The notes beneath the pieces are model-generated. The model saw nothing but the letters and a program-made list of their open reading frames with translations. It did no database searches and had not been told where the DNA came from. Positions 1 to 64,000 of a stretch of 64,000 bases of DNA are shown piece by piece; position 1 is the stretch's first letter; each line of letters begins with the position of its first letter. The position numbers were made by a program, and so were the translations under genes. The stretch is from Fuerstiella sp. (GTDB lineage Bacteria > Planctomycetota > Planctomycetia > Planctomycetales > Planctomycetaceae): contig JAQWLN010000244.1 in the NCBI GenBank assembly GCA_029247265.1, positions 1 through 64,000 of the forward strand. Reading direction: 5' to 3'.

Positions 1-242
1 CTTCATTTAATCAGATTATCTTCTCGCACCATCAGTTTTTGTGGAAGAGTTCTAAAGTCCGGGAGGTCGGGCTGGTGGAACCATGCACATGGGATTTGTG
101 AGGCATTGCTGAACTGCAAATAGCCCCCAGCCGTGTTGCCCACTCTCAACTGATGAGAAGCCTTCCGCTGAGAGATGTTTGTGGCCTGTCTTGAATGGTC
201 ACACACGAACTCCGTTGTCCTCAAACGCGAGAGAACTGATTC
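1..242. other. Left edge, no gene seen
   Basis: No reading frame here has a recognisable family or a convincing ribosome binding site. The last bases carry a purine-rich GAGAGAA stretch that fits the binding site of the gene starting at 243. Confidence 0.5.
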
Positions 243-602
243 ATGATTGAAGTCGAACCGGACGTATTGGTCACAGATCGCCGCAGAAATCGGCGCAGAA
301 ATGTTGTCCCCGAAAAGGCTGTTGCTGCCCCCGAGGACACCTTCCTGGAAGAAGAGGAAGAACGCGCTCCCGAAGTCACTGACCGTCGCAAACAGGATCG
401 CCGGCGTCAGATTGACCCAACCACGTGCGAGCGAGACTATTCAGGTTGTGAAGTTGAATTCATGCGAGCCATGGACAACTACAAACGCAAGAGTGGCCGG
501 CCGTTTCCAACGTGGAGCGAAGTACTGGAGGTACTGATGAGCCTTGGCTACCGAAAGGTCGCGGAGCCGACCACGATGGAGTGGCGTTCCAGCGGTGACT
601 GA
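243..602 (+). CDS. Conserved small hypothetical protein, planctomycete type
   Basis: A 119-residue soluble protein without signal peptide or membrane segment. The N-terminal half is highly charged: two basic DRRR/RRR-type clusters (about residues 12-19 and 47-55) flank an acidic run of Glu around 35-41. The C-terminal half (about 75-110) is a compact segment containing [14 protein letters not shown] and LGYRKV, which looks like the conserved part. A GAGAGAA stretch precedes the ATG and a strong hairpin follows the stop, so it is probably a monocistronic unit. I cannot assign a function. The basic tails would be compatible with nucleic-acid or ribosome contact, but that is a guess. Confidence 0.75.
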
Positions 603-615
603 CAGACGACAATGA

Positions 616-648
616 CCCCGGTCTCTTCTCACGAGACCGGGGATTTCT
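616..648 (+). terminator. Hairpin terminator between convergent genes
   Basis: A perfect 10-bp stem (CCCCGGTCTC at 616-625 paired with GAGACCGGGG at 633-642, 7-nt loop) is followed by ATTTCT. It lies between a plus-strand gene ending at 602 and a minus-strand gene ending at 693. The T-tract is weak, so it may act in both directions. Confidence 0.65.
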
Positions 649-692
649 ACACGCCGAGAAGACTCACGGGGCTGGTGATTCCCGTCTCAGCC

Positions 693-1268
693 TTAGCTGT
701 GAACACGGGGCAGTTCACAGCCATCAGCGATGATCTTCGCTTCTGCCTCAGCCAATGCCTCAAGTCGGCTGCTAACTTCGGCATCATCGCCGTACGATTG
801 CGCCAGACGAACATATGTCGCGTGGTGCCGCGCCTCCGATTCGTAAAGGCTGCCGTAAAAATCGCTCAACTGCGTGTCCTGCAGATGATCCCGCAGCAGA
901 ACGAAACGTTCGCAACTGCGGGCTTCAATAAGCCCGGCGACAAGAAGACGATCGACCGCCTTGTGCGGTTCCTGACGGCGACATAATCCCATCAGTTTTC
1001 GCCCGTAGGTGCCCGGCTTCATTTTGTAAAAACGAATATCACGCTGCTTCAGCAATGCCAGCACCATATGGAAATGTTCAAGCTCCTCGGCGATGATCTC
1101 CGTCATTTCCTGACGCAGGTCTTCGTTTTCAACGTACTCAAACATCAGGTGCATCGCAGTCGAGGCTGCCTTTTGTTCACAATGGGCATGATCAATAAGA
1201 ATATCGTTCAGGTTCTGATCGACCTGAGCAAGCCAGCGGTCAGGAGATGTCGAATGTAGGTGGAGCAT
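693..1268 (-). CDS. miaE: tRNA-(ms2io6A37) hydroxylase, MiaE family
   Basis: Predicted non-haem di-iron monooxygenase that hydroxylates the isopentenyl group of ms2i6A at tRNA position 37. The protein is all-helical with a ferritin-like ligand pattern: an early HCEQKAAS helix, EELEHFH in the second helix pair, and ESEARHH near residue 150, matching the Glu/His iron ligands of the family. From the ATG at 1268 it has 191 residues, close to the usual size; an ATG nine codons upstream would add a stretch with no family similarity. It stands alone, convergent with the small gene at 243. MiaA and MiaB, which make its substrate, are not in this window. Confidence 0.88.
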   Translation of the reverse strand: MLHLHSTSPDRWLAQVDQNLNDILIDHAHCEQKAASTAMHLMFEYVENEDLRQEMTEIIAEELEHFHMVLALLKQRDIRFYKMKPGTYGRKLMGLCRRQEPHKAVDRLLVAGLIEARSCERFVLLRDHLQDTQLSDFYGSLYESEARHHATYVRLAQSYGDDAEVSSRLEALAEAEAKIIADGCELPRVHS

Positions 1269-1572
1269 GCGGTGATGATATTCGGGGCCGGCCATCTGGC
1301 AAACAGATAGGGCCAGGAGATTCCGTCGAACGCGGAAACGCGGGCAGAATGGCCTCAGATAGTAAGAAGATCAGAAATCTGTAGAGAAGCGTGTTTTCCT
1401 GATCGAACGCCATTCCTGAATCAGCGGATCCCAACCCGTACTCCAAAATTCGCTGACGCCTGCTCTGACGTGTTTTCACGGGTTCGGAACGCTACAATTG
1501 AGTGTTTCAATTCCGTCCCAAAACAGACTCGTCGTGGCATCCAGAGATTCTGCCCGACCGGTACATCGCGAT

Positions 1573-2976
1573 ATGGACGAGCGTCTGACAACTTATCTCC
1601 GAGCCCCGGCAATGCGTCGACGACAGGTGGTGCAGGCAGGTTCGTCAGGCCTGTTAGGCATGTCACTGCCGCAGTTGCTTCAGGCTCAGGCAACGCCCGA
1701 GCCTGCGCCACCGAGAAAGGCGAAGGCCGTTATTCTTCTGTTCATGTGGGGCGGTCCGGCCCAAATGGACACATGGGACATGAAACCCAACGCGCCGGCT
1801 GAGGTCCGCGGAGAATTCAAACCCATATCAACCAGCGTTCCGGGAATTCAGATCTGTGAACATTTCCCACTGCTGGCTGAGCGCACCGACCAGCTGGCCA
1901 TTATACGTTCAATGACGCACACGGACGTCAATCACACGTCCGCGACTCATTACCTGTTGACTGGAAAGTCACCTCCTGCCAGCCCGGATCTGCGAAATGA
2001 CTGGCCACACATGGGCGCCGTGCTCGCAAAGCTCGGACGCGGGCAGGGAGCTCTTCCACCGTTTATTTCCATGCGTCCCAAACTGGAAAACACGGTTCCT
2101 CGATTCGTTGAACAAAGTCACGGCCAGTTTGCAGGATGGCTGGGACCAACGTGGGATCCGCTCACGATTGATTCCGATCCGGAAAAACCGGATTATCGCG
2201 TTGGCGACATGCACCTGCTGCATGGCCTGAACGACCTGCGCTTGGACCGTCGGCAATCTCTACTCGGACAGCTTGAGCAGAAACTGGAAACGCTGGAGGG
2301 AAGTGATTCGGTCACGGCGATGAATCAGCATTACTCTAAGGCATTTGAACTACTGGCATCAGCCGTAGGACGAGAAGCCTTTGACCTGACAAGGGAGCCG
2401 CAGACTGTGCGAGACCGTTATGGTCGCCACCCGCACGGCCAATCGGTGTTGCAGGCGCGTCGACTCGTGGAACGTGGAGTGCCTCTGGTAACCGTTTTCT
2501 GGCCAAATGACGGAATCAAAAACGTCAGCGTCTACTGGGACACCCATAGCCGAAATTTCATTGATCACCGCGATCGTCTAATGCCTCCTGCCGATCAGGC
2601 ATTCTCTGCACTGCTGGACGACCTGGGAGAACGTGGCCTGCTGGACGAAACACTCGTCATCTGGACGGGAGAGTTCGGTCGCACGCCAAAAATCGGCCAA
2701 AGAAACAGCGATGCGGGAGCCGGAGCCGATGGCCGAGATCACTGGCCGAATTGCTTTACCAGCGTGCTGGCGGGAGGAGGAGTTCGTGGTGGCCAGGTCT
2801 ATGGTTCGTCAGATCAACATGCTGCCTATCCCGCCTCAAACGCAGTAAATCCAGTCGATCTTACAGCTACCGTCTACGAACTGCTCGGCGTTCCTTCAGA
2901 CCTTGAACTTACGGACAATCTCGGACGTCCGCTGGTCGTCTGTCCGGGGCAGCCAATTCACTCGCTGATCAGTTGA
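1573..2976 (+). CDS. DUF1501 family secreted protein (sulfatase/alkaline-phosphatase-fold)
   Basis: A DUF1501 protein, a family expanded in planctomycetes and often paired with DUF1553/DUF1549 cytochromes, although no partner is present here. The N-terminus carries RRRQVVQAG followed by a hydrophobic stretch and LLQAQA, resembling a Tat-type signal. The body has the hallmark AVILLFMWGGPAQMDTWD, then HTDVNHTSATHYLLTG and the late LVIWTGEFGRTPK segment. These resemble metal-binding motifs of the alkaline phosphatase superfamily, but no DUF1501 reaction is established. I chose the ATG at 1573; an in-frame TTG at 1498 would add 25 residues without signal character. The family is clear; function and substrate are not. 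Confidence 0.85.
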   Translation: MDERLTTYLRAPAMRRRQVVQAGSSGLLGMSLPQLLQAQATPEPAPPRKAKAVILLFMWGGPAQMDTWDMKPNAPAEVRGEFKPISTSVPGIQICEHFPLLAERTDQLAIIRSMTHTDVNHTSATHYLLTGKSPPASPDLRNDWPHMGAVLAKLGRGQGALPPFISMRPKLENTVPRFVEQSHGQFAGWLGPTWDPLTIDSDPEKPDYRVGDMHLLHGLNDLRLDRRQSLLGQLEQKLETLEGSDSVTAMNQHYSKAFELLASAVGREAFDLTREPQTVRDRYGRHPHGQSVLQARRLVERGVPLVTVFWPNDGIKNVSVYWDTHSRNFIDHRDRLMPPADQAFSALLDDLGERGLLDETLVIWTGEFGRTPKIGQRNSDAGAGADGRDHWPNCFTSVLAGGGVRGGQVYGSSDQHAAYPASNAVNPVDLTATVYELLGVPSDLELTDNLGRPLVVCPGQPIHSLIS

Positions 2977-3094
2977 TCCGACGGATCTCCGCGTCTCTGA
3001 TAGAACATGTGACTCGGCACATTTACATAGCGACACCGGAAGCGGTCCAACAGTTCCGAGCGTCAGCGTGCATCGGCCGGCGGGCCGTCCCGCT

Positions 3095-5095
3095 CTAACG
3101 GAGAAGCATGCCGGCGTAACCGACGACTCGACTTTTATCACCGGAAACGTCGGCACTGGTCGCGTAACCGGCGCGTTGAATTTCTGACAATTGCCCCATC
3201 GCCCGTAGCGCTTCCATAACGATAACGGCAGGCCGAAGACCACACATGCTGATATTCTTCTCTGAGACAGTGTTAAACAGTTCTGACGGATCGAGCGATT
3301 CCATTGCGACCAGGGCGATCTCGTCCAGTTTCCGATTTTCGTCGTCGGTGGCAAAGTGATTCATATCGCTGGAAATGATCAGCAGCGGCGCCGACGGCAG
3401 CTCGGCGATAACCGCCGCCAGTTGGTGACCGAACAGCTGGCAGCGTTCCAGACTGGCGCTACCAATCGCGACGCCGACAACCTTTGTGTCGGGTGCCAGA
3501 CGCGAAAGAAAAGGCAGCTCGACTTCGATGCAGTGTTCCTGACTATGAGCAGCCGAGTCCAGATCCAAACCGTCGATGCGTGCCGCCAGCCTCTGCGCGA
3601 GATCACGGTCAGCCGACACCGTTGCGCCCGGCAGCTGCCACGTCGCATGCGGCGCAATGGCCCAGTCGACGCCGTTCCGAGTATGCTTCGGCCTGATGAT
3701 GATCACCGTGTCGGGCAGCTCAATTCTCTTCAATACGTCAGCGGCGATCCGTCCGGAAAACTGTAACCCGGCATGCGGTATCATGACTGCCGGCCAGGTC
3801 TCTTTCTTCGCAGGAATCTCGCCAAGGCAGTCCGACACGATCTTTGCCAGCGTCTCCCGATCCGCCGGATAAAATCGCCCCGCCACACCGGCAGGCCGAA
3901 CATCAGTTCCGGGTTGAGCCACAGGTACGTTGCTGTTGTCGATGGCCCCCGTGGTGGACCTTACGGCAAAGCTGAACACCTGTGCGGCCGCCGGCGTGCC
4001 GACCCTGGCCGCGGCAGCAACCAGATCCTCAGCCACTGCATCCTTCTGGAACCGCCACGCTGTGCGTCCGGATTCAGCAACCATCACCGCTCTGATCTTC
4101 GGATCAATGCCGCCAGCGTCGCATACCTCAACAGTTCCGTGCATTGCCGAATCGGCAAACAACACGACATCCACGACCATTCGACCGGTCAGTTGAGCGT
4201 CAACCCGCGACGTCCGCAACCAGTTGGCCGCCGCACCAGTCAGCTGCAACAGGGTTGTCTGCAGCGGAAATCCGTGGCGAATCTGAATCCGCGAAAACGT
4301 TGCCTGCAGGTCCGTGCCGGGAAACAATAATCGAATAGCAATTCCGTCAACTGTGCCATCGGAACAATTCGCCGGAAAACATCCCGGTACGGCGCCCTGA
4401 TAGGCCGCGACGATGTTCGTTTTCGCGAAATCCGCCAGGGTAGCCACATCACTCTGGCTAAACGGATGTTGAAGGTCGGCGGCGTTATCATCCAAGACCG
4501 ATGCGTCGAACTCACGCTCAATTAATCGACCTTCAAAACGCGTCAATTCCGTATCCGGCTGCTGCCATGCCGTAACCGGCAGTCCGGCTTTGTGGCACAC
4601 TTGATCCAAAAATGTACGAGAATCCCAGTTGCGTTCGACTGCCACAATCGGCAGCAGCAATCCAGCCCTGTCGCCGCGTGCGATTCTGAGTCCATGTTTC
4701 CCGATTTCAACGGCGTCAGCACGCCGCTCACCGATCTGAGTTACCGGTTCAAAGTTAAACAGCAGCGTAACGTCCAGTGTCAGGTAGGGCAGCTCAGACG
4801 CCGACACCGGCGGAAACCGATGATCCTCCGTCGCTGTCCGGATACTCGACTGCGTCAACGCCGCCAGCAAATTCATCGGCTGCCCCAGACTGCCACAACA
4901 GCCTCGCAATTGCCCCTGCCGTTTCAGTGTCACGAACGTGCCCATGACGGTTTCGTCCGCCGCGTTCAACAACGTGGGATCGGACAGACACGTTCTTCGT
5001 TTATTCACGGCGGCGAGCACGATTTCGCTCGCAGCCTTATGTATTGCGGACTCCTGCTCCGTTGTCAGTGCTGGACTTTCCCGAACTGTCTGCAT
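3095..5095 (-). CDS. AmmeMemoRadiSam protein: AMMECR1-Memo fusion
   Basis: A single chain joining the A and B components of the AmmeMemoRadiSam system. Numbered from the ATG at 5146, residues 30-210 are an AMMECR1 domain with RGCCGS at 81-86 (usually LRGCIGS). Residues about 210-415 are a linker or degenerate domain I do not recognise. Residues 417-683 are a Memo domain with AGRFYPA at the start, MIPHAG at 455-460, EHCIEVELPFL at 537-547, SSDMNHF at 592-598 and CG at 635-636. The usual PNHTG loop reads RPKHTRNG. Memo is a dioxygenase-fold metal protein. The ATG at 5095 (MQTVRESP) is preferred because it limits overlap with the radical SAM gene to about 31 bp. The molecular reaction of the system is unknown. 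Confidence 0.87.
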   Translation of the reverse strand: MQTVRESPALTTEQESAIHKAASEIVLAAVNKRRTCLSDPTLLNAADETVMGTFVTLKRQGQLRGCCGSLGQPMNLLAALTQSSIRTATEDHRFPPVSASELPYLTLDVTLLFNFEPVTQIGERRADAVEIGKHGLRIARGDRAGLLLPIVAVERNWDSRTFLDQVCHKAGLPVTAWQQPDTELTRFEGRLIEREFDASVLDDNAADLQHPFSQSDVATLADFAKTNIVAAYQGAVPGCFPANCSDGTVDGIAIRLLFPGTDLQATFSRIQIRHGFPLQTTLLQLTGAAANWLRTSRVDAQLTGRMVVDVVLFADSAMHGTVEVCDAGGIDPKIRAVMVAESGRTAWRFQKDAVAEDLVAAAARVGTPAAAQVFSFAVRSTTGAIDNSNVPVAQPGTDVRPAGVAGRFYPADRETLAKIVSDCLGEIPAKKETWPAVMIPHAGLQFSGRIAADVLKRIELPDTVIIIRPKHTRNGVDWAIAPHATWQLPGATVSADRDLAQRLAARIDGLDLDSAAHSQEHCIEVELPFLSRLAPDTKVVGVAIGSASLERCQLFGHQLAAVIAELPSAPLLIISSDMNHFATDDENRKLDEIALVAMESLDPSELFNTVSEKNISMCGLRPAVIVMEALRAMGQLSEIQRAGYATSADVSGDKSRVVGYAGMLLR

Positions 5096-6330
5096 CGTTT
5101 CATTCGCTTTAGAATTGAGGCTTCGGCTGTCGTTCGAGGTTCGCACGGGGGGCCTGAAACTGTTCCCAATTGTACCAGACCACCAGGATCTGCAACGGGA
5201 TGATTTGCCACAGAGGCATGTTCGCCAATGCGAACTGGCTCACGCTTTCGGCCCCATGTGCCTGGCGATTGATCAAAGCGTCCCGCGATGTCAGTACCGC
5301 AGGCACCGCAGCGACGTCCCATCATTTTGTAGCGGCCCAGCTCATGCCAATTACGTTCTATCAGCAGTTCACCACACTTCGGACACCAGGTGCTCTGATT
5401 CTGTACATCGTTGACGTTGCCCACATAGACGTAACGAAGTCCCTGTTCGCCGGCAATCTGCTTTGCTGTCAACAGCGTCTCGTGCGGAGTGCGTCCTCGA
5501 TCCAGCATCCGAAAATCCGGATGAAACGCCGTAAAATGAACCGGAACGTCAGCTCCAACACAATCAAGAATCCAATCGCACATCTGACGCAGTTCATCTT
5601 CCGAATCGTTGGCATCCGGGATGATTAAGTTGGTAATCTCGAACCAGACGTCGCTTTCATGCTTCAGCCACTTCAACGTGTCCAGAACCGGTTCCAGGTG
5701 CGAATAGGTGATGCGCTGATAAAAGTCCTCCGAAAATGATTTCAGGTCGACGTTGGCAGCATCCATCGCATGAAAGAACGCCGGCCGGGCAGCTGGCGTA
5801 ATGTAATCCGCCGTGACAGCCACTGATTTTATGCCGCGCTCACGACAGACCTTCGCTGTGTCAATCGTATACTCGGCCCAGATAATCGCATCGTTGTACG
5901 TATACGCGACACTGCGGCACCCGTTCTTCTGCGCAGCGGCGGCAATCATGTCCGGCAGCGCCAGTTCGCTCAGCCGCTCAACCTCCCGCGATTTGGAAAT
6001 ATCCCAGTTCTGACAGAACTTGCAGCCCAGATTGCAACCGGCTGTTCCGAACGACAGCACTGCCGTGCCTGGATAGAAGTGATTGAGCGGCTTCTTTTCG
6101 ATGGGATCAATGCAGAAACCAGTGCTCTTTCCGTACGTCGTCAACTGCATCTGCCCATCGACGTTCTGCCGCACAAAACAGAAGCCTCGGTCACCGGGCT
6201 TCATTGAACATTCACGAGGGCAAAGATCACAGATGATACGGCCATCCTGCTCCGCCGAATGCCACCAGCCGCCGGCAACATTGCCGGCGCTGCCGGGCGT
6301 TGCAGGCGGAGGTAGAGAAACAAATGTCAT
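5065..6330 (-). CDS. amrS: AmmeMemoRadiSam system radical SAM enzyme
   Basis: Radical SAM protein of the AmmeMemoRadiSam trio. The [4Fe-4S] motif is CNLGCKFC (Cys99, 103, 106), preceded by a second Cys group, CDLCPREC around residue 34. The family core TYGKSTGFCIDPIEKKPLNHF is recognisable, with CPKCGE and CGACGTDIAG zinc-ribbon-like pairs near the C-terminus. Homologues as I know them end soon after the GRKREPVRI segment (about residue 368). Here the frame runs on for about 53 residues of low family character and overlaps the start of the AMMECR1-Memo gene. The two genes are clearly one operon. Confidence in the family is high, in the exact C-terminus moderate. Confidence 0.88.
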   Translation of the reverse strand: MTFVSLPPPATPGSAGNVAGGWWHSAEQDGRIICDLCPRECSMKPGDRGFCFVRQNVDGQMQLTTYGKSTGFCIDPIEKKPLNHFYPGTAVLSFGTAGCNLGCKFCQNWDISKSREVERLSELALPDMIAAAAQKNGCRSVAYTYNDAIIWAEYTIDTAKVCRERGIKSVAVTADYITPAARPAFFHAMDAANVDLKSFSEDFYQRITYSHLEPVLDTLKWLKHESDVWFEITNLIIPDANDSEDELRQMCDWILDCVGADVPVHFTAFHPDFRMLDRGRTPHETLLTAKQIAGEQGLRYVYVGNVNDVQNQSTWCPKCGELLIERNWHELGRYKMMGRRCGACGTDIAGRFDQSPGTWGRKREPVRIGEHASVANHPVADPGGLVQLGTVSGPPCEPRTTAEASILKRMKRCRQFGKVQH

Positions 6331-6691
6331 CGTTTCAAGGTGATGCGAGTTCAGCGACGTATGCCCTAAATGTGGCTCCGTGCGGTATCATGCCGGATTT
6401 AGTGGTCGAGGAACAGCAAACATCGACAACTCGCAGTAGGAAGTGTTGCTGCCAGCCGGCCAACGAACGGTGGATGTCGCGGATTATCAATACGCTGCAT
6501 CGTAGTCCAGGAAATGCATGAAGGTCGCCACGTTGAATTCGTGCGCCCATGACCTGTTTGACGAAAGCACCCGGTGAGCCTCATTTTTTCGTAGAGTTGA
6601 TATGCAGCGCCGGATTCGATGCAATGCTCAACCAGCGGCTCCGGCCGGTTGCAAAACTGACTCACCAGGAACGTCATCGGGAAGATATTGA
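6331..6691. other. Intergenic gap, possible gene remnant
   Basis: A 361-bp gap between divergent genes. On the minus strand a short frame ending at 6487 reads as protein-like (NVATFMHFLDYDAAY at its C-terminus), but only about 45 codons are open before a TGA, and two other frames are open over parts of it. It may be the decayed end of a gene or chance. A GGAAG ribosome binding site for the amidohydrolase lies at the right edge. Confidence 0.3.
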
Positions 6692-7642
6692 ATGCACAAT
6701 TTTCGCACAATCATTGCAGCGTTGGTCCTTGTCTCTTCGGTTACGACCTTTGCGGAAGACACCCCGGGCGATCTGCCGCTGCCAAATGTACAGCATCTAA
6801 TCGACACTCACATTCACCTGTTCGACCCACGGCGGCCGGACGGAATTCCCTGGCCGCCGGCAGATGACAACGTGCTATACAAGCCGCACCTGCCTGACGA
6901 GTACTCGCGGATCGCCAAGTCTGCTGGTGTGACGGGCGTTGTGATCGTCGAAGCCAGTGATCGACTGGAAGACAACAAATGGGTCCTGGATCAGGTGGAC
7001 GGGGATCCATTCTACGTTGCTCTGGTGGGTAACATTGATCCGACAAAGAAAAACTTTGGCAAGCGATTGACACGCCTGCGCAAAGACAAACGATTTGTGG
7101 GCATCCGAGCTCGCAACAACGAGCCGATCGATTACACACACCCGCAGGTGCTGGCGAATTTCCGATTGCTGGAACAGGCGGGCCTGTCACTCGACATTCT
7201 GGCGAACGGAAAAGGAGTCGAAGGTGTGAAGGAAGTCGACGCCCTGGCGGCAAATGTTCCAAAACTGCGAATTGTTGTGGACCACGTTCTGGGCTATGAC
7301 ATCGACGGCCAACCACCCGGCAAAGAATGGCTCGATGCCGTCGCCAGCCTGGCAAGACACCCCAACGTTTACTGTAAAGTCTCCGGGCTTTATCAACGCT
7401 GCACTCAGCAACCGGCCCCTCATGATCCGAAGCATTACCAAACAGTGTTGGATCCGTTGTGGAAGCACTTCGGGCCAGCACGACTGATCTACGGCAGCAA
7501 CTGGCCCTGCACAAAGAAAAGCGGAGACTACGCAAGCTTCGTTCGTCTCGTGAACGCGTACTTTTCTGCCAAAGGACAGAACGCCAGCGAACGATACTTC
7601 TGGAAAAATGCGACCACTGCGTATGGACTTCCACTGCAATAG
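6692..7642 (+). CDS. Secreted amidohydrolase-2 family metal hydrolase
   Basis: A TIM-barrel metal-dependent hydrolase of the amidohydrolase-2 group, related to L-fuconolactonases and dicarboxylate lactonases. A Sec signal peptide (about residues 1-22, ending TFAED) predicts periplasmic export. The metal motif IDTHIHLFDP lies at about 37-46, with ILANGKG in mid-barrel, VVDHVLGY near 193, and the C-terminal LIYGSNWPCTK carrying the usual late Asn/Asp region. The length (316) is typical. GGAAG sits seven bases before the ATG. Lactone or sugar-acid hydrolysis is the likeliest reaction, but the substrate cannot be read from sequence. Confidence 0.85.
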   Translation: MHNFRTIIAALVLVSSVTTFAEDTPGDLPLPNVQHLIDTHIHLFDPRRPDGIPWPPADDNVLYKPHLPDEYSRIAKSAGVTGVVIVEASDRLEDNKWVLDQVDGDPFYVALVGNIDPTKKNFGKRLTRLRKDKRFVGIRARNNEPIDYTHPQVLANFRLLEQAGLSLDILANGKGVEGVKEVDALAANVPKLRIVVDHVLGYDIDGQPPGKEWLDAVASLARHPNVYCKVSGLYQRCTQQPAPHDPKHYQTVLDPLWKHFGPARLIYGSNWPCTKKSGDYASFVRLVNAYFSAKGQNASERYFWKNATTAYGLPLQ

Positions 7643-7706
7643 CCACGGGGCGAAGACACGCCTGATGCAGTCAACGCCAGAGGGTCGGGGGCTTTGTCAG
7701 GCTTTG

Positions 7707-9059
7707 TCAGGCTTTGAAGATCATGTCACGGCCCGTCTTTACTTCGCTGGCCGCATTTCGGGTGTCCAGCACCATCGCAGAATGTTTCACGATGAATTCG
7801 TAATCGTAGGACGAATGGTCTGTGGCAATCAGGACACAGTCCTGCCCGCTCAGAAACTCAGCTGTCAGTTCCTCGCTTTCCATCGGCGGGACATCGCGAT
7901 GTCGCACCTGTGGCAGCACAGGGATGTGAGGATCGTTGTAGGTAACATCGGCGCCGCGTTCCAGCAGTACCTCCAGCAATTCAAATGATGGACTCTCTCG
8001 CGGATCATCAACGTCTTTTTTGTAAGCCATACCCAACAGACAGATCCTGCTGCCGTTAATCGGCTTGCCGACCTTGTTGAGAAACTCGGACAACTGACTG
8101 ATCACATAACGTGGCATTCGCGAATTCACTTCGCCCGCCAGTTCGATAAATCGAGTACTCATACCCTGACGACGCGCCAGCCAGCTGAGATAAAACGGAT
8201 CAATCGGAATGCAGTGACCACCAAGTCCCGGCCCCGGATAAAACGCCTGAAACCCAAAAGGCTTTGTCTTTGCCGCGTCGACGACATCCCAGATGTCGAT
8301 GCCCATCTGATCAAACAGTGTCTTCAACTCATTGACCAGCGCGATGTTGACCGCACGGTATGTGTTTTCCAGAATCTTGCAGGCTTCTGCCACTTCAGCG
8401 CTGGCCACGGGAATGACCTGAACAATGGCCTTGGAATACAGACTGCAGGCCAGGTCGCAGCCTGCCTGATCGTAGCCACCAACAACCTTCGGAATTCCCG
8501 CTGCTGTGAAGTCAGGATTTCCGGGATCTTCACGTTCGGGACTGTAGGCCACGAAGTAATCTTCGCCGCATCGAAGTCCCCCCGCGTTGCGTTCCAGAAT
8601 GGGGACCATCACGTCACGCGTCGTGGTCGGATACGTTGTACTTTCCAGAATCACCAGCTGGCCTGGCCGCAAAGTTGCAGCAATCGCCTGAGCAGTCAGT
8701 TCCACGTATTTCAGATCCGGATCACGGCTTTCGGTCAGCGGAGTCGGCACGCAGATCAGCAACACATCTGCATCGCCAAGACGTTCCATGTCAGATGTGG
8801 GCTCCAGCACGTCACGTTCAATCCAGTCAGCGACCGTCTCTGAATCCACGTGCTTGATGTAACTGCGTCCGGCCAACAGAGCGTCCACCTTGCTCTTATC
8901 GACGTCGTAACCAATGCAGCGAAATCCGGCGTTCGTAAAAGCGCTGATCAAAGGCAGGCCCACGTACCCCAGGCCGATCACACCAACCTGAGCGGTCTGG
9001 TTTTCGATCTTTTGAAGAACATTCGCGGAAATTGAATTAGGAACAACAGACTGGTTCAT
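7707..9059 (-). CDS. wbpA: UDP-N-acetyl-D-glucosamine 6-dehydrogenase (WbpA/WecC-like)
   Basis: NAD-dependent nucleotide-sugar dehydrogenase, oxidising C6 of UDP-GlcNAc (or a related UDP-hexose) to the uronate for surface polysaccharide. The N-terminal Rossmann motif is VGVIGLGYVGLPL (about 26-38). The catalytic Cys lies in GPGLGGHCIPIDPFYLSW, and the C-terminal UDP-binding domain has GMAYKKDVDDPRESPS. At 450 residues it has the WbpA/Ugd size, and GGHCIP with YKKDVDD favours the WbpA branch over UDP-glucose dehydrogenase. No other sugar-nucleotide gene is adjacent. The 3' end runs into a 10-bp tandem repeat at 7691-7715 that contains the stop codon. Confidence 0.87.
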   Translation of the reverse strand: MNQSVVPNSISANVLQKIENQTAQVGVIGLGYVGLPLISAFTNAGFRCIGYDVDKSKVDALLAGRSYIKHVDSETVADWIERDVLEPTSDMERLGDADVLLICVPTPLTESRDPDLKYVELTAQAIAATLRPGQLVILESTTYPTTTRDVMVPILERNAGGLRCGEDYFVAYSPEREDPGNPDFTAAGIPKVVGGYDQAGCDLACSLYSKAIVQVIPVASAEVAEACKILENTYRAVNIALVNELKTLFDQMGIDIWDVVDAAKTKPFGFQAFYPGPGLGGHCIPIDPFYLSWLARRQGMSTRFIELAGEVNSRMPRYVISQLSEFLNKVGKPINGSRICLLGMAYKKDVDDPRESPSFELLEVLLERGADVTYNDPHIPVLPQVRHRDVPPMESEELTAEFLSGQDCVLIATDHSSYDYEFIVKHSAMVLDTRNAASEVKTGRDMIFKA

Positions 9060-9303
9060 TGAGAAAACTCAAGACAGGCATCATCCGGCAGCGAAACTGA
9101 TACAGCGGGACACGGGTCAGACAAAGCGGCAAATCCTGACGCTCAACCGAGCGAAATAACACACTATTTTTCAGGATTTTCGACTACGTACGGTAACTCA
9201 TTCCCATGTTGATCATAAAGCCCAATTCGAGGCGTTCAGAGTTTACGGTGTTCCGCCAACAGGCCTGTCTTGACATTCCGAATGGACCGGGTGAACATCC
9301 GGC

Positions 9304-10074
9304 ATGAATTGCTACGACTGGCCGCAGTACTGGGATCTTGCGTTTGATGACGACACACATTTGGAAGCCGATTTTGTTGAAGCGGCCAGCCGCAAATACT
9401 GCAGCTTTCCGGTAAAACGACTTCTGGAACCCGGGTGTGGTGGTGGTCGGCTGGTGCTTGAACTGGCACGACGCGGATACGACGTATCCGCCTGCGACCT
9501 GAGTGCTGCCGCTGTTGACTACGCACGAGCGCGTGTGGCCGCCGCGAATCTGACCGCAGACGTGGCAGTCCATGACATGCGTCAGTTGTCGTGCGACCCA
9601 AAAGCCGATGTGGCCTATTGCCTTGTCAACACATTCCGTCATTTGCTGACAGAAGAAGATGCGGCCCAGCACCTTCACGCCGTTGCTCAATCGGTCCGAA
9701 CTGGTGGACTGTATCTTATCGGCATGCATTTGCTGCCACCCGATGCGGACGAAGAGGACAATGAGGAATGGAGTGTTTCACGAGATGGAATGACGGTCAC
9801 GATGCAACTGGATGTTGCAAATTGTGACCGCACGACGCGTTTGGAAACACTGAAATTCCGCATGGAAGCAGTGACCGCCAATTCGGACTCACCGCAATGT
9901 TTCGAAACGGATTACCAAATGCGGATCTATCGAGCTCATCAGTTTGAAGAACTGATTAAGCGAGTTCCGGCCTTCGAACTCATTGATGTCTACGATTTCT
10001 GGTACGACATTGAGGAGCCACTTCGGTTATCCGATGAAATGGGCGACACCGTCTTCGTGCTCCGGCGTAGTTAG
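9304..10074 (+). CDS. Class I SAM-dependent methyltransferase
   Basis: A soluble 256-residue methyltransferase. Motif I is LLEPGCGGGRLVLELARRGYDVSA (trimmed: EPGCGGGR at about 43-50), followed by the acidic end of strand 2 in CDLS and a motif-II-like region, VAYCLVNTFRHL. The C-terminal third is a mixed alpha/beta extension with DFWYDIEEP. No substrate-specific domain is visible. It is divergent from the UDP-sugar dehydrogenase across a 244-bp gap, so shared regulation is possible but not shown. Small-molecule O- or N-methylation is the general expectation. Confidence 0.8.
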   Translation: MNCYDWPQYWDLAFDDDTHLEADFVEAASRKYCSFPVKRLLEPGCGGGRLVLELARRGYDVSACDLSAAAVDYARARVAAANLTADVAVHDMRQLSCDPKADVAYCLVNTFRHLLTEEDAAQHLHAVAQSVRTGGLYLIGMHLLPPDADEEDNEEWSVSRDGMTVTMQLDVANCDRTTRLETLKFRMEAVTANSDSPQCFETDYQMRIYRAHQFEELIKRVPAFELIDVYDFWYDIEEPLRLSDEMGDTVFVLRRS

Positions 10075-10127
10075 CGAATTACGTCAGCACAAGTTCCACG
10101 ATAACTGCAATCAGGTGCACGGCAGGG

Positions 10128-10721
10128 CTATGCACCGTCGTGATTCAGAGGAGCGGCTGAGGCCGTCGCGGAAACCGCTTCAGGTGGAGCAAAAAACGAC
10201 TGAATCATGAGCATGATGGCTCCGGTCACCAGACAGATGTCCGCCACGTTGAAGATAGCCCAATCCAGTGCAGGGTGCTCCGGCGTCCCGCCGAACTGAA
10301 AATGGAAGAAGTCGCGAACCGCCTTGATCGGCTCAGTACGCCCTGGCAACATTATGTCGTGCCATCCCAGACGATCGTAGAGATTACCGAGTGTCCCTCC
10401 CGAAACCACCGCCAGGCAAATGGTCAGCCAAAGACTTTCGGCGGCCCTTGCCACAAACAACCAGTAAACGATTCCGCAAAAGGCGCCCACACTCAGCAAA
10501 GCAAAGACCCAGGCAAACCCCTGCCCCATCCCCCACAGCGCGCCTTCGTTCAGACTCGTAAAGAAGCGAAATCGGATCCACGAGCTGTCGATCAACCAGA
10601 AGCCACCATACCGCACGCCGTACGTCTCGAATGCCAACGACTTTGAGTACAGGTCGAGCGTCAAACAGGCGGCAGACAACGTTCCAAAAATGGCGACACG
10701 ATTCCGAGGCAACTTCTCCAT
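10128..10721 (-). CDS. lspA: Lipoprotein signal peptidase II
   Basis: Inner-membrane aspartyl protease that removes signal peptides from diacylglyceryl-prolipoproteins. Four membrane segments are visible. Family motifs: an early Asp in LTLDLYSKS, the NEGALWGMG loop, the first catalytic Asp in GGTLGNLYDRL, and the second in WAIFNVADICLVTGA. The 197-residue length is slightly long because of a C-terminal Ala/Pro-rich tail. Its start overlaps the stop of the upstream dksA-like gene as TGATG, implying translational coupling. Client lipoproteins occur throughout this window. Confidence 0.95.
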   Translation of the reverse strand: MEKLPRNRVAIFGTLSAACLTLDLYSKSLAFETYGVRYGGFWLIDSSWIRFRFFTSLNEGALWGMGQGFAWVFALLSVGAFCGIVYWLFVARAAESLWLTICLAVVSGGTLGNLYDRLGWHDIMLPGRTEPIKAVRDFFHFQFGGTPEHPALDWAIFNVADICLVTGAIMLMIQSFFAPPEAVSATASAAPLNHDGA

Positions 10722-11110
10722 CAGTCCTCGTCTTCTCGCTTTCGTTCACATGCGACGCAATTCCGCGCATAGGGAATCGCTCTCAATCGAGCTTTCGGGA
10801 TCCATGACTTTGACTGAGGTTTCTGAGCCTCCAGGCACATTTCACACAGACCAAAAGTGCCTTCCTCAATCTTGTGAAGAGCCGTCGAAATTTCCTTCAT
10901 GGAATCCTGATCATTCTCCACGATACGTAGAGAAAAGTCGAGATCCCAAGCGTCACTACCCATTTCCGCCATATGATTGGAGGATCCGTGGTCGCCACCA
11001 CTCTTGCCGGAAAACGCCTCTTCTTCAATCTGCGCGACATCACCACGGAGTCGTGACTGAATCATTTGGAGCATTTTTTTGAACTGCTCAAGCTCGTCTG
11101 CCTTTAGCAT
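10721..11110 (-). CDS. DksA/TraR family zinc-finger protein
   Basis: A 129-residue DksA/TraR-type regulator. The N-terminal half is helical coiled-coil (LEQFKKMLQMIQSRL onward); the C-terminal half has the zinc finger with CEMC at one side and CVAC at the other. Unlike classical DksA, the coiled-coil tip lacks an obvious DxxDxA acidic pair, so an RNA-polymerase secondary-channel role is plausible but unproven. The ATG at 11110 is preferred: GAGGA lies about 10 bases upstream, and a longer frame adds 31 residues without family character. It is coupled to lspA by a one-base overlap. Confidence 0.82.
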   Translation of the reverse strand: MLKADELEQFKKMLQMIQSRLRGDVAQIEEEAFSGKSGGDHGSSNHMAEMGSDAWDLDFSLRIVENDQDSMKEISTALHKIEEGTFGLCEMCLEAQKPQSKSWIPKARLRAIPYARNCVACERKREDED

Positions 11111-11230
11111 CGATCGCCAAATCCTCTGTACTTCCAGCTGATGTCGACGCAAGGGGAGCGTCTGGGGAGCGAGAATTATGCGGCGAGATCCCGGCCTGGT
11201 CAAGCAACCCTGACATTGGCCGAAGTCGTT

Positions 11231-12280
11231 TCAGGCCGCCGTTCTTACCTGATCCCCCTGCTTTTGCCCGGTCTGATAGGACCAAACATCAAGGGCGTCC
11301 AGGACTGATTCCGCAACAATCATCGCTTTCAGCCCTTCCACGCCCGAAACCTTCGGTACCGATCGGTTCCGGATCGACACGATAAAATCATCCAGTTCCA
11401 GCGACATCGCATCGTCAGAATTCGCCTGTATTTCATCCGCCTGAATCCATTGGCCGAATACACGATCCTTCAGTGTCCTCGGATCAGGCGTGCTGGCAGC
11501 AATGGCATGCACCAGTTGCGGCGTTGTGCGGAATTGTCCTTTCGGCTCCCACGTCCGGACGGTCCGCGACTGCAGATCCGCATGAACACAGCCATTTGTC
11601 CCCCAGATCTGCAAACTTCGTTCTGCTTCCGGACTCATCCGACTGGCCGTCAGATCGATGACTGATCCGCCCGGCATCTTCAAGCGTGCGACGGCCATAT
11701 CCTCATGAGGACCAATACCCACCGCCCCGAAGGCATCCACTGAAACCGGCATTTCGCCGGTCAGCGCGAGAGCCAGATCAATGTCATGAATCATCAGGTC
11801 ATGAATCACTCCGATATCCGTGGACCGGAACGTATAAGGACTGACCCGCTGGCAGCGAACATACAACGGATATCCGCAGCGTTCCCTAGCCAACGAAAAC
11901 GCCGGATTGAATCGCTCGATGTGCCCAACCTGCAGAATGGCATCGTTTCGCTCTGCCGTCTCGACCAGCGTCCGCGCATCAGCAACATTGGCAGCGAGTG
12001 GTTTCTCTACAAATGTGGGGGTGCCGCGCTGTAAATAATGCCTCGCCGTGTCCAAGTGAAATACGGTCGGCGTCGCGACGACAACTCCGTGAAGCTCGTC
12101 AGCAACATCGGCGGGCGACGACGCCCAGCGGGTCCCATGCAATTCGGCAACGCTCCGCCCCTGCGACTCGTTCGGGTCAACCACTGCGACCAGATCAACG
12201 CCGTCAAGATTTGCCAGTTTCCGAGCATGATGCTGCCCGAGTGAACCTACTCCAACGACTGCCATTCGTAAGTTTGTCAT
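11231..12280 (-). CDS. Gfo/Idh/MocA oxidoreductase in lipid A cluster (GnnA-like candidate)
   Basis: NAD(P)-dependent Gfo/Idh/MocA enzyme with N-terminal Rossmann motif VVGVGSLGQHHARKLA and the EKPLA catalytic-lysine segment near residue 93, followed by ILQVGHIERFNPAF. Its ATG overlaps the lpxA stop by 4 bp (12277-12280), so the two are translationally coupled. In Leptospira and Acidithiobacillus a Gfo/Idh enzyme of this kind, GnnA, is encoded beside lpxA and oxidises the 3-OH of UDP-GlcNAc to allow 3-amino lipid A. By position this gene is a candidate GnnA, but the partner aminotransferase GnnB is not adjacent. The family is certain; the role is inference. Confidence 0.85.
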   Translation of the reverse strand: MTNLRMAVVGVGSLGQHHARKLANLDGVDLVAVVDPNESQGRSVAELHGTRWASSPADVADELHGVVVATPTVFHLDTARHYLQRGTPTFVEKPLAANVADARTLVETAERNDAILQVGHIERFNPAFSLARERCGYPLYVRCQRVSPYTFRSTDIGVIHDLMIHDIDLALALTGEMPVSVDAFGAVGIGPHEDMAVARLKMPGGSVIDLTASRMSPEAERSLQIWGTNGCVHADLQSRTVRTWEPKGQFRTTPQLVHAIAASTPDPRTLKDRVFGQWIQADEIQANSDDAMSLELDDFIVSIRNRSVPKVSGVEGLKAMIVAESVLDALDVWSYQTGQKQGDQVRTAA

Positions 12281-13116
12281 GCTGCTTTTCGTTCCTCGGT
12301 GCCCTGACCCCGCACAACCTCCCGTGCCCGCCCGAGCTTGCCCGCTCGCTGAGCCTCGATGAACTGCAGCAGTTGCGCCAACTCCATCGGCATCACTCCG
12401 TTCAGCGTTTCATCGAAGTGCTGGTGAACGTCCGCCAGACTTTTACGTTTCCGATACAGCATCCTGAAGGCCGTGCGAACAACCTCGATGGAATGCTCGG
12501 AAATGCCCGCCCGACGCATACCGACAACATTTATCGTCTTCAATGTTGGATTGTCGCTTCCGGCAGCAAGCATGAACGGAGGAATATCGTGTGGAACGCG
12601 ACATCCACCGCTGACGAAGCTCAGCCTGCCGATCGTGGAAAAATGATGAACAACGGTATTTCCAGAGACGATTGCGCGGTCATGAATGTGTACATGGCCA
12701 CCCAAAAGAGCACCATTCACCAGAATCACATCGTCGTAGATTCGGCAATTGTGCGCAACATGACTATTGGCCATAAACATATTGCGATTGCCAATCCGCG
12801 TGACATGGTCTTCCTTTTCCGCACCACGATTTACTGTGACACCTTCACGGAAAACATTCTCGTTACCAACCAGAACCTCTGTCGACGATTCCTGATAACT
12901 GACATCCTGCGGCTCGCAACCAATCACACACCCCGGATACAGCTTGTTGTGGCAACCGAGAGTTGTCCTGCCAGACAACACAACATGGCTGGTCAGTTCC
13001 GTGAAGTCTCCGACAACCACATCCGGACCAACCAGACAGAAGGGCCCGACGACCACACCTTTACCCAGTTGGGCGGTTGGGGCAACCTGAGAAAGTGGAG
13101 AGATTTGAGGTTCCAT
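12277..13116 (-). CDS. lpxA: Acyl-ACP--UDP-GlcNAc O-acyltransferase
   Basis: First acyl transfer of lipid A synthesis in the cytoplasm. Left-handed beta-helix hexapeptide repeats run from about residue 5 to 185 (VGPFCLVGPDVVVG, ALLGGHVHIHDRAIVSG). The segment AHNCRIYDDVILVNGALLGGH (trimmed here to AHNCRIYDD) holds the catalytic-His region, and INVVGMRRAGI matches the start of the C-terminal helical domain. The ATG at 13116 has AGGA eight bases upstream and gives 279 residues; an ATG 13 codons earlier has no such support. It lies downstream of lpxC on the same strand and is coupled to the following oxidoreductase. Confidence 0.93.
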   Translation of the reverse strand: MEPQISPLSQVAPTAQLGKGVVVGPFCLVGPDVVVGDFTELTSHVVLSGRTTLGCHNKLYPGCVIGCEPQDVSYQESSTEVLVGNENVFREGVTVNRGAEKEDHVTRIGNRNMFMANSHVAHNCRIYDDVILVNGALLGGHVHIHDRAIVSGNTVVHHFSTIGRLSFVSGGCRVPHDIPPFMLAAGSDNPTLKTINVVGMRRAGISEHSIEVVRTAFRMLYRKRKSLADVHQHFDETLNGVMPMELAQLLQFIEAQRAGKLGRAREVVRGQGTEERKAA

Positions 13117-13284
13117 TGTGATCATCCTGATCAAGAGACGCGTCGCAGAATCCAATTCCGATGATTTTGGTCGTATGTTGTTCTAAGAAAGTGTCGTCCC
13201 GAGCCGATCGCCCGGGACAGCAGCTGTCCCAATCTGTCCCAATGCAAATTTTCAAGACAATCGAGCCGACAAGAACTGCCGTGT

Positions 13285-14226
13285 TTACGCCATTGCTCGA
13301 TTGAACCGCTGTCTTTTTACGAGTGACGTAATGGTCCCTGCAAGTTTCTGGTTAAGACGATGACCGCTGCGATAGGCTGTGACGTGGCCGTAGACGGGAG
13401 TCCCCGCGAGCGCCAGATCACCAACACTGTCCAGAATCTTATGACGTACCGCTTCGTCAGGCCACCGCAAGGTATTATTTTCAATCCCGTCGTTGCCGAC
13501 AATAACAATATCTCTTGCGGTCAAGTGCCCACCATAACCCATCTTTCTGAGCATTGAAATCTCGCTCTCCAGCACAAACGTCCTGGCCCCCGAAATCTCC
13601 GCATAAAAGAACTCGGGCGAAATCTCAGCCGACATTGACTGTGGCAACAGGGGAGCGTGCCGACCGTAATCCAAGTGGTACGTTACAGCCAGGCAAGAGT
13701 ACAAATAGGGGCGCAGAACGAGTGTCTGAGCCCGGTCAGCACTCTGCACTGTGTGAATGCCGTCCACAACAAAGGAATTGACGACTGCATCGATAGCGAC
13801 TGTCCCCACAGCCAGAATCTCGTCGCAGAAAGGTCGACACGAACCGTCGAATCCGGGCAGCTCCGGAGCATTGATCTCCACGATACAATTGTCCACATGC
13901 AATCCGGCGAGTGCCGCCATGAGGTGTTCAACCGTTTCGATCCGCACACCCTCGGCGGCCTCCAGCACTGTGCGCCTCGGCTCCCTGGCAACGTATTCGC
14001 ACGACGCCCCGATCAACGGCGAACCTGCCAGATCAGAACGACGGAACACAATTCCGGTATCGGCCGGAGCCGGCAGCAATACAACCGTAGCCTCAATTCC
14101 GTGAAACATTCCACGGCCACGAAACTCGACTCTCTCGGCGACGGTGTTCTGCGGCCTACCCGCAGGGATAAACGATTTCGACTCGGGCCCTGTATCGCAG
14201 TCGGAGTGCACGTGAGAGTCGTCCAT
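13285..14226 (-). CDS. lpxC: UDP-3-O-acyl-N-acetylglucosamine deacetylase
   Basis: Zinc amidase of the committed lipid A step. Seen: the VEHLMAALAGLHVDN zinc-His motif, ELPGFDGSCRPF, HKILDSVGDLALAG carrying the second His and the Asp ligand, and GHRLNQKLA with the catalytic His. The first roughly 27 residues before AERVEFRGRGMFHG have no family counterpart, so the true start may be further in, but no better start codon is evident. An intrinsic-terminator-like hairpin ends about 6 bases before this ATG, between the ompH-like gene and lpxC. Length 313 is typical. Confidence 0.93.
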   Translation of the reverse strand: MDDSHVHSDCDTGPESKSFIPAGRPQNTVAERVEFRGRGMFHGIEATVVLLPAPADTGIVFRRSDLAGSPLIGASCEYVAREPRRTVLEAAEGVRIETVEHLMAALAGLHVDNCIVEINAPELPGFDGSCRPFCDEILAVGTVAIDAVVNSFVVDGIHTVQSADRAQTLVLRPYLYSCLAVTYHLDYGRHAPLLPQSMSAEISPEFFYAEISGARTFVLESEISMLRKMGYGGHLTARDIVIVGNDGIENNTLRWPDEAVRHKILDSVGDLALAGTPVYGHVTAYRSGHRLNQKLAGTITSLVKRQRFNRAMA

Positions 14227-14231
14227 GAAAT

Positions 14232-14270
14232 TGCAAAAAAGCAGAAGGCTCCTGCCCTGCAGGAGCCTCC
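14232..14270 (-). terminator. Rho-independent terminator directly upstream of lpxC
   Basis: Read on the minus strand, a 9-bp perfect stem (AGGCTCCTG, 14268-14260, with CAGGAGCCT, 14254-14246) with a 5-nt loop is followed by TTCTGC and a run of six T (14240-14235). It separates the ompH-like gene from lpxC and ends only about six bases before the lpxC ATG. It may terminate the ompH transcript or attenuate read-through into lpxC. Confidence 0.75.
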
Positions 14271-14328
14271 GTCAGACTGGCTTCATTGAGAAAAAACTGA
14301 ATGCAAAAGACGCATCCAAGCCATCTCA

Positions 14329-14976
14329 TTACTGCTGCCGGGTACGTCCCGCTGGCGCCACAACTGTACCCTGAGGCTTTGGAGCCGGAGTCCCTGAGGC
14401 GTACGGCTTGTTCAGATACTGCAGCACGACATCAGTAATGTCGTTTTCACTAGTCGTATAGATGAACGTCTTGTTCATTGTCTGCACAGCTTGCTGAGGG
14501 TCTGTAATTTCGTCGATGCCCTTTCGATTAAACCGCATCACGTGGTCGAAATGGGCGTATTCAGCATAAAGCTTCACAGCCTTTGTGACATCTGTGTAGA
14601 TAACCTTAAACGTTTCCGACTCCTTCCGAGCCAGCCGTCGCTGCGTAGCTGCACGAAACGCGTCAAATTCACCCTTCAGGTCGAGCAACTGTTTTTCACG
14701 CTGCTCGTACTCCGGACTGCCGGCGTCGAATTTTTTGATTTCGACCTGCATCTTCTGAAGCCTCTCGACCATTACCTTGGCTTCAGCATCGCTTTTTTCG
14801 ATCTCAGCCTGCAGGCCCGACCGCAGCTCCTCAAACTTCTTGTAGTGCTGAAAGACGTGTGCCATATCGATCAACCCGACACGATGTCCTTTCGTGGGGA
14901 CTGAACTCTGAGCCTGAACGACACCGGGGGTGGCTGTGACTGCGACAGCCAACAGCGTAAGAATCAGCTGTTTCAC
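14329..14976 (-). CDS. OmpH/Skp family periplasmic chaperone
   Basis: Periplasmic chaperone that holds outer-membrane proteins before BAM insertion. The GTG at 14976 gives MKQLILTLLAVAVTATPG..VQAQ, a clear Sec signal; the longer ATG-initiated frame buries it behind 13 residues. The mature part begins RVGLIDMAHVFQHYKKF, the Skp opening strand, followed by a long coiled-coil hairpin (about 45-140 of the mature protein) and a Pro/Gly-rich tail. Skp/OmpH beside lpx genes is a classical outer-membrane arrangement. The downstream hairpin at 14232-14270 could limit co-transcription with lpxC. Confidence 0.87.
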   Translation of the reverse strand: MKQLILTLLAVAVTATPGVVQAQSSVPTKGHRVGLIDMAHVFQHYKKFEELRSGLQAEIEKSDAEAKVMVERLQKMQVEIKKFDAGSPEYEQREKQLLDLKGEFDAFRAATQRRLARKESETFKVIYTDVTKAVKLYAEYAHFDHVMRFNRKGIDEITDPQQAVQTMNKTFIYTTSENDITDVVLQYLNKPYASGTPAPKPQGTVVAPAGRTRQQ

Positions 14977-15379
14977 GGTAAGGGCACTCCTTTGCCAAAT
15001 GCGGCCCCGATCCATGGGGCAGTGGATTGTTGAATTTGCGATCTGCGTGAGCAGAGCCTGACTGTCTCAAAGTTCTGCCCGATGGTCAAGATCTGTCGCC
15101 ACGTAGAGCCTCGGAAATGGTCATTCCTGCACTATTCCCTTTCCGCCCGGGCAGAGATCGGCATATTCTGCAACTGCCGCGATCGGTATCCCTGGAAGTG
15201 CCCGAATGTGCTATAGCCAATCATCATGAGCCGGTGCGTTCGGACCATGGACGCTGGATCCATTCAGACGGTCATCGGGGACCGCCATTGAGTAAGGCTC
15301 AGATTGAAACCAAGGTGCCATCAGGCCCTCCGGGATGTTCATGAGACCGTTGACCATTGACGTTTAGAACTGCTCTCAG
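14977..15379. other. Divergent intergenic region
   Basis: About 400 bp between the ompH-like gene (minus) and the large propeller protein (plus), so it must hold promoters for both. I could not pick convincing -35/-10 pairs. Short open frames here have no recognisable family. Confidence 0.4.
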
Positions 15380-18300
15380 ATGAAGATCAGAACTCGCTTG
15401 TTAACGTTGCAGGTCCGTTCAAAACTGCGGTCCGGGGCGTCGGGTTTCATGCACCAGCGATTAATATATTTCTGCAAAACCAGCGTCACAGGGACCATTG
15501 CCGCTTGCGCCGTTTTGTGCACATTTCTTAGCATGAAATGTGCCGCCCAGCATACCGGCCCGGAGCCCGACGAGGGCGAACTGGCAATCGTCTCGGAAGA
15601 ATTAACTTCAGTTCCGTTCTTTTCGGGTCCGGTTCCCAGGCGTGCCGCAATCGCGGACGACGCGTCGCTCAACGATGTCTGCTGTGTCGGCCATGATGTT
15701 TGGGCCGTTGGCGACCGAGGAGTCATTGTTCGCAGCAATGACGACGGAACCACCTGGCAGACGTCCATTCTTCCCCTTGAGTGCAGCCTGCAAAGCGTTT
15801 GTTTCCTGACGAACCAGATCGGATTTGTGGCGGGGTCTCGATTTGATCATTTTGCGAGGCAATATTACGGCATTCTTTTGAAAACCAGAAATGGTGGCGA
15901 CAGCTGGCAGCACGTTGCCACCAAAGACGAAGCTGCCAGGGAGCCTCGCACTTTACCCTCCGGCAATCACTCGGGATTTGATCTGCCACCACTCAGCTAC
16001 GTTCGGTTCTTCGACCTGAATAACGGAGTCGCAGTTGGTCGACTAGACTCGACAGTATTGCGCACCAGCGATGGCGGCCGCACATGGCGCTCGCTAAAAA
16101 CCGAGAAAACGAGTGGACGATGGACTTCGGGAGCATTTCTGACCCCTGAGGACGGCATCGTTGTCGGCGCCGGCAGCTCGTACGGAACGGTTGTCGGCGA
16201 ACAGCTGGTCACACTCGCGCAACCGCTTCGTACTTTTCGACGAGTCAACGCAGCAAGTCTCGCACGTGACCGACAGGGTTGGTTAGTCGGAGACGGAGGA
16301 TTTCTGCTTCAAAGCCAGGATGGAGGAGTCTCGTGGGTGCCGCCCACGGGACGCCTGCCGACGCAACTTAACGACGTGTTTGATTTCTTCTGCGTTGACA
16401 GAAATGGCACAAACGTCTGCGTTGCCGGAAGCCCCGGCGGCGTTGTCGTTCACAGCCATGACGACGGCCGCTCATGGACGTTTCGACAGGTTTCTTCGTC
16501 GGCCCCTCTGCGACAGATTCGATTCATCGACGCGACGACAGTTCTGGCCGTGGGAGCATTTGGCGTCATCCACCGATCACAGGACTCCGGAAAGACATGG
16601 GCCCCGGTCCGTAACGGCAATTACCGAGCGGCGGTCATGTGCCTGGTCACCGACCCGGAAGACGTGCCAATGCGAATGCTGGCCAGTATCAGTGGCGACC
16701 AGGGTTTCCGGTCCGTGGTCGTGCAACCGTCCGCCAGCCTGGTCGGCGAAAAAACTGAAGACCAGGTCGCCGCTTACGAAATGCAGGTCGCCATAGCACA
16801 GGCAGGCGGAAACCAGTTCGTTCAGGATTGGATGTTCGCCCGTACGCAGCCGCTGCAGGAACTCGTGCGAGACGAACTGCTGACGTCATGGGCCCGACAA
16901 ACCGATGGTCGCGTCAGCGAGTTACTGCCACAACGGCTGGCAGAGACGATCCGAGTTTGGCGACCAGACGTAATCTGCATCGAACGCCACTCTGACACGG
17001 ACGAAGTTGCTCAAATCTGGCTCCAGGCCGTCCATGTTGCCATGAACATCGCAGCCGGGCATGATCAGCGAGGGGCTATTCTTGACACGGCCGGACTGGC
17101 ACCGTGGCAGGTTTCCCACGTATTCCGGGGACTGGCCAGTCAGGAAACTTCACCACTGACTTTCCCCGGCGATGCGCTGCTGCCAAACCTCGGGACCACG
17201 GCTGATTTGATTTCCAACCACTGCCTGCGACTGACTCCCGCTGTCGAAGCCGCGCCTCAGGCAACGCTGACGTCTGCCACATCGCGTTATGCTGCTCATT
17301 CGCGATCTGCCGCAGCGACCGCCACGCCCACACACTTTTTTTCCGGGAACCTGGCAACGCCTAGATCGCCGTCCCGGCGATCACTGAATCATGCCAGTCC
17401 GGAGGATCGCAGACGCCTGGAACAGATTAGCCAGCAGGACAAAACGCTGCGAGCAGCCCTGACGGGCCATCTGAGTCAGCGAACGACGCCACTCGGCCTG
17501 ATCGCCCATTTAAAGACTCTGGGGGCCGATCTGCCGGACAGTCTGGCGCTACAGCAACTGCAGAACCTCGCAGATCTGTACAAATCCAAAGATAATCTCG
17601 AAGGCATGATCGCGGTACTGAAGGAGACGATCAATCGTTTTCCTCGGGCGCCGCAATCTGCCCATGCAGCAGAGCAGCTCTTCCAGTTCTATTCATCAGA
17701 AGAACTTCGTTTCCTACGACGCAACGGGAGTGAGAAAAGCGTCCAGAACGGCATTCAACCCATCAATTTCGCGCTGCCAATGTCGGCCTCAGGCACGGCT
17801 CCCATCGTTCGCGCCGGGCGAGGCACGCTGCTGGCCAATCCATCCGGTTCTGATCGACGCGCAGTAGACGCCCAGTGGAATAAAAATGCACAAAGAGCGT
17901 TGCAGGCCCTGCATTCGCTGGCCCCGGAAGTCGCTGATTCTCCCAGGCTGCAGTTGCGGCAGGCCGCCAATGTCCGCAGAGCCGGTGAGTTTGTCGCAAA
18001 CAGCACCCTGCTTGCCAAAGCAGCAGCGGGCAACGACCTGTTTTCGTTGCTGGCACGAGCCGAACAGGGAGCGGTACATGGGGCTGCAGCAACGTCCGTT
18101 CCGACGATCAATCTACCGAAGGTCAGAGCCAAACCAGTACTTGACGGACTGCTGACAGAGAAATGCTGGCTGGATGCGATCGAACTTCACCTGGCACCAT
18201 CGGCTGGTGCCCTGAATGCCCCGCCGACCGACTGCCTGATGATGCTGGCATGGGACGACGACCATATCTACATTGCCGGCCGAATCGAGCATTGCCCCGG

Positions 18301-18709
18301 TCATTCGAACAGCATGGACCACACGGCAGATCGGTTTCACGATGCAAAGCACGGTATACTGGACCGAGTGGTAATCGGTTTCGATGTCGACCGTGATTAC
18401 ACAACCAGTTTTGAATTCGTCATCGATGAAAGCGGACAGACAAGCGAACGGTGCTGGACGGCTCGAAGCTGGAACCCACAATGGTTCGTCGATGCCGAAG
18501 CTGACGATACGTCCTGGCGGTTCGAAGTGGCCATTCCGCACGCCGAACTTCAGGCAACACCTCTTCGTGCAGGCAGCCTGTGGGGCATCCGACTACAACG
18601 CCTGGCGCCTGGAATCGTGGAGCAATCGCTGACTGACCCGGAAGCGGAAAATGGAGCTGCGCATACGAACGGCCATGGTCTGCTGAGATTCATTCGTAAT
18701 CGAAAATAG
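15380..18709 (+). CDS. Large secreted protein: Ycf48-like propeller, helical repeats, CBM9-like domain
   Basis: A 1109-residue exported protein. A hydrophobic segment at about 33-55 ends in CAAQ; starting at the ATG at 15449 would give a normal-length signal peptide. About 80-410 is a Ycf48/BNR-type beta-propeller with repeated DGGRTW, NGGDSW, DGGVSW, DDGRSW and DSGKTW turns. About 415-620 (PEDVPMRMLASISGDQG, WRPDVICIE) I do not recognise. About 670-770 is helical, TPR-like. About 905-1109 resembles a CBM9/DOMON-type sugar- or haem-binding sandwich (KPVLDGLLTEKCWLDA, DDDHIYIAGRIE). A surface scaffold or polysaccharide-binding role is plausible, but no catalytic motif is visible. Confidence 0.75.
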   Translation: MKIRTRLLTLQVRSKLRSGASGFMHQRLIYFCKTSVTGTIAACAVLCTFLSMKCAAQHTGPEPDEGELAIVSEELTSVPFFSGPVPRRAAIADDASLNDVCCVGHDVWAVGDRGVIVRSNDDGTTWQTSILPLECSLQSVCFLTNQIGFVAGSRFDHFARQYYGILLKTRNGGDSWQHVATKDEAAREPRTLPSGNHSGFDLPPLSYVRFFDLNNGVAVGRLDSTVLRTSDGGRTWRSLKTEKTSGRWTSGAFLTPEDGIVVGAGSSYGTVVGEQLVTLAQPLRTFRRVNAASLARDRQGWLVGDGGFLLQSQDGGVSWVPPTGRLPTQLNDVFDFFCVDRNGTNVCVAGSPGGVVVHSHDDGRSWTFRQVSSSAPLRQIRFIDATTVLAVGAFGVIHRSQDSGKTWAPVRNGNYRAAVMCLVTDPEDVPMRMLASISGDQGFRSVVVQPSASLVGEKTEDQVAAYEMQVAIAQAGGNQFVQDWMFARTQPLQELVRDELLTSWARQTDGRVSELLPQRLAETIRVWRPDVICIERHSDTDEVAQIWLQAVHVAMNIAAGHDQRGAILDTAGLAPWQVSHVFRGLASQETSPLTFPGDALLPNLGTTADLISNHCLRLTPAVEAAPQATLTSATSRYAAHSRSAAATATPTHFFSGNLATPRSPSRRSLNHASPEDRRRLEQISQQDKTLRAALTGHLSQRTTPLGLIAHLKTLGADLPDSLALQQLQNLADLYKSKDNLEGMIAVLKETINRFPRAPQSAHAAEQLFQFYSSEELRFLRRNGSEKSVQNGIQPINFALPMSASGTAPIVRAGRGTLLANPSGSDRRAVDAQWNKNAQRALQALHSLAPEVADSPRLQLRQAANVRRAGEFVANSTLLAKAAAGNDLFSLLARAEQGAVHGAAATSVPTINLPKVRAKPVLDGLLTEKCWLDAIELHLAPSAGALNAPPTDCLMMLAWDDDHIYIAGRIEHCPGHSNSMDHTADRFHDAKHGILDRVVIGFDVDRDYTTSFEFVIDESGQTSERCWTARSWNPQWFVDAEADDTSWRFEVAIPHAELQATPLRAGSLWGIRLQRLAPGIVEQSLTDPEAENGAAHTNGHGLLRFIRNRK

Positions 18710-18717
18710 CCATCGCC

Positions 18718-20670
18718 TCAATTGCCCTGTACGACATTGACGTACTTAAACCAATTTTCGAACGTTTCCACGGGCTTGAAATACTTCATCCGCGGCTGCA
18801 CCAGATAAAAACGCGTTCGTGCCATTGATCCCGCATAGGGACAGTCGTTGTACAGCATGTCAAGCATCTGTCCGTAAATCACAGTGCGTTCCGGCGACGG
18901 CTGCATCTGCACGATCTGCTCGTACAACTTGTCGTACTCTGCGTTCTTGTAGTTGAAGTGATTCGCTCCAGGAGCCTCGTTTGGACCGTAAAACAACGCG
19001 AGGTTGTTCTCTCCGTCGGGATAGTCGGAGCCCCAGGCGAAAGCGAACATCGAGGCATTCTTGTTGTCAACGGTCTGAATCAAAGTCGAGAAATCGACAA
19101 GAATCACATTCACATCAACGCCGATTTCCTTCAATTGGCGGGCCATCAGTTCTGACTGCCCCTTGCTGTTCCGGCCCTTGGACATATGAAAGTCAATTCG
19201 CGGCAGCCCTTTGCCGCCTGGATATCCGGCTCTGGCCAGCAGCTCGCGGGCTCGCACCAGGTCGGGACCTCGATAGGCGTCAGGACTAAAACCATCCTCT
19301 GGATATCCGGCAAGGCCGGGAGGAATGGGGCCATCGAAAACAACATTCAGCCCGTTGTAAAACGCTTCATTCAGCTCATCCCAGTCCAGAGCCAGGCACA
19401 TCGCCTGGCGGAGGGCTCGTTTTTCATCCGTGTAGCCACCCAGTAATTCGTCTTCCATGTTGAAGCCACGAAAGATGAAGTCCATCAAGGGCACTGCATG
19501 TCCGGCAATCCCCTTCTTGCGAACTGCAGGCAGCAGCTTGCCCGTACGTTTATTGAACACCTGCTCGTAGAATTCGGCCGGCACCTGAGTGTAATCCAGC
19601 TCTCCCTTTTCAAACTTCAGCCAGACCGGCTGGTCCTGCTGCAGAAACTCGACCTGAATCTCGTCCAGAAAAGGAAGGCGGCGACCTGCAGGTTCGGTGA
19701 AACCCGCCTCCACGTCCTCCGGCATATGTTCGGCCGGATAGACGCACTGGTGGTAGTTGGGATTCCGCCGATAGGTCAACTTCACACCTTTCTGCCAGTC
19801 TTCTTCAGACATCAGAAACGGCCCGGTGCCAACCGGACGAAGCCCGAATTTGCTGCCGTACTCTTCGACGGCTTCACGAGGAACGATGGACGTCTGAAAC
19901 ATCGCCAGTGTCCACAGAAAGCGACTGACCGGTTTTCGGAGAGTTACGTCAAATTCATAGTTGTTCAGAATCTTCAGACCCTGAACGTCGGCCTCGTAGT
20001 CAAACGTGGCTGCGGCGTTCTGCTGTGCGTGATATTCGTCAAACCCCTGGATCGCGTCCTTGAAGATCCACCAGACTTTGGAATCTGACTTTTGGTCGGC
20101 CATCCGCTTCCACGAGTACACCACATCCCCGGCCACCATTTCCCGACCCGTTCCACCGGGGAAACAGGGATCGTCGTGAAAATGAACACCCTGCTTGAGT
20201 TTGAAGGACCATGTCAGGCCGTCCTCTGACTGAACGGGCATTTCTTCCAGCAGCAGCGGCTCCAGTTCGAAGGGGCGAACGAGATATTTGTACTGCAGCA
20301 ATGTCTCGTAGACCTGGCTTGCACATCGATTTTCGTAGACGGTCGAGCCGCGAATCGGGTCAAACGACTTCGGCCCGTCCGAACGCATGACAAATCTCCC
20401 TTTCCGCAACCGACCATTTGCAGCACGCTCCTGATACGTCGATGAATCCAGAGAATCATCTGTTCCGACCGCATCCGATGTGTCCATTGCGGTGTCGACA
20501 CTTCCGCTGCCACGCGAGGGGACTCCGCCATCACCGCACCCGGCCAATAACAACGTAACTAGCAGAGCTGCGGAACAGCTGTTGATAACGTTGTTTCCGG
20601 TTCGTGAATTGGTCTGTTGCCGATATGCGTGACGGAAATTGCTGTAACTGTGCACTTCGTTTAACTCCAC
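18718..20670 (-). CDS. Peptide ABC transporter substrate-binding lipoprotein (SBP family 5)
   Basis: Extracytoplasmic solute-binding protein of the DppA/OppA family. A lipobox LLLAGC follows a hydrophobic stretch at about residues 33-44, so it should be a lipoprotein processed by LspA. The n-region is unusually long at about 30 residues. Family signatures include GPKSFDPIRGSTVYENRC near the mature N-terminus, LTWSFKLKQGVHFHDDP and GTGPFLMSEEDW; the C-terminal lobe ends with PYAGSMARTRFYLVQP. No permease or ATPase gene is adjacent, so it is an orphan here. The ligand is probably a peptide, but that cannot be confirmed from the sequence. Confidence 0.86.
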   Translation of the reverse strand: MELNEVHSYSNFRHAYRQQTNSRTGNNVINSCSAALLVTLLLAGCGDGGVPSRGSGSVDTAMDTSDAVGTDDSLDSSTYQERAANGRLRKGRFVMRSDGPKSFDPIRGSTVYENRCASQVYETLLQYKYLVRPFELEPLLLEEMPVQSEDGLTWSFKLKQGVHFHDDPCFPGGTGREMVAGDVVYSWKRMADQKSDSKVWWIFKDAIQGFDEYHAQQNAAATFDYEADVQGLKILNNYEFDVTLRKPVSRFLWTLAMFQTSIVPREAVEEYGSKFGLRPVGTGPFLMSEEDWQKGVKLTYRRNPNYHQCVYPAEHMPEDVEAGFTEPAGRRLPFLDEIQVEFLQQDQPVWLKFEKGELDYTQVPAEFYEQVFNKRTGKLLPAVRKKGIAGHAVPLMDFIFRGFNMEDELLGGYTDEKRALRQAMCLALDWDELNEAFYNGLNVVFDGPIPPGLAGYPEDGFSPDAYRGPDLVRARELLARAGYPGGKGLPRIDFHMSKGRNSKGQSELMARQLKEIGVDVNVILVDFSTLIQTVDNKNASMFAFAWGSDYPDGENNLALFYGPNEAPGANHFNYKNAEYDKLYEQIVQMQPSPERTVIYGQMLDMLYNDCPYAGSMARTRFYLVQPRMKYFKPVETFENWFKYVNVVQGN

Positions 20671-21184
20671 GACTGGCTGTCTACAAACGGGGGAATGGAA
20701 CGGTATTGGCAGACAACGGGTCCACGCAAGTGCAGCTGTGCTGTCACCTTCCGTTTAAGTGCTTTCCGGCAGCCAGATCGACCGCGGTCATGATGTGAAA
20801 AGACAGATAGGATTTTCGACCAGCATGCAGTTTTCAGCCACAAGGGTGACCGTGCCAAAGATTAACGGTGCGAACGAGGCTGAATTGAGGGCTCTGCATC
20901 AGAATACGACCACAGGGTCGGTTTAGGCCAACGAGGCCGATTAGCCCGACTTGCAGGGCAAAAAACACTGGTTTTACGGCATCAGAATGGCTTATCACCC
21001 CCGAATTCGCGGGCCTTCAGCATTCCATGACCGAGCTGTCCACAAGAAGGTGAAATTGAGGATTTGCATCTCAACCGATTTGCCGCAAAACTATGCGAAC
21101 GCAATTCCCCCCCTTAAGTGGCCGCGTTCTGTTCCAACTGCGTTTTCTCTATTTCCTCCTGATTCCTCATAATCTTCAGTCAGT
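20671..21184. other. Divergent intergenic region, 514 bp
   Basis: Separates the substrate-binding lipoprotein (minus) from the zinc-ribbon protein (plus). A poly-C run (about 21107-21114) occurs close to the right end. I see no gene, hairpin terminator or clear promoter. Confidence 0.45.
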
Positions 21185-22975
21185 ATGTCCACATCATTTC
21201 AGAGTTGCCCGGGCTGTGAAGCCTTTATCCTGTCTGGCACCAAGGAGTGTCCCCAATGTGGTCACGAGATTAAGGCCGAACGTGTCGTCGCAGAGGATAC
21301 TTCGAACACAGTTGGCGACCGCAAATTCAGGGAAATGTTCGACCCATGCCCAAAATGCAACGAAATGGTCCGCTACGGACTCGTTCGCTGCTGGAACTGC
21401 AATGCGTTCATGCGGGCTGATGTTGAAGCGAAGTACCGGGAAATGACGGCCAAACCTCAGGCCATAATTTTCAGCGACATCCAGCTGGAAGATCGCACCG
21501 AAATGCTTCCCGCCAGGGAAGCGTACGATCGGGGCGAAGGGCATGAAATGTTCGACGCAGAAGAAGAGGACAACGCAGAATTCACATTGAATCACCTTCC
21601 GGCGGGTAATCCCTCCGGTGCTGAATTCGAACTCGATTCGCCCGCGGCGGCTGCACCGCCGCAAAGTTCCGCTCCGGCTGAGAAACCTAAACCACAGGAA
21701 AAACCCAAGGATACAGCTCCCGCAGAAAAGGTGGCCGCTTCCTCGTCAGAGACAAAGCCCGCCGACGGCGCTACAGCAGCAAAAGGTGTTTCCGATAAAC
21801 CAGCAGAGGCAGACTCGGAACAGCAGGCGGCGCCCACCGACATCAATGACGACGAGCTTCTCGGCATCGCCATGCAGGACGAAAAGGACGTCAAACGTCG
21901 CCAGCGTGACAAGGTCAAGGAGTCTCACCGTAAGCGCATTCTGCTGCCCTGTTCATGTGGCGCCTGGATTCGCGTCAGAGAAGACCAGGGCGGTCGCACT
22001 CTGCGCTGCAGGCAATGCAAGAACCCTTTCATCGTGCCTGACATCAAGAAGAAGGAAAAAAACACTCAGGAAGCAGGTGGCACCAAGGCACCGCAGATCA
22101 GCGTCAACTGGATCGAGAATCTGCAACTTCACATTATCACACCGACGGATGTGGTTCTGAAACCCGGGAGTCTGGAAAAAACATTCGAGGACGTAGACGG
22201 AATTTTCCACGAAACGGGGCTGTACCTTGTTAAGTATGCAGCCCAGGCAAAGAAAAGCATGTTCGGAAAGGCCGCCGACGGCCCTCCCGCAGTTGAACAA
22301 CAACGCGCGCAGCTGCGGGAACACATTCAGAAAACCGGAGCCGTTGCTGATCTGCCATTCGGCGAATTACATACAGTCACTGCAGAGCAGACGGCAAAAA
22401 TCCGACTGATTCAACCGGTTGCTGAGGCTCACGAGAGCATGTTCGCTGGTGTGCCGGTATTTGGAGACGGACGAATCGCAGTTTACCTGCCGCTTGAACT
22501 CCAGGAAAACCGGCAGGCCTTTATCTCGATGCCGTTAAGCGTTCATCGGCAATTCTCAGAGCATGTCAGTAACCTGTTCGGCCTGAAGATTCCGGCCGAA
22601 GACAATGGAGTTCCGGCAGCTGAAGAAACAGAAACTCTGTTCTGCTTTCTGAGCGAAGTGAAGATTGAGGCTGTCAAGAACCTGGCCTACTACGAAAACG
22701 ATCCCGGATTCGATACCGAACTATCGGGGTACATCTGCGAAGCCTGCGGTGCGGCAATCACCGAAAGTTCTCGCAAGAACAAGAAGCTTGGTGGAGCCGC
22801 CGGCAAGGGACTGGCGAAGGCCAAGTGTCCCAAGTGCAGCAATAAATTCGGCGGTCAGAAGGCCTATCAGGTATCCAGGAAGGCAGACAGTACGGAAGAA
22901 GTCGAAGAAGATGTCGACGATGTGCTGAAGCCAAAAGCCGAAACGGCTGCGGCCGCCGACGAATCGGCATCCTGA
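21185..22975 (+). CDS. Multi-zinc-ribbon hypothetical protein
   Basis: A 596-residue cytoplasmic protein not assigned to a known function. Four Cys4 ribbons are visible: CPGC/CPQC (residues 8-24), CPKC/CWNC (about 55-77), CSCG/CRQC (about 256-280) and CEAC/CPKC (about 519-547). The region 140-220 is low-complexity Ala/Pro/Glu/Lys, likely disordered. Between ribbons 3 and 4 lies a globular domain beginning ISVNWIENLQLHIITPTDVVL. The acidic C-terminal tail follows the last ribbon. Ribbon proteins of this style recur in planctomycetes. RNA, ribosome or polymerase contact is possible but unsupported. No Shine-Dalgarno sequence is evident. Confidence 0.72.
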   Translation: MSTSFQSCPGCEAFILSGTKECPQCGHEIKAERVVAEDTSNTVGDRKFREMFDPCPKCNEMVRYGLVRCWNCNAFMRADVEAKYREMTAKPQAIIFSDIQLEDRTEMLPAREAYDRGEGHEMFDAEEEDNAEFTLNHLPAGNPSGAEFELDSPAAAAPPQSSAPAEKPKPQEKPKDTAPAEKVAASSSETKPADGATAAKGVSDKPAEADSEQQAAPTDINDDELLGIAMQDEKDVKRRQRDKVKESHRKRILLPCSCGAWIRVREDQGGRTLRCRQCKNPFIVPDIKKKEKNTQEAGGTKAPQISVNWIENLQLHIITPTDVVLKPGSLEKTFEDVDGIFHETGLYLVKYAAQAKKSMFGKAADGPPAVEQQRAQLREHIQKTGAVADLPFGELHTVTAEQTAKIRLIQPVAEAHESMFAGVPVFGDGRIAVYLPLELQENRQAFISMPLSVHRQFSEHVSNLFGLKIPAEDNGVPAAEETETLFCFLSEVKIEAVKNLAYYENDPGFDTELSGYICEACGAAITESSRKNKKLGGAAGKGLAKAKCPKCSNKFGGQKAYQVSRKADSTEEVEEDVDDVLKPKAETAAAADESAS

Positions 22976-22987
22976 AATACGAACAGG

Positions 22988-24304
22988 TTATGCCGCGTCA
23001 CGAGCCGTCGCTGCCGAGCTGAATCCGGAGACTGCATCACTCAGCAGCTGCGTTGTTTTATTCAGAGCACCTTGCTGCGCCACAACCAGACTGCAGGCAT
23101 TTTCACCCAGCAGCGCCCGTGAATCCGAATCCGACAACAGCTTCTTCACCGTCGGCAGAAACTGATCCGGGGTCTCCAGCTGAGTGGCAGCATTGGTGTT
23201 ATGAAGTTGCTCCACGATATCCTTGAAGTTCCACGTGTTGGGACCGAACACCACAGCGGCTCCGTATGCGGCCGGTTCCAGCATGTTCTGACCCCCGCGC
23301 GGCCCGAAACTTCCTCCCACAAAAGCGATGTCCGCCAGTCCCCAGCAGGCCGATAGTTCACCAATCGTGTCCAGCAGGATGACCGAATCTCGTGGCACGA
23401 CACTGTCATCGGTGCATTCCGAACGCCGAATCAACCGACATTCCGCGGCATGAACCATAGCCGCCACATCATCAAACCGTTCCCTGTGTCGAGGCACAAG
23501 AATCAATCGCAGATTGACATGCTCAGCCCGCAGTTCCTTCCAGGCATTGAGTGCCAGTTGCTCTTCCGGGTGCTGCGTGCTGCCGGCCATCAGAACAACA
23601 TCGCCGTCCTCAATGCCAAACAGTTTTCGAAACTCTGTGGTTGCCGCATTCCGGCGATTCGTCGTAACGCCGTCAAATTTGATCGAACCGGTAGCCTGAG
23701 TTGCCGCGGCTGCTGCCCCCAGACTGCGCAGCCGACCCGCATATTCCTCTGTCTGTGCGGCGACGACACTAAACTTTCTGAACAACGGAGCCATGACCGA
23801 CTTCACACGTGAGTAGCCTCGAAAGCTGCGTTCACTCATCCGGGCATTCACAAGCGCCGTTCTCACGCCCGCCTGACTGCATTCACGCAGGAAGTTGGGC
23901 CACAATTCCAACTCGACAAGGACCACCATCGCCGGCTTCACACGTCGCAGAGCGTTCGAGACCGCCCATGAAAAATCGAGAGGAAACCAGGACACGCTGC
24001 AATCAGTAAATCTTGACGCAGCCAGTTCGTACCCTGTATCGGTCGACGAAGTAATGACGATCTGAAAGGCGTCTCCCGTTTCGATGCGAAAGGCGTGTAC
24101 AAGCTTTTGTAACTGCACAACTTCGCCCACACTAACCGCGTGAAACCACACGACGGGTTTGTCATCACTGCTGATCGGCAGGTCACCAAGCAGTTTTTCC
24201 CGCCATCCTTTGCGGTAACGACCGTGACGAATATTTCGCCACAGAATCACTGGTAACAGCACCGACAATAAACAAGCGTAGATGCAGTTCAATACCCACG
24301 TCAT
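22988..24304 (-). CDS. waaA: 3-deoxy-D-manno-octulosonic acid (Kdo) transferase
   Basis: Membrane-anchored GT-B glycosyltransferase that adds Kdo to lipid A precursor. The N-terminal hydrophobic anchor (about 1-24) is followed by YRKGWREKLLGDLP, then VWFHAVSVGEVVQL, LVELELWPNFL, GSIKFDGV and the donor-site FVGGSFGPRGGQNMLEPAAYG. Length 438 is standard. It lies 27 bp downstream of secA on the same strand and is likely co-transcribed. With lpxA and lpxC in the same window it supports synthesis of Kdo-bearing lipid A. Confidence 0.94.
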   Translation of the reverse strand: MTWVLNCIYACLLSVLLPVILWRNIRHGRYRKGWREKLLGDLPISSDDKPVVWFHAVSVGEVVQLQKLVHAFRIETGDAFQIVITSSTDTGYELAASRFTDCSVSWFPLDFSWAVSNALRRVKPAMVVLVELELWPNFLRECSQAGVRTALVNARMSERSFRGYSRVKSVMAPLFRKFSVVAAQTEEYAGRLRSLGAAAAATQATGSIKFDGVTTNRRNAATTEFRKLFGIEDGDVVLMAGSTQHPEEQLALNAWKELRAEHVNLRLILVPRHRERFDDVAAMVHAAECRLIRRSECTDDSVVPRDSVILLDTIGELSACWGLADIAFVGGSFGPRGGQNMLEPAAYGAAVVFGPNTWNFKDIVEQLHNTNAATQLETPDQFLPTVKKLLSDSDSRALLGENACSLVVAQQGALNKTTQLLSDAVSGFSSAATARDAA

Positions 24305-24331
24305 AACGGAATCCGTTCCGGACTGTGCAAA

Positions 24332-27300
24332 CTACTTACCGCAACATTTCTTGTACTTCTTCCCGCTGCCACACGGACAGGGATCATTACGGCCGACCTT
24401 GGGCGAGGCGTTAACAATCGGATCGACAGCTTTGTTCTCTTCTCCAGGTTCGGCGCCACTGGTCTGATGCTGATCGACCGCCTCGTCGATGGGCGGGGCC
24501 ACATCCTGCTCCGTCGCTGTGACCTTCCATAGCGATCCCACAAACGCCGGGCTTTCCTGCTCAATACGGAAGATCGCCTGAGTCACCTGTTCGTCGATTC
24601 GCTCCCACATCGACAGAAATGCCTTGCGACCTTCGCGTTTGTATTCGGTCTTCGGATCTTTCTGAGCATAGCCCACAAAGCCGATCCCCTGGCGAAGGTG
24701 CCCCATATAGTACAGGTGATCTTTCCACGCCGTATCCACAATTTCCAGCAGCACAGATCGCTCAGTCTGTCGTAGTTCCGGACGATAGGCGTGATCGACT
24801 CCCTGCAGAAACCGTGTTCGCGCTTCCGACGGTCGCATGGAGTACAACTTCTCCTGATCGACCGTCCACTGAATTTCCTGATCGGCCCATTCGGCCACCT
24901 GCTTCGCCTGGTCCTCAGTCACTCGAGTGGCGACATTATCTGAGTCCGGCAGTAGTTCCAGTAATCTGGCTTCTACCTGTCGAGTGTCGGGCCTGCTTTT
25001 CAGATAAACACGACTTGTGTCGATCAGCAGATCGAGGATCTGCTGAGTCGACATCGACGCAAATTGCTCGGGCGCAAACTCTCGTTTGAATCTTGAGCTT
25101 GCCCAACGACAAAGTTTCTCCCGGTTGTACTTTTCACCCTGGGAGCCATCACCGGTGAGAAAACTACTGAGACCAACATTGACGGGAAACGTGACTTCCT
25201 TTTCATCATAGCGTGTGCGAACCAGTTCCTTCAGATAAGCCTCAATATCGCTCTGTTCTTTTCCCTCAAGATCTTTCACGGTGATATTCAGCGTGAAGTG
25301 ATGCTGAGCCCACCCGCATAGTGATTTTCGTTCAAAGTCCGCGTCGAGAAATTCGTCAAGAAGGGTCAGGTCCCAGCGACCAATGAATCCACGAGCCATT
25401 TCCAGAAGATGGATCTGCAGGTCAGCTCGATCAATCTTTGGTAGATCGCGGTCATGCAGGTTCAGGCCAAAGTAAACGTTGGCCCACTTCTTCAGTGCAA
25501 CCCAGTTCCACTGGCGAGTAATGTCCTCGTCCTCTTCACCACCTTCTTCAGGAAGATGAACTTCCAGCTGTTCAAAAATGACTCCGTCGTATTGACGCTC
25601 GGCTTCGTCACGCAGATAGTCTTCCAGCTGTTTTCGGTCGTATCCACGCAACTGCTTCGTTTCCAGTTCCAGGTGTAGTTTTTGACCGGCCCATTCGACT
25701 ATGGTTTCGTTACGATAATCACTATCCAGAAAGTGGCCCAGCCAATGATCGATCTGGTCGTCCATCATGCCGACCAGCAGATCGCGACAATCCGCACCAT
25801 CCAGAATGTTCTGGCGGTACGAGTACGTCCGCTTCCGCTGCTCATCCATCACCTCGTCGTACTCAAGCAGGTTTTTGCGCTGATCGAAATGGCGTTCTTC
25901 AATCTTCTTCTGAGCACCTTCCACCTTGCGAGTGACCATCGGACTGATGATGGGTTCGCCGTCTTCAAGTCCGGCCCACTGCATAACTCTTTTCACAAAA
26001 TCGCCCGCGAATAACCGCATGAGTTTATCGTCGAGCGAGATAAAGAAGCGACTGGAGCCGGGGTCACCCTGTCGACCGGATCGTCCCCGCAGCTGCAGGT
26101 CGATTCGGCGGGAATCGTGTCGCTCTGTACCGACGACGTGCAGGCCGCCAAGCTCCTGAATTTCCTTTGCCTCAACCTTCATCCCCCCGCGTTCGGCGAT
26201 CTGATCCGTCAGTTCATCCCACTCCGACTTCGGGACTTCCAGCCGTGATTCGTATTTGGCCTTCAGTTCTTCCCATGCGGAATGTTCTGGGTTTCCGCCA
26301 AGAATAATGTCGGTCCCACGACCGGCCATATTCGTAGCAATCGTCACAGCACCGCGACGCCCTGCCTGAGCAACAATTTCCGCTTCGCGTTCGTGCTGCT
26401 TGGCATTCAGAACATCGTGTTTGATGCCGCGTTTGACCAGTTTCCTGCTGACCAGTTCGGACGTTTCGATCGACGTCGTACCGACCAGGATCGGTCGTCC
26501 CGTCTCGTTGACCTCCTGTATTTCCAGAACAACGGCATTCCATTTTTCCTTGTCGGTGCCATAGATGTTGTCCGGATGGTTAATCCGCTGCATGATTCTG
26601 TTGGTTGGTACAGCCATCACGTCCAGCTGATAAATTTTCCAGAACTCCTCCGCTTCGGTCATCGCCGTTCCGGTCATGCCGGCCAGCTTGCCATACAGCT
26701 TGAAATAATTCTGCAGTGTAATCGTGGCCAGCGTCTGCGACTCGGCCTTGATCTTCATGCCCTCTTTCGCTTCAACGGCCTGATGCAACCCGTCGCTCCA
26801 CTGACGACCTTCCATCTTTCGACCGGTATTCTCGTCGACGATCACAACTTCACCACGTTCGACGACGTAGTGCACATCCTTTTTGTACAGGTGGTGCGCT
26901 TTCAATGAGTTGTCGATCAGATGGGGCCACTCCATATTTCCGGCTGTGTAAAAGCTGTCGACGCCAGCGAGTTCTTCCGCCCGGCGAGTGCCCTCTTCGG
27001 TAAGGTGACAGGTGTGTTCCTTTTCTTTGACTTCAAAGTCCACGTCGGGCCGCAGCTGCCGGGAGATTGTGTTGGCTTTGGGGTACTTTTCCAGATTGTC
27101 GTGTGCAGGACCGGAAATAATCAGCGGCGTTCGTGCTTCGTCGATCAGGATATTGTCGATCTCGTCCACGACCGCATAGTCCAGCGGGCCCTGAACCTGC
27201 AGTTCCTTTGTCGGCTTCATATTGTCGCGCAGGTAATCGAAGCCAAACTGATTACTTGTGCCATACGTGATATCGCAGGCATAATGCTGCTGCCGTTCCT

Positions 27301-27877
27301 GTGGACCCATATCGGACTGAATGGCGCCAATCGTCATCCCCAGGTTGATATGAATCGGCCCCATCCATTCCATGTCACGACGTGCCAGATAGTCGTTGAC
27401 GGTAATGACGTGAACCTTGCCGGCAATCGCATTCAGAAACGTCGGCAGAGTGGCAACCAGCGTCTTGCCTTCTCCGGTCACCATTTCAGAGATCATGCCG
27501 TTGTGCAGAATCCACCCGCCAACCAACTGCACGTCGTAGTGACGCATCTTCAGAAAACGTCGTCCCGATTCGCGCACGGCTGCGAAGGCATCCGGCAGTA
27601 GATCTTCAACCGTTTCACCCGCAGCCAGACGGCCACGAAAGACCTGAGTCGTCTGCAGAAGCTCGTCGTTGGATTTGGCTTGCCACTCGGGCTCGAGGCC
27701 GTTGATTCGGTCAATCAGCGAACCGGGCGTGATGGTGACCTTGCCGTGCTTGTCACATACGAATCCGATCTTCTTGATCCGGTTCTCGTTTGAGGAACCG
27801 AAAATCGAAGTGATGCCCCGCTCAATCTTCCCAGTCGCTGAGGTGAAGAAGTCACCGACTCTATCCAGCAATTCCAT
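24332..27877 (-). CDS. secA: Preprotein translocase subunit SecA, extended form
   Basis: ATPase motor of Sec export. Walker A is VTGEGKTLV (about 133-141), Walker B region VVDEIDNILIDEARTPLIISG (trimmed: VDEIDNILIDEART), motif VI region GRSGRQGDPGSSRFF at 598-612. The C-terminus carries a SEC-C zinc finger, CPCGSGKKYKKCCGK, for SecB or ribosome contact. At 1181 residues it is about 280 longer than E. coli SecA. The excess sits at roughly 700-1035, within the helical scaffold/wing part, and contains five degenerate repeats each centred on Trp-Ala (W729, W798, W856, W925, W997). It heads a secA-waaA unit. Confidence 0.96.
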   Translation of the reverse strand: MELLDRVGDFFTSATGKIERGITSIFGSSNENRIKKIGFVCDKHGKVTITPGSLIDRINGLEPEWQAKSNDELLQTTQVFRGRLAAGETVEDLLPDAFAAVRESGRRFLKMRHYDVQLVGGWILHNGMISEMVTGEGKTLVATLPTFLNAIAGKVHVITVNDYLARRDMEWMGPIHINLGMTIGAIQSDMGPQERQQHYACDITYGTSNQFGFDYLRDNMKPTKELQVQGPLDYAVVDEIDNILIDEARTPLIISGPAHDNLEKYPKANTISRQLRPDVDFEVKEKEHTCHLTEEGTRRAEELAGVDSFYTAGNMEWPHLIDNSLKAHHLYKKDVHYVVERGEVVIVDENTGRKMEGRQWSDGLHQAVEAKEGMKIKAESQTLATITLQNYFKLYGKLAGMTGTAMTEAEEFWKIYQLDVMAVPTNRIMQRINHPDNIYGTDKEKWNAVVLEIQEVNETGRPILVGTTSIETSELVSRKLVKRGIKHDVLNAKQHEREAEIVAQAGRRGAVTIATNMAGRGTDIILGGNPEHSAWEELKAKYESRLEVPKSEWDELTDQIAERGGMKVEAKEIQELGGLHVVGTERHDSRRIDLQLRGRSGRQGDPGSSRFFISLDDKLMRLFAGDFVKRVMQWAGLEDGEPIISPMVTRKVEGAQKKIEERHFDQRKNLLEYDEVMDEQRKRTYSYRQNILDGADCRDLLVGMMDDQIDHWLGHFLDSDYRNETIVEWAGQKLHLELETKQLRGYDRKQLEDYLRDEAERQYDGVIFEQLEVHLPEEGGEEDEDITRQWNWVALKKWANVYFGLNLHDRDLPKIDRADLQIHLLEMARGFIGRWDLTLLDEFLDADFERKSLCGWAQHHFTLNITVKDLEGKEQSDIEAYLKELVRTRYDEKEVTFPVNVGLSSFLTGDGSQGEKYNREKLCRWASSRFKREFAPEQFASMSTQQILDLLIDTSRVYLKSRPDTRQVEARLLELLPDSDNVATRVTEDQAKQVAEWADQEIQWTVDQEKLYSMRPSEARTRFLQGVDHAYRPELRQTERSVLLEIVDTAWKDHLYYMGHLRQGIGFVGYAQKDPKTEYKREGRKAFLSMWERIDEQVTQAIFRIEQESPAFVGSLWKVTATEQDVAPPIDEAVDQHQTSGAEPGEENKAVDPIVNASPKVGRNDPCPCGSGKKYKKCCGK

Positions 27878-28453
27878 GTCCTAAGTCTGTCCTGAAAAAA
27901 AACGAATAATCGCAGCGATGCATTGTCTGAGGTCGCACTGCAATTTCTGCAGACGGCCGCTGGGCCAGCTGTCAGACAGTCTGCCTGACCGGCTCGGCAA
28001 TCGGTCTCTGACACCACGTAAAATTGTCGTAACCTCTTTAGCCACAAGTGTATTAGAACAAGCGAAACACGGTCAATGCAGACCGGAGGCCCGTTCCCAC
28101 ACTCTGACAGGGCAACTTACGTACCCGAGAATCGCCGCACTGCCGATATTATCAACGGTTTTTCCGAAACGAGAGCCCCGCGCGACAGGAATTGCGTAGA
28201 TAATGACCGATCACAATTCGTCGAATTCATGTGCGTCATCGAGACGGGACGTAATGCGCACGGCGATTCCCCTAACGAACCGTCAATGTCAGATGCGATA
28301 TCCCAGCTGATCAGGACGCGTTTTTCCAGAACGAGTCGGACCTGAATTCGACATAAAGATCTAAAGAATCGGGCTGCCTGCGCAGGCATGGCAGAGCATG
28401 TCATCGGCAGGCCGATGTATCATTCAACAGTTCGACCAACCGGAAGGATCAAG
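27878..28453. other. Divergent intergenic region
   Basis: About 575 bp between secA (minus) and the molybdopterin oxidoreductase (plus). It must carry the secA promoter. An A8 run lies at 27893-27900. A frame continuing upstream of 28454 adds 22 unlikely residues to the oxidoreductase. No other gene is recognised. Confidence 0.45.
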
Positions 28454-29137
28454 ATGTACAGCCCGCAGACAGATCCCAAGTACCAGGCAGAGGATGTTCC
28501 CAGCCGTGAACAACTGCCGGACAATACGATTATCTCGCCCGACACCATGCGTACAGATCGCCTTCCGGATGGGCAGCATCGTACTCGCAAGTGGCCCGTA
28601 CTACATGCTGGTGCCGTGCCGAAATTGGCTGCGGAAGAATGGCAACTGACGATCGACGGATTAGTGGACACGCCGGTGACCTACTCACTGACCGATTTTC
28701 AGCGGTTCCCACGAAAAAAAGTGTACTCAGATTTCCACTGCGTCACTGCCTGGTCACGTCTTGGTAACCTCTGGGAAGGCGTCTCAGTTGCCCAGCTACT
28801 GGACGCAGCCGGCTTTCAGCAGGCCAGCCGATTCGCCGTCATCGAAGGTTACGATGAGGGCTGGACCACAAACCTGCCGCTGTCTGAACTTATGCACGAC
28901 GACGTGCTGCTGGCGGACCAACACGACGGCACCCCCATTAACAGCGACCACGGTGGCCCGGTACGACTGATCGTGCCTCGACTGTTCGCATGGAAGAGCG
29001 CCAAATGGGTCAAGCGAATTACGTTGAGCTCTGACAACATTCCCGGCTATTGGGAGCAACTGGGATACCATAACCTGGGAGATCCATGGAAAAATCAGCG
29101 TTACAGAGACGATCCGGCGTGGAACGCCGCGAAATGA
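28454..29137 (+). CDS. Sulfite oxidase-like molybdopterin oxidoreductase
   Basis: A soluble, cytoplasmic single-domain protein of the bacterial/archaeal sulfite oxidase-like Moco family. The Moco-binding Cys is in YSDFHCVTAWSRLGNLWEG (trimmed: FHCVTAWS), and the C-terminal dimer contact region has GPVRLIVPRLFAWKSAKWVKRI-type residues (RLFAWKSAKW seen). GGAAGGATCAAG immediately upstream makes the ATG at 28454 the best start, giving 227 residues. No haem domain or signal is present, unlike true sulfite dehydrogenases or MsrP. Its electron partner and substrate are unknown. Confidence 0.85.
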   Translation: MYSPQTDPKYQAEDVPSREQLPDNTIISPDTMRTDRLPDGQHRTRKWPVLHAGAVPKLAAEEWQLTIDGLVDTPVTYSLTDFQRFPRKKVYSDFHCVTAWSRLGNLWEGVSVAQLLDAAGFQQASRFAVIEGYDEGWTTNLPLSELMHDDVLLADQHDGTPINSDHGGPVRLIVPRLFAWKSAKWVKRITLSSDNIPGYWEQLGYHNLGDPWKNQRYRDDPAWNAAK

Positions 29138-29283
29138 CTATCAGAAAACCGCTCATCGGATATCAAGTGACTGTGATTGGTGCTAAACTGCAGGTGTGAT
29201 TTTTTCCGCCACGGGGCGGGGAAGTGATCAGCCAGGCCGCCAGAGAGGTTTGTTCGGGCTTCCACCATTCGGAGGACTTCGTC

Positions 29284-29745
29284 ATGCGATGTCCGTTCTG
29301 CAAACACGACGAAACCAAAGTCATCGATTCGCGAAACAGTCAGGATTTTTCAATCCGACGCCGCCGCGAATGTCTGGAATGCAGCCGCCGATTCACGACA
29401 TATGAACGGATTGAAGAATCACCGATCAAGGTGATTAAGAAGGATGGATCCCGTGTTCCATTCGACCGAAACCGGATACGAGCCGGCATCGAAAAGGCCT
29501 GCTACAAACGACCAGTCAGCAACGAACAGATCGACCAGGTTGTCTCCGAGGTCGAAGCCGCAATTTATGAAGACGGGCTGCGCGAACTTCCGTCCCGACA
29601 AATTGGCGAATTAGTCTTCAGCGCACTGCGTGACCTGGACAAAGTGGCCTTTGTACGATTCGCATCGGTGTATCGTGAATTTCAGGACGTCAATGACTTC
29701 GTGGACGAGTTGCAGCCGATCCTGAACGACCTTGACCAGAAGTAA
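29284..29745 (+). CDS. nrdR: Transcriptional repressor NrdR
   Basis: Zinc-ribbon/ATP-cone regulator that represses ribonucleotide reductase genes according to dATP/ATP level. The zinc ribbon is [17 protein letters not shown]...[13 protein letters not shown], followed by the ATP-cone ([24 protein letters not shown], trimmed: [13 protein letters not shown]). From the ATG at 29284 it has 153 residues, the family norm; GGAGGA lies nine bases upstream, so the longer frame from 29224 is rejected. It sits immediately before the broken comEC gene. No nrd reductase gene lies in the window. Confidence 0.95.
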
Positions 29746-29769
29746 TCCCTTGTCGAGGCTGCGGAAGCC

Positions 29770-32314
29770 GTGCTCGCCAGAAACCCTGAAACAGACTGCG
29801 GCACCAGAATCGGTCAGGACAATGCCTGCGGCCCGGCACATGCTGGAACACTGAAACGAAGCTCTTCTCTCGCTACGGCATTTGCCCGGCCAGGACTGCC
29901 CCTCAGTGCATGGACGGCAACAGCTCTGGTCGGCGGAATTGCCCTTGGGTCGGTCGTACCACCTGCCCCATTGTACTTCCTTGCGGCGGCTCCGATATGC
30001 CTCGGCGCTGCCAACCTTCTCAGACGACGACGCCTCCGCTGGGGTTGTGTGTTCTGCGTGCTGGCGGCGATTGTCGTTCTCGGAGCGACGCGGTGGCAGC
30101 TGTATCAGACTCCGTCTGCGCGAACATCCCTGAAGAACATTTGCGGTGACGGCCCCGCGATTCTGACGCTGACCGGGCACATCGCATCTGTTCCCTGTCT
30201 TCATGTTCGCCCTTCATCAAAGATTGCGCCACGACTTTTCGGATCTGCGGAACAGTCGCGGTTCCTGGTGTCGGCGCTGTCCGTGATGAGTCCTGTTGGT
30301 CAGCGTCACGCTGAAGGCAGCTACCAGGTCTACGTGGATGGCGACGCAACAGGAACACTTCACATTGGTGACAAGGTAACTCTCACCGGCCGCTGGGACT
30401 GGCCGGATACACCTGGCAATCCCGGAGAATTCAATTTTGAACAATTCCTGAACAGACGCCGGGGTTCCGGCCTGCTCTTTGTGAATCACCCTGCCGCCAT
30501 TCGTGTGGTCGAATCGTGCAGCCAATGGTCGCCAGGCTATTGGGTCAGCGAACTGCGCCGGGAAACACGATCGGTCCTGGTCACATCCCTACCGGAACAC
30601 GTCCCTACCGGAACACGTCCAGGGAATGGCGATCGCCCTGTTACTGGGTAATCGCAATCAGCTGCCGTCCGAAACAGCGGATGCATTCGTTGCCAGCGGC
30701 ACAATGCATCTACTGGCGATCTCCGGATTGCACGTTGGAATCCTGTGTGCATTTCTGCTCAGCATCTGTCATCTCCTGATCATTCGCCGCAATCAGGCGT
30801 TGCTGCTGACTGCAGCGGTGTGCATCGTTTATGCCATGATCACCGACCTGCGCCCGTCGGTGCTTCGTGCCACCGTATTCTTTGTGATCGCTCAATTCAC
30901 GCGCCGCAATCAAAGTGTCGCCGGCCTGCTGTCCGCGACGGTTATCATCATGGTCATCGCTCAGCCGCACCTGGTATTCGATACGGGAGCCTGGCTGTCA
31001 TTTCTATCCGTTGCAGCTCTTGGCTGGGTGTCCAGGCGTGCCGTCAGGGACAGCCAGCCTCAGGACGTGCCGGCAGACGCTGTGAACATTCGTGCAAGGC
31101 TACGCGACATGCTCAGCAACGTGTGGACGCGGCTGGCCCTTCGCTGGCGCCAGATGCTGTCGATACTGGGGCTCACGACCCCCCTGGTGGCTGCGACGTT
31201 TCATGTCATTTCGCCCGCCGGTGTGCTGGTCAACGTGCTGTTAATCCCGTTGACCGGATTAACACTCTGCGTCGGCTTCGTGCTTCTGGCTGCCAGCATG
31301 TTCCACCCGGCCCTTGCCCAGATCGTGGGGTTTTGCTTCTCATCACTGCTCGCCACGATCACCCGGATTGTCGAAGTGACATCCAGCCTGAATCTGAGTC
31401 ACGCTTATCTCGCAGACATACCGAGCTGATTCCTGGTCGTTTACTACGTGCTGGTCCCCGCAATTCTTCTGATACGCTGGCGACCGTTGAAACGAATCGC
31501 TGTTCTGTGCCTGTACGGTGCGATCCTGGCAGCATTCAGGACTGCGACTCAACCAGTCCCGCCCTGCGACTTACGTTGTACAGTGCTGGACGTAGGCCAC
31601 GGCAGTGCGGCCGTTCTGGAGTTTCCCAGTGGCGAGGTCATTCTGGTTGATGGCGGTTCAATGAATCGAGGCGAACGTGCGGGAGACGTCATCTGCCGTT
31701 TTCTGTGGAGTCGAGGCTACCGTCGTCTTAACGCTGTCTTCATCTCCCACGCCGACGCTGATCACTACAATGCCGTGCCCACCGTGCTAAACCGAATACC
31801 GGTGTCGGAGATCCTCACATCGCGAGAATTCGTAAACTCAGATTCGGCATCAGTCCAGTCAGTGATTCAACTGGCGGACGCCGCAGGCACGCCAGTGCGC
31901 ATACTGAGCAGCGGTGACTGGGCGCAAATGGGTAGATCCCTCGTGCGGTGTCTTCAGCGTGATCTTCAGAAGCTCCCGATCGATGCCGACGACAACGAGA
32001 AATCACTGATTGTCATCGCCGAGCATGCCGGACGACGCATCGTTCTGCCTGGAGATCTGGAAGGAAGAGGGAGCCAGAACGTATTCCATAGTGTAGGCCC
32101 GGCTGATGTTCTGGTCAGTCCCCATCATGGGTCACCGACTGCCAACACCCCCGAACTCGCGGCACAACTGAGCCCGGACAGCCTAATTCTGAGTGCTCGA
32201 CGGCCAGCGAACGCCGACAGACTTCGAAAGGTGTTCGGCAATGCGGTGATTTATCACACCAGTGAAATTGGCGCCGTTTCCGTGTCGATCGCTCCCAACG
32301 GCCACCTGTCTTAA
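29770..32314 (+). pseudogene. comEC: comEC/rec2 DNA-uptake channel gene, broken by two lesions
   Basis: ComEC carries single-stranded DNA across the inner membrane in competence. All parts are present but in three open segments: 29770-30651 (N-terminal membrane/DUF4131 part), 30503-31429 (competence domain with MHLLAISGLHVGIL) and 31448-32314 (metallo-beta-lactamase part with LDVGHGSA, VDGGS and SHADADHYNA). Lesion 1: a 16-bp unit (TCCCTACCGGAACACG) is present twice at 30586-30617, shifting the frame by one. With one copy removed, SLPEH continues directly into VQGMAIALLLGNR. Lesion 2: an in-frame TGA at 31427, between ADIPS and FLVVYY, where a TGG Trp codon would fit. The GTG at 29770 is the likely original start. 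Confidence 0.88.
30586..30617 (+). repeat. 16-bp tandem duplication inside comEC
   Basis: Two exact adjacent copies of TCCCTACCGGAACACG. Removing one copy restores the ComEC frame. The second copy is followed by TCC, so the slippage boundary is ambiguous by three bases. Confidence 0.95.
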
Positions 32315-32335
32315 ATCCCGTTTCGGGATCTTTAG
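32315..32335 (+). terminator. Short hairpin after comEC
   Basis: A 6-bp stem ATCCCG/CGGGAT with a TTT loop begins at the base after the comEC stop codon and is followed by CTTTAG. Weak T-tract. Confidence 0.4.
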
Positions 32336-32638
32336 CGACCCCCGGCATTGCGACACCGGCAGCTTCTGCAGGTTGCAACACAAAAACGAATCGCAAACGT
32401 GTGTCATGTCAGTACAGATTCGGCAGGAAATGCAGCGAAGCACCAGTCCATTGTTGATCGATGAAAAAATACACACGGCAATGGGGAAATAATCTGAAAG
32501 GGGCGTAGTCGCCATCATTCGGCAAACGTAAAAAACATCTCCCACCGGCAATCTGAAGCCACATCCCAATCTCCGTCTCGGAGCGTCCAGCGTTTCGCAG
32601 GCGTCCGGTCTGACACAGCTCTCTACGGGCCCATCCCC
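32336..32638. other. Intergenic gap of about 300 bp
   Basis: Between the comEC pseudogene and the OmpA-like gene. No recognisable gene in either strand. It should hold the promoter of the OmpA-like gene, but no convincing element was identified. Confidence 0.4.
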
Positions 32639-33460
32639 ATGCCCTTACAAAACCAAACTCTGTCAATTCTGATTCTGACAACCGTGTCCTGTATTTCCAC
32701 CGGATGTTGCTGTCTGCCCGGTCATCGTGCAGCACAGGAACATCTCGCCGCCAGTCAGTTGCGGTCTCAGGAACTGTTCGCAGAAAACGAAAACCTGCTG
32801 ATGGCGCGAGACAGTCTTGCTCAGACAGCGGCCGGTCTCGAGCTGAACAGTCAGATGTTGACACAACAGCTTGAACAGAACAGAAGCCAGTTAGCGACGG
32901 CAAATTCCCGCGTCGACAATCTTCTGGCAGAGCGTTCACAGCTCAAGGACCGATATGTTGCCCGTCTGGCTGATGCGTCAGGCGGTCCATTGTCGATTGG
33001 CGGCAGCAGCGTGCCAGGGTTCAACTATGACCCACTGACAGGGCTGAACAAGTTTCCCGAAGACGTCCTGTTTGATCTCGGTAGCGCAGAGCTCCGGGCT
33101 GAGGCGAATCCGGTGTTGAAGGAGTTTGTGAACCAGGTCAATTCCGGCGGTGCAGTCGGAATGCGGGTGTTGGTGGTCGGACATACAGACGATCAGCGTA
33201 TCGCGGTCGGAGGCAGTACTGCAGCCAGGCATCCGACGAACTGGCATTTGTCCACCGATCGCGCAGACCAGGTTATTTCGGAGCTGGAAATCCTGGGTAT
33301 CTCGTCAGAACGAATGGCCGCGATGGGCTACAGCAAGTTCCAGCCGCTTGAAACATCCATCGACGAATCCTCCCGCCAGCGAAACCGCCGCGTCGAACTT
33401 TATATTGTTCCGGAATCGACAAACGTCGCAGCCTGGGATCCCGTACGGTCTCTGAACTGA
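32639..33460 (+). CDS. OmpA-family peptidoglycan-binding lipoprotein
   Basis: Envelope protein expected to tether the outer membrane to the cell wall. A signal (about 1-22) leads to a Cys-rich junction, STGCCCLPG, consistent with a lipobox. Residues about 30-110 are a coiled coil (QELFAENENLLMARDSL onward). Residues about 140-265 form an OmpA C-like domain with the hallmarks VLFDLGSAELR, VVGHTDDQRI and RQRNRRVELYI. No N-terminal beta-barrel is present, so it resembles Pal or a MotB-type coiled-coil OmpA protein rather than OmpA itself. It is convergent with the lipoprotein gene that ends at the next base. Confidence 0.86.
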   Translation: MPLQNQTLSILILTTVSCISTGCCCLPGHRAAQEHLAASQLRSQELFAENENLLMARDSLAQTAAGLELNSQMLTQQLEQNRSQLATANSRVDNLLAERSQLKDRYVARLADASGGPLSIGGSSVPGFNYDPLTGLNKFPEDVLFDLGSAELRAEANPVLKEFVNQVNSGGAVGMRVLVVGHTDDQRIAVGGSTAARHPTNWHLSTDRADQVISELEILGISSERMAAMGYSKFQPLETSIDESSRQRNRRVELYIVPESTNVAAWDPVRSLN

Positions 33461-33946
33461 TTACGCGTCGTCAAACGAGACAATCAGGGTTGCGGGATTC
33501 TCATTCGGAACAGACACAGACACGGCATTCTTTGCCGTCGGAGACCGGCGGGTTTTCTGCCCGGAATTCGCAGCGGACGCCCGGGCACGAGCCGACGGCA
33601 TTTCTCGTCCGGTGTTTGTGAGCTGATCATCGATGTTTGTACCGGCGACACTGGATCGAAAACTGGCACTGTAACTGCCGGGAACGGGCCCGCTGGCTGC
33701 CGGCAGAGAACCAGCACCATCCTCGATAACGACACGAATCAGAGGACTCCGGACCCCGCGTTCCGGCTTCAGCACCAATGTTCCGGACTCCGGAACTTCG
33801 CCTCCCACTTGTATCGTTACGTCGATCGCAACGCGCCCGTCGAGAGCTTCTTCTGTGCCGCACCCAGCGACAAACAGACACACAATCGAACCGGCCAGCG
33901 TCATCACATCTGCAGCGACAGGAAATGGCCTCTGATGTATCTTCAT
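33461..33946 (-). CDS. Small lipoprotein paired with DUF1559 gene
   Basis: A 161-residue predicted lipoprotein with signal and lipobox (IVCLFVAGC, about residues 15-23) and a beta-rich body (VTIQVGGEVPESGTLVLKPE) typical of the small transthyretin-like/carboxypeptidase-regulatory-like lipoproteins that accompany DUF1559 genes in planctomycetes. The ATG at 33946 gives a normal signal peptide; a longer frame begins 18 codons upstream. It lies 69 bp downstream of the DUF1559 gene on the same strand and is probably co-transcribed. Function unknown; association with pseudopilin-like surface fibres is a possibility only. Confidence 0.72.
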   Translation of the reverse strand: MKIHQRPFPVAADVMTLAGSIVCLFVAGCGTEEALDGRVAIDVTIQVGGEVPESGTLVLKPERGVRSPLIRVVIEDGAGSLPAASGPVPGSYSASFRSSVAGTNIDDQLTNTGREMPSARARASAANSGQKTRRSPTAKNAVSVSVPNENPATLIVSFDDA

Positions 33947-34015
33947 GAGTTTCCCGAACGTCGCTGGCGATCCTGAGGCGACCAGGTCACCCATCGGCAA
34001 CCTGAACCGACGGGC

Positions 34016-34960
34016 CTAAAACTCGCCAACAACTTCTCCATCGTTTCGTTGATGCAGGTAATCCATTGTATTGTAGTCGGTATTGTACGATACAAATCTG
34101 GTACTGCCATCGGCTGACAGAAACAGCCCACCGCCAGAATGGTAACTCCACCAGTGAAAGATGTCTTCACCGGCCGGGTCAGCCATGTTGTCGGGAGCGC
34201 GAAATCCGCCCACATAATCCAGGCCGCCGTTTACGGTTGAAAACTCCCAGTTGTCGTGAGTCAGCATCGTGTCGCCGTGTCCGCTGGGGCAGCCAAGCAG
34301 GCTGAAGTTCCACATTCCCCAGCCGCCGAATTTGGAAATCACTCCTCTTTCACCCGCTAGAAATGTGTTGGACGTCCCATCAGTGACGTCGCGAATGCGT
34401 ACGCCCCTGCGATTAAAGACGCCACTGGTCAGATCCGGCACGGGATTGCAATTATAGAAAAACTGATTTGAGGCCAGTCCGCGGTATCCACCGTTTCCCA
34501 GATAATTGGTCGTTCCCATTTCCTGATTAAACATGATTCTGGCGTCTGAGTTCGGGTCAGACGGACAGGCCAGGGCAGTCATGCTCTCTGACGAGACTGA
34601 ATCCGCATTGGACACGACGGTCGTGTCGGAGCCGTTGTAGATATTGGCCTGATCAAAGTACGGCAATAGATGAAAAATCCAGCTGCGTGCCGCATTGGCG
34701 TCTACAAGATTGTTCATCGGGTCAGCTTCCCAGATTGACGCAGGTGGAAAGATCCCGTGGACATCGTGGTAATTGTGCAGAGCAATTCCCAACTGCTTCA
34801 GGTTGTTGCGGCATTGAGTTCGCCGTGCCGCTTCGCGAGCCTGCTGCACCGCTGGCAGGAGCAGGGCAATCAGCACCCCAATGATGGCAATGACCACCAA
34901 CAGCTCGATCAGTGTGAATCCGGTGGACCTTCGGAATCGTATGGGCAAAATGAATTTCAT
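34016..34960 (-). CDS. DUF1559 pseudopilin-like protein
   Basis: A type II secretion/type IV pilin-like protein. The prepilin site [15 protein letters not shown] lies at residues 15-29, so the leader is 14-15 residues and the Glu at +5 is present. It is followed by [33 protein letters not shown], the DUF1559 hallmark (seen in part as [13 protein letters not shown]). The body contains [19 protein letters not shown] and the late [19 protein letters not shown]. Length 314 is typical. Followed by a small lipoprotein gene. DUF1559 genes occur in very large numbers in planctomycetes; their exact role is not established. Confidence 0.9.
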
Positions 34961-35299
34961 CGTGGAACGTCAGTGGGTTGCAGAAGTTGCATCGCAGCGT
35001 GTCGCGGTACCATTCCGCTGCACCATCCGTCAATCATCCCTTGACACCTGCGCCTGCTCTCAAGCATATTGTATGCCACGCCGGACCAATCACCGACAAT
35101 TTGCTGCCGAAATCCATGTGGTACGGCAGTTGCGGTTGACCACGGGCGGAAATCGCCCCCTGCGGCGCACACATTTCCTCAAAGCAGTACACTGTGTTCG
35201 AAAATGCGACGGTGCAATGAGCGGGATTCCCGACCGGATTTCATGAATTGGCCATATTTATGCAGACTCCGTCGATCACCGCCACTGCTGAAGACTCGG
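34961..35299. other. Intergenic gap, 339 bp
   Basis: Lies between two minus-strand genes and should carry the promoter of the DUF1559 unit. A TTGACA at 35041 followed by CATATT after 18 bases reads on the plus strand, away from any plus-strand gene nearby. No gene recognised. Confidence 0.4.
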
Positions 35300-37225
35300 T
35301 CATTCGTTCACAGCGTCCTGATGATAGAACCAACTGACTGGCAGAGATCGAAATCTGCAGGACAGGGCGCCATCTCCCTCGCCGCTGTCCCAGTAACTCA
35401 TGACGGCTCGGTGGCGGTCAAAGACCAAGCTGGTATAGGAATAGGTACGATCAGAATCCGACTCAAGATTCTGCACGTTGTGCCACGAACGTCCCTCATC
35501 GCTGGAAATCGCGGCCGTCAGCGGAGTACGTTTCCCTCCATGACCAGCTCCCGCTTTAAAGGTATTGTTCCAGACCAGTAACAGGTCACCGGTCGCCGGA
35601 ATTCTGCGCAACGTTGCTGGCGCTTCCGGTGCTTTCACACCCAGCGAATGCATGTCCGTCCACGTATCACCACCGTCACTTGAGTAACTGCGGCCGATAT
35701 AACCCAGTTGCGTACGAACGATCATCATCACACGCCCGTCGGACAACTCAATGACCTCCGGTTCCATCGCCCCTCGCTTAGCCGCATCGACGTGTCCGCT
35801 GCAGCCGCGCCAGGTTTGACCACCATCATCCGAAAGATAACAGTGCGACACGAAGTGGTTCACTTTGTGAACATCCGGCGTCGATGCAGCGGGAGCCAGC
35901 AGCCGGCCGGTCGAAAGCTGGACGATGCGGTCGTTATTTACAACATGATAGCCGTCGTCCGCTGTCACCAGCACGGATTCACCGAATGTCATCGTTTCGT
36001 CCATTGAAATCCGAACGAATAAATCCAGGTCGCTCGGGCTGTTCTTTTGCAGATAGAACATTGCAATCTGCCCGCCCGGAAGGCGTCGCAGCGTTACACT
36101 CATGACGTTCATGCCACCCGTATTTTTCTGCAGTACCCGACTGGCGTCCCATGTTCGGCCTCCGTCCACAGACCGTCGCCCCACAATGTGGGCTTTCGCA
36201 AAATCACTGCCGGTCCCCTGAAATTCGGTTGCCGCAAACAGCAACGAACCATCACGCAGTGGCAGCACTGAGCCTTCGGTGTATCGGGGATTTTGTTTTG
36301 TACTGGGGTAAACAACAACAGAAACATCCTCTGCCGGATCCGGGGCCGCGGGCTGCGAAAGAAACAGCAGCGTTTGAGCCGCACGAATTGCGGCATCAGC
36401 ATGGGGGTCGTTCAGCATGTGTGTCAATGTGTCAGCTACGCTGGTGTCCCGAGCATCTCCGGCAAAGGTCGCAGCGTAGGTTCGAACGGCACCGTCTTCA
36501 TTCGTAAGATTTTCTGCGAGTGCCCTTAGCCCCTCCTCGTCGCCCAGAGCAGCCAGTGAGTGATGCAGATAGGCACGCAGCAATTCCTCTTCACACCGAG
36601 GCAGCTCTTTCCGAAGCCGGGGGATGTCGCTGCTGTCGCCAATGCGGCCGAGGATCCAGGCGGCAATCCGCAGTATTTCCGGGTCGTCATGTTGCAGCAT
36701 CGACCTCAGTACGCGCATCGCTTCCGGATTCCCGCAGCGCCCCAGTGCCGCGGCGGCCATCAGCTTCAGTCGCAGATTTTCGTCCTGCTGGAACGCCCGT
36801 CGCATGGCGACACCGTCGCCAATTTCCACGACCTTATACAGACTTTCCGCCGCATGCACGTGACCGTAGTCGTCATCACCCGCCAGAATCGAAAGCATGA
36901 CAGAAGCACGACCGCGCTGTCCGGCTCGAACAAGTTCACGTGAAATACCGCAACGTCGCTGGTCGTCATTCTCGTCCGGGAGTTTTGGTGTTAAGAAGGC
37001 AACCACTTCCTTGCCATAGCCACTCAGAGTCAATCCCTCAGCCGCGTGGATCGACGGCCAGAAATCGTCTCCATGCAGACCACTTCGCAGTACCTTCAGA
37101 CATTGCTGGCGGACGGCGTCGTCAAGGATGATCGAATCACTGGCGCGAGCATCGAACGAAATAGACGCGACGCACATGAACGCTGCGAGACAATATTGTG
37201 AGACCGGCATTGTTTTACATTTCAT
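35300..37225 (-). CDS. Secreted HEAT-repeat and sialidase-like (BNR) protein
   Basis: A 641-residue exported protein; the start at 37225 gives a signal peptide ending DARAS, whereas the longer frame prefixes 32 unlikely residues. About 25-290 is a run of HEAT/PBS-type helical repeats (AAALGRCGNPEAMRVL, AAWILGRIGDSSDIPRL). About 300-640 is a six-bladed sialidase/neuraminidase-like propeller with Asp-box turns VDGGRTWD, DDGGQTWRG, SDGGDTWTD and SDEGRSWHN. Sialidase-family propellers in planctomycetes often act on non-sialic glycans. The catalytic Arg triad could not be assigned with certainty. Confidence 0.82.
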   Translation of the reverse strand: MKCKTMPVSQYCLAAFMCVASISFDARASDSIILDDAVRQQCLKVLRSGLHGDDFWPSIHAAEGLTLSGYGKEVVAFLTPKLPDENDDQRRCGISRELVRAGQRGRASVMLSILAGDDDYGHVHAAESLYKVVEIGDGVAMRRAFQQDENLRLKLMAAAALGRCGNPEAMRVLRSMLQHDDPEILRIAAWILGRIGDSSDIPRLRKELPRCEEELLRAYLHHSLAALGDEEGLRALAENLTNEDGAVRTYAATFAGDARDTSVADTLTHMLNDPHADAAIRAAQTLLFLSQPAAPDPAEDVSVVVYPSTKQNPRYTEGSVLPLRDGSLLFAATEFQGTGSDFAKAHIVGRRSVDGGRTWDASRVLQKNTGGMNVMSVTLRRLPGGQIAMFYLQKNSPSDLDLFVRISMDETMTFGESVLVTADDGYHVVNNDRIVQLSTGRLLAPAASTPDVHKVNHFVSHCYLSDDGGQTWRGCSGHVDAAKRGAMEPEVIELSDGRVMMIVRTQLGYIGRSYSSDGGDTWTDMHSLGVKAPEAPATLRRIPATGDLLLVWNNTFKAGAGHGGKRTPLTAAISSDEGRSWHNVQNLESDSDRTYSYTSLVFDRHRAVMSYWDSGEGDGALSCRFRSLPVSWFYHQDAVNE

Positions 37226-37337
37226 ATTGACAGGAGATTCAGTTGGTTCGCAGTCTGAGTGGGCGTCCTGCCCCGGAACGGTGCATCCGGAAAAGCTCAC
37301 CGACCGCCGCAGCAGTCGCAATCATCAAAGCAGGAAA

Positions 37338-38132
37338 TCACCATGCCGTCCAGCCACCGTCGACCAGAAGATTCTGGCCTGTAATATAGCTGCCGGCATC
37401 ACTGGCAAGTAGCAGCAGGGCTCCATTCAATTCCTGCGGCAGGCCCATACGCCCCATTGGACTTTTCGTCGTCAATCGTTCCACCATTTCGGCCGGCGCT
37501 TTTTCTGAAGGAAACGGTCCCGGGCTCAGACAGTTGACTCGCACGCCGTCCTTGCCCCAGTACACGGCCAAGTGCCGTGTCATATGAATAATGCCTCCCT
37601 TGAGTGCATGATACTGCACCGGACTGGCCACGCAGACGCCGTCATAGGCATCAGGGTACGAACCGACAACGCCATACATCGAACCAACCATCACGACAGA
37701 CCCCGCAGCGCCCCGCGCCACAACGTGGTCGCGCAGGTGGCGAGCCAGCAGAAAATATCCCGTTGCATTTTTCAGATCACTGCTGAATGCGTCAGCCGTA
37801 ACATTGGTCAGATCCATCGCGTGCCCCTGCTGACCGTTGTTGATCAGAATGTCCACGGCTCCTGCAGCATCGACAGCGGCCGTAAAACCCGTGGCAACAG
37901 AATCTTCATCAAGTTGGTCCAACCGGACACCAAAGTGTTCTGCAGTACCGACGCGGGGCAGTCCGTCCGCAATTTCCTGTGCTCGCGACTGCTGGCGACT
38001 GCCTACAACAACGGTCGCTCCCGCTTCCGCCAGCGCGCGACAGAAAGATCGTCCAAGGTGACCGGACCCACCTGTGATCAATGCAACTTTGCCGCTGAGA
38101 TCGAACAATTGCTGAACCGTCGAATCGGTCAT
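37338..38132 (-). CDS. Short-chain dehydrogenase/reductase
   Basis: A classical SDR of 264 residues. The cofactor site is VALITGGSGHLGRSFC (TGxxxxxG pattern), NNG-type structural motif is LINNGQQG, the catalytic Ser region is VVMVGSMYG, and the catalytic Tyr/Lys is in YHALKGGIIH (YxxxK). The C-terminus ends YITGQNLLVDGGWTAW, the typical SDR end. Its ATG overlaps the stop of the upstream Gfo/Idh gene by 4 bp, giving the start at 38132 and translational coupling. The pair suggests successive oxidation or reduction of a sugar or sugar acid; the substrate is not readable from the sequence. Confidence 0.9.
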   Translation of the reverse strand: MTDSTVQQLFDLSGKVALITGGSGHLGRSFCRALAEAGATVVVGSRQQSRAQEIADGLPRVGTAEHFGVRLDQLDEDSVATGFTAAVDAAGAVDILINNGQQGHAMDLTNVTADAFSSDLKNATGYFLLARHLRDHVVARGAAGSVVMVGSMYGVVGSYPDAYDGVCVASPVQYHALKGGIIHMTRHLAVYWGKDGVRVNCLSPGPFPSEKAPAEMVERLTTKSPMGRMGLPQELNGALLLLASDAGSYITGQNLLVDGGWTAW

Positions 38133-39115
38133 ATCTGCATCCACTTTCCTGTTTTGACAGACTCCAGAGCGGCAAGATTCACCTTCAGAGTCTGCAGCGA
38201 CTCGTCGAGCGTGCAGGCGGACGCCGCCGTGCCATCCATTTGATCGAGAAACGCATTGGCCTGGCTGACGAAAAGATCGTCGCGTTCCAGCGTGAATTCG
38301 TTCTCCACATGCCACACACCGCCGGGCTCGCTTGATGTAAGCCAGCGATGCCTATGCCCTTCGAACCGCACAGCTCCACGTTCACAAACGACCGTCAGCC
38401 GGGATTCACTTACGGCCTGATGCTGATTCATGCTGAATGAACCCAGCACTCCTCCGTGACGAGTGACAACGTGTACGGTGTCTTCCACATCAACGCCTGC
38501 CAAAACACAGTGCGCGGCATCGGCCACCAGACGGGTGACCGGCCCCACGATCCATTCAGCGGCGTTCATCACGTGAGTTAGCGCGTCCTGAATGGCGCCA
38601 CCACCGGTTTCATGCTTCGTATAGTAGATTTCCCGATACGCCGGGCGGTAGAAAGGAAAATGCTGCCCTCCCGTGTACACAATCTGGACCGGTCGTCCGA
38701 AGTCTCCGCTGGCCAGAGCACGCTTCATCGCCACCAGCGCCGGATGTTGTCTCATCACGTAGGCAACACTGACAGAGGCTTGATGGGCGTTGGTCGCCAG
38801 TTGCAGGTCCGAGATCCCGTCCATCGAAATGCTAAGCGGCTTTTCAATCAACGTTGCCAACCGGCGTTCCACCAGCCGCTGTGCCATCGGCACGTGCAGC
38901 TGAGCAGGTGTACAGATCACAGCACCGTCAAAGTGGGCGTCTAATGCATCATCCAATGACGCGAACGATGACTGCAGAGCGTACGAATCGGTAATTCGCT
39001 GCCTTAGCTCTTTATTCGTTTCGCACAGAACGACGTCAGTCCGCGCCGTTTTCTGAAAACACCGCACGTGGCGTTCACCAATGGACCCGCCACCAATGAC
39101 AAGAATCTTCTTCAT
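38129..39115 (-). CDS. Gfo/Idh/MocA family oxidoreductase
   Basis: A 328-residue NAD(P)-dependent oxidoreductase. The Rossmann opening is ILVIGGGSIGERHVRCF; the EKPLS motif with catalytic Lys lies near residue 92; TGGGAIQDALTHVMN carries the DxxxH-type active-site pattern of the family. It is translationally coupled to the downstream SDR (ATGA overlap at 38129-38132). It belongs to a different branch from the copy beside lpxA, judging by the active-site segment. Likely catabolic sugar or nucleotide-sugar metabolism. Confidence 0.87.
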   Translation of the reverse strand: MKKILVIGGGSIGERHVRCFQKTARTDVVLCETNKELRQRITDSYALQSSFASLDDALDAHFDGAVICTPAQLHVPMAQRLVERRLATLIEKPLSISMDGISDLQLATNAHQASVSVAYVMRQHPALVAMKRALASGDFGRPVQIVYTGGQHFPFYRPAYREIYYTKHETGGGAIQDALTHVMNAAEWIVGPVTRLVADAAHCVLAGVDVEDTVHVVTRHGGVLGSFSMNQHQAVSESRLTVVCERGAVRFEGHRHRWLTSSEPGGVWHVENEFTLERDDLFVSQANAFLDQMDGTAASACTLDESLQTLKVNLAALESVKTGKWMQI

Positions 39116-39684
39116 TTAGGTTTCCAGTATTCCTGCTTTGCCGAATCCGGCAGGGCACCATCGGGCTGAGTCATCCTGAGGAACAACATATTGATGAGCA
39201 ATACTGCCACAGGGAACTCCGGGTTTCGCCCGCAGGCAATTCACCAAAGCATTGACTCAGGAATTTTGTTCTTTGATGCACGTAATCTCACGAAGTCTGG
39301 AGAATCCCGTCGTATTCGGCAAACGATGCGACAACATAAGGAGGGTATGGGGTTGATGGCAGTGAGGAATGTCCGGCGAGCCTGTCATATTTTGGACTTC
39401 AGGCAGATTTTAGTCCCGTTCAGGGAAATTGTCATGGAAACTGAAATATTTGCCAGACGCCGGCCATCTCTATCCGGATGCACTCGACTTGAGCAGCGAT
39501 CGGTCACAAAGTGACGTCGCCAGGACGTGAACACAACGACGTATGGTGCTGGTACACTTAAACGGCGATGGCACATTTGACTCGGGTCAAGTGCGTCAAC
39601 ACGATCGAGCGGCCATAGTGGTGGCTCGAATCCCGAATTGAATCGAAGTCATGTGATTAAGACATCACATCAGGAGACCCGCGG
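39116..39684. other. Divergent intergenic region, 569 bp
   Basis: Separates the Gfo/Idh-SDR operon from a plus-strand secreted protein. A plus-strand frame at 39194-39514 is open but shows no family. An inverted repeat ATGTGAT/ATCACAT (39651-39657, 39664-39670) sits immediately upstream of the AGGAGA ribosome binding site of the next gene and could be an operator or mRNA hairpin. Confidence 0.4.
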
Positions 39685-40209
39685 ATGAAATTGTTTCGTA
39701 ATCTGATTTGCCTGACGCTGATTGCCGTTGTCGCCGGCGGTGCTGTTGCCGACGAGAAGAAAAAGAAGGGCAAACGCAAGAAAAATGCCAACGTCCCGAC
39801 AGCCACGCAGCGGTTTGTCAAGGACATGGATCTAAGTGGCGAACAGAAGGAAAAGATTGCTGCCATCGACAAGCAGTTCGCCGCAAAATTCAAGGAACTG
39901 TCAGCAAAGCGGAAGGAAATCCTGACGGACGATCAGAGAGCCGCTCAGCGTGATGCCCAGAAAGCGGCGAAGGCGGCTGGCAAGACCGGTGCGGAGGCTC
40001 GCAAGGCTGTGACGGACGCTGTCAAGCTGACGGACGAACAGAATGCTGCTATGGAAGCACACTCCAAAGTTCAGCAGGGACTCAGCCGCGAGGTCATCGC
40101 CGCTCTGAGAAAGGTGCTGACAGCAGAACAGCAGGAAAAACTTCCTAAGCCCCGAAATGCTGGCAGCCGAAAGGGCAAGAGTAATAAGAAAAAGAAAGAT
40201 TCTGAGTAA
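39685..40209 (+). CDS. Secreted Lys-rich helical protein
   Basis: A 174-residue exported protein with a Sec signal (about 1-22, AVVAGGAVAD). The mature part is very basic at both ends (KKKKGKRKK after the signal, SNKKKKDSE at the C-terminus) and helical in the middle. LSGEQKEKIAAIDKQF and LTDEQNAAMEAH repeat an LT/LS-x-EQ pattern reminiscent of Spy/CpxP-type periplasmic chaperones. AGGAGA lies upstream of the ATG and a strong terminator follows. A chaperone or nucleic-acid/polyanion-binding role is conceivable; neither is demonstrated. Confidence 0.72.
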   Translation: MKLFRNLICLTLIAVVAGGAVADEKKKKGKRKKNANVPTATQRFVKDMDLSGEQKEKIAAIDKQFAAKFKELSAKRKEILTDDQRAAQRDAQKAAKAAGKTGAEARKAVTDAVKLTDEQNAAMEAHSKVQQGLSREVIAALRKVLTAEQQEKLPKPRNAGSRKGKSNKKKKDSE

Positions 40210-40253
40210 CGGGGAGTCCGTTCACACACGGCACTGTCCGGCGTCACAGCAAT

Positions 40254-40290
40254 GCCTCGCATTATTTCACGATAATGCGGGGCTATTTTT
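40254..40290 (+). terminator. Rho-independent terminator
   Basis: A 12-bp stem with one mismatch-type pair (GCCTCGCATTAT, 40254-40265, with ATAATGCGGGGC, 40272-40283), a 6-nt loop, then TATTTTT. It ends the plus-strand secreted-protein gene and lies just before the convergent der stop. Confidence 0.88.
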
Positions 40291-40319
40291 ATTCGGTAGC
40301 AGTAGGGTAGAGTACTCTG

Positions 40320-41780
40320 TTATTCCGTAACATTGTCGTCCGCTGACTCCGCCGAAGCAGAAGCATCTGCGAGACCTTTTGATTCTGCGTCAAGTTCTTC
40401 CGCAGGTCGCAACTGAATATCCGGCAGGTCCTTGTCCAGATCTTCGTCGCTGCGGGAACGCATGATCATGCGGATCGGGACTTCGTGAAATGGTGACACT
40501 TCACGAAGAAAACCCAGTAGATATCGTTTCCACGATTCATCAAACAATTTGGGTTCATTGCATTTGACGACAATTGTGGGCGGGGCCGTAGCCACCTGCG
40601 TGGCATAATAAATCTTTGGCCGCTTGTTCTTGCGATGGGCCGGTGGGTTCTTTTGTACGGCCGCTTTCACCGCCCGGTTTAACTTGCCGGTACCCATTCT
40701 GACCTGAGCCTGTTTATAGACCGTTTGTGTGAGGTTTATCAGTTGCCGAATGTTGCGACCGTCTTTGGCTGTCAGCACGGCGATAGGCACGTGACGCATC
40801 GAGGCAAACGAGCTGACGAGATACTCGCCCCATCGCTCGATCGTCATCTCCTCTTCCTGTGCAAGGTCCCATTTGTTGACCACAAAGATACAGGGCTTGT
40901 GGTGTTTTGAAATCTCCTCAACAAGCTGCTTGTCGACCCGGGAAACCGTCTGAGTCGCATCAAAAAACATCAACACCACGTCAGCCCGTCGAATACTCTT
41001 TTGGGCTCGCACCAAACCATAGAATTCGATGTTGTTTTCGAGGCTCTTACGTTTCCGAACTCCGGGAGTGTCAATGGCCACAAAGGAGCGACCGTCAACG
41101 TCAAAACGAATATCGATGCTGTCGCGAGTTGTTCCCGCAATCTCACTGACAATCACCCGTTCCGATTCAGCCAGCTGATTAATGAACGTGCTTTTCCCGA
41201 CGTTTCGTCGCCCGACGATCGCCAGACGCATTTCCGGGGGTTCGAACAGAGTCGCTCCTTCCTCTGTCTCATCGTCACCGGCTTTGGGCAGTTGCTCTGC
41301 GATTGCCTTCAACAACTCAGCACGATTACGATTGCCCTTCACACTGGTCACAACCTGAGGCAGACTCGCCAGCCGCAAGAAGCTGCCAGCTTCGACGTCC
41401 AGTCGCGACGAGTCGCACTTATTGACGACCATCAGCATCGGTTTTTCGATGCGACGCAGACGCTCGGCAACCTCCTTATCCAGCGGCGTAATGCCGGCCT
41501 TTGCGTCCACAACAAACAGCAGTAGATCGCACTCAGCCAGTCCCACATCGATCTGCCGTTCAATGTCATCCGACAGGTCGTCACTGTCCACGATGCCGAT
41601 ACCACCAGTATCAACCAGTTCGAAATACCGGTCCATTTCGTGCATCATCCACGTCACTCGGTCACGTGTGACGCCCGCTGTGGGATCCACCACTGACAGC
41701 AACTTGCCCGCCATCCAGTTCAGCAGCGAGCTTTTCCCCACGTTTGGACGACCGACAATCGCCACTTTGGGAATACCCAT
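40320..41780 (-). CDS. der: Ribosome-assembly GTPase Der (EngA)
   Basis: Tandem-GTPase protein needed for 50S subunit maturation. From the ATG at 41780 it has 486 residues, the family size. G domain 1 starts at once with VAIVGRPNVGKSSLLNW and has DTGGIG; NKCD follows. G domain 2 has LAIVGRRNVGKSTFINQ, DTPGVRKR and NKWD. The C-terminal KH-like domain follows (KNPPAHRKNKRPKIYYATQ region). A longer frame from 41945 adds 55 residues without similarity and is rejected. Monocistronic as far as can be seen. Confidence 0.96.
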   Translation of the reverse strand: MGIPKVAIVGRPNVGKSSLLNWMAGKLLSVVDPTAGVTRDRVTWMMHEMDRYFELVDTGGIGIVDSDDLSDDIERQIDVGLAECDLLLFVVDAKAGITPLDKEVAERLRRIEKPMLMVVNKCDSSRLDVEAGSFLRLASLPQVVTSVKGNRNRAELLKAIAEQLPKAGDDETEEGATLFEPPEMRLAIVGRRNVGKSTFINQLAESERVIVSEIAGTTRDSIDIRFDVDGRSFVAIDTPGVRKRKSLENNIEFYGLVRAQKSIRRADVVLMFFDATQTVSRVDKQLVEEISKHHKPCIFVVNKWDLAQEEEMTIERWGEYLVSSFASMRHVPIAVLTAKDGRNIRQLINLTQTVYKQAQVRMGTGKLNRAVKAAVQKNPPAHRKNKRPKIYYATQVATAPPTIVVKCNEPKLFDESWKRYLLGFLREVSPFHEVPIRMIMRSRSDEDLDKDLPDIQLRPAEELDAESKGLADASASAESADDNVTE

Positions 41781-42159
41781 GATGCTGAAACCTCGTTCTG
41801 AAAAGGAGACCTTGGCCTCGGACGATGCGAGCTGACGCTCAAAACACCGGGCTTTCCTGCTGCGGACGACACAGCTGTGCAACACGACCGCAGGTGACTG
41901 ACCGAAAACACTCAGTCCAACCCGGCAACAGGCGTTTTCAGGCAACTCACCAAGTGTGTGGAAAACGCCGAACAGCCGGGCAGATTACACAGCCAGCAGC
42001 AGAATCGTTAGAGAGAAGACGTCATTTCCGATGAGTTGTTCGTGATTCTCACGCGAATCGCATGATGAATTTGGCAGCAGCGGGATTGGAACAGGGGTGC
42101 GGCAATCGGTACGCTGATACGCCGTGCATCGGACGATCGTTCTCATGGGGAGTCATTTC
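41781..42159. other. Divergent intergenic region
   Basis: About 380 bp between der (minus) and a small lipoprotein (plus). No gene recognised. GGGGAG at 42146-42151 is the likely ribosome binding site for a GTG start at 42160. Confidence 0.4.
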
Positions 42160-42567
42160 GTGCAGCGACAGTCAGTTTTGATTTCAGGGATCGGGTGGGC
42201 ACTGATCGTCAGTGCGGGCTGTGGTGCGAACGACGGACCGACTCGACTGCCACTGTCACGTGTGGTGTCATTGGTAGACATTGCTGAGAATCTGCAGGGA
42301 ACTGTTTCGCTGATGCCAGAGGGCGACACCAGGGGCCCCGCGGCGAACGGTATTATCCAAGATGGATCGTACCAATTTACAGCAGAAGACGGACCGGTCA
42401 CGGGAGAGCATCGTGTGTTGATCGACGTTGAACCACCTCAAGGAAAAATGGACGATGCAGCACAGCAGTCTCAGCTGCAGTGGAAATTCGAATTTCACAT
42501 CACCGTACCGTCGGAGCCTCCTTATGAGCGTGACTTTCCTCTGGTTCGGGACGTCGAAAACGAGTAG
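42160..42567 (+). CDS. Small lipoprotein paired with DUF1559 gene
   Basis: A 135-residue predicted lipoprotein: hydrophobic signal and lipobox ALIVSAGC, then a beta-rich body ([33 protein letters not shown]). It resembles the lipoprotein at 33461 in layout: a small beta-sandwich-like domain with a GxxxL...P pattern and a DUF1559 neighbour. The GTG at 42160 is chosen because GGGGAG lies seven bases upstream; an upstream GTG at 42124 and ATG at 42145 lack such a site. It precedes, rather than follows, its DUF1559 gene. Confidence 0.68.
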
Positions 42568-42586
42568 TTCTTGCGGAGACCGCGTT

Positions 42587-43497
42587 TTGCTTACAGCCTG
42601 CGGCAACCGCGCGCGTCACCGTAGTTTCACTTTGATCGAACTGCTGGTGGTAATCGCCGTCATCGGAATTCTGGTTTCACTGCTTCTGCCGGCCGTTCAG
42701 CAGGCACGATCCGCCGCCAGGCGAACACAGTGCAAAAACAATCTGAAACAGATCGGACTGGCGTTTCACAACTATCACGACGTGCACAATGTCTTGCCTA
42801 TGGGCAGCAGCCACCATTCTCCCGCCGATGGTGCGTGGGGCATGATGGCTCACGTCCTGCCGTACCTTGAACTGGGCAGCACGTACCAGCTGATCGATTT
42901 TGAAAGCAGCGGTTGTTGCACGGCCGTCAAACTTCTGCAGAATGCCACGCCCCCGAAGCCTGCCCCATCATCGAATCCGATCAACGTTTTCTACTGTTCG
43001 GACGATTTCAACTCAAACAACCGACTGTTGAGCGGCCCACCGGTCCCCATCCCAACTCATACGATTGTGGCCTGCTGTTTCCGGGCGACTACATGGGAGT
43101 GAGCGGCGATGCAGAAGGCAACCCAAGCTGTTCAGGGACCGTCAACGGAAATGGAACGTTTTACTCTCTGAGTAAGTCTCGATTCCGCGATTTCACTGAC
43201 GGAATGTCGCAAACCATGATTATCGGCGAACGCGGAATTCCGAGCGATTACGGGTGGGGCTGGTACCTGTGCGGCGGCACGGAGTGCGAACATTACATCA
43301 GTACGGAACGAGGACTAAGCGCGGGGAAAAATGTGCCTTCCTGGCAGGGGACACTGAGGCGTTTCTGGAGCTGGCACCATGGCGGGGCGCACTTCATTAT
43401 GGGCGATGGTTCCGTTCAATTCTTTAGTTACAACATGGATTTCCACACGTACCAGAATCTGTCCACACGCGGCGGTGGCGAAGTTGTTTCCTTTTAG
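42587..43497 (+). pseudogene. DUF1559 pseudopilin-like gene with frameshift
   Basis: The first frame (to 43102) has [15 protein letters not shown] and [18 protein letters not shown], then FHNYHDVHN, and fades after [10 protein letters not shown]. The rest, from about [16 protein letters not shown] to GGGEVVSF at 43497, is in another frame and includes RDFTDGMSQTMIIGERG and WHHGGAHFIMGDGS. The switch lies between about 43037 and 43065, where a one-base deletion in the GGTCCCCATCCC stretch would explain it. A TTG at 42587 with GGAG upstream is a plausible start; an ATG at 42524 is the alternative. Either a real frameshift mutation or a homopolymer sequencing error. Confidence 0.7.
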
Positions 43498-43528
43498 ACG
43501 CAACTTACCTTAGATCGTGCAACGCACT

Positions 43529-43601
43529 GGCTCGTGACAGTCATAAAACCGCAACCAAACCCCGTCCTTCGCGGCCACAAGTCAACTTAATACGCTGTAG
43601 G
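43529..43601 (+). repeat. Dispersed ~75-bp repeat, copy 1
   Basis: Begins GGCTCGTG and contains TTCGCGGCCACAAGTCA and CGCTGTAG. Middle segment divergent from the other copies. Confidence 0.7.
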
Positions 43602-43625
43602 CGCAGTTAAACACAAGTGGTTTCA

Positions 43626-43650
43626 ATACAAGCACGCAGCGCGCGAGTGA
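43626..43650 (+). repeat. Second repeat family, copy A
   Basis: ATACAAGCACGCAGCGCG followed by CGAGTGA. Forms an imperfect inverted repeat with the copy at 43675-43719 across about 25 bases, so the pair could fold as a long hairpin. Confidence 0.7.
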
Positions 43651-43674
43651 CCCATCTTGTTTTTCGATGCGTTT

Positions 43675-43719
43675 GATTCACTCGGTCGCGCTGCGTGCTT
43701 GTATTTTGGGGTTGTGAAT
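43675..43719 (-). repeat. Second repeat family, copy B
   Basis: Reverse-strand copy, longer than copy A: on the minus strand it reads ATTCACAACCCCAAAATAC, then AAGCACGCAGCGCG and CGAGTGA. Confidence 0.7.
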
Positions 43720-43761
43720 CCAGACCCAGCGCAGATGTTCAAAAACATGTCGCACGATACA

Positions 43762-43837
43762 GGCTCGTGGGACGCCCACACTACAGTCCGGAAAGCGTCA
43801 TTCGCGGCCGTGACTCAGTGTAAGTACGCTATAGCTT
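43762..43837 (+). repeat. Dispersed ~75-bp repeat, copy 2
   Basis: GGCTCGTGGGACGCCCACA at the left end is identical, on the opposite strand, to the copy at 48168-48242; then GGAAAGCGTC and TTCGCGGCC follow in the same order. Confidence 0.8.
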
Positions 43838-44471
43838 CCGTCAGGCCAATTATCGGCTGATAGATGCATACGTTCGCGACATTGTCCAAACTCAGCAGTG
43901 CTGCCGGGATTCGTCGCAGATGGACTGAATCTGTTCAAAGATGCCCCCGGCGGGTTGATTCATGCAGAGACCTCCGCGGATGTCTTTTCATATTCTGCAC
44001 GAGCCAACGCTGCTCTGTCGTGATGGGCTTGTCGATCAATGCCTAGGTGTTCGACCTCGGCGTCCGGCAGGACGCAGCCGAGGGATTCGAGCAGCTCAAG
44101 GCCGCGTTGTCGGTCGGTCTCAGCCCCGGGTTTCGTCTAAGATGTTGGCGGGCTCGGGTATACGTGCTTCGTGAACGACGGGCGAGGATTCCTGAACTCG
44201 TCAGCAGACGTTGGACTGCTCGTATTCTGCCAAGGCAAAACGACTGCCGCAACACGTGTACGGACGTTCAGTGCCGGGGCATACAACTGTAATCCCGTGA
44301 TACCATCCTGTCGCAATCACAGGCATGTTTCTCGCGCTGCTGAAGTCAGGGAACTGACCTTTGTACGTTCGATGACTTCAGCCGCCAAAACCCCGCCGCG
44401 CGTCATACGCACATTTCTGGAATTGGGGCGTGGTATGATCGACGACAAATTGATGACATTCGTAGCAGTGT

Positions 44472-44510
44472 ATTCATAACCCCAAAACACGAGCACAACG
44501 CGCGAGCGAA
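44472..44510 (+). repeat. Second repeat family, copy C
   Basis: ATTCATAACCCCAAAACAC followed by GAGCACAACGCGCGAGCGA, matching copy B on the opposite strand. Copies B and C therefore bound about 750 bp in inverted orientation. Confidence 0.6.
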
Positions 44511-44625
44511 CACAACGCGTGGAAAAACCAGAGTGGCAACTCACTTGCTGGCGCTAAGTGATTGGTATTGAAACCCATCGTCGTCGTCTGCAGTCGTTCT
44601 GCCCGTGGGTCAAAACCATGCTGCT

Positions 44626-46032
44626 TCACGCATCCTTCAATTCGTTGCCCACGTCCGTCACGAATTGCTGTAGCAAACGCAGCGAGTCCGTGGCTTCATC
44701 GTCGGTCATGCACATTGGCGGCGCCACTCGAATCACACAGCCCGCCAGCGGCCCCAGCAGATGGATCCCGTCGTTTTGGTCGTTGCCGCGATAGCACCGT
44801 TCCACGACTGCGTTCGCCACATCATTCGGTGCAGTGCAACCAACCTGGCCGCATTCAATGCCGAACACCATGCCCTCACCACGGACGTTCACAATGACGC
44901 CGGTCTGCTTCAACTGACGCAGACCATCCACAAAGACTGCGCTCAGATGGCGCGTGCGGTCGATGATGTCCGACGATTCAAATTCGTCCAGCGTCGCGAG
45001 AACGGCTGCACTGGACGTTGGATTGGCGCTCCATGTGTCGGACGTTTCGCCGTACCCCATGAGTTCACAGATATCACGTCGACCAACCGCAGCACTCACA
45101 GGAATGCCGTTGCCCAGACCTTTCCCCAGACACACAAAGTCCGGTTCAATGCCGTAGGCTTCAAATGCATACATGCAGCCGGTGCGTCCGAAGTTGGCCT
45201 GGACTTCGTCCAGGATGAACAGGATGTCGTTTTCGCGGCAAAAGTCCTGCAATAGCTGAAGATACTTTTTCGGGGGATGATAACTTCCGCCACCTCCAAG
45301 ATACGGCTCAGTAATCAGACAGCCGATCGGGTGCTCAGCTGACTGCAGCACCTGTTCCAGTTCCGCACGATAGACGGATGCATCAAAGGCTTTAATTGGC
45401 TCATCGATATCAGAACATTCGTCACGAGGAAAACTGATGAATCGGACCCTTGGATCGCGTTCCGAATCTGTTTCGCTTCCGGTGACTGCACCAGAAAGTC
45501 CTTTCTTACCGTGAAAGCCATTGCGAGTGGCAAGCACACCCGGTCGCGAAGGATCGCGACGCATGCAGGCCCACAAAGCCTTCTGAACAGCTTCCGAACC
45601 GGAAGCCGACCACATGACCGTTTCCAGCCGGCTGCCTCCGGGACTCGCCTGCAGACTGGCGACCAGACGACGACCGGCCTGTGCTTCCAGATCGGTCATG
45701 GCATTGTACGCCGTCAGCGAAACAGCCTTGAAGAATCCGTCATCGGCACCAGTCAGCTTCTCAGCCGACCAACCGAGGTATTTCTGAAACCGTTTCATCC
45801 ACCCGACGGGGTTGTGACCCAGGTTCGCAACGAGAACTCCGGATGAGTAGTCGTACAGCCGTCGCCCTTCCGGTGTCCAGTGAAAGACGCCGGCGGAAGT
45901 TGACAGCACGGCCTGACTGGGCGTGAACGTACGCAGTGAATGTGGCTGTGTGTTGCCGACCATCTGGCGAACGCTGTTAGAACTGTCCTCACCGTCGAAT
46001 TCAATGACGTAGGATTCCTGGAGCTGACTCAT
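44626..46032 (-). CDS. PLP-dependent class III aminotransferase
   Basis: Fold-type I aminotransferase of the ornithine/GABA/acetylornithine group. Seen: the substrate-domain segment YDYSSGVLVANLGHNP, the cofactor phosphate segment MWSASGSEAVQKALW, ILDEVQANFGRTG with the PLP-ring Asp, and the Schiff-base Lys in CLGKGLGNGIPVSA. Length 468 is slightly above the family mean. The gene follows a rhodanese-domain gene by 79 bp on the same strand. Substrate specificity is not readable; omega-amino acids or diamines are the common choice. Confidence 0.87.
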   Translation of the reverse strand: MSQLQESYVIEFDGEDSSNSVRQMVGNTQPHSLRTFTPSQAVLSTSAGVFHWTPEGRRLYDYSSGVLVANLGHNPVGWMKRFQKYLGWSAEKLTGADDGFFKAVSLTAYNAMTDLEAQAGRRLVASLQASPGGSRLETVMWSASGSEAVQKALWACMRRDPSRPGVLATRNGFHGKKGLSGAVTGSETDSERDPRVRFISFPRDECSDIDEPIKAFDASVYRAELEQVLQSAEHPIGCLITEPYLGGGGSYHPPKKYLQLLQDFCRENDILFILDEVQANFGRTGCMYAFEAYGIEPDFVCLGKGLGNGIPVSAAVGRRDICELMGYGETSDTWSANPTSSAAVLATLDEFESSDIIDRTRHLSAVFVDGLRQLKQTGVIVNVRGEGMVFGIECGQVGCTAPNDVANAVVERCYRGNDQNDGIHLLGPLAGCVIRVAPPMCMTDDEATDSLRLLQQFVTDVGNELKDA

Positions 46033-46111
46033 GAAGAAGCTTTCGATTGAGCGGAAATTCTGGTGGGATCGTGAAGGAATAAGCGAGGATGAAGAAAACA
46101 GCTAAGTCGCG

Positions 46112-46483
46112 TCACTCGACTGGCTGGCCAGCGGCTTTCCAGCCGCTGAAGCCACCGTCCATGGAAATAACGCTGGTGTAACCCATCTGCTGAAGGTTCA
46201 GGGCAGCCAGGGCAGAGCGGAAGCCTCCGCCACAGTACAGAACAATGGGAGCATCGGTGTCGGGAATTTCAGATTCGATATCTCGTTCAATGACTCCCTT
46301 GCCAAGGTGTATCGCGTCCGGCAGGTGGCTGGCAGAGAATTCACTTTCTTCGCGAACATCCACCAGGTAAAACGCCTCTCCGCCATCACGCCGATCAACC
46401 ACGTCCTGGACATTACATTCCCTGATTTGCGGGCGTACTGAGTTCACGATGTCGAGAAATCGCCGGGAGTGATTCTTTGCCAT
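46112..46483 (-). CDS. Rhodanese-domain protein
   Basis: A single-domain rhodanese of 123 residues. The catalytic loop is LYCGGGFRS with the persulfide-forming Cys; AFYLVDVREESEF and HLPDAIHLGKG are the two family signatures. The ATG at 46483 is preferred over one 15 codons upstream because the added residues have no family match. Likely a cytoplasmic sulfurtransferase or sulfur carrier. Placed upstream of the aminotransferase on the same strand; no functional link between them is evident. Confidence 0.9.
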   Translation of the reverse strand: MAKNHSRRFLDIVNSVRPQIRECNVQDVVDRRDGGEAFYLVDVREESEFSASHLPDAIHLGKGVIERDIESEIPDTDAPIVLYCGGGFRSALAALNLQQMGYTSVISMDGGFSGWKAAGQPVE

Positions 46484-46807
46484 TGCGGAGATCCGTTTCG
46501 GGAGGTCAGACGGCTGAAAATGTAACACTGCGGACGGCGGGAAACAGAAACAGTCTGATATCTGTGCAACTCGACCATTCTGCAGGTAACGTCAGCCAAT
46601 TATAACGATGCATTATCCACTTGCACCCGAACGCGGGTGCTCTGTTGAATAACGGGGTGGGTCCATGGTCATCGTCCCGGTCTTTCTAAATGGCAGGGGT
46701 TGCTTATTGGGATGTAGGTCGCAGATTGGTAACTTAATTCCAGCTGGCCGTCCCGATACTGGACCGGTCACCGTCATTCCTCGTCACCTTTGTCAAAAAG
46801 TGCCAAT
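46484..46807. other. Divergent intergenic region
   Basis: About 320 bp between the rhodanese gene (minus) and the PPK2 gene (plus). No gene, terminator or clear promoter recognised. A TTG at 46790 could be an alternative PPK2 start. Confidence 0.35.
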
Positions 46808-47608
46808 ATGCCAGCGGTTCATTGCCTGACACCGGAGAACCCGGTTGAGCTCGCCAAAACAAGCACGCGCGGGAAAGATTTCCATGACGACCGTGACGCA
46901 GCGGAAAAGGAGTTCTATGAGCTGCGGGATGAACTGATAGGCCTGCAAACGGCCCTTTACGCCGAAGGCAGGCAAAAGTTGCTGGTCGTATTACAGGCCA
47001 TGGATGCCGGAGGAAAGGACGGAACCATTCGTCACACGTTCAAAGGTGTGAATCCGCAGGGTGTACGAGTGACGTCGTTCAAGAAGCCGTCGTCAGAAGA
47101 TCTGGCACATGATTTTCTGTGGAGAATCCATCGAGCGGTACCGGGACGTGGCATGATCGGAATCTTCAATCGGTCTCACTACGAGGATGTGCTGGTCGTT
47201 CGTGTCAGCAACATCGTGCCGGAATCCGTCTGGCGTCCGCGTTACCAGACAATCAACAACTTTGAGCAACACCTTGCTGACACGGGAACGACAGTGCTGA
47301 AGTTTTTCCTGCATATCTCAAAGAAGGAACAGAAGGAGAGGTTTCAGGATCGACTTGATGAACCCGACAAACACTGGAAGTTTGATCAGGACGACCTTGA
47401 TAAACGCGAACAGTGGGATGAATACCAGACAGCGTTTCAGGACATGCTGAACAACTGCACGACGGATCACGCGCCGTGGTATTTGATTCCGGGTGACCAA
47501 AAGTGGTACCGCAACCTGGCCATCATGCGTGTCATGGTGGATACACTCAGGAAGATGGATCCGCAGTATCCGGAAGCGGATGATCTCAGCGGTGTGCAAA
47601 TCGACTGA
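46808..47608 (+). CDS. ppk2: Polyphosphate kinase 2 family protein
   Basis: Transfers phosphate between polyphosphate and nucleotides. One PPK2 domain: Walker A in LQAMDAGGKDGTIRHTF (trimmed: MDAGGKDGTIRH), lid region FLWRIHRAVPGRGMIGIFNRSHYEDVLVVRV (seen as GMIGIFNRSHYED), and the C-terminal WYLIPGDQKWYRNLAIMR. Single-domain size (about 266 residues) places it with class I or III enzymes; the choice between ADP and AMP phosphorylation is not readable. A TTG six codons upstream would add MSKSAN. It is followed 47 bp later by the M41-like gene. Confidence 0.92.
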   Translation: MPAVHCLTPENPVELAKTSTRGKDFHDDRDAAEKEFYELRDELIGLQTALYAEGRQKLLVVLQAMDAGGKDGTIRHTFKGVNPQGVRVTSFKKPSSEDLAHDFLWRIHRAVPGRGMIGIFNRSHYEDVLVVRVSNIVPESVWRPRYQTINNFEQHLADTGTTVLKFFLHISKKEQKERFQDRLDEPDKHWKFDQDDLDKREQWDEYQTAFQDMLNNCTTDHAPWYLIPGDQKWYRNLAIMRVMVDTLRKMDPQYPEADDLSGVQID

Positions 47609-47655
47609 AGCCCGACGTATCCGGTTCACCGAAGCAGAAAGAGACGGCGACACGC

Positions 47656-48141
47656 ATGTCTGACAACGAAGAAATCACGGCGTGGCATGAGGCCGGACAC
47701 GCCTTTGCGGCCGTCTATCTGGGAGCAACCGTGGATTCGATTTCGATAGACCCGGACCGCGACGACGGACCGGATCGCTTCGGCGACACGACTGTTCGAT
47801 GGGAAACGTCAAAATTTCAACATCAGGAGCTGGCAGAAAACTCTATTCTCGTGGCCTTAGCCGGACCGGTCGCCGAAATGATTCACCGAGGCGATCCCTT
47901 TCATCCGGCAACCGTCGCGGAATGGTCGCTCGACTGGCAACTGGCGTGGCGAGCCGCCAATTTCGTCAAGGCGGCAAAGGAACGCCTGCAGCTTCTGGAA
48001 CGTCTGACAATCCAGCTGCATCAGACCCTGTCGCAGCAACATCATTGGGCAGCCATCGGTGCGATTGTCGACCATCTGCTGGCGCATGAAGTGCTGGAAG
48101 GCGAAACGGTCCACGAGATTGTCGAGGCGTGGAGTGACTAA
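47656..48141 (+). CDS. Stand-alone M41 (FtsH-type) peptidase-like zincin
   Basis: A 161-residue soluble protein with only the peptidase half of an FtsH-like enzyme. The zinc motif HEAGH is at residues 11-15 (WHEAGHAFAAVYLG). VALAGPVAEMI at about 66-76 matches the LAGRAAE segment of M41, and SLDWQLAW (Asp93) sits where the third zinc ligand is expected. No AAA domain or membrane segment is present. Whether it is an active protease or only a fold relative is unknown. A broken AAA+ ATPase gene lies convergently just beyond, with a dispersed repeat between them. Confidence 0.75.
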   Translation: MSDNEEITAWHEAGHAFAAVYLGATVDSISIDPDRDDGPDRFGDTTVRWETSKFQHQELAENSILVALAGPVAEMIHRGDPFHPATVAEWSLDWQLAWRAANFVKAAKERLQLLERLTIQLHQTLSQQHHWAAIGAIVDHLLAHEVLEGETVHEIVEAWSD

Positions 48142-48167
48142 GCAATCCTGCCCCTAAGCAGCGACGT

Positions 48168-48242
48168 GAGCTACAGCATTTCACGCTGACTTGTGGCCGC
48201 GAACGACGCTTTCCCGCCTGCCATGTGGGCGTCCCACGAGCC
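48168..48242 (-). repeat. Dispersed ~75-bp repeat, copy 3
   Basis: On the minus strand: GGCTCGTGGGACGCCCACA, GGAAAGCGTC, TTCGCGGCCACAAGTCA and GCGTGAAATGCTGTAGC in order. It separates the convergent M41-like gene and AAA+ pseudogene. Confidence 0.8.
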
Positions 48243-48272
48243 CGAACGTGTTACATGTTTTCGAAAACTGCT

Positions 48273-49752
48273 CTAATCTGCCGCCACACATCGATTCACG
48301 GACCAGTCTCGCAATGCTTCAATCTTCTCTGACATCAGCAATGCAAAAGGACGCGTTTCCGCGATCGCTTTCAGAATGTCCTCGGTCTGCAGTTCACGGT
48401 TCGCGGCATATGCGTGGAACAAACCGGATTTGATCGCCTGCTCGATCTCTGAACCGGTCAGATCCTTTGACGCATCCGCAAGTTCCTCCACACGAAACTG
48501 CTGTGGATCGCGGCCTTTTCTCTTCAGGTGAATCGAAAACACCTTCCGACGTGCATCGCCCCCGGGCAAATCGATAAAGAAAACTTCATCAAAGCGTCCT
48601 TTTCGCATCAGTTCCGGCGGCAATGCCGAAATATCATTTGCCGTCGCAACCATGAAGATAGGTTCCCGGTGGTCCTGCATCCAGGACAGCAGCGTCCCAA
48701 ACATTCGCTGAGCAAGCCCACCGTCGGCGGATGCACTGGATGCAGACGCGAAGGCCTTTTCAATTTCATCGATCCATAGGACGACGGGCGCCATGGCTTC
48801 CGCCTGTTGAATCGCCTGACGCAACTGGTTTTCGCTTTCGCCGACGAACTTCTGGTACAGAACCCCCGGATCGAGACGCAGCAGCGGCATGCCCCAGTCA
48901 GCCCCAACGGCCTTGGCAAACAGACTTTTGCCGCACCCCGGCACACCAAGCATTAACACGCCACGGGGAGGATCGATGCCGAATTCGCGAGCCTTATTCG
49001 TGAAGCCACCGCGACGATCAGCCAGCCACCTCTTCAGTCCTCGCAATCCCCCAACTTCGCTGATGTCGAAATCGATCGTCATCGATTCCAGTGACCCGGA
49101 TCCTTCGAGCAGTCGGCGTTTGGCGTCGATAACTCGCTGCAGGTCGTTACCGCTCAGCAGGTGATCTTCAAGAATGACTGACTCCACGATCCGGATGGCT
49201 TCGCTGCGAGTCAGACCTCTGAGATTCAGTACAAATGCCTCGAATTCCGTGGTCCGCAATTCCGAGACAACGGGTGCAGTCGCCTCACGTTTGATTCTGC
49301 GGTAGGTGTCTTTGACAAGGCTCCTTATCCGGCAGCCCCGGACGCCAGGGCACCGCCAGTCGTTGTATGCGGGGATGCAGCGAATCTTCATCCATTAACA
49401 ACAAACACTCGCGTGAACCGTCCGCCTGCTGGACGTAATCCTTGATCAAACGCCGCACGACCGGTTGACTGGTGAACGGAGCAAGACCTCGAAAACACGC
49501 CAGTGCCGGACGTTTTTGACGCAACAGGTACTGCAGCGCGAGTTCCGGTTTGTCTGTCCCCGCAACAGCAGCAGCCTTCGGAAAGTCCGGTGAATAGACC
49601 TGCACACCCGTCATAACTGTCCAGTCGTGCACGTTCCGTTCGGTGTTTTTTCCTACATCCAGAACCGCCTGAAATTCAACGGGCTCATCGGTACTGTGCA
49701 GACTGATGAGTTTGTTTCGTTAAAGAACAAGGTTTCGCAGTCCGTCCTGCAT
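48273..49752 (-). pseudogene. Ycf46-like AAA+ ATPase gene with nonsense codon and frameshift
   Basis: The C-terminal frame (to 48273) is an intact AAA+ module: GVLMLGVPGCGKSLFAK (Walker A), VVLWIDEIEKAF (Walker B), ELMRKGRFDEVFFIDLP (Arg-finger region), with the Ycf46-style ISEVGGLRGLKRWL before it. The N-terminal part continues in another frame upstream (VHDWTVMTGVQVY, FRGLAPFTSQPVVRRLIKDY). The frames meet near LPDKE / LVKDTYRRIK at about 49315-49322, consistent with one extra C. Further upstream the same N-terminal frame reaches MQDGLRNLVL, a TAA stop, then RNKLISLHSTDE, so the presumed ATG at 49752 is cut off after ten codons. Two independent lesions argue for a real pseudogene. Confidence 0.78.
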
Positions 49753-49881
49753 GCTGGATCGGCCCTTCAGAAAATCATTCGAACGCGTCTGACCACAGGG
49801 TGCCACTGACTTTGTCTGTGTTGCTCTGAGTCCGGTGCACTGGCGAAGCCAGTCGCACACATGCCGACAGACGACTCAACG

Positions 49882-50517
49882 TTAGCCTTCCCGCAGCAGC
49901 ATGACGGCTCGTCGAACATAAACCAAACCACTCCAGACGGTCACTCCGACGGCCGACCAAAGCAACACGTCACGTGTCAGCGGCAGCCAGGACCACGACA
50001 GCTGATCACTGAGCGACAGCAGGCTGGCCGTAACCGCAACACACTGCAGCATCATCTTGGCCTTGCCACTGAAGCTGGCGGAAAAGTCTTTTCCCTGCTG
50101 TTCAAGAAATCCTCGCAGACTGGACACGAACATCTCACGGCCAATCACGACGATGACCATCCATGCCGTCACCCCGGAATGGACGACCGTACCTGTGTCG
50201 GCAGTTCCGTTTTTATCCAGTAGAAACAGAAATGTGCCGCCAACAATAATCTTGTCAACAAACGGGTCAAGAATTCGCCCCAGTACGGTGACCTGCCCGT
50301 ACTTGCGAGCCAGATAGCCGTCCAGCCAGTCGGTTGACGCAGCAAAGACGAACAGTCCGGCGGACACCAGCCAGTATCCACCAACGTCGATCAGTCCAAA
50401 CAGGATCAGCGCCAACACGAAACGGCTAACGGTAATCAGGTTGGGTAGATTCAGCGACTCTCGCCCGAGACGATTCGGTTGCTGCGGGGCAGCTGCTGGC
50501 TGATCAGAATCCGTCAT
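49882..50517 (-). CDS. pgsA: CDP-diacylglycerol--glycerol-3-phosphate 3-phosphatidyltransferase
   Basis: Integral membrane enzyme making phosphatidylglycerol phosphate. The CDP-alcohol phosphotransferase signature DG(x)2AR(x)8G(x)3D(x)3D is visible as DWLDGYLARKYG...GRILDPFVDK at about residues 63-89. Several membrane segments follow. Length 211 is typical. It is downstream of rimO on the same strand by 126 bp, so the two may be co-transcribed. The closely related phosphatidylserine synthase is less likely given the N-terminal NLPNLITVSRF, which is characteristic of PgsA. Confidence 0.93.
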   Translation of the reverse strand: MTDSDQPAAAPQQPNRLGRESLNLPNLITVSRFVLALILFGLIDVGGYWLVSAGLFVFAASTDWLDGYLARKYGQVTVLGRILDPFVDKIIVGGTFLFLLDKNGTADTGTVVHSGVTAWMVIVVIGREMFVSSLRGFLEQQGKDFSASFSGKAKMMLQCVAVTASLLSLSDQLSWSWLPLTRDVLLWSAVGVTVWSGLVYVRRAVMLLREG

Positions 50518-50643
50518 TTGAAGGGGAAGGTTCTATCGTTTCCTGAGGAACGTTGCAGGAATCAGCGCCACAGACTGCGAAACCAACGATTGACAATGTT
50601 CAGGCCTGGGGCAGAGTACCACCAGGCTGACGCTGCATCAGAT

Positions 50644-52062
50644 CTACTCGATAATCTCACAGTCGGGGGCTACGCCGACCAGATCGTAGTCTTCCCGCCG
50701 CACAATCTCAACGGGGACCATACTGCCGACTTCCAGATCCTGCCCGGAAACGTACACATTACTGTCTATCTCTGGTGCATCTGCAAAAGTGCGACCAACA
50801 TAAATGTTTTCGTCGTCGTCCGCCTGAGCGTCGATCAACACGTCCAGTTCGAAGCCCACCAGAGAATCCGCGTGTTCGAATGCAATTTTCTGCTGCACGG
50901 CCATTAGCTCGTCCCGCCTGGCGTCCTTGACGTCGTCAGGAAGATGTCCGTCCAGCTTTGTAGCCGGAGTACCAGGTTCCACAGAATAGCTAAACACACC
51001 CATGCGTTCAAAACGGGTGTCAATCACGAAATCACGCAACTCCTCGAACTGCTGGTCCGTTTCCCCGGGGAACCCGGCGATAAACGTCGTTCGCAGCACA
51101 AGGTTCGACACTCGCTCTCGCAGCTTGCCAACAAGTTCTCTGGTCTGTTCAGCGTTCACTCGACGCTGCATCCGCTTTAACACTTTCGAATTGATGTGCT
51201 GCAGCGGCATGTCAAGGTAGGGCAGAATCTTCTGCGAGCCCGCAACCACATCAATCAGTTTGTCGGTGAAGTGGACCGGATACAGATACATCAGACGAAT
51301 CCATTCGATACCCTCAACCTGTTCCAACTGCCGCAGCAGTTCGACCAGGCGAACCTCACCGTACAGATCCAGGCCGTAGTATGTCGTATCCTGAGCCACA
51401 ATGATCAATTCTTTGACGCCGTCGGCGGCCAGTTCTCTGGCTTCCTCAACCACCATCTCGATCGGCTTCGTGACATGCTTACCACGCATCATCGGAATCG
51501 AGCAGAACGTGCATGTTCGATCGCAGCCTTCTGAGATCTTCAGATAGGCGAAGTGCTGTGGTGTAATCCTTAAGCGAGCCCTGTCGTCGAGAGCAGTGAT
51601 CGGCGCCGGTCGAAACAACTCCCGCTGTTCGGTGACGCCACCCACCAGACGATCCGCCACTCTGTTGATCTCGTCGCGACCAAAGACGCCTACGACGTGA
51701 TCAATGTCCGGCATCTCAGACAACAACCCGCCTTCTTCCATGCGCTCCGGCAGACAGCCCGCGACGATGACGCCCTTTGTCTGCCCGCTCTTCTTCAGGT
51801 CCAGCATCTCCTGAATGACCGATTTGGATTCCTGCCGCGAACTGTCGATGAATCCGCACGTGTTGACAATGACAAAGTCAGACTTCGCGGGGTCCGGAAC
51901 CAGCGTATAGCCGTCCAGAGCCAGCGTCCCCAGCATCTTTTCGCTGTCCACCAGATTCTTGGGGCAGCCAAGACTGACAAAGGCATAGTTGCCTTTGCTG
52001 GGCCCTGTCGTCTCGGGGACCTTGGGTAAAGGAGCGTCAGGTTCGATGATGGGCAACGACAT
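50644..52062 (-). CDS. rimO: Ribosomal protein S12 methylthiotransferase
   Basis: Radical SAM enzyme that methylthiolates an Asp of ribosomal protein S12. N-terminal UPF0004 domain with VSLGCPKNLVDSE, NTCGFID and VAGCLPER (three Cys of the auxiliary cluster). The radical SAM motif is CDRTCTFCSIP. The C-terminal TRAM domain begins around VGFELDVLIDAQ. CPKNLVDSE and GFI favour RimO over MiaB. Length 472 includes a short extra N-terminal segment, about 23 residues before the conserved start. It is followed by pgsA. Confidence 0.95.
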   Translation of the reverse strand: MSLPIIEPDAPLPKVPETTGPSKGNYAFVSLGCPKNLVDSEKMLGTLALDGYTLVPDPAKSDFVIVNTCGFIDSSRQESKSVIQEMLDLKKSGQTKGVIVAGCLPERMEEGGLLSEMPDIDHVVGVFGRDEINRVADRLVGGVTEQRELFRPAPITALDDRARLRITPQHFAYLKISEGCDRTCTFCSIPMMRGKHVTKPIEMVVEEARELAADGVKELIIVAQDTTYYGLDLYGEVRLVELLRQLEQVEGIEWIRLMYLYPVHFTDKLIDVVAGSQKILPYLDMPLQHINSKVLKRMQRRVNAEQTRELVGKLRERVSNLVLRTTFIAGFPGETDQQFEELRDFVIDTRFERMGVFSYSVEPGTPATKLDGHLPDDVKDARRDELMAVQQKIAFEHADSLVGFELDVLIDAQADDDENIYVGRTFADAPEIDSNVYVSGQDLEVGSMVPVEIVRREDYDLVGVAPDCEIIE

Positions 52063-52266
52063 AAGGTGACCAGGATAGTGTAAGATTCCACGTGAATGGA
52101 ATTAATCTGAACGTGTGACGTTGCGGACCAACGGTTGTGGACGTTCCCGCAGGAGCCAGCGTCGGATGCCAGCTGAAAACGCTGCAGTCTACTGACCGAT
52201 CCCCATTGTCACAAAAGGCAATGGACCCATAATGACCTTTTTGCATTTTCTCTGTCACATGGGAAA

Positions 52267-52295
52267 GCTGCGGCAGCGTTTTCCGTTACCGCAGC
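52267..52295 (-). terminator. Possible terminator after sulfatase
   Basis: A 7-bp stem GCTGCGG/CCGCAGC with a 15-nt loop follows the minus-strand sulfatase. Only TTT follows the stem, so an intrinsic terminator is uncertain. Confidence 0.3.
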
Positions 52296-52350
52296 CTCTC
52301 ATCCGCCACTGGCACACAGAACTGTGAGCTCCGAAGCCTCAGATCAACGT

Positions 52351-53814
52351 CTATTTTGCAAAACGCTGACCCTTAGCGTTCTTGACGGCCTCCAGTTTTG
52401 CCGTCATCTCTGCCACAAGTTCGGGATGTGACGCGTACACGTCGTGTTCTTCAGCAGGATCGGCCTTCAGGTTGTACAGCTGTCCGGGGGCCTCACCCTT
52501 CGCTGGCTTAATCCTGGATGGCTTGGAAAAACCTCCGGATCCCAACCCCTGAATCAGCTTCCAGTCCTTGAATCGAATCGTCATCACGCCTCCACCAGAC
52601 CTCATCACGAGATGCTGCCGCACTGCAACATCATCGGCCTGACTTCCCTTCAACACGTCAAAGAAACTGAAGCTGTCGGGCCCGGCATCGCCTGACAGGG
52701 ACGCTCCCACAACGTCCGAAAATGTAGCCAGCAGATCAGTAAAGCAGACGGTCTGGTGAGACGTTGATCCAGCAGCAACTGAACCCGGCCAGCGAACGAT
52801 GAACGGCATGCGGTGTCCACATTCCCAGGCGTCGGCCTTCATGCCCCGCAGACCACCGGAGGAATCGTGGCCGAATCGTTCGACGTCGCTTTCGTACCAC
52901 ACCGGACCGTTGTCGGAAGTGAACACAAGCAGCGTGTCCTTTGCCATGCCCGCATCATCGAGCGACCGCAGCACTCGCCCAACATTCGCGTCCACCATCG
53001 TGGCGAAGTCACCATACATCCCCGCGGCGCTGCGGCCGGCATACTCCGCCGACGGCAGCCACGGTGTATGAGGAGCCGGGTACGCAAGATACAACATCAA
53101 CGGTTTTCCCGATGCATTCGGTCGCCTGCCGTGTGACTGAATGACCTGGACAGCTTCTTCGGTAAATCGAGGCAGAACATCCTTCAACGCCAAATCAGGA
53201 GCGATGCCGCCCTCGCGCCAGAATGCGCCCTGTATTTTCGTCCAGCCGTCGCTGTAGTTCGCAGCAATCTGATTTGAGGGAGGCTGCACGGCTTTGTCGC
53301 CGCGAATGTAGAAGTACGGCGGTATATCCGTTGACGCTCGAATTCCGAAATAACTCTGGAAACCACAATCGATCGGCCCGCCAGGCAGCGGTTTGTCGTA
53401 TCCGTTCTCATCGAATCCCAGATGCCATTTACCAACCATTGCGGTCTGGTAGCCGGCGTCCTGCAACATCGATGCGATTGTGACCTGCCCGGCGTCGATC
53501 GAACGCTTTCGTCGCCATGATCCCACGTCTGCTCGAAACGGATAGCGGCCGGTCATCAGGCCGTACCGCGACATATGGCACAACGGTCCCGGCGCGTGAG
53601 CGTCCGTGAATCGCATTCCATCGCGTGCCAGAGAGTCGATGTTCGGAGTAGCGATCTTTGAATCCGGATTGTAGAAACCGGGATCGCCGTACCCCATGTC
53701 GTCCACCATGATCACAACGACGTGCGGCAGCTTCTGTCCGGCCGCCAGTGACAATGAAGAAAGGGGCATCAGCAGGACAACGATAGCCGCCAACGTGAGG
53801 CAGGATTTATTCAC
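52351..53814 (-). CDS. Secreted sulfatase with atypical CHMSR active-site motif
   Basis: Arylsulfatase-type S1 family enzyme expected to release sulfate from polysaccharides in the periplasm or outside. The GTG at 53814, with GAGG nine bases upstream, gives a Sec signal (LTLAAIVVLLMPLSS). Metal site VIMVDDMGYGD near residue 31; the formylglycine position reads PLCHMSRYGLMTGR, with Met where the C-x-P-S-R consensus has Pro; MVGKWHLG and FTSDNGPVW carry further active-site residues. Without Pro, maturation by the usual FGE is uncertain. It lies downstream of trpA on the same strand by 223 bp, but is unlikely to be functionally linked. Confidence 0.9.
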   Translation of the reverse strand: MNKSCLTLAAIVVLLMPLSSLSLAAGQKLPHVVVIMVDDMGYGDPGFYNPDSKIATPNIDSLARDGMRFTDAHAPGPLCHMSRYGLMTGRYPFRADVGSWRRKRSIDAGQVTIASMLQDAGYQTAMVGKWHLGFDENGYDKPLPGGPIDCGFQSYFGIRASTDIPPYFYIRGDKAVQPPSNQIAANYSDGWTKIQGAFWREGGIAPDLALKDVLPRFTEEAVQVIQSHGRRPNASGKPLMLYLAYPAPHTPWLPSAEYAGRSAAGMYGDFATMVDANVGRVLRSLDDAGMAKDTLLVFTSDNGPVWYESDVERFGHDSSGGLRGMKADAWECGHRMPFIVRWPGSVAAGSTSHQTVCFTDLLATFSDVVGASLSGDAGPDSFSFFDVLKGSQADDVAVRQHLVMRSGGGVMTIRFKDWKLIQGLGSGGFSKPSRIKPAKGEAPGQLYNLKADPAEEHDVYASHPELVAEMTAKLEAVKNAKGQRFAK

Positions 53815-54037
53815 AAGTTGGTCCTCATCAGGTTCTGTGACGTGATGGCAACGTTCACCCCGTCGCCTGAATACAGGAATTCTACGCAGCCGCTGAATCA
53901 CGCACAAACGGACGAGCGTTCACGCATACGAACGGTGATAAATTCGCATGGGACGACGATTTCCAGGTCACAACACGTGAATGAACACTGTGAAACGGCA
54001 CAGCGGGGAAGCCATTCACATGTGTTATGCGGCTGAA

Positions 54038-54856
54038 TTACGGCTTTCGCGATGGCTTCACGCCGTTCACCGCTGTCTTCATTTCCGATGAGAAACTCCG
54101 AACCGCTTCGGCCGCAGCCTCGGCAGACGATGCTTCCGCAGCCAGTCTCACAATAGCCGAACCCACAATGACTCCGTCAGCAACGCCCTGCAGCGACGCG
54201 ACCTGATCCGGGCCGCTGATTCCAAATCCGACCGCCAGGGGCAGATCCGTCACCAGCCGCAGCTGCATCAGCTGTTCGATTAACGCGTCGGGCAATTCCT
54301 TTCGAACACCGGTCGTCCCGGCCACTGATACGCAGTAGACGAAGCCACTGGAGGCATCCAGAATCTGCTGCGTGCGATCGGACGTTGTGGTGGGAGCCAT
54401 CAGCTGCACCAGATCCAGACCATATTTCGTGGCCGTGGCAGACATCTCACTGGCTTCATCGGCTGGCAGGTCCGGGATGATCAGTCCGCTGAATCCGACT
54501 TCTGCAGCTTTGGTGGCAAAGGCCTCAGTCCCGAAGCGAAATACGATTGCGTAAGACACCATCGCCAGAACCGGCGGCAGTCCTTCGTCGCGCAGACTCT
54601 CCATCATATTCAGAATACCCTGAACAGTCACACCGTTGTCGAGAGCTCGGGTGTAGGAGGCCTGGATGACGGGGCCGTCGGCGATTGGATCGCTGTATGG
54701 AAAACCGAGTTCGATCAGATCAACATCCCCATCTCGCAGCCCTTTCAGGACGGCGGCGGTATCCTGTACCGAGGGATCACCGGCCGTCACGAACGGCATG
54801 AATGTCATGCGGCCCTGCTGTGTGGCCTGATCAAAAACGTCAGAGATGCGAGACAT
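54038..54856 (-). CDS. trpA: Tryptophan synthase alpha subunit
   Basis: Cleaves indole-3-glycerol phosphate to indole for the beta subunit. From the ATG at 54856 it has 272 residues, the family size; a longer frame from 54994 adds 46 residues without similarity. Catalytic Glu in DLIELGFPYSDPIADGP, the second acidic residue in GLIIPDLPADEA, and phosphate-site Gly-rich VGFGISGPDQV and GVIVGSAIV are visible. trpB and other trp genes are not in this window, so trpA stands apart from a trp operon here. Confidence 0.95.
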   Translation of the reverse strand: MSRISDVFDQATQQGRMTFMPFVTAGDPSVQDTAAVLKGLRDGDVDLIELGFPYSDPIADGPVIQASYTRALDNGVTVQGILNMMESLRDEGLPPVLAMVSYAIVFRFGTEAFATKAAEVGFSGLIIPDLPADEASEMSATATKYGLDLVQLMAPTTTSDRTQQILDASSGFVYCVSVAGTTGVRKELPDALIEQLMQLRLVTDLPLAVGFGISGPDQVASLQGVADGVIVGSAIVRLAAEASSAEAAAEAVRSFSSEMKTAVNGVKPSRKP

Positions 54857-55273
54857 TCGGAGCTTTCGGGAAAACAACAACCGGCGTTCAGCACATCCGG
54901 GAAGACGAATGTCGAGAGCGGACCGCCAGTTTCCGTGCTTCAACTCACATTGGGCGGCTACAATGCGGCAATGTGGCCATAGCGGCGGGGACACGAATCG
55001 TTTGTGAAAATACGGGCGGCAGGTTAACCGTTGGGATTACGCAAGTCCAAATGGGAAGGCCTGTTCCCCGGAAGAAGTTGCTTGTTTCTCAGGGCCTTCA
55101 CCGTTTTCCGTCCGAGTCCTTGCCCGTGGAGCCGCGCAGCGGCAGAATATAACGCTCCTTGAGCGTGCCGAACCAGAACTCAGTCCGTCACACACGCCTC
55201 AATGGTCGGCCGTCCACGCCAACACAACAACACGCACTCGTCCCACCTCCTCAATTTTACGGCGCTTGTCCCC
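54857..55273. other. Divergent intergenic region
   Basis: About 417 bp between trpA (minus) and the redoxin protein (plus). A small inverted repeat ACGCTC-CTT-GAGCGT (55152-55166) is the only structure noted. No tryptophan attenuator-like leader was recognised. No gene seen. Confidence 0.4.
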
Positions 55274-57625
55274 ATGCCCCGAAATCATTCCGTACCAGCG
55301 TTCGTCACCTTTTTTGCGATTTTCGGCGTCTTTACCGCAGCCGTCGCTGAAGATACCAAGCCGCCAGCTAAGGACGCACCAGAGAAAACCGAAGAGGCAA
55401 AAGAGGAAACGCCTCAGGGTCATTCCCTGCACGGCGAAGTCTTTAATGCTGGTCCCCGTCAGGCCGCCTACCTGATGAACGGAGTCGGCACAATACACTT
55501 CGATGTCACAACGAAGTCTGACGAGGCTCGAGCGTTCGTCCTGCAGGGAATCGGCCAGTTGCACGGTTTCTGGTACTTCGAATCCGAACGATCGTTCCGC
55601 CAGGCGGCGATGCTGGATCCCGAATGTGCCATTGCCTATTGGGGCATGGCATACTCGAACCGCAGAAACGCCGAACGAGCCAAGGGCTTTATAAAGGAAG
55701 CCATGGATCGCAAAGACAAAGCGTCGCCCCGGGAACGTCGATACATCGAAGCGTTCGATCGCTATGTGAATGCGAAGTCAGACAAGAGCGAAGAGAAAAA
55801 GAAACGAGCGGAAAAATACATCAGTGATCTGGAAGAATTACTGTTCGAATTCCCTGACGACATCGAAGCCAAAGCATTCCTCTGCGAGTACTTCTGGTCA
55901 GCACGACGGGAAGGGATCAAAATGACCAGCTACCTTGCGGTCGACGCCCTGATTCAGGACGTGCTTGACGTGGAACCTTTACATTCGGTCCACCATTATC
56001 GCATTCACCTGTGGGACACAAAGAAGGCCGCCAAAGCTCTGGAATCCGCCGCCCGTTGTGGTCTTGCCGCTCCCCAGATTGCACATATGTGGCACATGCC
56101 GGGGCACATCTATTCCAGACTTAAACGCTACCACGACGCTGTCTATCAGCAGGAAGCATCTGCGCGAGTGGACCATGCTCACATGATGAAGGATTTGGTG
56201 CTGCCGGACCAGATTCACAATTTCGCACACAACAACGAATGGTGTATTCGAAACCTCATCCACATCGGTCGCGTCAACGATGCAATTGAGCTGTCAAAAA
56301 ACATGATGAGTCTGCCACGTCACCCGAAGTACAACCACATTGGCAAATCCGGCAGTTTCAAATACGGTCGGCAGCGTCTGCTTGACGTGCTGCGGACGTA
56401 TCAGTTGCACGATCAATTGATCGCCCTGTGCCAGACGCCCTACCTTGAAGAATGTGGAAATGGCACTGAGGATCTGAAACGAAATCGTTATCTTGCCGCG
56501 GCATTCGTTGCCGTGGGCAATACAGAAAAGGCGACCGCCATTCAGCAGGGAATTCAAACTCTGCTGGATCAGGAAAAAAAGAAGCAGAAGGAAGCCGGAG
56601 ACAAAGCGCAGAAAGAAGCCGAAAAGGCGAGGAAGGATGTCAAGAAGGCCCGTAAGTCAGCGGAGGATAAGAACCAAAGTCGCGTTCGTGACCTTGAGAA
56701 AGCTGTCCAGGAAATTGACGGACGTATTGCTGTCTCAGAGGGCAAGTTTGACGAAGCACTGGAGTTCTTCAAGAAGGCGGGCGGTGTGCCCGTTGAAGAC
56801 CAGGTCGCCGTCATGCTGCAGGCTGGCAAGACCGACGACGCAGTAAAGAAAATCACGGATCACGTGGGCAGCAATCGCGGCGAAGTCCGTCCCCTGGCGG
56901 GCCAGGTGGAAACTCTGTGGGCAGCCAATAAAAAGGACGAGGCGAAACAGGCGTTCCTGGACCTGCAGAAGATATCGTCCACCATCGACGCTGCCGTCCC
57001 TGCGTTCGCTCGACTGAAACCTATCGCCACAGAGCTGGGCCTGGGCGATGATTGGCGTACAGATGCCGTCATGGCCGCCGACATCGGTGCCAGACCGCCG
57101 CTGGATTCGCTGGGACCGCTTCACTGGCGGCCGGTGGCAGCCCCCGAATGGTCGCTGGCGGACGTCAGGAATCAACCGCGCTCGCTGAGTAATTACCGAG
57201 GCAAACCGGTTGTCATGATCTTCTATCTGGGTTTCGGCTGCCTGCATTGCGCTGAGCAGCTGCAGAAATTCGCTCCGGAAACGGAAAAATTCAGGCAGGC
57301 CGGCATCGATGTCATCGCCGTCAGCACGGACAAACAGGAACTGCTGGATCGAGCGTACAAGGACCTCGAAAACGGCTTTCCGTTTCCACTGGTTTCAGAC
57401 GCTGAACTCAACGTGTTCAAACGCTACCGCTGTTACGACGACTTCGAGAAACAACCGCTGCACGGCACATTCCTGATCGACGGTGCGGGTCGCATCCGCT
57501 GGCAGGACATCAGCTACGAACCCTTCATGGATCCGGATTTCGTGCTGAAGGAAGCAAAACGCCTGCTGGGTCAGGACGCAGCAGGCTCGACGCCGTTGCC
57601 CGAACAGGTCACAGCAACCGAATAA
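55274..57625 (+). CDS. Secreted helical-repeat protein with C-terminal redoxin domain
   Basis: A 783-residue exported protein from the ATG at 55274, with signal VTFFAIFGVFTAAVAED. About 60-450 is a TPR-like helical array (FVLQGIGQLHGFWYFESERSF, AIAYWGMAYSNRRNAERA), a known arrangement in planctomycete secreted proteins. About 450-500 is a Lys/Glu-rich coiled coil. About 620-760 is an AhpC/TSA-type redoxin: VMIFYLGFGCLHCAEQLQKF with a CxxC-like pair, then VIAVSTDKQE and GTFLIDGAGRIRWQDI. It may reduce or isomerise periplasmic partners held by the repeats, but the redox role is inferred only from the domain. Confidence 0.83.
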   Translation: MPRNHSVPAFVTFFAIFGVFTAAVAEDTKPPAKDAPEKTEEAKEETPQGHSLHGEVFNAGPRQAAYLMNGVGTIHFDVTTKSDEARAFVLQGIGQLHGFWYFESERSFRQAAMLDPECAIAYWGMAYSNRRNAERAKGFIKEAMDRKDKASPRERRYIEAFDRYVNAKSDKSEEKKKRAEKYISDLEELLFEFPDDIEAKAFLCEYFWSARREGIKMTSYLAVDALIQDVLDVEPLHSVHHYRIHLWDTKKAAKALESAARCGLAAPQIAHMWHMPGHIYSRLKRYHDAVYQQEASARVDHAHMMKDLVLPDQIHNFAHNNEWCIRNLIHIGRVNDAIELSKNMMSLPRHPKYNHIGKSGSFKYGRQRLLDVLRTYQLHDQLIALCQTPYLEECGNGTEDLKRNRYLAAAFVAVGNTEKATAIQQGIQTLLDQEKKKQKEAGDKAQKEAEKARKDVKKARKSAEDKNQSRVRDLEKAVQEIDGRIAVSEGKFDEALEFFKKAGGVPVEDQVAVMLQAGKTDDAVKKITDHVGSNRGEVRPLAGQVETLWAANKKDEAKQAFLDLQKISSTIDAAVPAFARLKPIATELGLGDDWRTDAVMAADIGARPPLDSLGPLHWRPVAAPEWSLADVRNQPRSLSNYRGKPVVMIFYLGFGCLHCAEQLQKFAPETEKFRQAGIDVIAVSTDKQELLDRAYKDLENGFPFPLVSDAELNVFKRYRCYDDFEKQPLHGTFLIDGAGRIRWQDISYEPFMDPDFVLKEAKRLLGQDAAGSTPLPEQVTATE

Positions 57626-57652
57626 ACCATTTTCGGTCCAGCACCGTCCCGT

Positions 57653-59482
57653 TCATAACGACTTCAGGTATTCGATCAGATCCGTAGTTTCCTGCTCGGT
57701 GAGCTGGCCCTCGCCGGAAACTTTTTCCGGGCTGTGCAGATCACTGACAACACGATCCAGCGAACGCGCTCGGCCGGTATGCAGCAACCGCACCTTACGA
57801 TAAACGCCCAGCAGTGACGGTGTGTTGTATCCGTCGTAATAGTCTTTATCTGAGCCCAGACCAACGTCGTGGATTTTCCCATCTGTAAAATGCGGGCCGT
57901 TGTGGCACTCAGCACAGCCCGCTTTCCCGCTCGTGAAAACCTGCCGTCCACGACCAGCGGCATCACTTAGCGAACCATCAGCATTCCGGAACGGATTGGG
58001 CGGAGCCTCCAGCGTATCCAGATACGCCAGCAGAGCACGAACATCCCGATCGCTGGGGTCGCGTCCCAGCATCGTTGATGTCATCGATTTGTGCATCGCA
58101 CTCTCAAGATCATTCTGCCAGCCGTGCCACGTCCACGGTCCGGTCTTACTGACACCGTATAGCGGAAGAACGGTCTTCAGAGTCATTTCTGTACCATCGT
58201 TCATCGTGTCCATCGGCCGTGAATTGATTCCTCCGTTCTGATGGCACGAATGACAGCTGTACCATTGATCCAGACTGCGTTTTCCGTCGTGGAATATCTC
58301 CATCCCTCGCCGCGCAAAAGTCGTCTCGGTCGGGCCGCCCAGATCGATTTCGCTGCTGACCGTTCTTGAATCAAGATCCACCACCTGCACAGAATTGCGA
58401 AGATAATTCGCGACGTACACCGTGCGACTGTCGTCGGCCATTCGCACCCCCATCGGCCGCCCGCCAACATCAATGCGGTGAAAGCGGTCCTCGTCGTTTC
58501 GCAATCGGCGATCAATCAGATCGCCGGGGCCGCCGACACCAACGAACGGCAGATCCCGTAATCGATAGACCAGAAGTTCATGCGTTCCCGAAGCGGATGC
58601 GACAAGGTGACTTTCGTCACTGCTGATGACGATTCCATGAGGGTCGGCAACGGCCATACCAGGAACGTCCAATGAGATCGCTTCGCGGTAGGAAGAACCA
58701 TCCAGTCTGACTCGACCAATACGACTGGCGAGCAGCCAGCCTTTCCGCAGATTGCCAACGTTGATCGGATTCGTACGATAGACCATCCACGTGAAGTAGG
58801 CATAGGTGCCGTCAGCAGAGGAAATCATATGGCCGAGATTAATCCCGTTCGCCAGTGGCTCCTCGTAAAGAGTCTTACCGGTCGTCGGATCGATCACGTC
58901 GATTCGACCGGAACCTCCGCAACCGACGGCAAGCCGCGAACCATCAGGCGACAGCGTCAGGTATCGAGGCCAGTGACCAACGTCGAAACGTCGCAGCACG
59001 CTTGCTGCCTGCAGATCGATCTCGGCAACCTGGCCGGTGGCCACCAACCCCACATACGCCAGATTTCCATTGGGCGAAATCGCCAGGCCGCAGGGTTCGT
59101 GGCCCACGTCAATCACCCCGGTCCGTTGCAGGTTCCCGTCGATGATCTTCAGGACGGTGAGTTCGCCCGACCAGGAATTACTCACCACCACCGTCTGACC
59201 ATCGGGACAGAATTGGATGTCCGCGGGATGACGACCGCACAGGACCTCGTTCACAACGACACGATCACTGGTGCGAATCAGTGAAACACTGTCAGATGTT
59301 TCATTCACCGTCACCAGCCATCGACCATCCGGCGAAAGCGCCAGATCGACGGGCGAACGATCCGCGTTTGCCGGCGGCCGACCAGCACTGTCACGCGTTG
59401 TGGGTTCGCCAGCTTGGCTCACTGACCAGCCGAAAAACAGGCTGGCGATAAGAAGCAGGGCCGAACGAATTGCCTTGAGCAT
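57653..59482 (-). CDS. YVTN beta-propeller fused to di-haem cytochrome c
   Basis: A 609-residue exported protein; the start at 59482 gives the signal MLKAIRSALLLIASLFF. About 30-380 is a YncE-like 40-residue-repeat propeller (LALSPDGRWLVTVNETSDSV, CGLAISPNGNLAYVG). About 390-609 is a cytochrome c peroxidase/MauG-type part with two haem sites: CHSCH and CAECH. Intervening FRNADGSLSDAAGRGRQVF and the tail LTEQETTDLIEYLKSL are typical. The arrangement is common in planctomycetes, where such proteins are thought to take part in periplasmic electron transfer; the donor or substrate is unknown. Confidence 0.88.
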   Translation of the reverse strand: MLKAIRSALLLIASLFFGWSVSQAGEPTTRDSAGRPPANADRSPVDLALSPDGRWLVTVNETSDSVSLIRTSDRVVVNEVLCGRHPADIQFCPDGQTVVVSNSWSGELTVLKIIDGNLQRTGVIDVGHEPCGLAISPNGNLAYVGLVATGQVAEIDLQAASVLRRFDVGHWPRYLTLSPDGSRLAVGCGGSGRIDVIDPTTGKTLYEEPLANGINLGHMISSADGTYAYFTWMVYRTNPINVGNLRKGWLLASRIGRVRLDGSSYREAISLDVPGMAVADPHGIVISSDESHLVASASGTHELLVYRLRDLPFVGVGGPGDLIDRRLRNDEDRFHRIDVGGRPMGVRMADDSRTVYVANYLRNSVQVVDLDSRTVSSEIDLGGPTETTFARRGMEIFHDGKRSLDQWYSCHSCHQNGGINSRPMDTMNDGTEMTLKTVLPLYGVSKTGPWTWHGWQNDLESAMHKSMTSTMLGRDPSDRDVRALLAYLDTLEAPPNPFRNADGSLSDAAGRGRQVFTSGKAGCAECHNGPHFTDGKIHDVGLGSDKDYYDGYNTPSLLGVYRKVRLLHTGRARSLDRVVSDLHSPEKVSGEGQLTEQETTDLIEYLKSL

Positions 59483-59815
59483 GCGATTTCCTGTACTACA
59501 TACGGTGCGGAAGTGGAGCGACTGTGAGTTTGGGGATACAGCCTGAGGTGTGCGATTCGGCGATGGAGGGACCGGATTTGACGTTTTTGGCAAATAGCGC
59601 AACGTGCTGCGTTATGTAATGCTGAACACTTTTAACTCATTCCGGAACGCGGTACGATTTTGATAGACTGAAAGCTCGGTCCACGGGTTTACATTGTCGA
59701 ACAGCAGCGACCGTTGATCAAGACCCATAACGGTCAGTCGATTTGTTTTCCCTCAACGACCATCCCCTTTGTGCCGTGATGCACATGATTCCCGCCCCCT
59801 TGAAAGGAGCAATCC

Positions 59816-60373
59816 GTGAAGAACTTATTCGCATTAGGAATGATTCTGGCCGTCTCTTCGGCTGTGACCGCAGGTGAAACAGTCAAGAGTGGTCCCCAGA
59901 CCGGAGACTCACTTGGCGCATTTTACGTTACTAAGTGTGCCGGTGCAGAAACTGATGGCGTCGCAGAAGGTAAGAACCTTTGCTACCGATGTCGCAATGG
60001 TGCCAAACCACAGGTAGTCATCTTCACTCGTTCGACAGACAAACGAATTGTTGAACTGGTACAGCAGATTGACAAGGCCATTGCAAAGAACAAAGATTCT
60101 AAGCTGACTTCGTTCGTCAACGTGCTTGGTGAAGACAAAGACGACCTGTCTGACGCGGCCAAAAAACTGGCCAAGACCAGCAAGGCAACCAACGTGCCGT
60201 TTGTCGTTCCTAATGAATTCGAAAACGGTCCTGACAACTATGGCATCAGCCCCAAGGCTGAAGTGACCATCATTCTGGCCAGCGGACTTGGCGTGAAAGC
60301 CAATATCGCCGTGTCTGACGTCAACGATCTGAAGACAGCAGAAGTACTCGCGAATCTCAAGAAGATCCTCTAA
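59816..60373 (+). CDS. Secreted thioredoxin-like protein
   Basis: A 185-residue exported protein starting at GTG 59816, with AAAGGAGC just upstream. Signal peptide about 1-19 (VSSAVTAGE). The mature part contains KNLCYRCRNGAKPQVVIFTRS, a CxxC pair preceding a thioredoxin-like strand, rather than following it as in classical thioredoxins. It ends with VNDLKTAEVLANLKKIL. A terminator follows. Planctomycete-specific as far as I can judge. The CxxC could be redox-active or metal-binding. Confidence 0.72.
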   Translation: MKNLFALGMILAVSSAVTAGETVKSGPQTGDSLGAFYVTKCAGAETDGVAEGKNLCYRCRNGAKPQVVIFTRSTDKRIVELVQQIDKAIAKNKDSKLTSFVNVLGEDKDDLSDAAKKLAKTSKATNVPFVVPNEFENGPDNYGISPKAEVTIILASGLGVKANIAVSDVNDLKTAEVLANLKKIL

Positions 60374-60400
60374 GTCAGGATGAACTGCTGAACCGTGTGC

Positions 60401-60417
60401 CACTGGCTCTGCCAGTG
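60401..60417. repeat. Perfect palindromic hairpin CACTGGC-TCT-GCCAGTG
   Basis: A 7-bp perfect stem with a 3-nt loop, upstream of the terminator at 60432. No other copy was noticed in this window. Confidence 0.6.
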
Positions 60418-60431
60418 TGTTCATGAACTTG

Positions 60432-60468
60432 AACGCGACGTCCGGTCTGACCGGTGTCGCGTTTTCTT
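60432..60468 (+). terminator. Rho-independent terminator
   Basis: Outer stem AACGCGAC (60432-60439) with GTCGCGTT (60456-60463) enclosing an inner CCGG/CCGG pairing, then TTCTTAT. It ends the thioredoxin-like gene and precedes the convergent sulfatase stop at 60513. Confidence 0.75.
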
Positions 60469-60512
60469 ATGCGCTGCGATTGCATCTGGCGACCTCATTC
60501 GGCGTGCAATTG

Positions 60513-62258
60513 TCATTCAAGCACAACGGTTCGTGACGGCAATGATGGGGAATGAATCTGGTGAATCGTTCCGTCTTTGCTTTCCACCACGTAAACGCCG
60601 CCGATGCGTGCCTTAAATGTGACCTCTTCTCCGGGGCTCAGATTCTTCGCCCGTCCCCGGCGGCCCTTCGGCGTGATGGGATAGACCGTCACGGTCGTCT
60701 GCGTGTTGTTCAAGAATGACATATCTGCTCTGAGTCGCGGTTGATTGGGATTCGAATGGACGGGCGGTGTCATCGTCAGCGGCTTCCGCGGGTGAGATTC
60801 CAGTAGCTGAACTGTGAGTTCATCAATCAGCTCCTGCGGAGCAGAATCTGCCAGATTCACGGACTCAGAGTGATCTGTTTGATGATCAAAAAGTTCCCGT
60901 GCGGTCACCTCGCCCGTACTGAATTCGCGCCATTCCACAAACCGGTATTCCCTGGTGCGGATCGCGTAGCCCATGTATTCACGGCCTTCGAAGTTGCGAT
61001 AGTACTGGCTGAATGCCGCGTCGTTGACATGAACGTGGACGTCCTTCAGATTCGGCACTAGACTGGTGCCGTCAACAAACCCCGGCGTATCAATCCCCGC
61101 CAGGTCGCAGAGTGTCGGATACAGGTCCAGCAGTTCTGCCAGTTCGTCTGATTGCTTTCCTGCCGTCATTAATCCGGGAGACGAAATTATCAGCGGTACG
61201 CGAGTATCGATTTCGTAATTTGACATTTTGCCCCAGCCGTTGAACTCGCCGAGCTTCCAGCCATGGTCGCTCCAAAGAACAACGATTGTATTTTCCGCCA
61301 GCCCTTCTTGGTCCAGGGCGTCCAGCAGACGACCGATCTGTGCGTCGATATACGTCACGCAGGCATAGTACCCGTGCATCAGCTGTCGAGCCCGTTCGTC
61401 GGCGACCGGCTGTGCATCCCACGGTTTCGGGAAGTCGACCAGATCGACATAGTGAGTCAGTTCATAACTGTTCGACAGGGCGTACGGAGGAGTATTGGCC
61501 GTCACACTTCCGTTAGTGACCACGGGCAGTTTTTCCGGATCATGCATGTCCCAGTATTTCTTTGGTGCGATCCACGCCAGATGGGGACGGATGTAACCCA
61601 TCGCCAGGAAGAACGGTTCTTCGGCTGCGCCAAGTCGTCGCAGATCTTCAATCGCCATATCCGTTCGCGCACCGTCCACAAGCTGGCTGTCGTCAGCTTC
61701 CGGAGCTGCCGTGCTGGGGCCACGAAGGTTGTTTTTTCGCCAGTCGCTCTGCGGCAACTCCTTCTGAACTGCCCGAATGTGTTCCTGAGTGCCGCCCGGA
61801 TAGGCCGGCTGCAATCGAGGCGTGGCTCGAATCGGTTCGCTCCATGACTGCGGATCGGGTGTGGGGTTGTGATAGATCTTGCCGTGACTTACCGCCGTGT
61901 AACCGAACTGCCGAAACCACTGCGGCATCGTCACAGCCGACGGCATCGCTTCGCGAAAATGAATCGGCAAAGTCCAAACGCCAAGTTTGTCCGGACGCAG
62001 TCCCGTCATCAGGCTGGCTCGTGATGGATTGCACACGGCCACCTGGCAGTGAGCCTGTCCGAAACGCACGCCCCGTTCCGCCAATCGATCAATGTTCGGA
62101 GTAATGGCGTGTGAGTCGCCGTAACAGCCGATGGACGGCCGCAAATCGTCCACTGCAATGAACAGGACATTCGGATGTGATCCGGCCGCTACGACGTTCG
62201 ACAACAGAAAGCCACAGCATGCCGCACAGATGCTGGACCGGATGGGCCAATTTATCAC
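60513..62258 (-). CDS. Secreted sulfatase, iduronate-2-sulfatase-like
   Basis: S1-family sulfatase for sulfated glycans. The GTG at 62258 has AGGA six bases upstream and gives a signal around SSICAACCGFLLSNVVAAG (trimmed: CGFLLSNVVAAG). The ATG at 62288 abuts a dispersed repeat and is less likely. Metal site NVLFIAVDDLRPSIGCYGD near the mature start; the formylglycine motif is canonical CNPSRASLMTG; later VLWSDHGWKLGE is typical of iduronate-2-sulfatase relatives. The C-terminal extension (VYPITPKGRRGRAKNLSPGEE) is small and beta-rich. Confidence 0.9.
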   Translation of the reverse strand: MINWPIRSSICAACCGFLLSNVVAAGSHPNVLFIAVDDLRPSIGCYGDSHAITPNIDRLAERGVRFGQAHCQVAVCNPSRASLMTGLRPDKLGVWTLPIHFREAMPSAVTMPQWFRQFGYTAVSHGKIYHNPTPDPQSWSEPIRATPRLQPAYPGGTQEHIRAVQKELPQSDWRKNNLRGPSTAAPEADDSQLVDGARTDMAIEDLRRLGAAEEPFFLAMGYIRPHLAWIAPKKYWDMHDPEKLPVVTNGSVTANTPPYALSNSYELTHYVDLVDFPKPWDAQPVADERARQLMHGYYACVTYIDAQIGRLLDALDQEGLAENTIVVLWSDHGWKLGEFNGWGKMSNYEIDTRVPLIISSPGLMTAGKQSDELAELLDLYPTLCDLAGIDTPGFVDGTSLVPNLKDVHVHVNDAAFSQYYRNFEGREYMGYAIRTREYRFVEWREFSTGEVTARELFDHQTDHSESVNLADSAPQELIDELTVQLLESHPRKPLTMTPPVHSNPNQPRLRADMSFLNNTQTTVTVYPITPKGRRGRAKNLSPGEEVTFKARIGGVYVVESKDGTIHQIHSPSLPSRTVVLE

Positions 62259-62287
62259 AGGACTTCCTTTCGAACGATCACTGACCA

Positions 62288-62359
62288 TGACAGCGTTTCA
62301 CGCTGGCTTGTGGTCGCGAAGCACGCATTTCAATTGCAGTTCCGTTACTCCCACGAGCC
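62288..62359 (-). repeat. Dispersed ~75-bp repeat, copy 4
   Basis: Most divergent copy. On the minus strand: GGCTCGTGGGAGTAACGG, TTCGCGACCACAAGCCA and GCGTGAAACGCTGTC in order, with the middle segment replaced. It lies directly upstream of the second sulfatase. Confidence 0.7.
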
Positions 62360-62489
62360 AGCATCGTTTACGCCAATGATTAAACTGCTCCAGCGGATCT
62401 GACACGCAGCTCCGGGCGTTGTGCTGGTCACCTGAGGCGCCGCTGCAACGACCTTCGGCATGCCGGACCGGAATAACCGAAGATTGAGT

Positions 62490-63296
62490 TCACGGTTCTT
62501 TGCACAAAGTGCCGCCTATTCTCAAAATTCGATTTCGACAGTCAACTCGAATTGATTTCGAATAGTGAAACACACTGATGGATTCGGATATTTCGGTCGG
62601 CACACGGACCAGCAGTTCAGTCCAGTCCGAGCAATTGAACGCGGCAAAGGCGAGTTCAAATCCAGGCAACAATTCGTCCGGCGCACGTGACAGATCGGGC
62701 AGCAGCACGGGCCCGGTGTCGGTCTGATAGACCAGATCGCGCTCGTTGGCGTTCATCGTCTTGACGGGATATTCGATCATTGCTGAGTACCGTTCGTTTT
62801 CAACGGTCGTTTGTGCAACAAGGGGCTGATTTGCGAGAGTCGCGCTGACGATGTCGCCGGCTGTTTCGAGCACAACAGCATCCACTTCAACAATGTCGAT
62901 ACGGACGTGATCAAACACGTCGTCAATTCGGCCTGACTGGCGGTCCGACTGTGTTCCACTGCCGGGAGGGAAACATTCAACCTCAACACCAGCACGTGCA
63001 AACGTCTTGAGATTCATGAACTCATCATTTGAGAAAATGGGCGCAAAATCGGCATTCGGACACGTCCAGATATCACGGTCCACTCCAACGCGTTCTGTCT
63101 TACAGCTTGCTCCCAGAACGAAGACGTGTGTCGTTCCAGTGACCTTATCAGTGATCAGACAGCGGCATTCGATTTGAATCCGTGCGTTGTTCAGACTGTG
63201 GGGTGGCCTGTGACTGACAGTGGCGGGCGGCTTTCGGTCGAAATCCAGCCGAAACGTGACGAAGGATTCCGAAAACAAACAGACTCTCACAGACAT
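62490..63296 (-). CDS. Hypothetical protein
   Basis: A 268-residue protein without recognised domain, signal or membrane segment. The start at 63296 follows AGAGGTTAAG; a longer frame from 63416 would add 40 residues. The central part is acidic and strand-rich (VRIDIVEVDAVVLETAGDIVSA, trimmed from about 135-155), with isolated Cys residues including one in ECRCLI. It could be a divergent beta-sandwich. Nothing in the neighbourhood suggests its job. Confidence 0.55.
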   Translation of the reverse strand: MSVRVCLFSESFVTFRLDFDRKPPATVSHRPPHSLNNARIQIECRCLITDKVTGTTHVFVLGASCKTERVGVDRDIWTCPNADFAPIFSNDEFMNLKTFARAGVEVECFPPGSGTQSDRQSGRIDDVFDHVRIDIVEVDAVVLETAGDIVSATLANQPLVAQTTVENERYSAMIEYPVKTMNANERDLVYQTDTGPVLLPDLSRAPDELLPGFELAFAAFNCSDWTELLVRVPTEISESISVFHYSKSIRVDCRNRILRIGGTLCKEP

Positions 63297-63685
63297 CTTA
63301 ACCTCTCGACGGGAGTGCAAAACGGCACAGCACTTTGCAAGTGCTGAAATCATAATCTGGGACGGCTTTGTCGATTCGATCCCCTTCCGTGCTGTATGTA
63401 TGTGTGGGCCGCACACATGCTCAACGATGAAAGCCGAAAACCGCTGTACAGACGGTCAGTCACCAGTTGAATTTAGGCCAATTGAGTACGTTAGTGCCCA
63501 AACGGTTCCCGGATCAGGCAACAAAGCTGCACCCGCCACCGCCAATCCCCGGACTTTGGCTGTTTATTGGTGGACACTCTTGCATTTCCTGTCAATTCTG
63601 AAAGATTACCGCGCAGGGGCACGGTTAGAGTTGCACAGTATGCCCTGAACTATCCAAAACTGAAAACAACTCGGAGGACACTGTT
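63297..63685. other. Divergent intergenic region
   Basis: About 390 bp. A plus-strand frame overlaps it but mirrors the gene on the other strand and is not supported. The ribosome binding site GGAGG for the lipoprotein lies at 63672-63676. Confidence 0.4.
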
Positions 63686-63973
63686 ATGACGAATTTGAAA
63701 CTGGCAAGTATCTTGTCACTCGGCCTTGCCCTGATCGTGGGTTGTGGAGAAGCAGAAGTCGCCCCTGGTCCCGCGACGGCTCCTATGGATGACCCTAACG
63801 CCGCACTGACGCCGATACCGGAATCGGGTTCAGGCGTTGGCGGTGGACTGCCAGCACCAGCTGCTGAAGAGACAGTGGAAGCGGCTGAAGAAGCCGCAGT
63901 AGAACCCAAGGAAGAAGCTGCAGTAGAACCCAAGGAAGAAGCTGCAGAAGAATCCAAGGAAGAAGCTAAATAG
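63686..63973 (+). CDS. Small repeat-bearing lipoprotein
   Basis: A 95-residue predicted lipoprotein: signal LASILSLGLALIVGC with Cys20 in the lipobox. The mature part is Pro/Gly/Ala-rich and ends with tandem copies of an octapeptide, EEAAVEPK, then a diverged EEAAEESK. GGAGG precedes the ATG by nine bases. The acidic tail is likely disordered and could bind cations or basic partners. Function unknown. Confidence 0.72.
   Translation: MTNLKLASILSLGLALIVGCGEAEVAPGPATAPMDDPNAALTPIPESGSGVGGGLPAPAAEETVEAAEEAAVEPKEEAAVEPKEEAAEESKEEAK
63885..63968 (+). repeat. 24-bp in-frame tandem repeat
   Basis: A unit encoding EEAAVEPK, near GAAGCTGCAGTAGAACCC plus AAGGAA, is repeated about 3.5 times at the 3' end of the lipoprotein gene, the last copy diverged. 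Repeat number could vary by slippage. Confidence 0.8.
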
Positions 63974-64000
63974 TCTGGCTCACAGACCGGAAAATCTGTC

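Follow-up and report, generated by a model that had tools for sequence, protein, structure and literature searches.

Core transformation genes can be lost in individual lineages whose relatives keep them intact. The genes pilQ and comM were lost in single lineages of Legionella/Acinetobacter (PMC11472951), and comEC of Streptococcus pneumoniae was disrupted by the mefA resistance cassette (PMC4774983). We analyzed a comEC locus showing the same pattern in a 64,000-nucleotide stretch of Fuerstiella sp. DNA (the window; GCA_029247265.1, contig JAQWLN010000244.1). It differs from those disruptions in that its lesions are small slippage and nonsense lesions with no mobile element, and in that it belongs to an uncultured planctomycete in which the loss is predicted from sequence. 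The locus appears to be an ordinary case of the known lineage-specific loss of transformation genes. A literature search naming both comEC and planctomycetes found no paper devoted to the gene in this group.

Domains and lesions of the comEC locus

ComEC/Rec2 is a DNA-internalization channel. The comEC of the window resembles it in having DUF4131, Competence and metallo-beta-lactamase domains in the expected order and of the expected lengths, and in carrying the motifs SHADADH and PHHG as in its sisters. It differs in having a frameshift, a TGA, a three-residue deletion and an early stop in place of a single uninterrupted reading frame: Pfam places DUF4131 in the first frame and the Competence and metallo-beta-lactamase domains in the second. 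A genome search found comEC as the sole copy (a 162-bit match with one TGA inside). The features of the locus are as follows.

29770..30651, plus strand: first comEC segment, the N-terminal part, with DUF4131 (Pfam E=1.8e-18); from the ORF list and alignment to intact sister proteins
30586..30617, plus strand: 16-bp tandem duplication, two perfect copies, net frameshift
30618..31429, plus strand: second comEC segment, with the Competence transmembrane domain (Pfam E=1.5e-47), stopped by an in-frame TGA
30880..30881, plus strand: junction of a 9-nt in-frame deletion that removes three residues of a transmembrane stretch; from DNA alignment with the sisters
31427..31429, plus strand: in-frame TGA at a conserved Trp
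31430..32314, plus strand: third comEC segment, with the end of the transmembrane domain and a metallo-beta-lactamase-like domain (Pfam Lactamase_B E=1.3e-8), closed by a premature TAA; also from alignment
32312..32335, plus strand: premature TAA at 32312, a remnant tail IPFRDL and a TAG at the ancestral position, 32333; from the 3'-end alignment with sister G001 and the stop list

The unit TCCCTACCGGAACACG occurs twice without a mismatch, at 30586-30601 and 30602-30617, and the repeat extends to 30620. The first-pass annotation had described a 16-bp duplication that shifts the frame at the entry to the competence domain, and TRF, an exact tandem scan, Pfam and the DNA alignment to the sisters, where the extra 16 bases are absent, place it at exactly these positions, just upstream of the Pfam Competence domain. 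Past the duplication the first segment runs out of frame to a stop (TAA, 30649). A genome-wide surplus of tandem duplications was tested and rejected. Perfect frame-breaking tandem duplications with periods of 9-80 bp number 13.4 per Mb here against 10.5 per Mb in sister G002, and the type of duplication is therefore ordinary background; the unusual feature is its presence inside a conserved gene along with further lesions.

The TGA at 31427 had been proposed to stand where Trp fits, in agreement with an alignment column that is Trp in 70/79 planctomycete homologues and with a TGG codon in sister G002. The duplication and the TGA, the two lesions listed at first pass, are both present, and two more had been overlooked, giving four departures in the gene: the 9-nt deletion at 30880/30881 and the TAA at 32312. 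The deletion is flanked by short direct repeats, visible in sister G001, and a gap at this site was found in 0/79 planctomycete homologues. The TAA lies seven codons ahead of the ancestral end, where the window reads IPFRDL followed by TAG and sister G001 reads VTPWRDL followed by a stop. The end of the originally annotated span, 32314, is therefore the premature stop, the ancestral stop being the TAG at 32333.

comEC and other competence genes in relatives

We compared the window comEC with the comEC of 38 related genomes and with 79 planctomycete loci, two sets that partly overlap. The gene is uninterrupted in 7/7 congeners (genus Fuerstiella), in 28/30 more distant relatives with detectable comEC and, over the matched region, in 79/79 named planctomycete homologues. 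The two exceptions among the more distant relatives are G024, whose comEC runs off two contig ends, and G034, and the split into three pieces is found in no other genome. Because all seven congeners keep an uninterrupted comEC, the loss seen here is, on this comparison, particular to this lineage or to this assembly. As expected of a lineage-specific pseudogene, the locus has an intact orthologue in close relatives, no second comEC in the genome and more than one independent disabling lesion, and the single copy with its frameshift and in-frame TGA bears out the inactivation claimed at first pass.

Two other loci were observed in this survey. In G034, a more distant planctomycete of the same class, comEC is split by an insertion of ~52 kb (L036:6824-8838 and L037:7257-7877; G034:C1:2066823-2119876), and at its left junction, just within the insertion, is the start of a large serine recombinase gene, an arrangement also known from mobile elements that integrate into competence genes. 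G013 has a second, frame-broken comEC-like copy (L035:6512-7344; G013:C228:11512-12343) in addition to an intact copy on contig C24; the second copy may come from a contaminant or represent a strain variant.

Elsewhere in the Fuerstiella genome, where the first-pass annotation had suggested looking for comEA, comF and pilus genes, we found dprA, a comF-like gene, comEA-like HHH genes and pilus/secretion ATPase genes, all of them open here and in the congeners. Since these genes are open, the channel rather than the whole competence system appears to have been lost. Their open frames also count against reading comEC as a pseudogene.

Probable recent inactivation and possible assembly error

We consider it fairly probable that the locus is a comEC recently inactivated, and thus pseudogenized, in a Fuerstiella lineage. 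Slippage between short imperfect repeats (CACATCC...CACGTCC) would have produced the 16-bp duplication and disrupted the reading frame where the channel domain begins; the gene would also have acquired a 9-nt deletion by slippage, a stop in place of Trp by substitution and the C-terminal stop, and we assign no order to these events. This reading is favored by the mixed kinds of lesion (duplication, deletion, nonsense), by a 9-nt deletion that hits residues no homologue lacks, and by the clustering of lesions by gene beside clean immediate neighbors. The sequence data show the lesions in the assembly, the intact orthologues, the single copy and the retained constraint; we infer that the cell itself carries the lesions, that they leave ComEC without function and that this Fuerstiella lineage has lost transformation, or DNA uptake.

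Selection on the gene argues against this reading. A three-species codon model gave a dN/dS of 0.19 on the window branch and 0.22 in the sisters (2dlnL 0.44), and each of the three segments (before the duplication, between the lesions and after the TGA) has a value near those of the sisters. Relaxed selection on the window branch was sought with this model and none was seen, no segment being clearly raised; we accordingly set aside elevated dN/dS as a proof of comEC decay. Relaxed selection is a sign of an old loss and is not required of a recent one. In a late-neutral branch model the neutral final share of the window branch is at most ~7% at the 95% level. The branch carries ~0.5 neutral substitutions per site, and 7% of it would accommodate dozens of substitutions over 2.5 kb; several lesions are thus compatible with a recent loss. 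If real, the loss of comEC would be recent, falling within roughly the last 7% of the branch on this model, because all three segments are still under full purifying selection.

The main rival is a consensus or assembly error, or a strain mixture collapsed during metagenome assembly, in which case the real comEC would be whole and at least one of the two hard lesions artefactual. We regard this as less likely, and it draws on the same full constraint on all three segments and on the state of the assembly (280 contigs, 6.53 Mb, 90.5% complete). The only detected copy of rplB carries an in-frame TAG at a conserved Glu (L233:1966-2841; G000:C84:1993-2814, minus strand), and all six congeners with a detected rplB have it intact. 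As a living cell should not carry a stop in an essential ribosomal gene, this TAG most probably reflects an error in the consensus. Single frameshifts also occur in three other genes of the window. An AmmeMemoRadiSam fusion gene (3098-6387, minus strand), which in the sisters joins the radical SAM, A and B proteins in a single ~1,080-codon frame, is frameshifted near 5160 by what aligns as a 1-nt deletion. A prepilin-like gene of the H-X9-DG type (42422-43494, plus strand) lacks 1 nt near 43040 when compared with sister G001, and against the same sister an AAA ATPase gene (48276-49794, minus strand) lacks ~10 nt near 49320; the AAA ATPase orthologue in sister G002 is likewise broken, into several frames. 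The probable error in rplB and the other single lesions weigh against a comEC pseudogene.

Several points speak against an error in comEC: the gene has four departures, one of them a 9-nt deletion with direct repeats on either side and another the perfect 16-bp duplication, a type of lesion that should need reads carrying it and that is not in excess over the sister genome. The distribution of lesions points the same way. We surveyed ~198 genes comparable with sister G002 and ~40 with G001, and an approximate hand tally gave 13 lesions in 8 of the ~198 compared genes, three of which have 2-3 each. The tally leaves out upstream or antisense-frame artefacts found on inspection, such as an event in hisS, and three of its lesions, in the AAA ATPase and prepilin-like genes, are visible against one sister only. 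In a random placement simulation, approximate because its gene lengths were invented and scaled to match the compared total, the chance of three or more genes each carrying two or more lesions was P ~0.007, and that of two or more genes each carrying three or more was P ~4e-5. comEC is among the few genes where lesions cluster beyond the expectation for random error, and its neighbors, nrdR upstream and an OmpA-like gene downstream (named from sequence), have no lesion. The first-pass argument that two types of lesion make an assembly error less likely is strengthened by this clustering by gene and weakened by the rplB TAG and the three window frameshifts.

Two further broken genes were seen in this genome. 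An HDOD-GGDEF gene (L234:11034-12692, minus strand; G000:C78) has three in-frame TAG codons compared with sister G002 and is probably a pseudogene. A cytochrome-like gene (L236:12779-14169, minus strand; G000:C119) has a 13-bp tandem duplication with CAACG flanks, an 11-bp deletion and a stop, lesions of the same slippage kind as in comEC. In our reading, some lesions of this genome are scattered errors and others mark a small number of true pseudogenes, and comEC more probably belongs to this second group.

Other readings and the meaning for DNA uptake

A working three-piece ComEC, recently split, translated piecewise by re-initiation and kept under selection, is in our view very unlikely. 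In its favor, one break coincides with the entry to the Pfam Competence domain and the other is close to its end, an in-frame ATG (MAIALLL) is found shortly before the stop of the first frame, the TGA is followed by a GTG at 31448, and the dN/dS of every piece is as in the sisters. The TGA, however, interrupts the transmembrane domain 18 residues short of the end that Pfam assigns to it, and the 9-nt deletion disturbs a stretch that is ungapped in all homologues. As no other genome has the split, selection on the pieces is indistinguishable from selection before the break.

We give hardly any weight to a phase-variable switch in which slippage of the 16-bp repeat turns ComEC off and on reversibly. 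Two perfect copies with a frame-changing period, together with the retained constraint, would suit such a switch, but the TGA, the 9-nt deletion and the TAA persist at any copy number, there are only two copies, and the sisters have no repeat there. The TGA had already been taken as an argument against phase variation at first pass, and with four departures known the argument is stronger. Reading the TGA as Trp through recoding or a reassigned code, with a tolerated frameshift, has a negligible chance of being right: the TGA does sit at a Trp column, but another in-frame TGA of this genome stands at a Cys codon and the 16-bp frameshift would remain, and stop-codon reassignment was rejected since TAG and TAA replace Tyr, Gln, Arg, Glu and Asn codons, a range that no single reassignment fits.

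The recently inactivated comEC thus remains our preferred reading. If the lesions are not real, the locus is a caution: with a nonsense codon in an essential gene, single 'pseudogenes' of this assembly are not to be trusted. If they are real, the locus would be a roughly dated case of a planctomycete losing its DNA-uptake channel with the rest of the competence set open, and would be useful for asking how fast transformation disappears.
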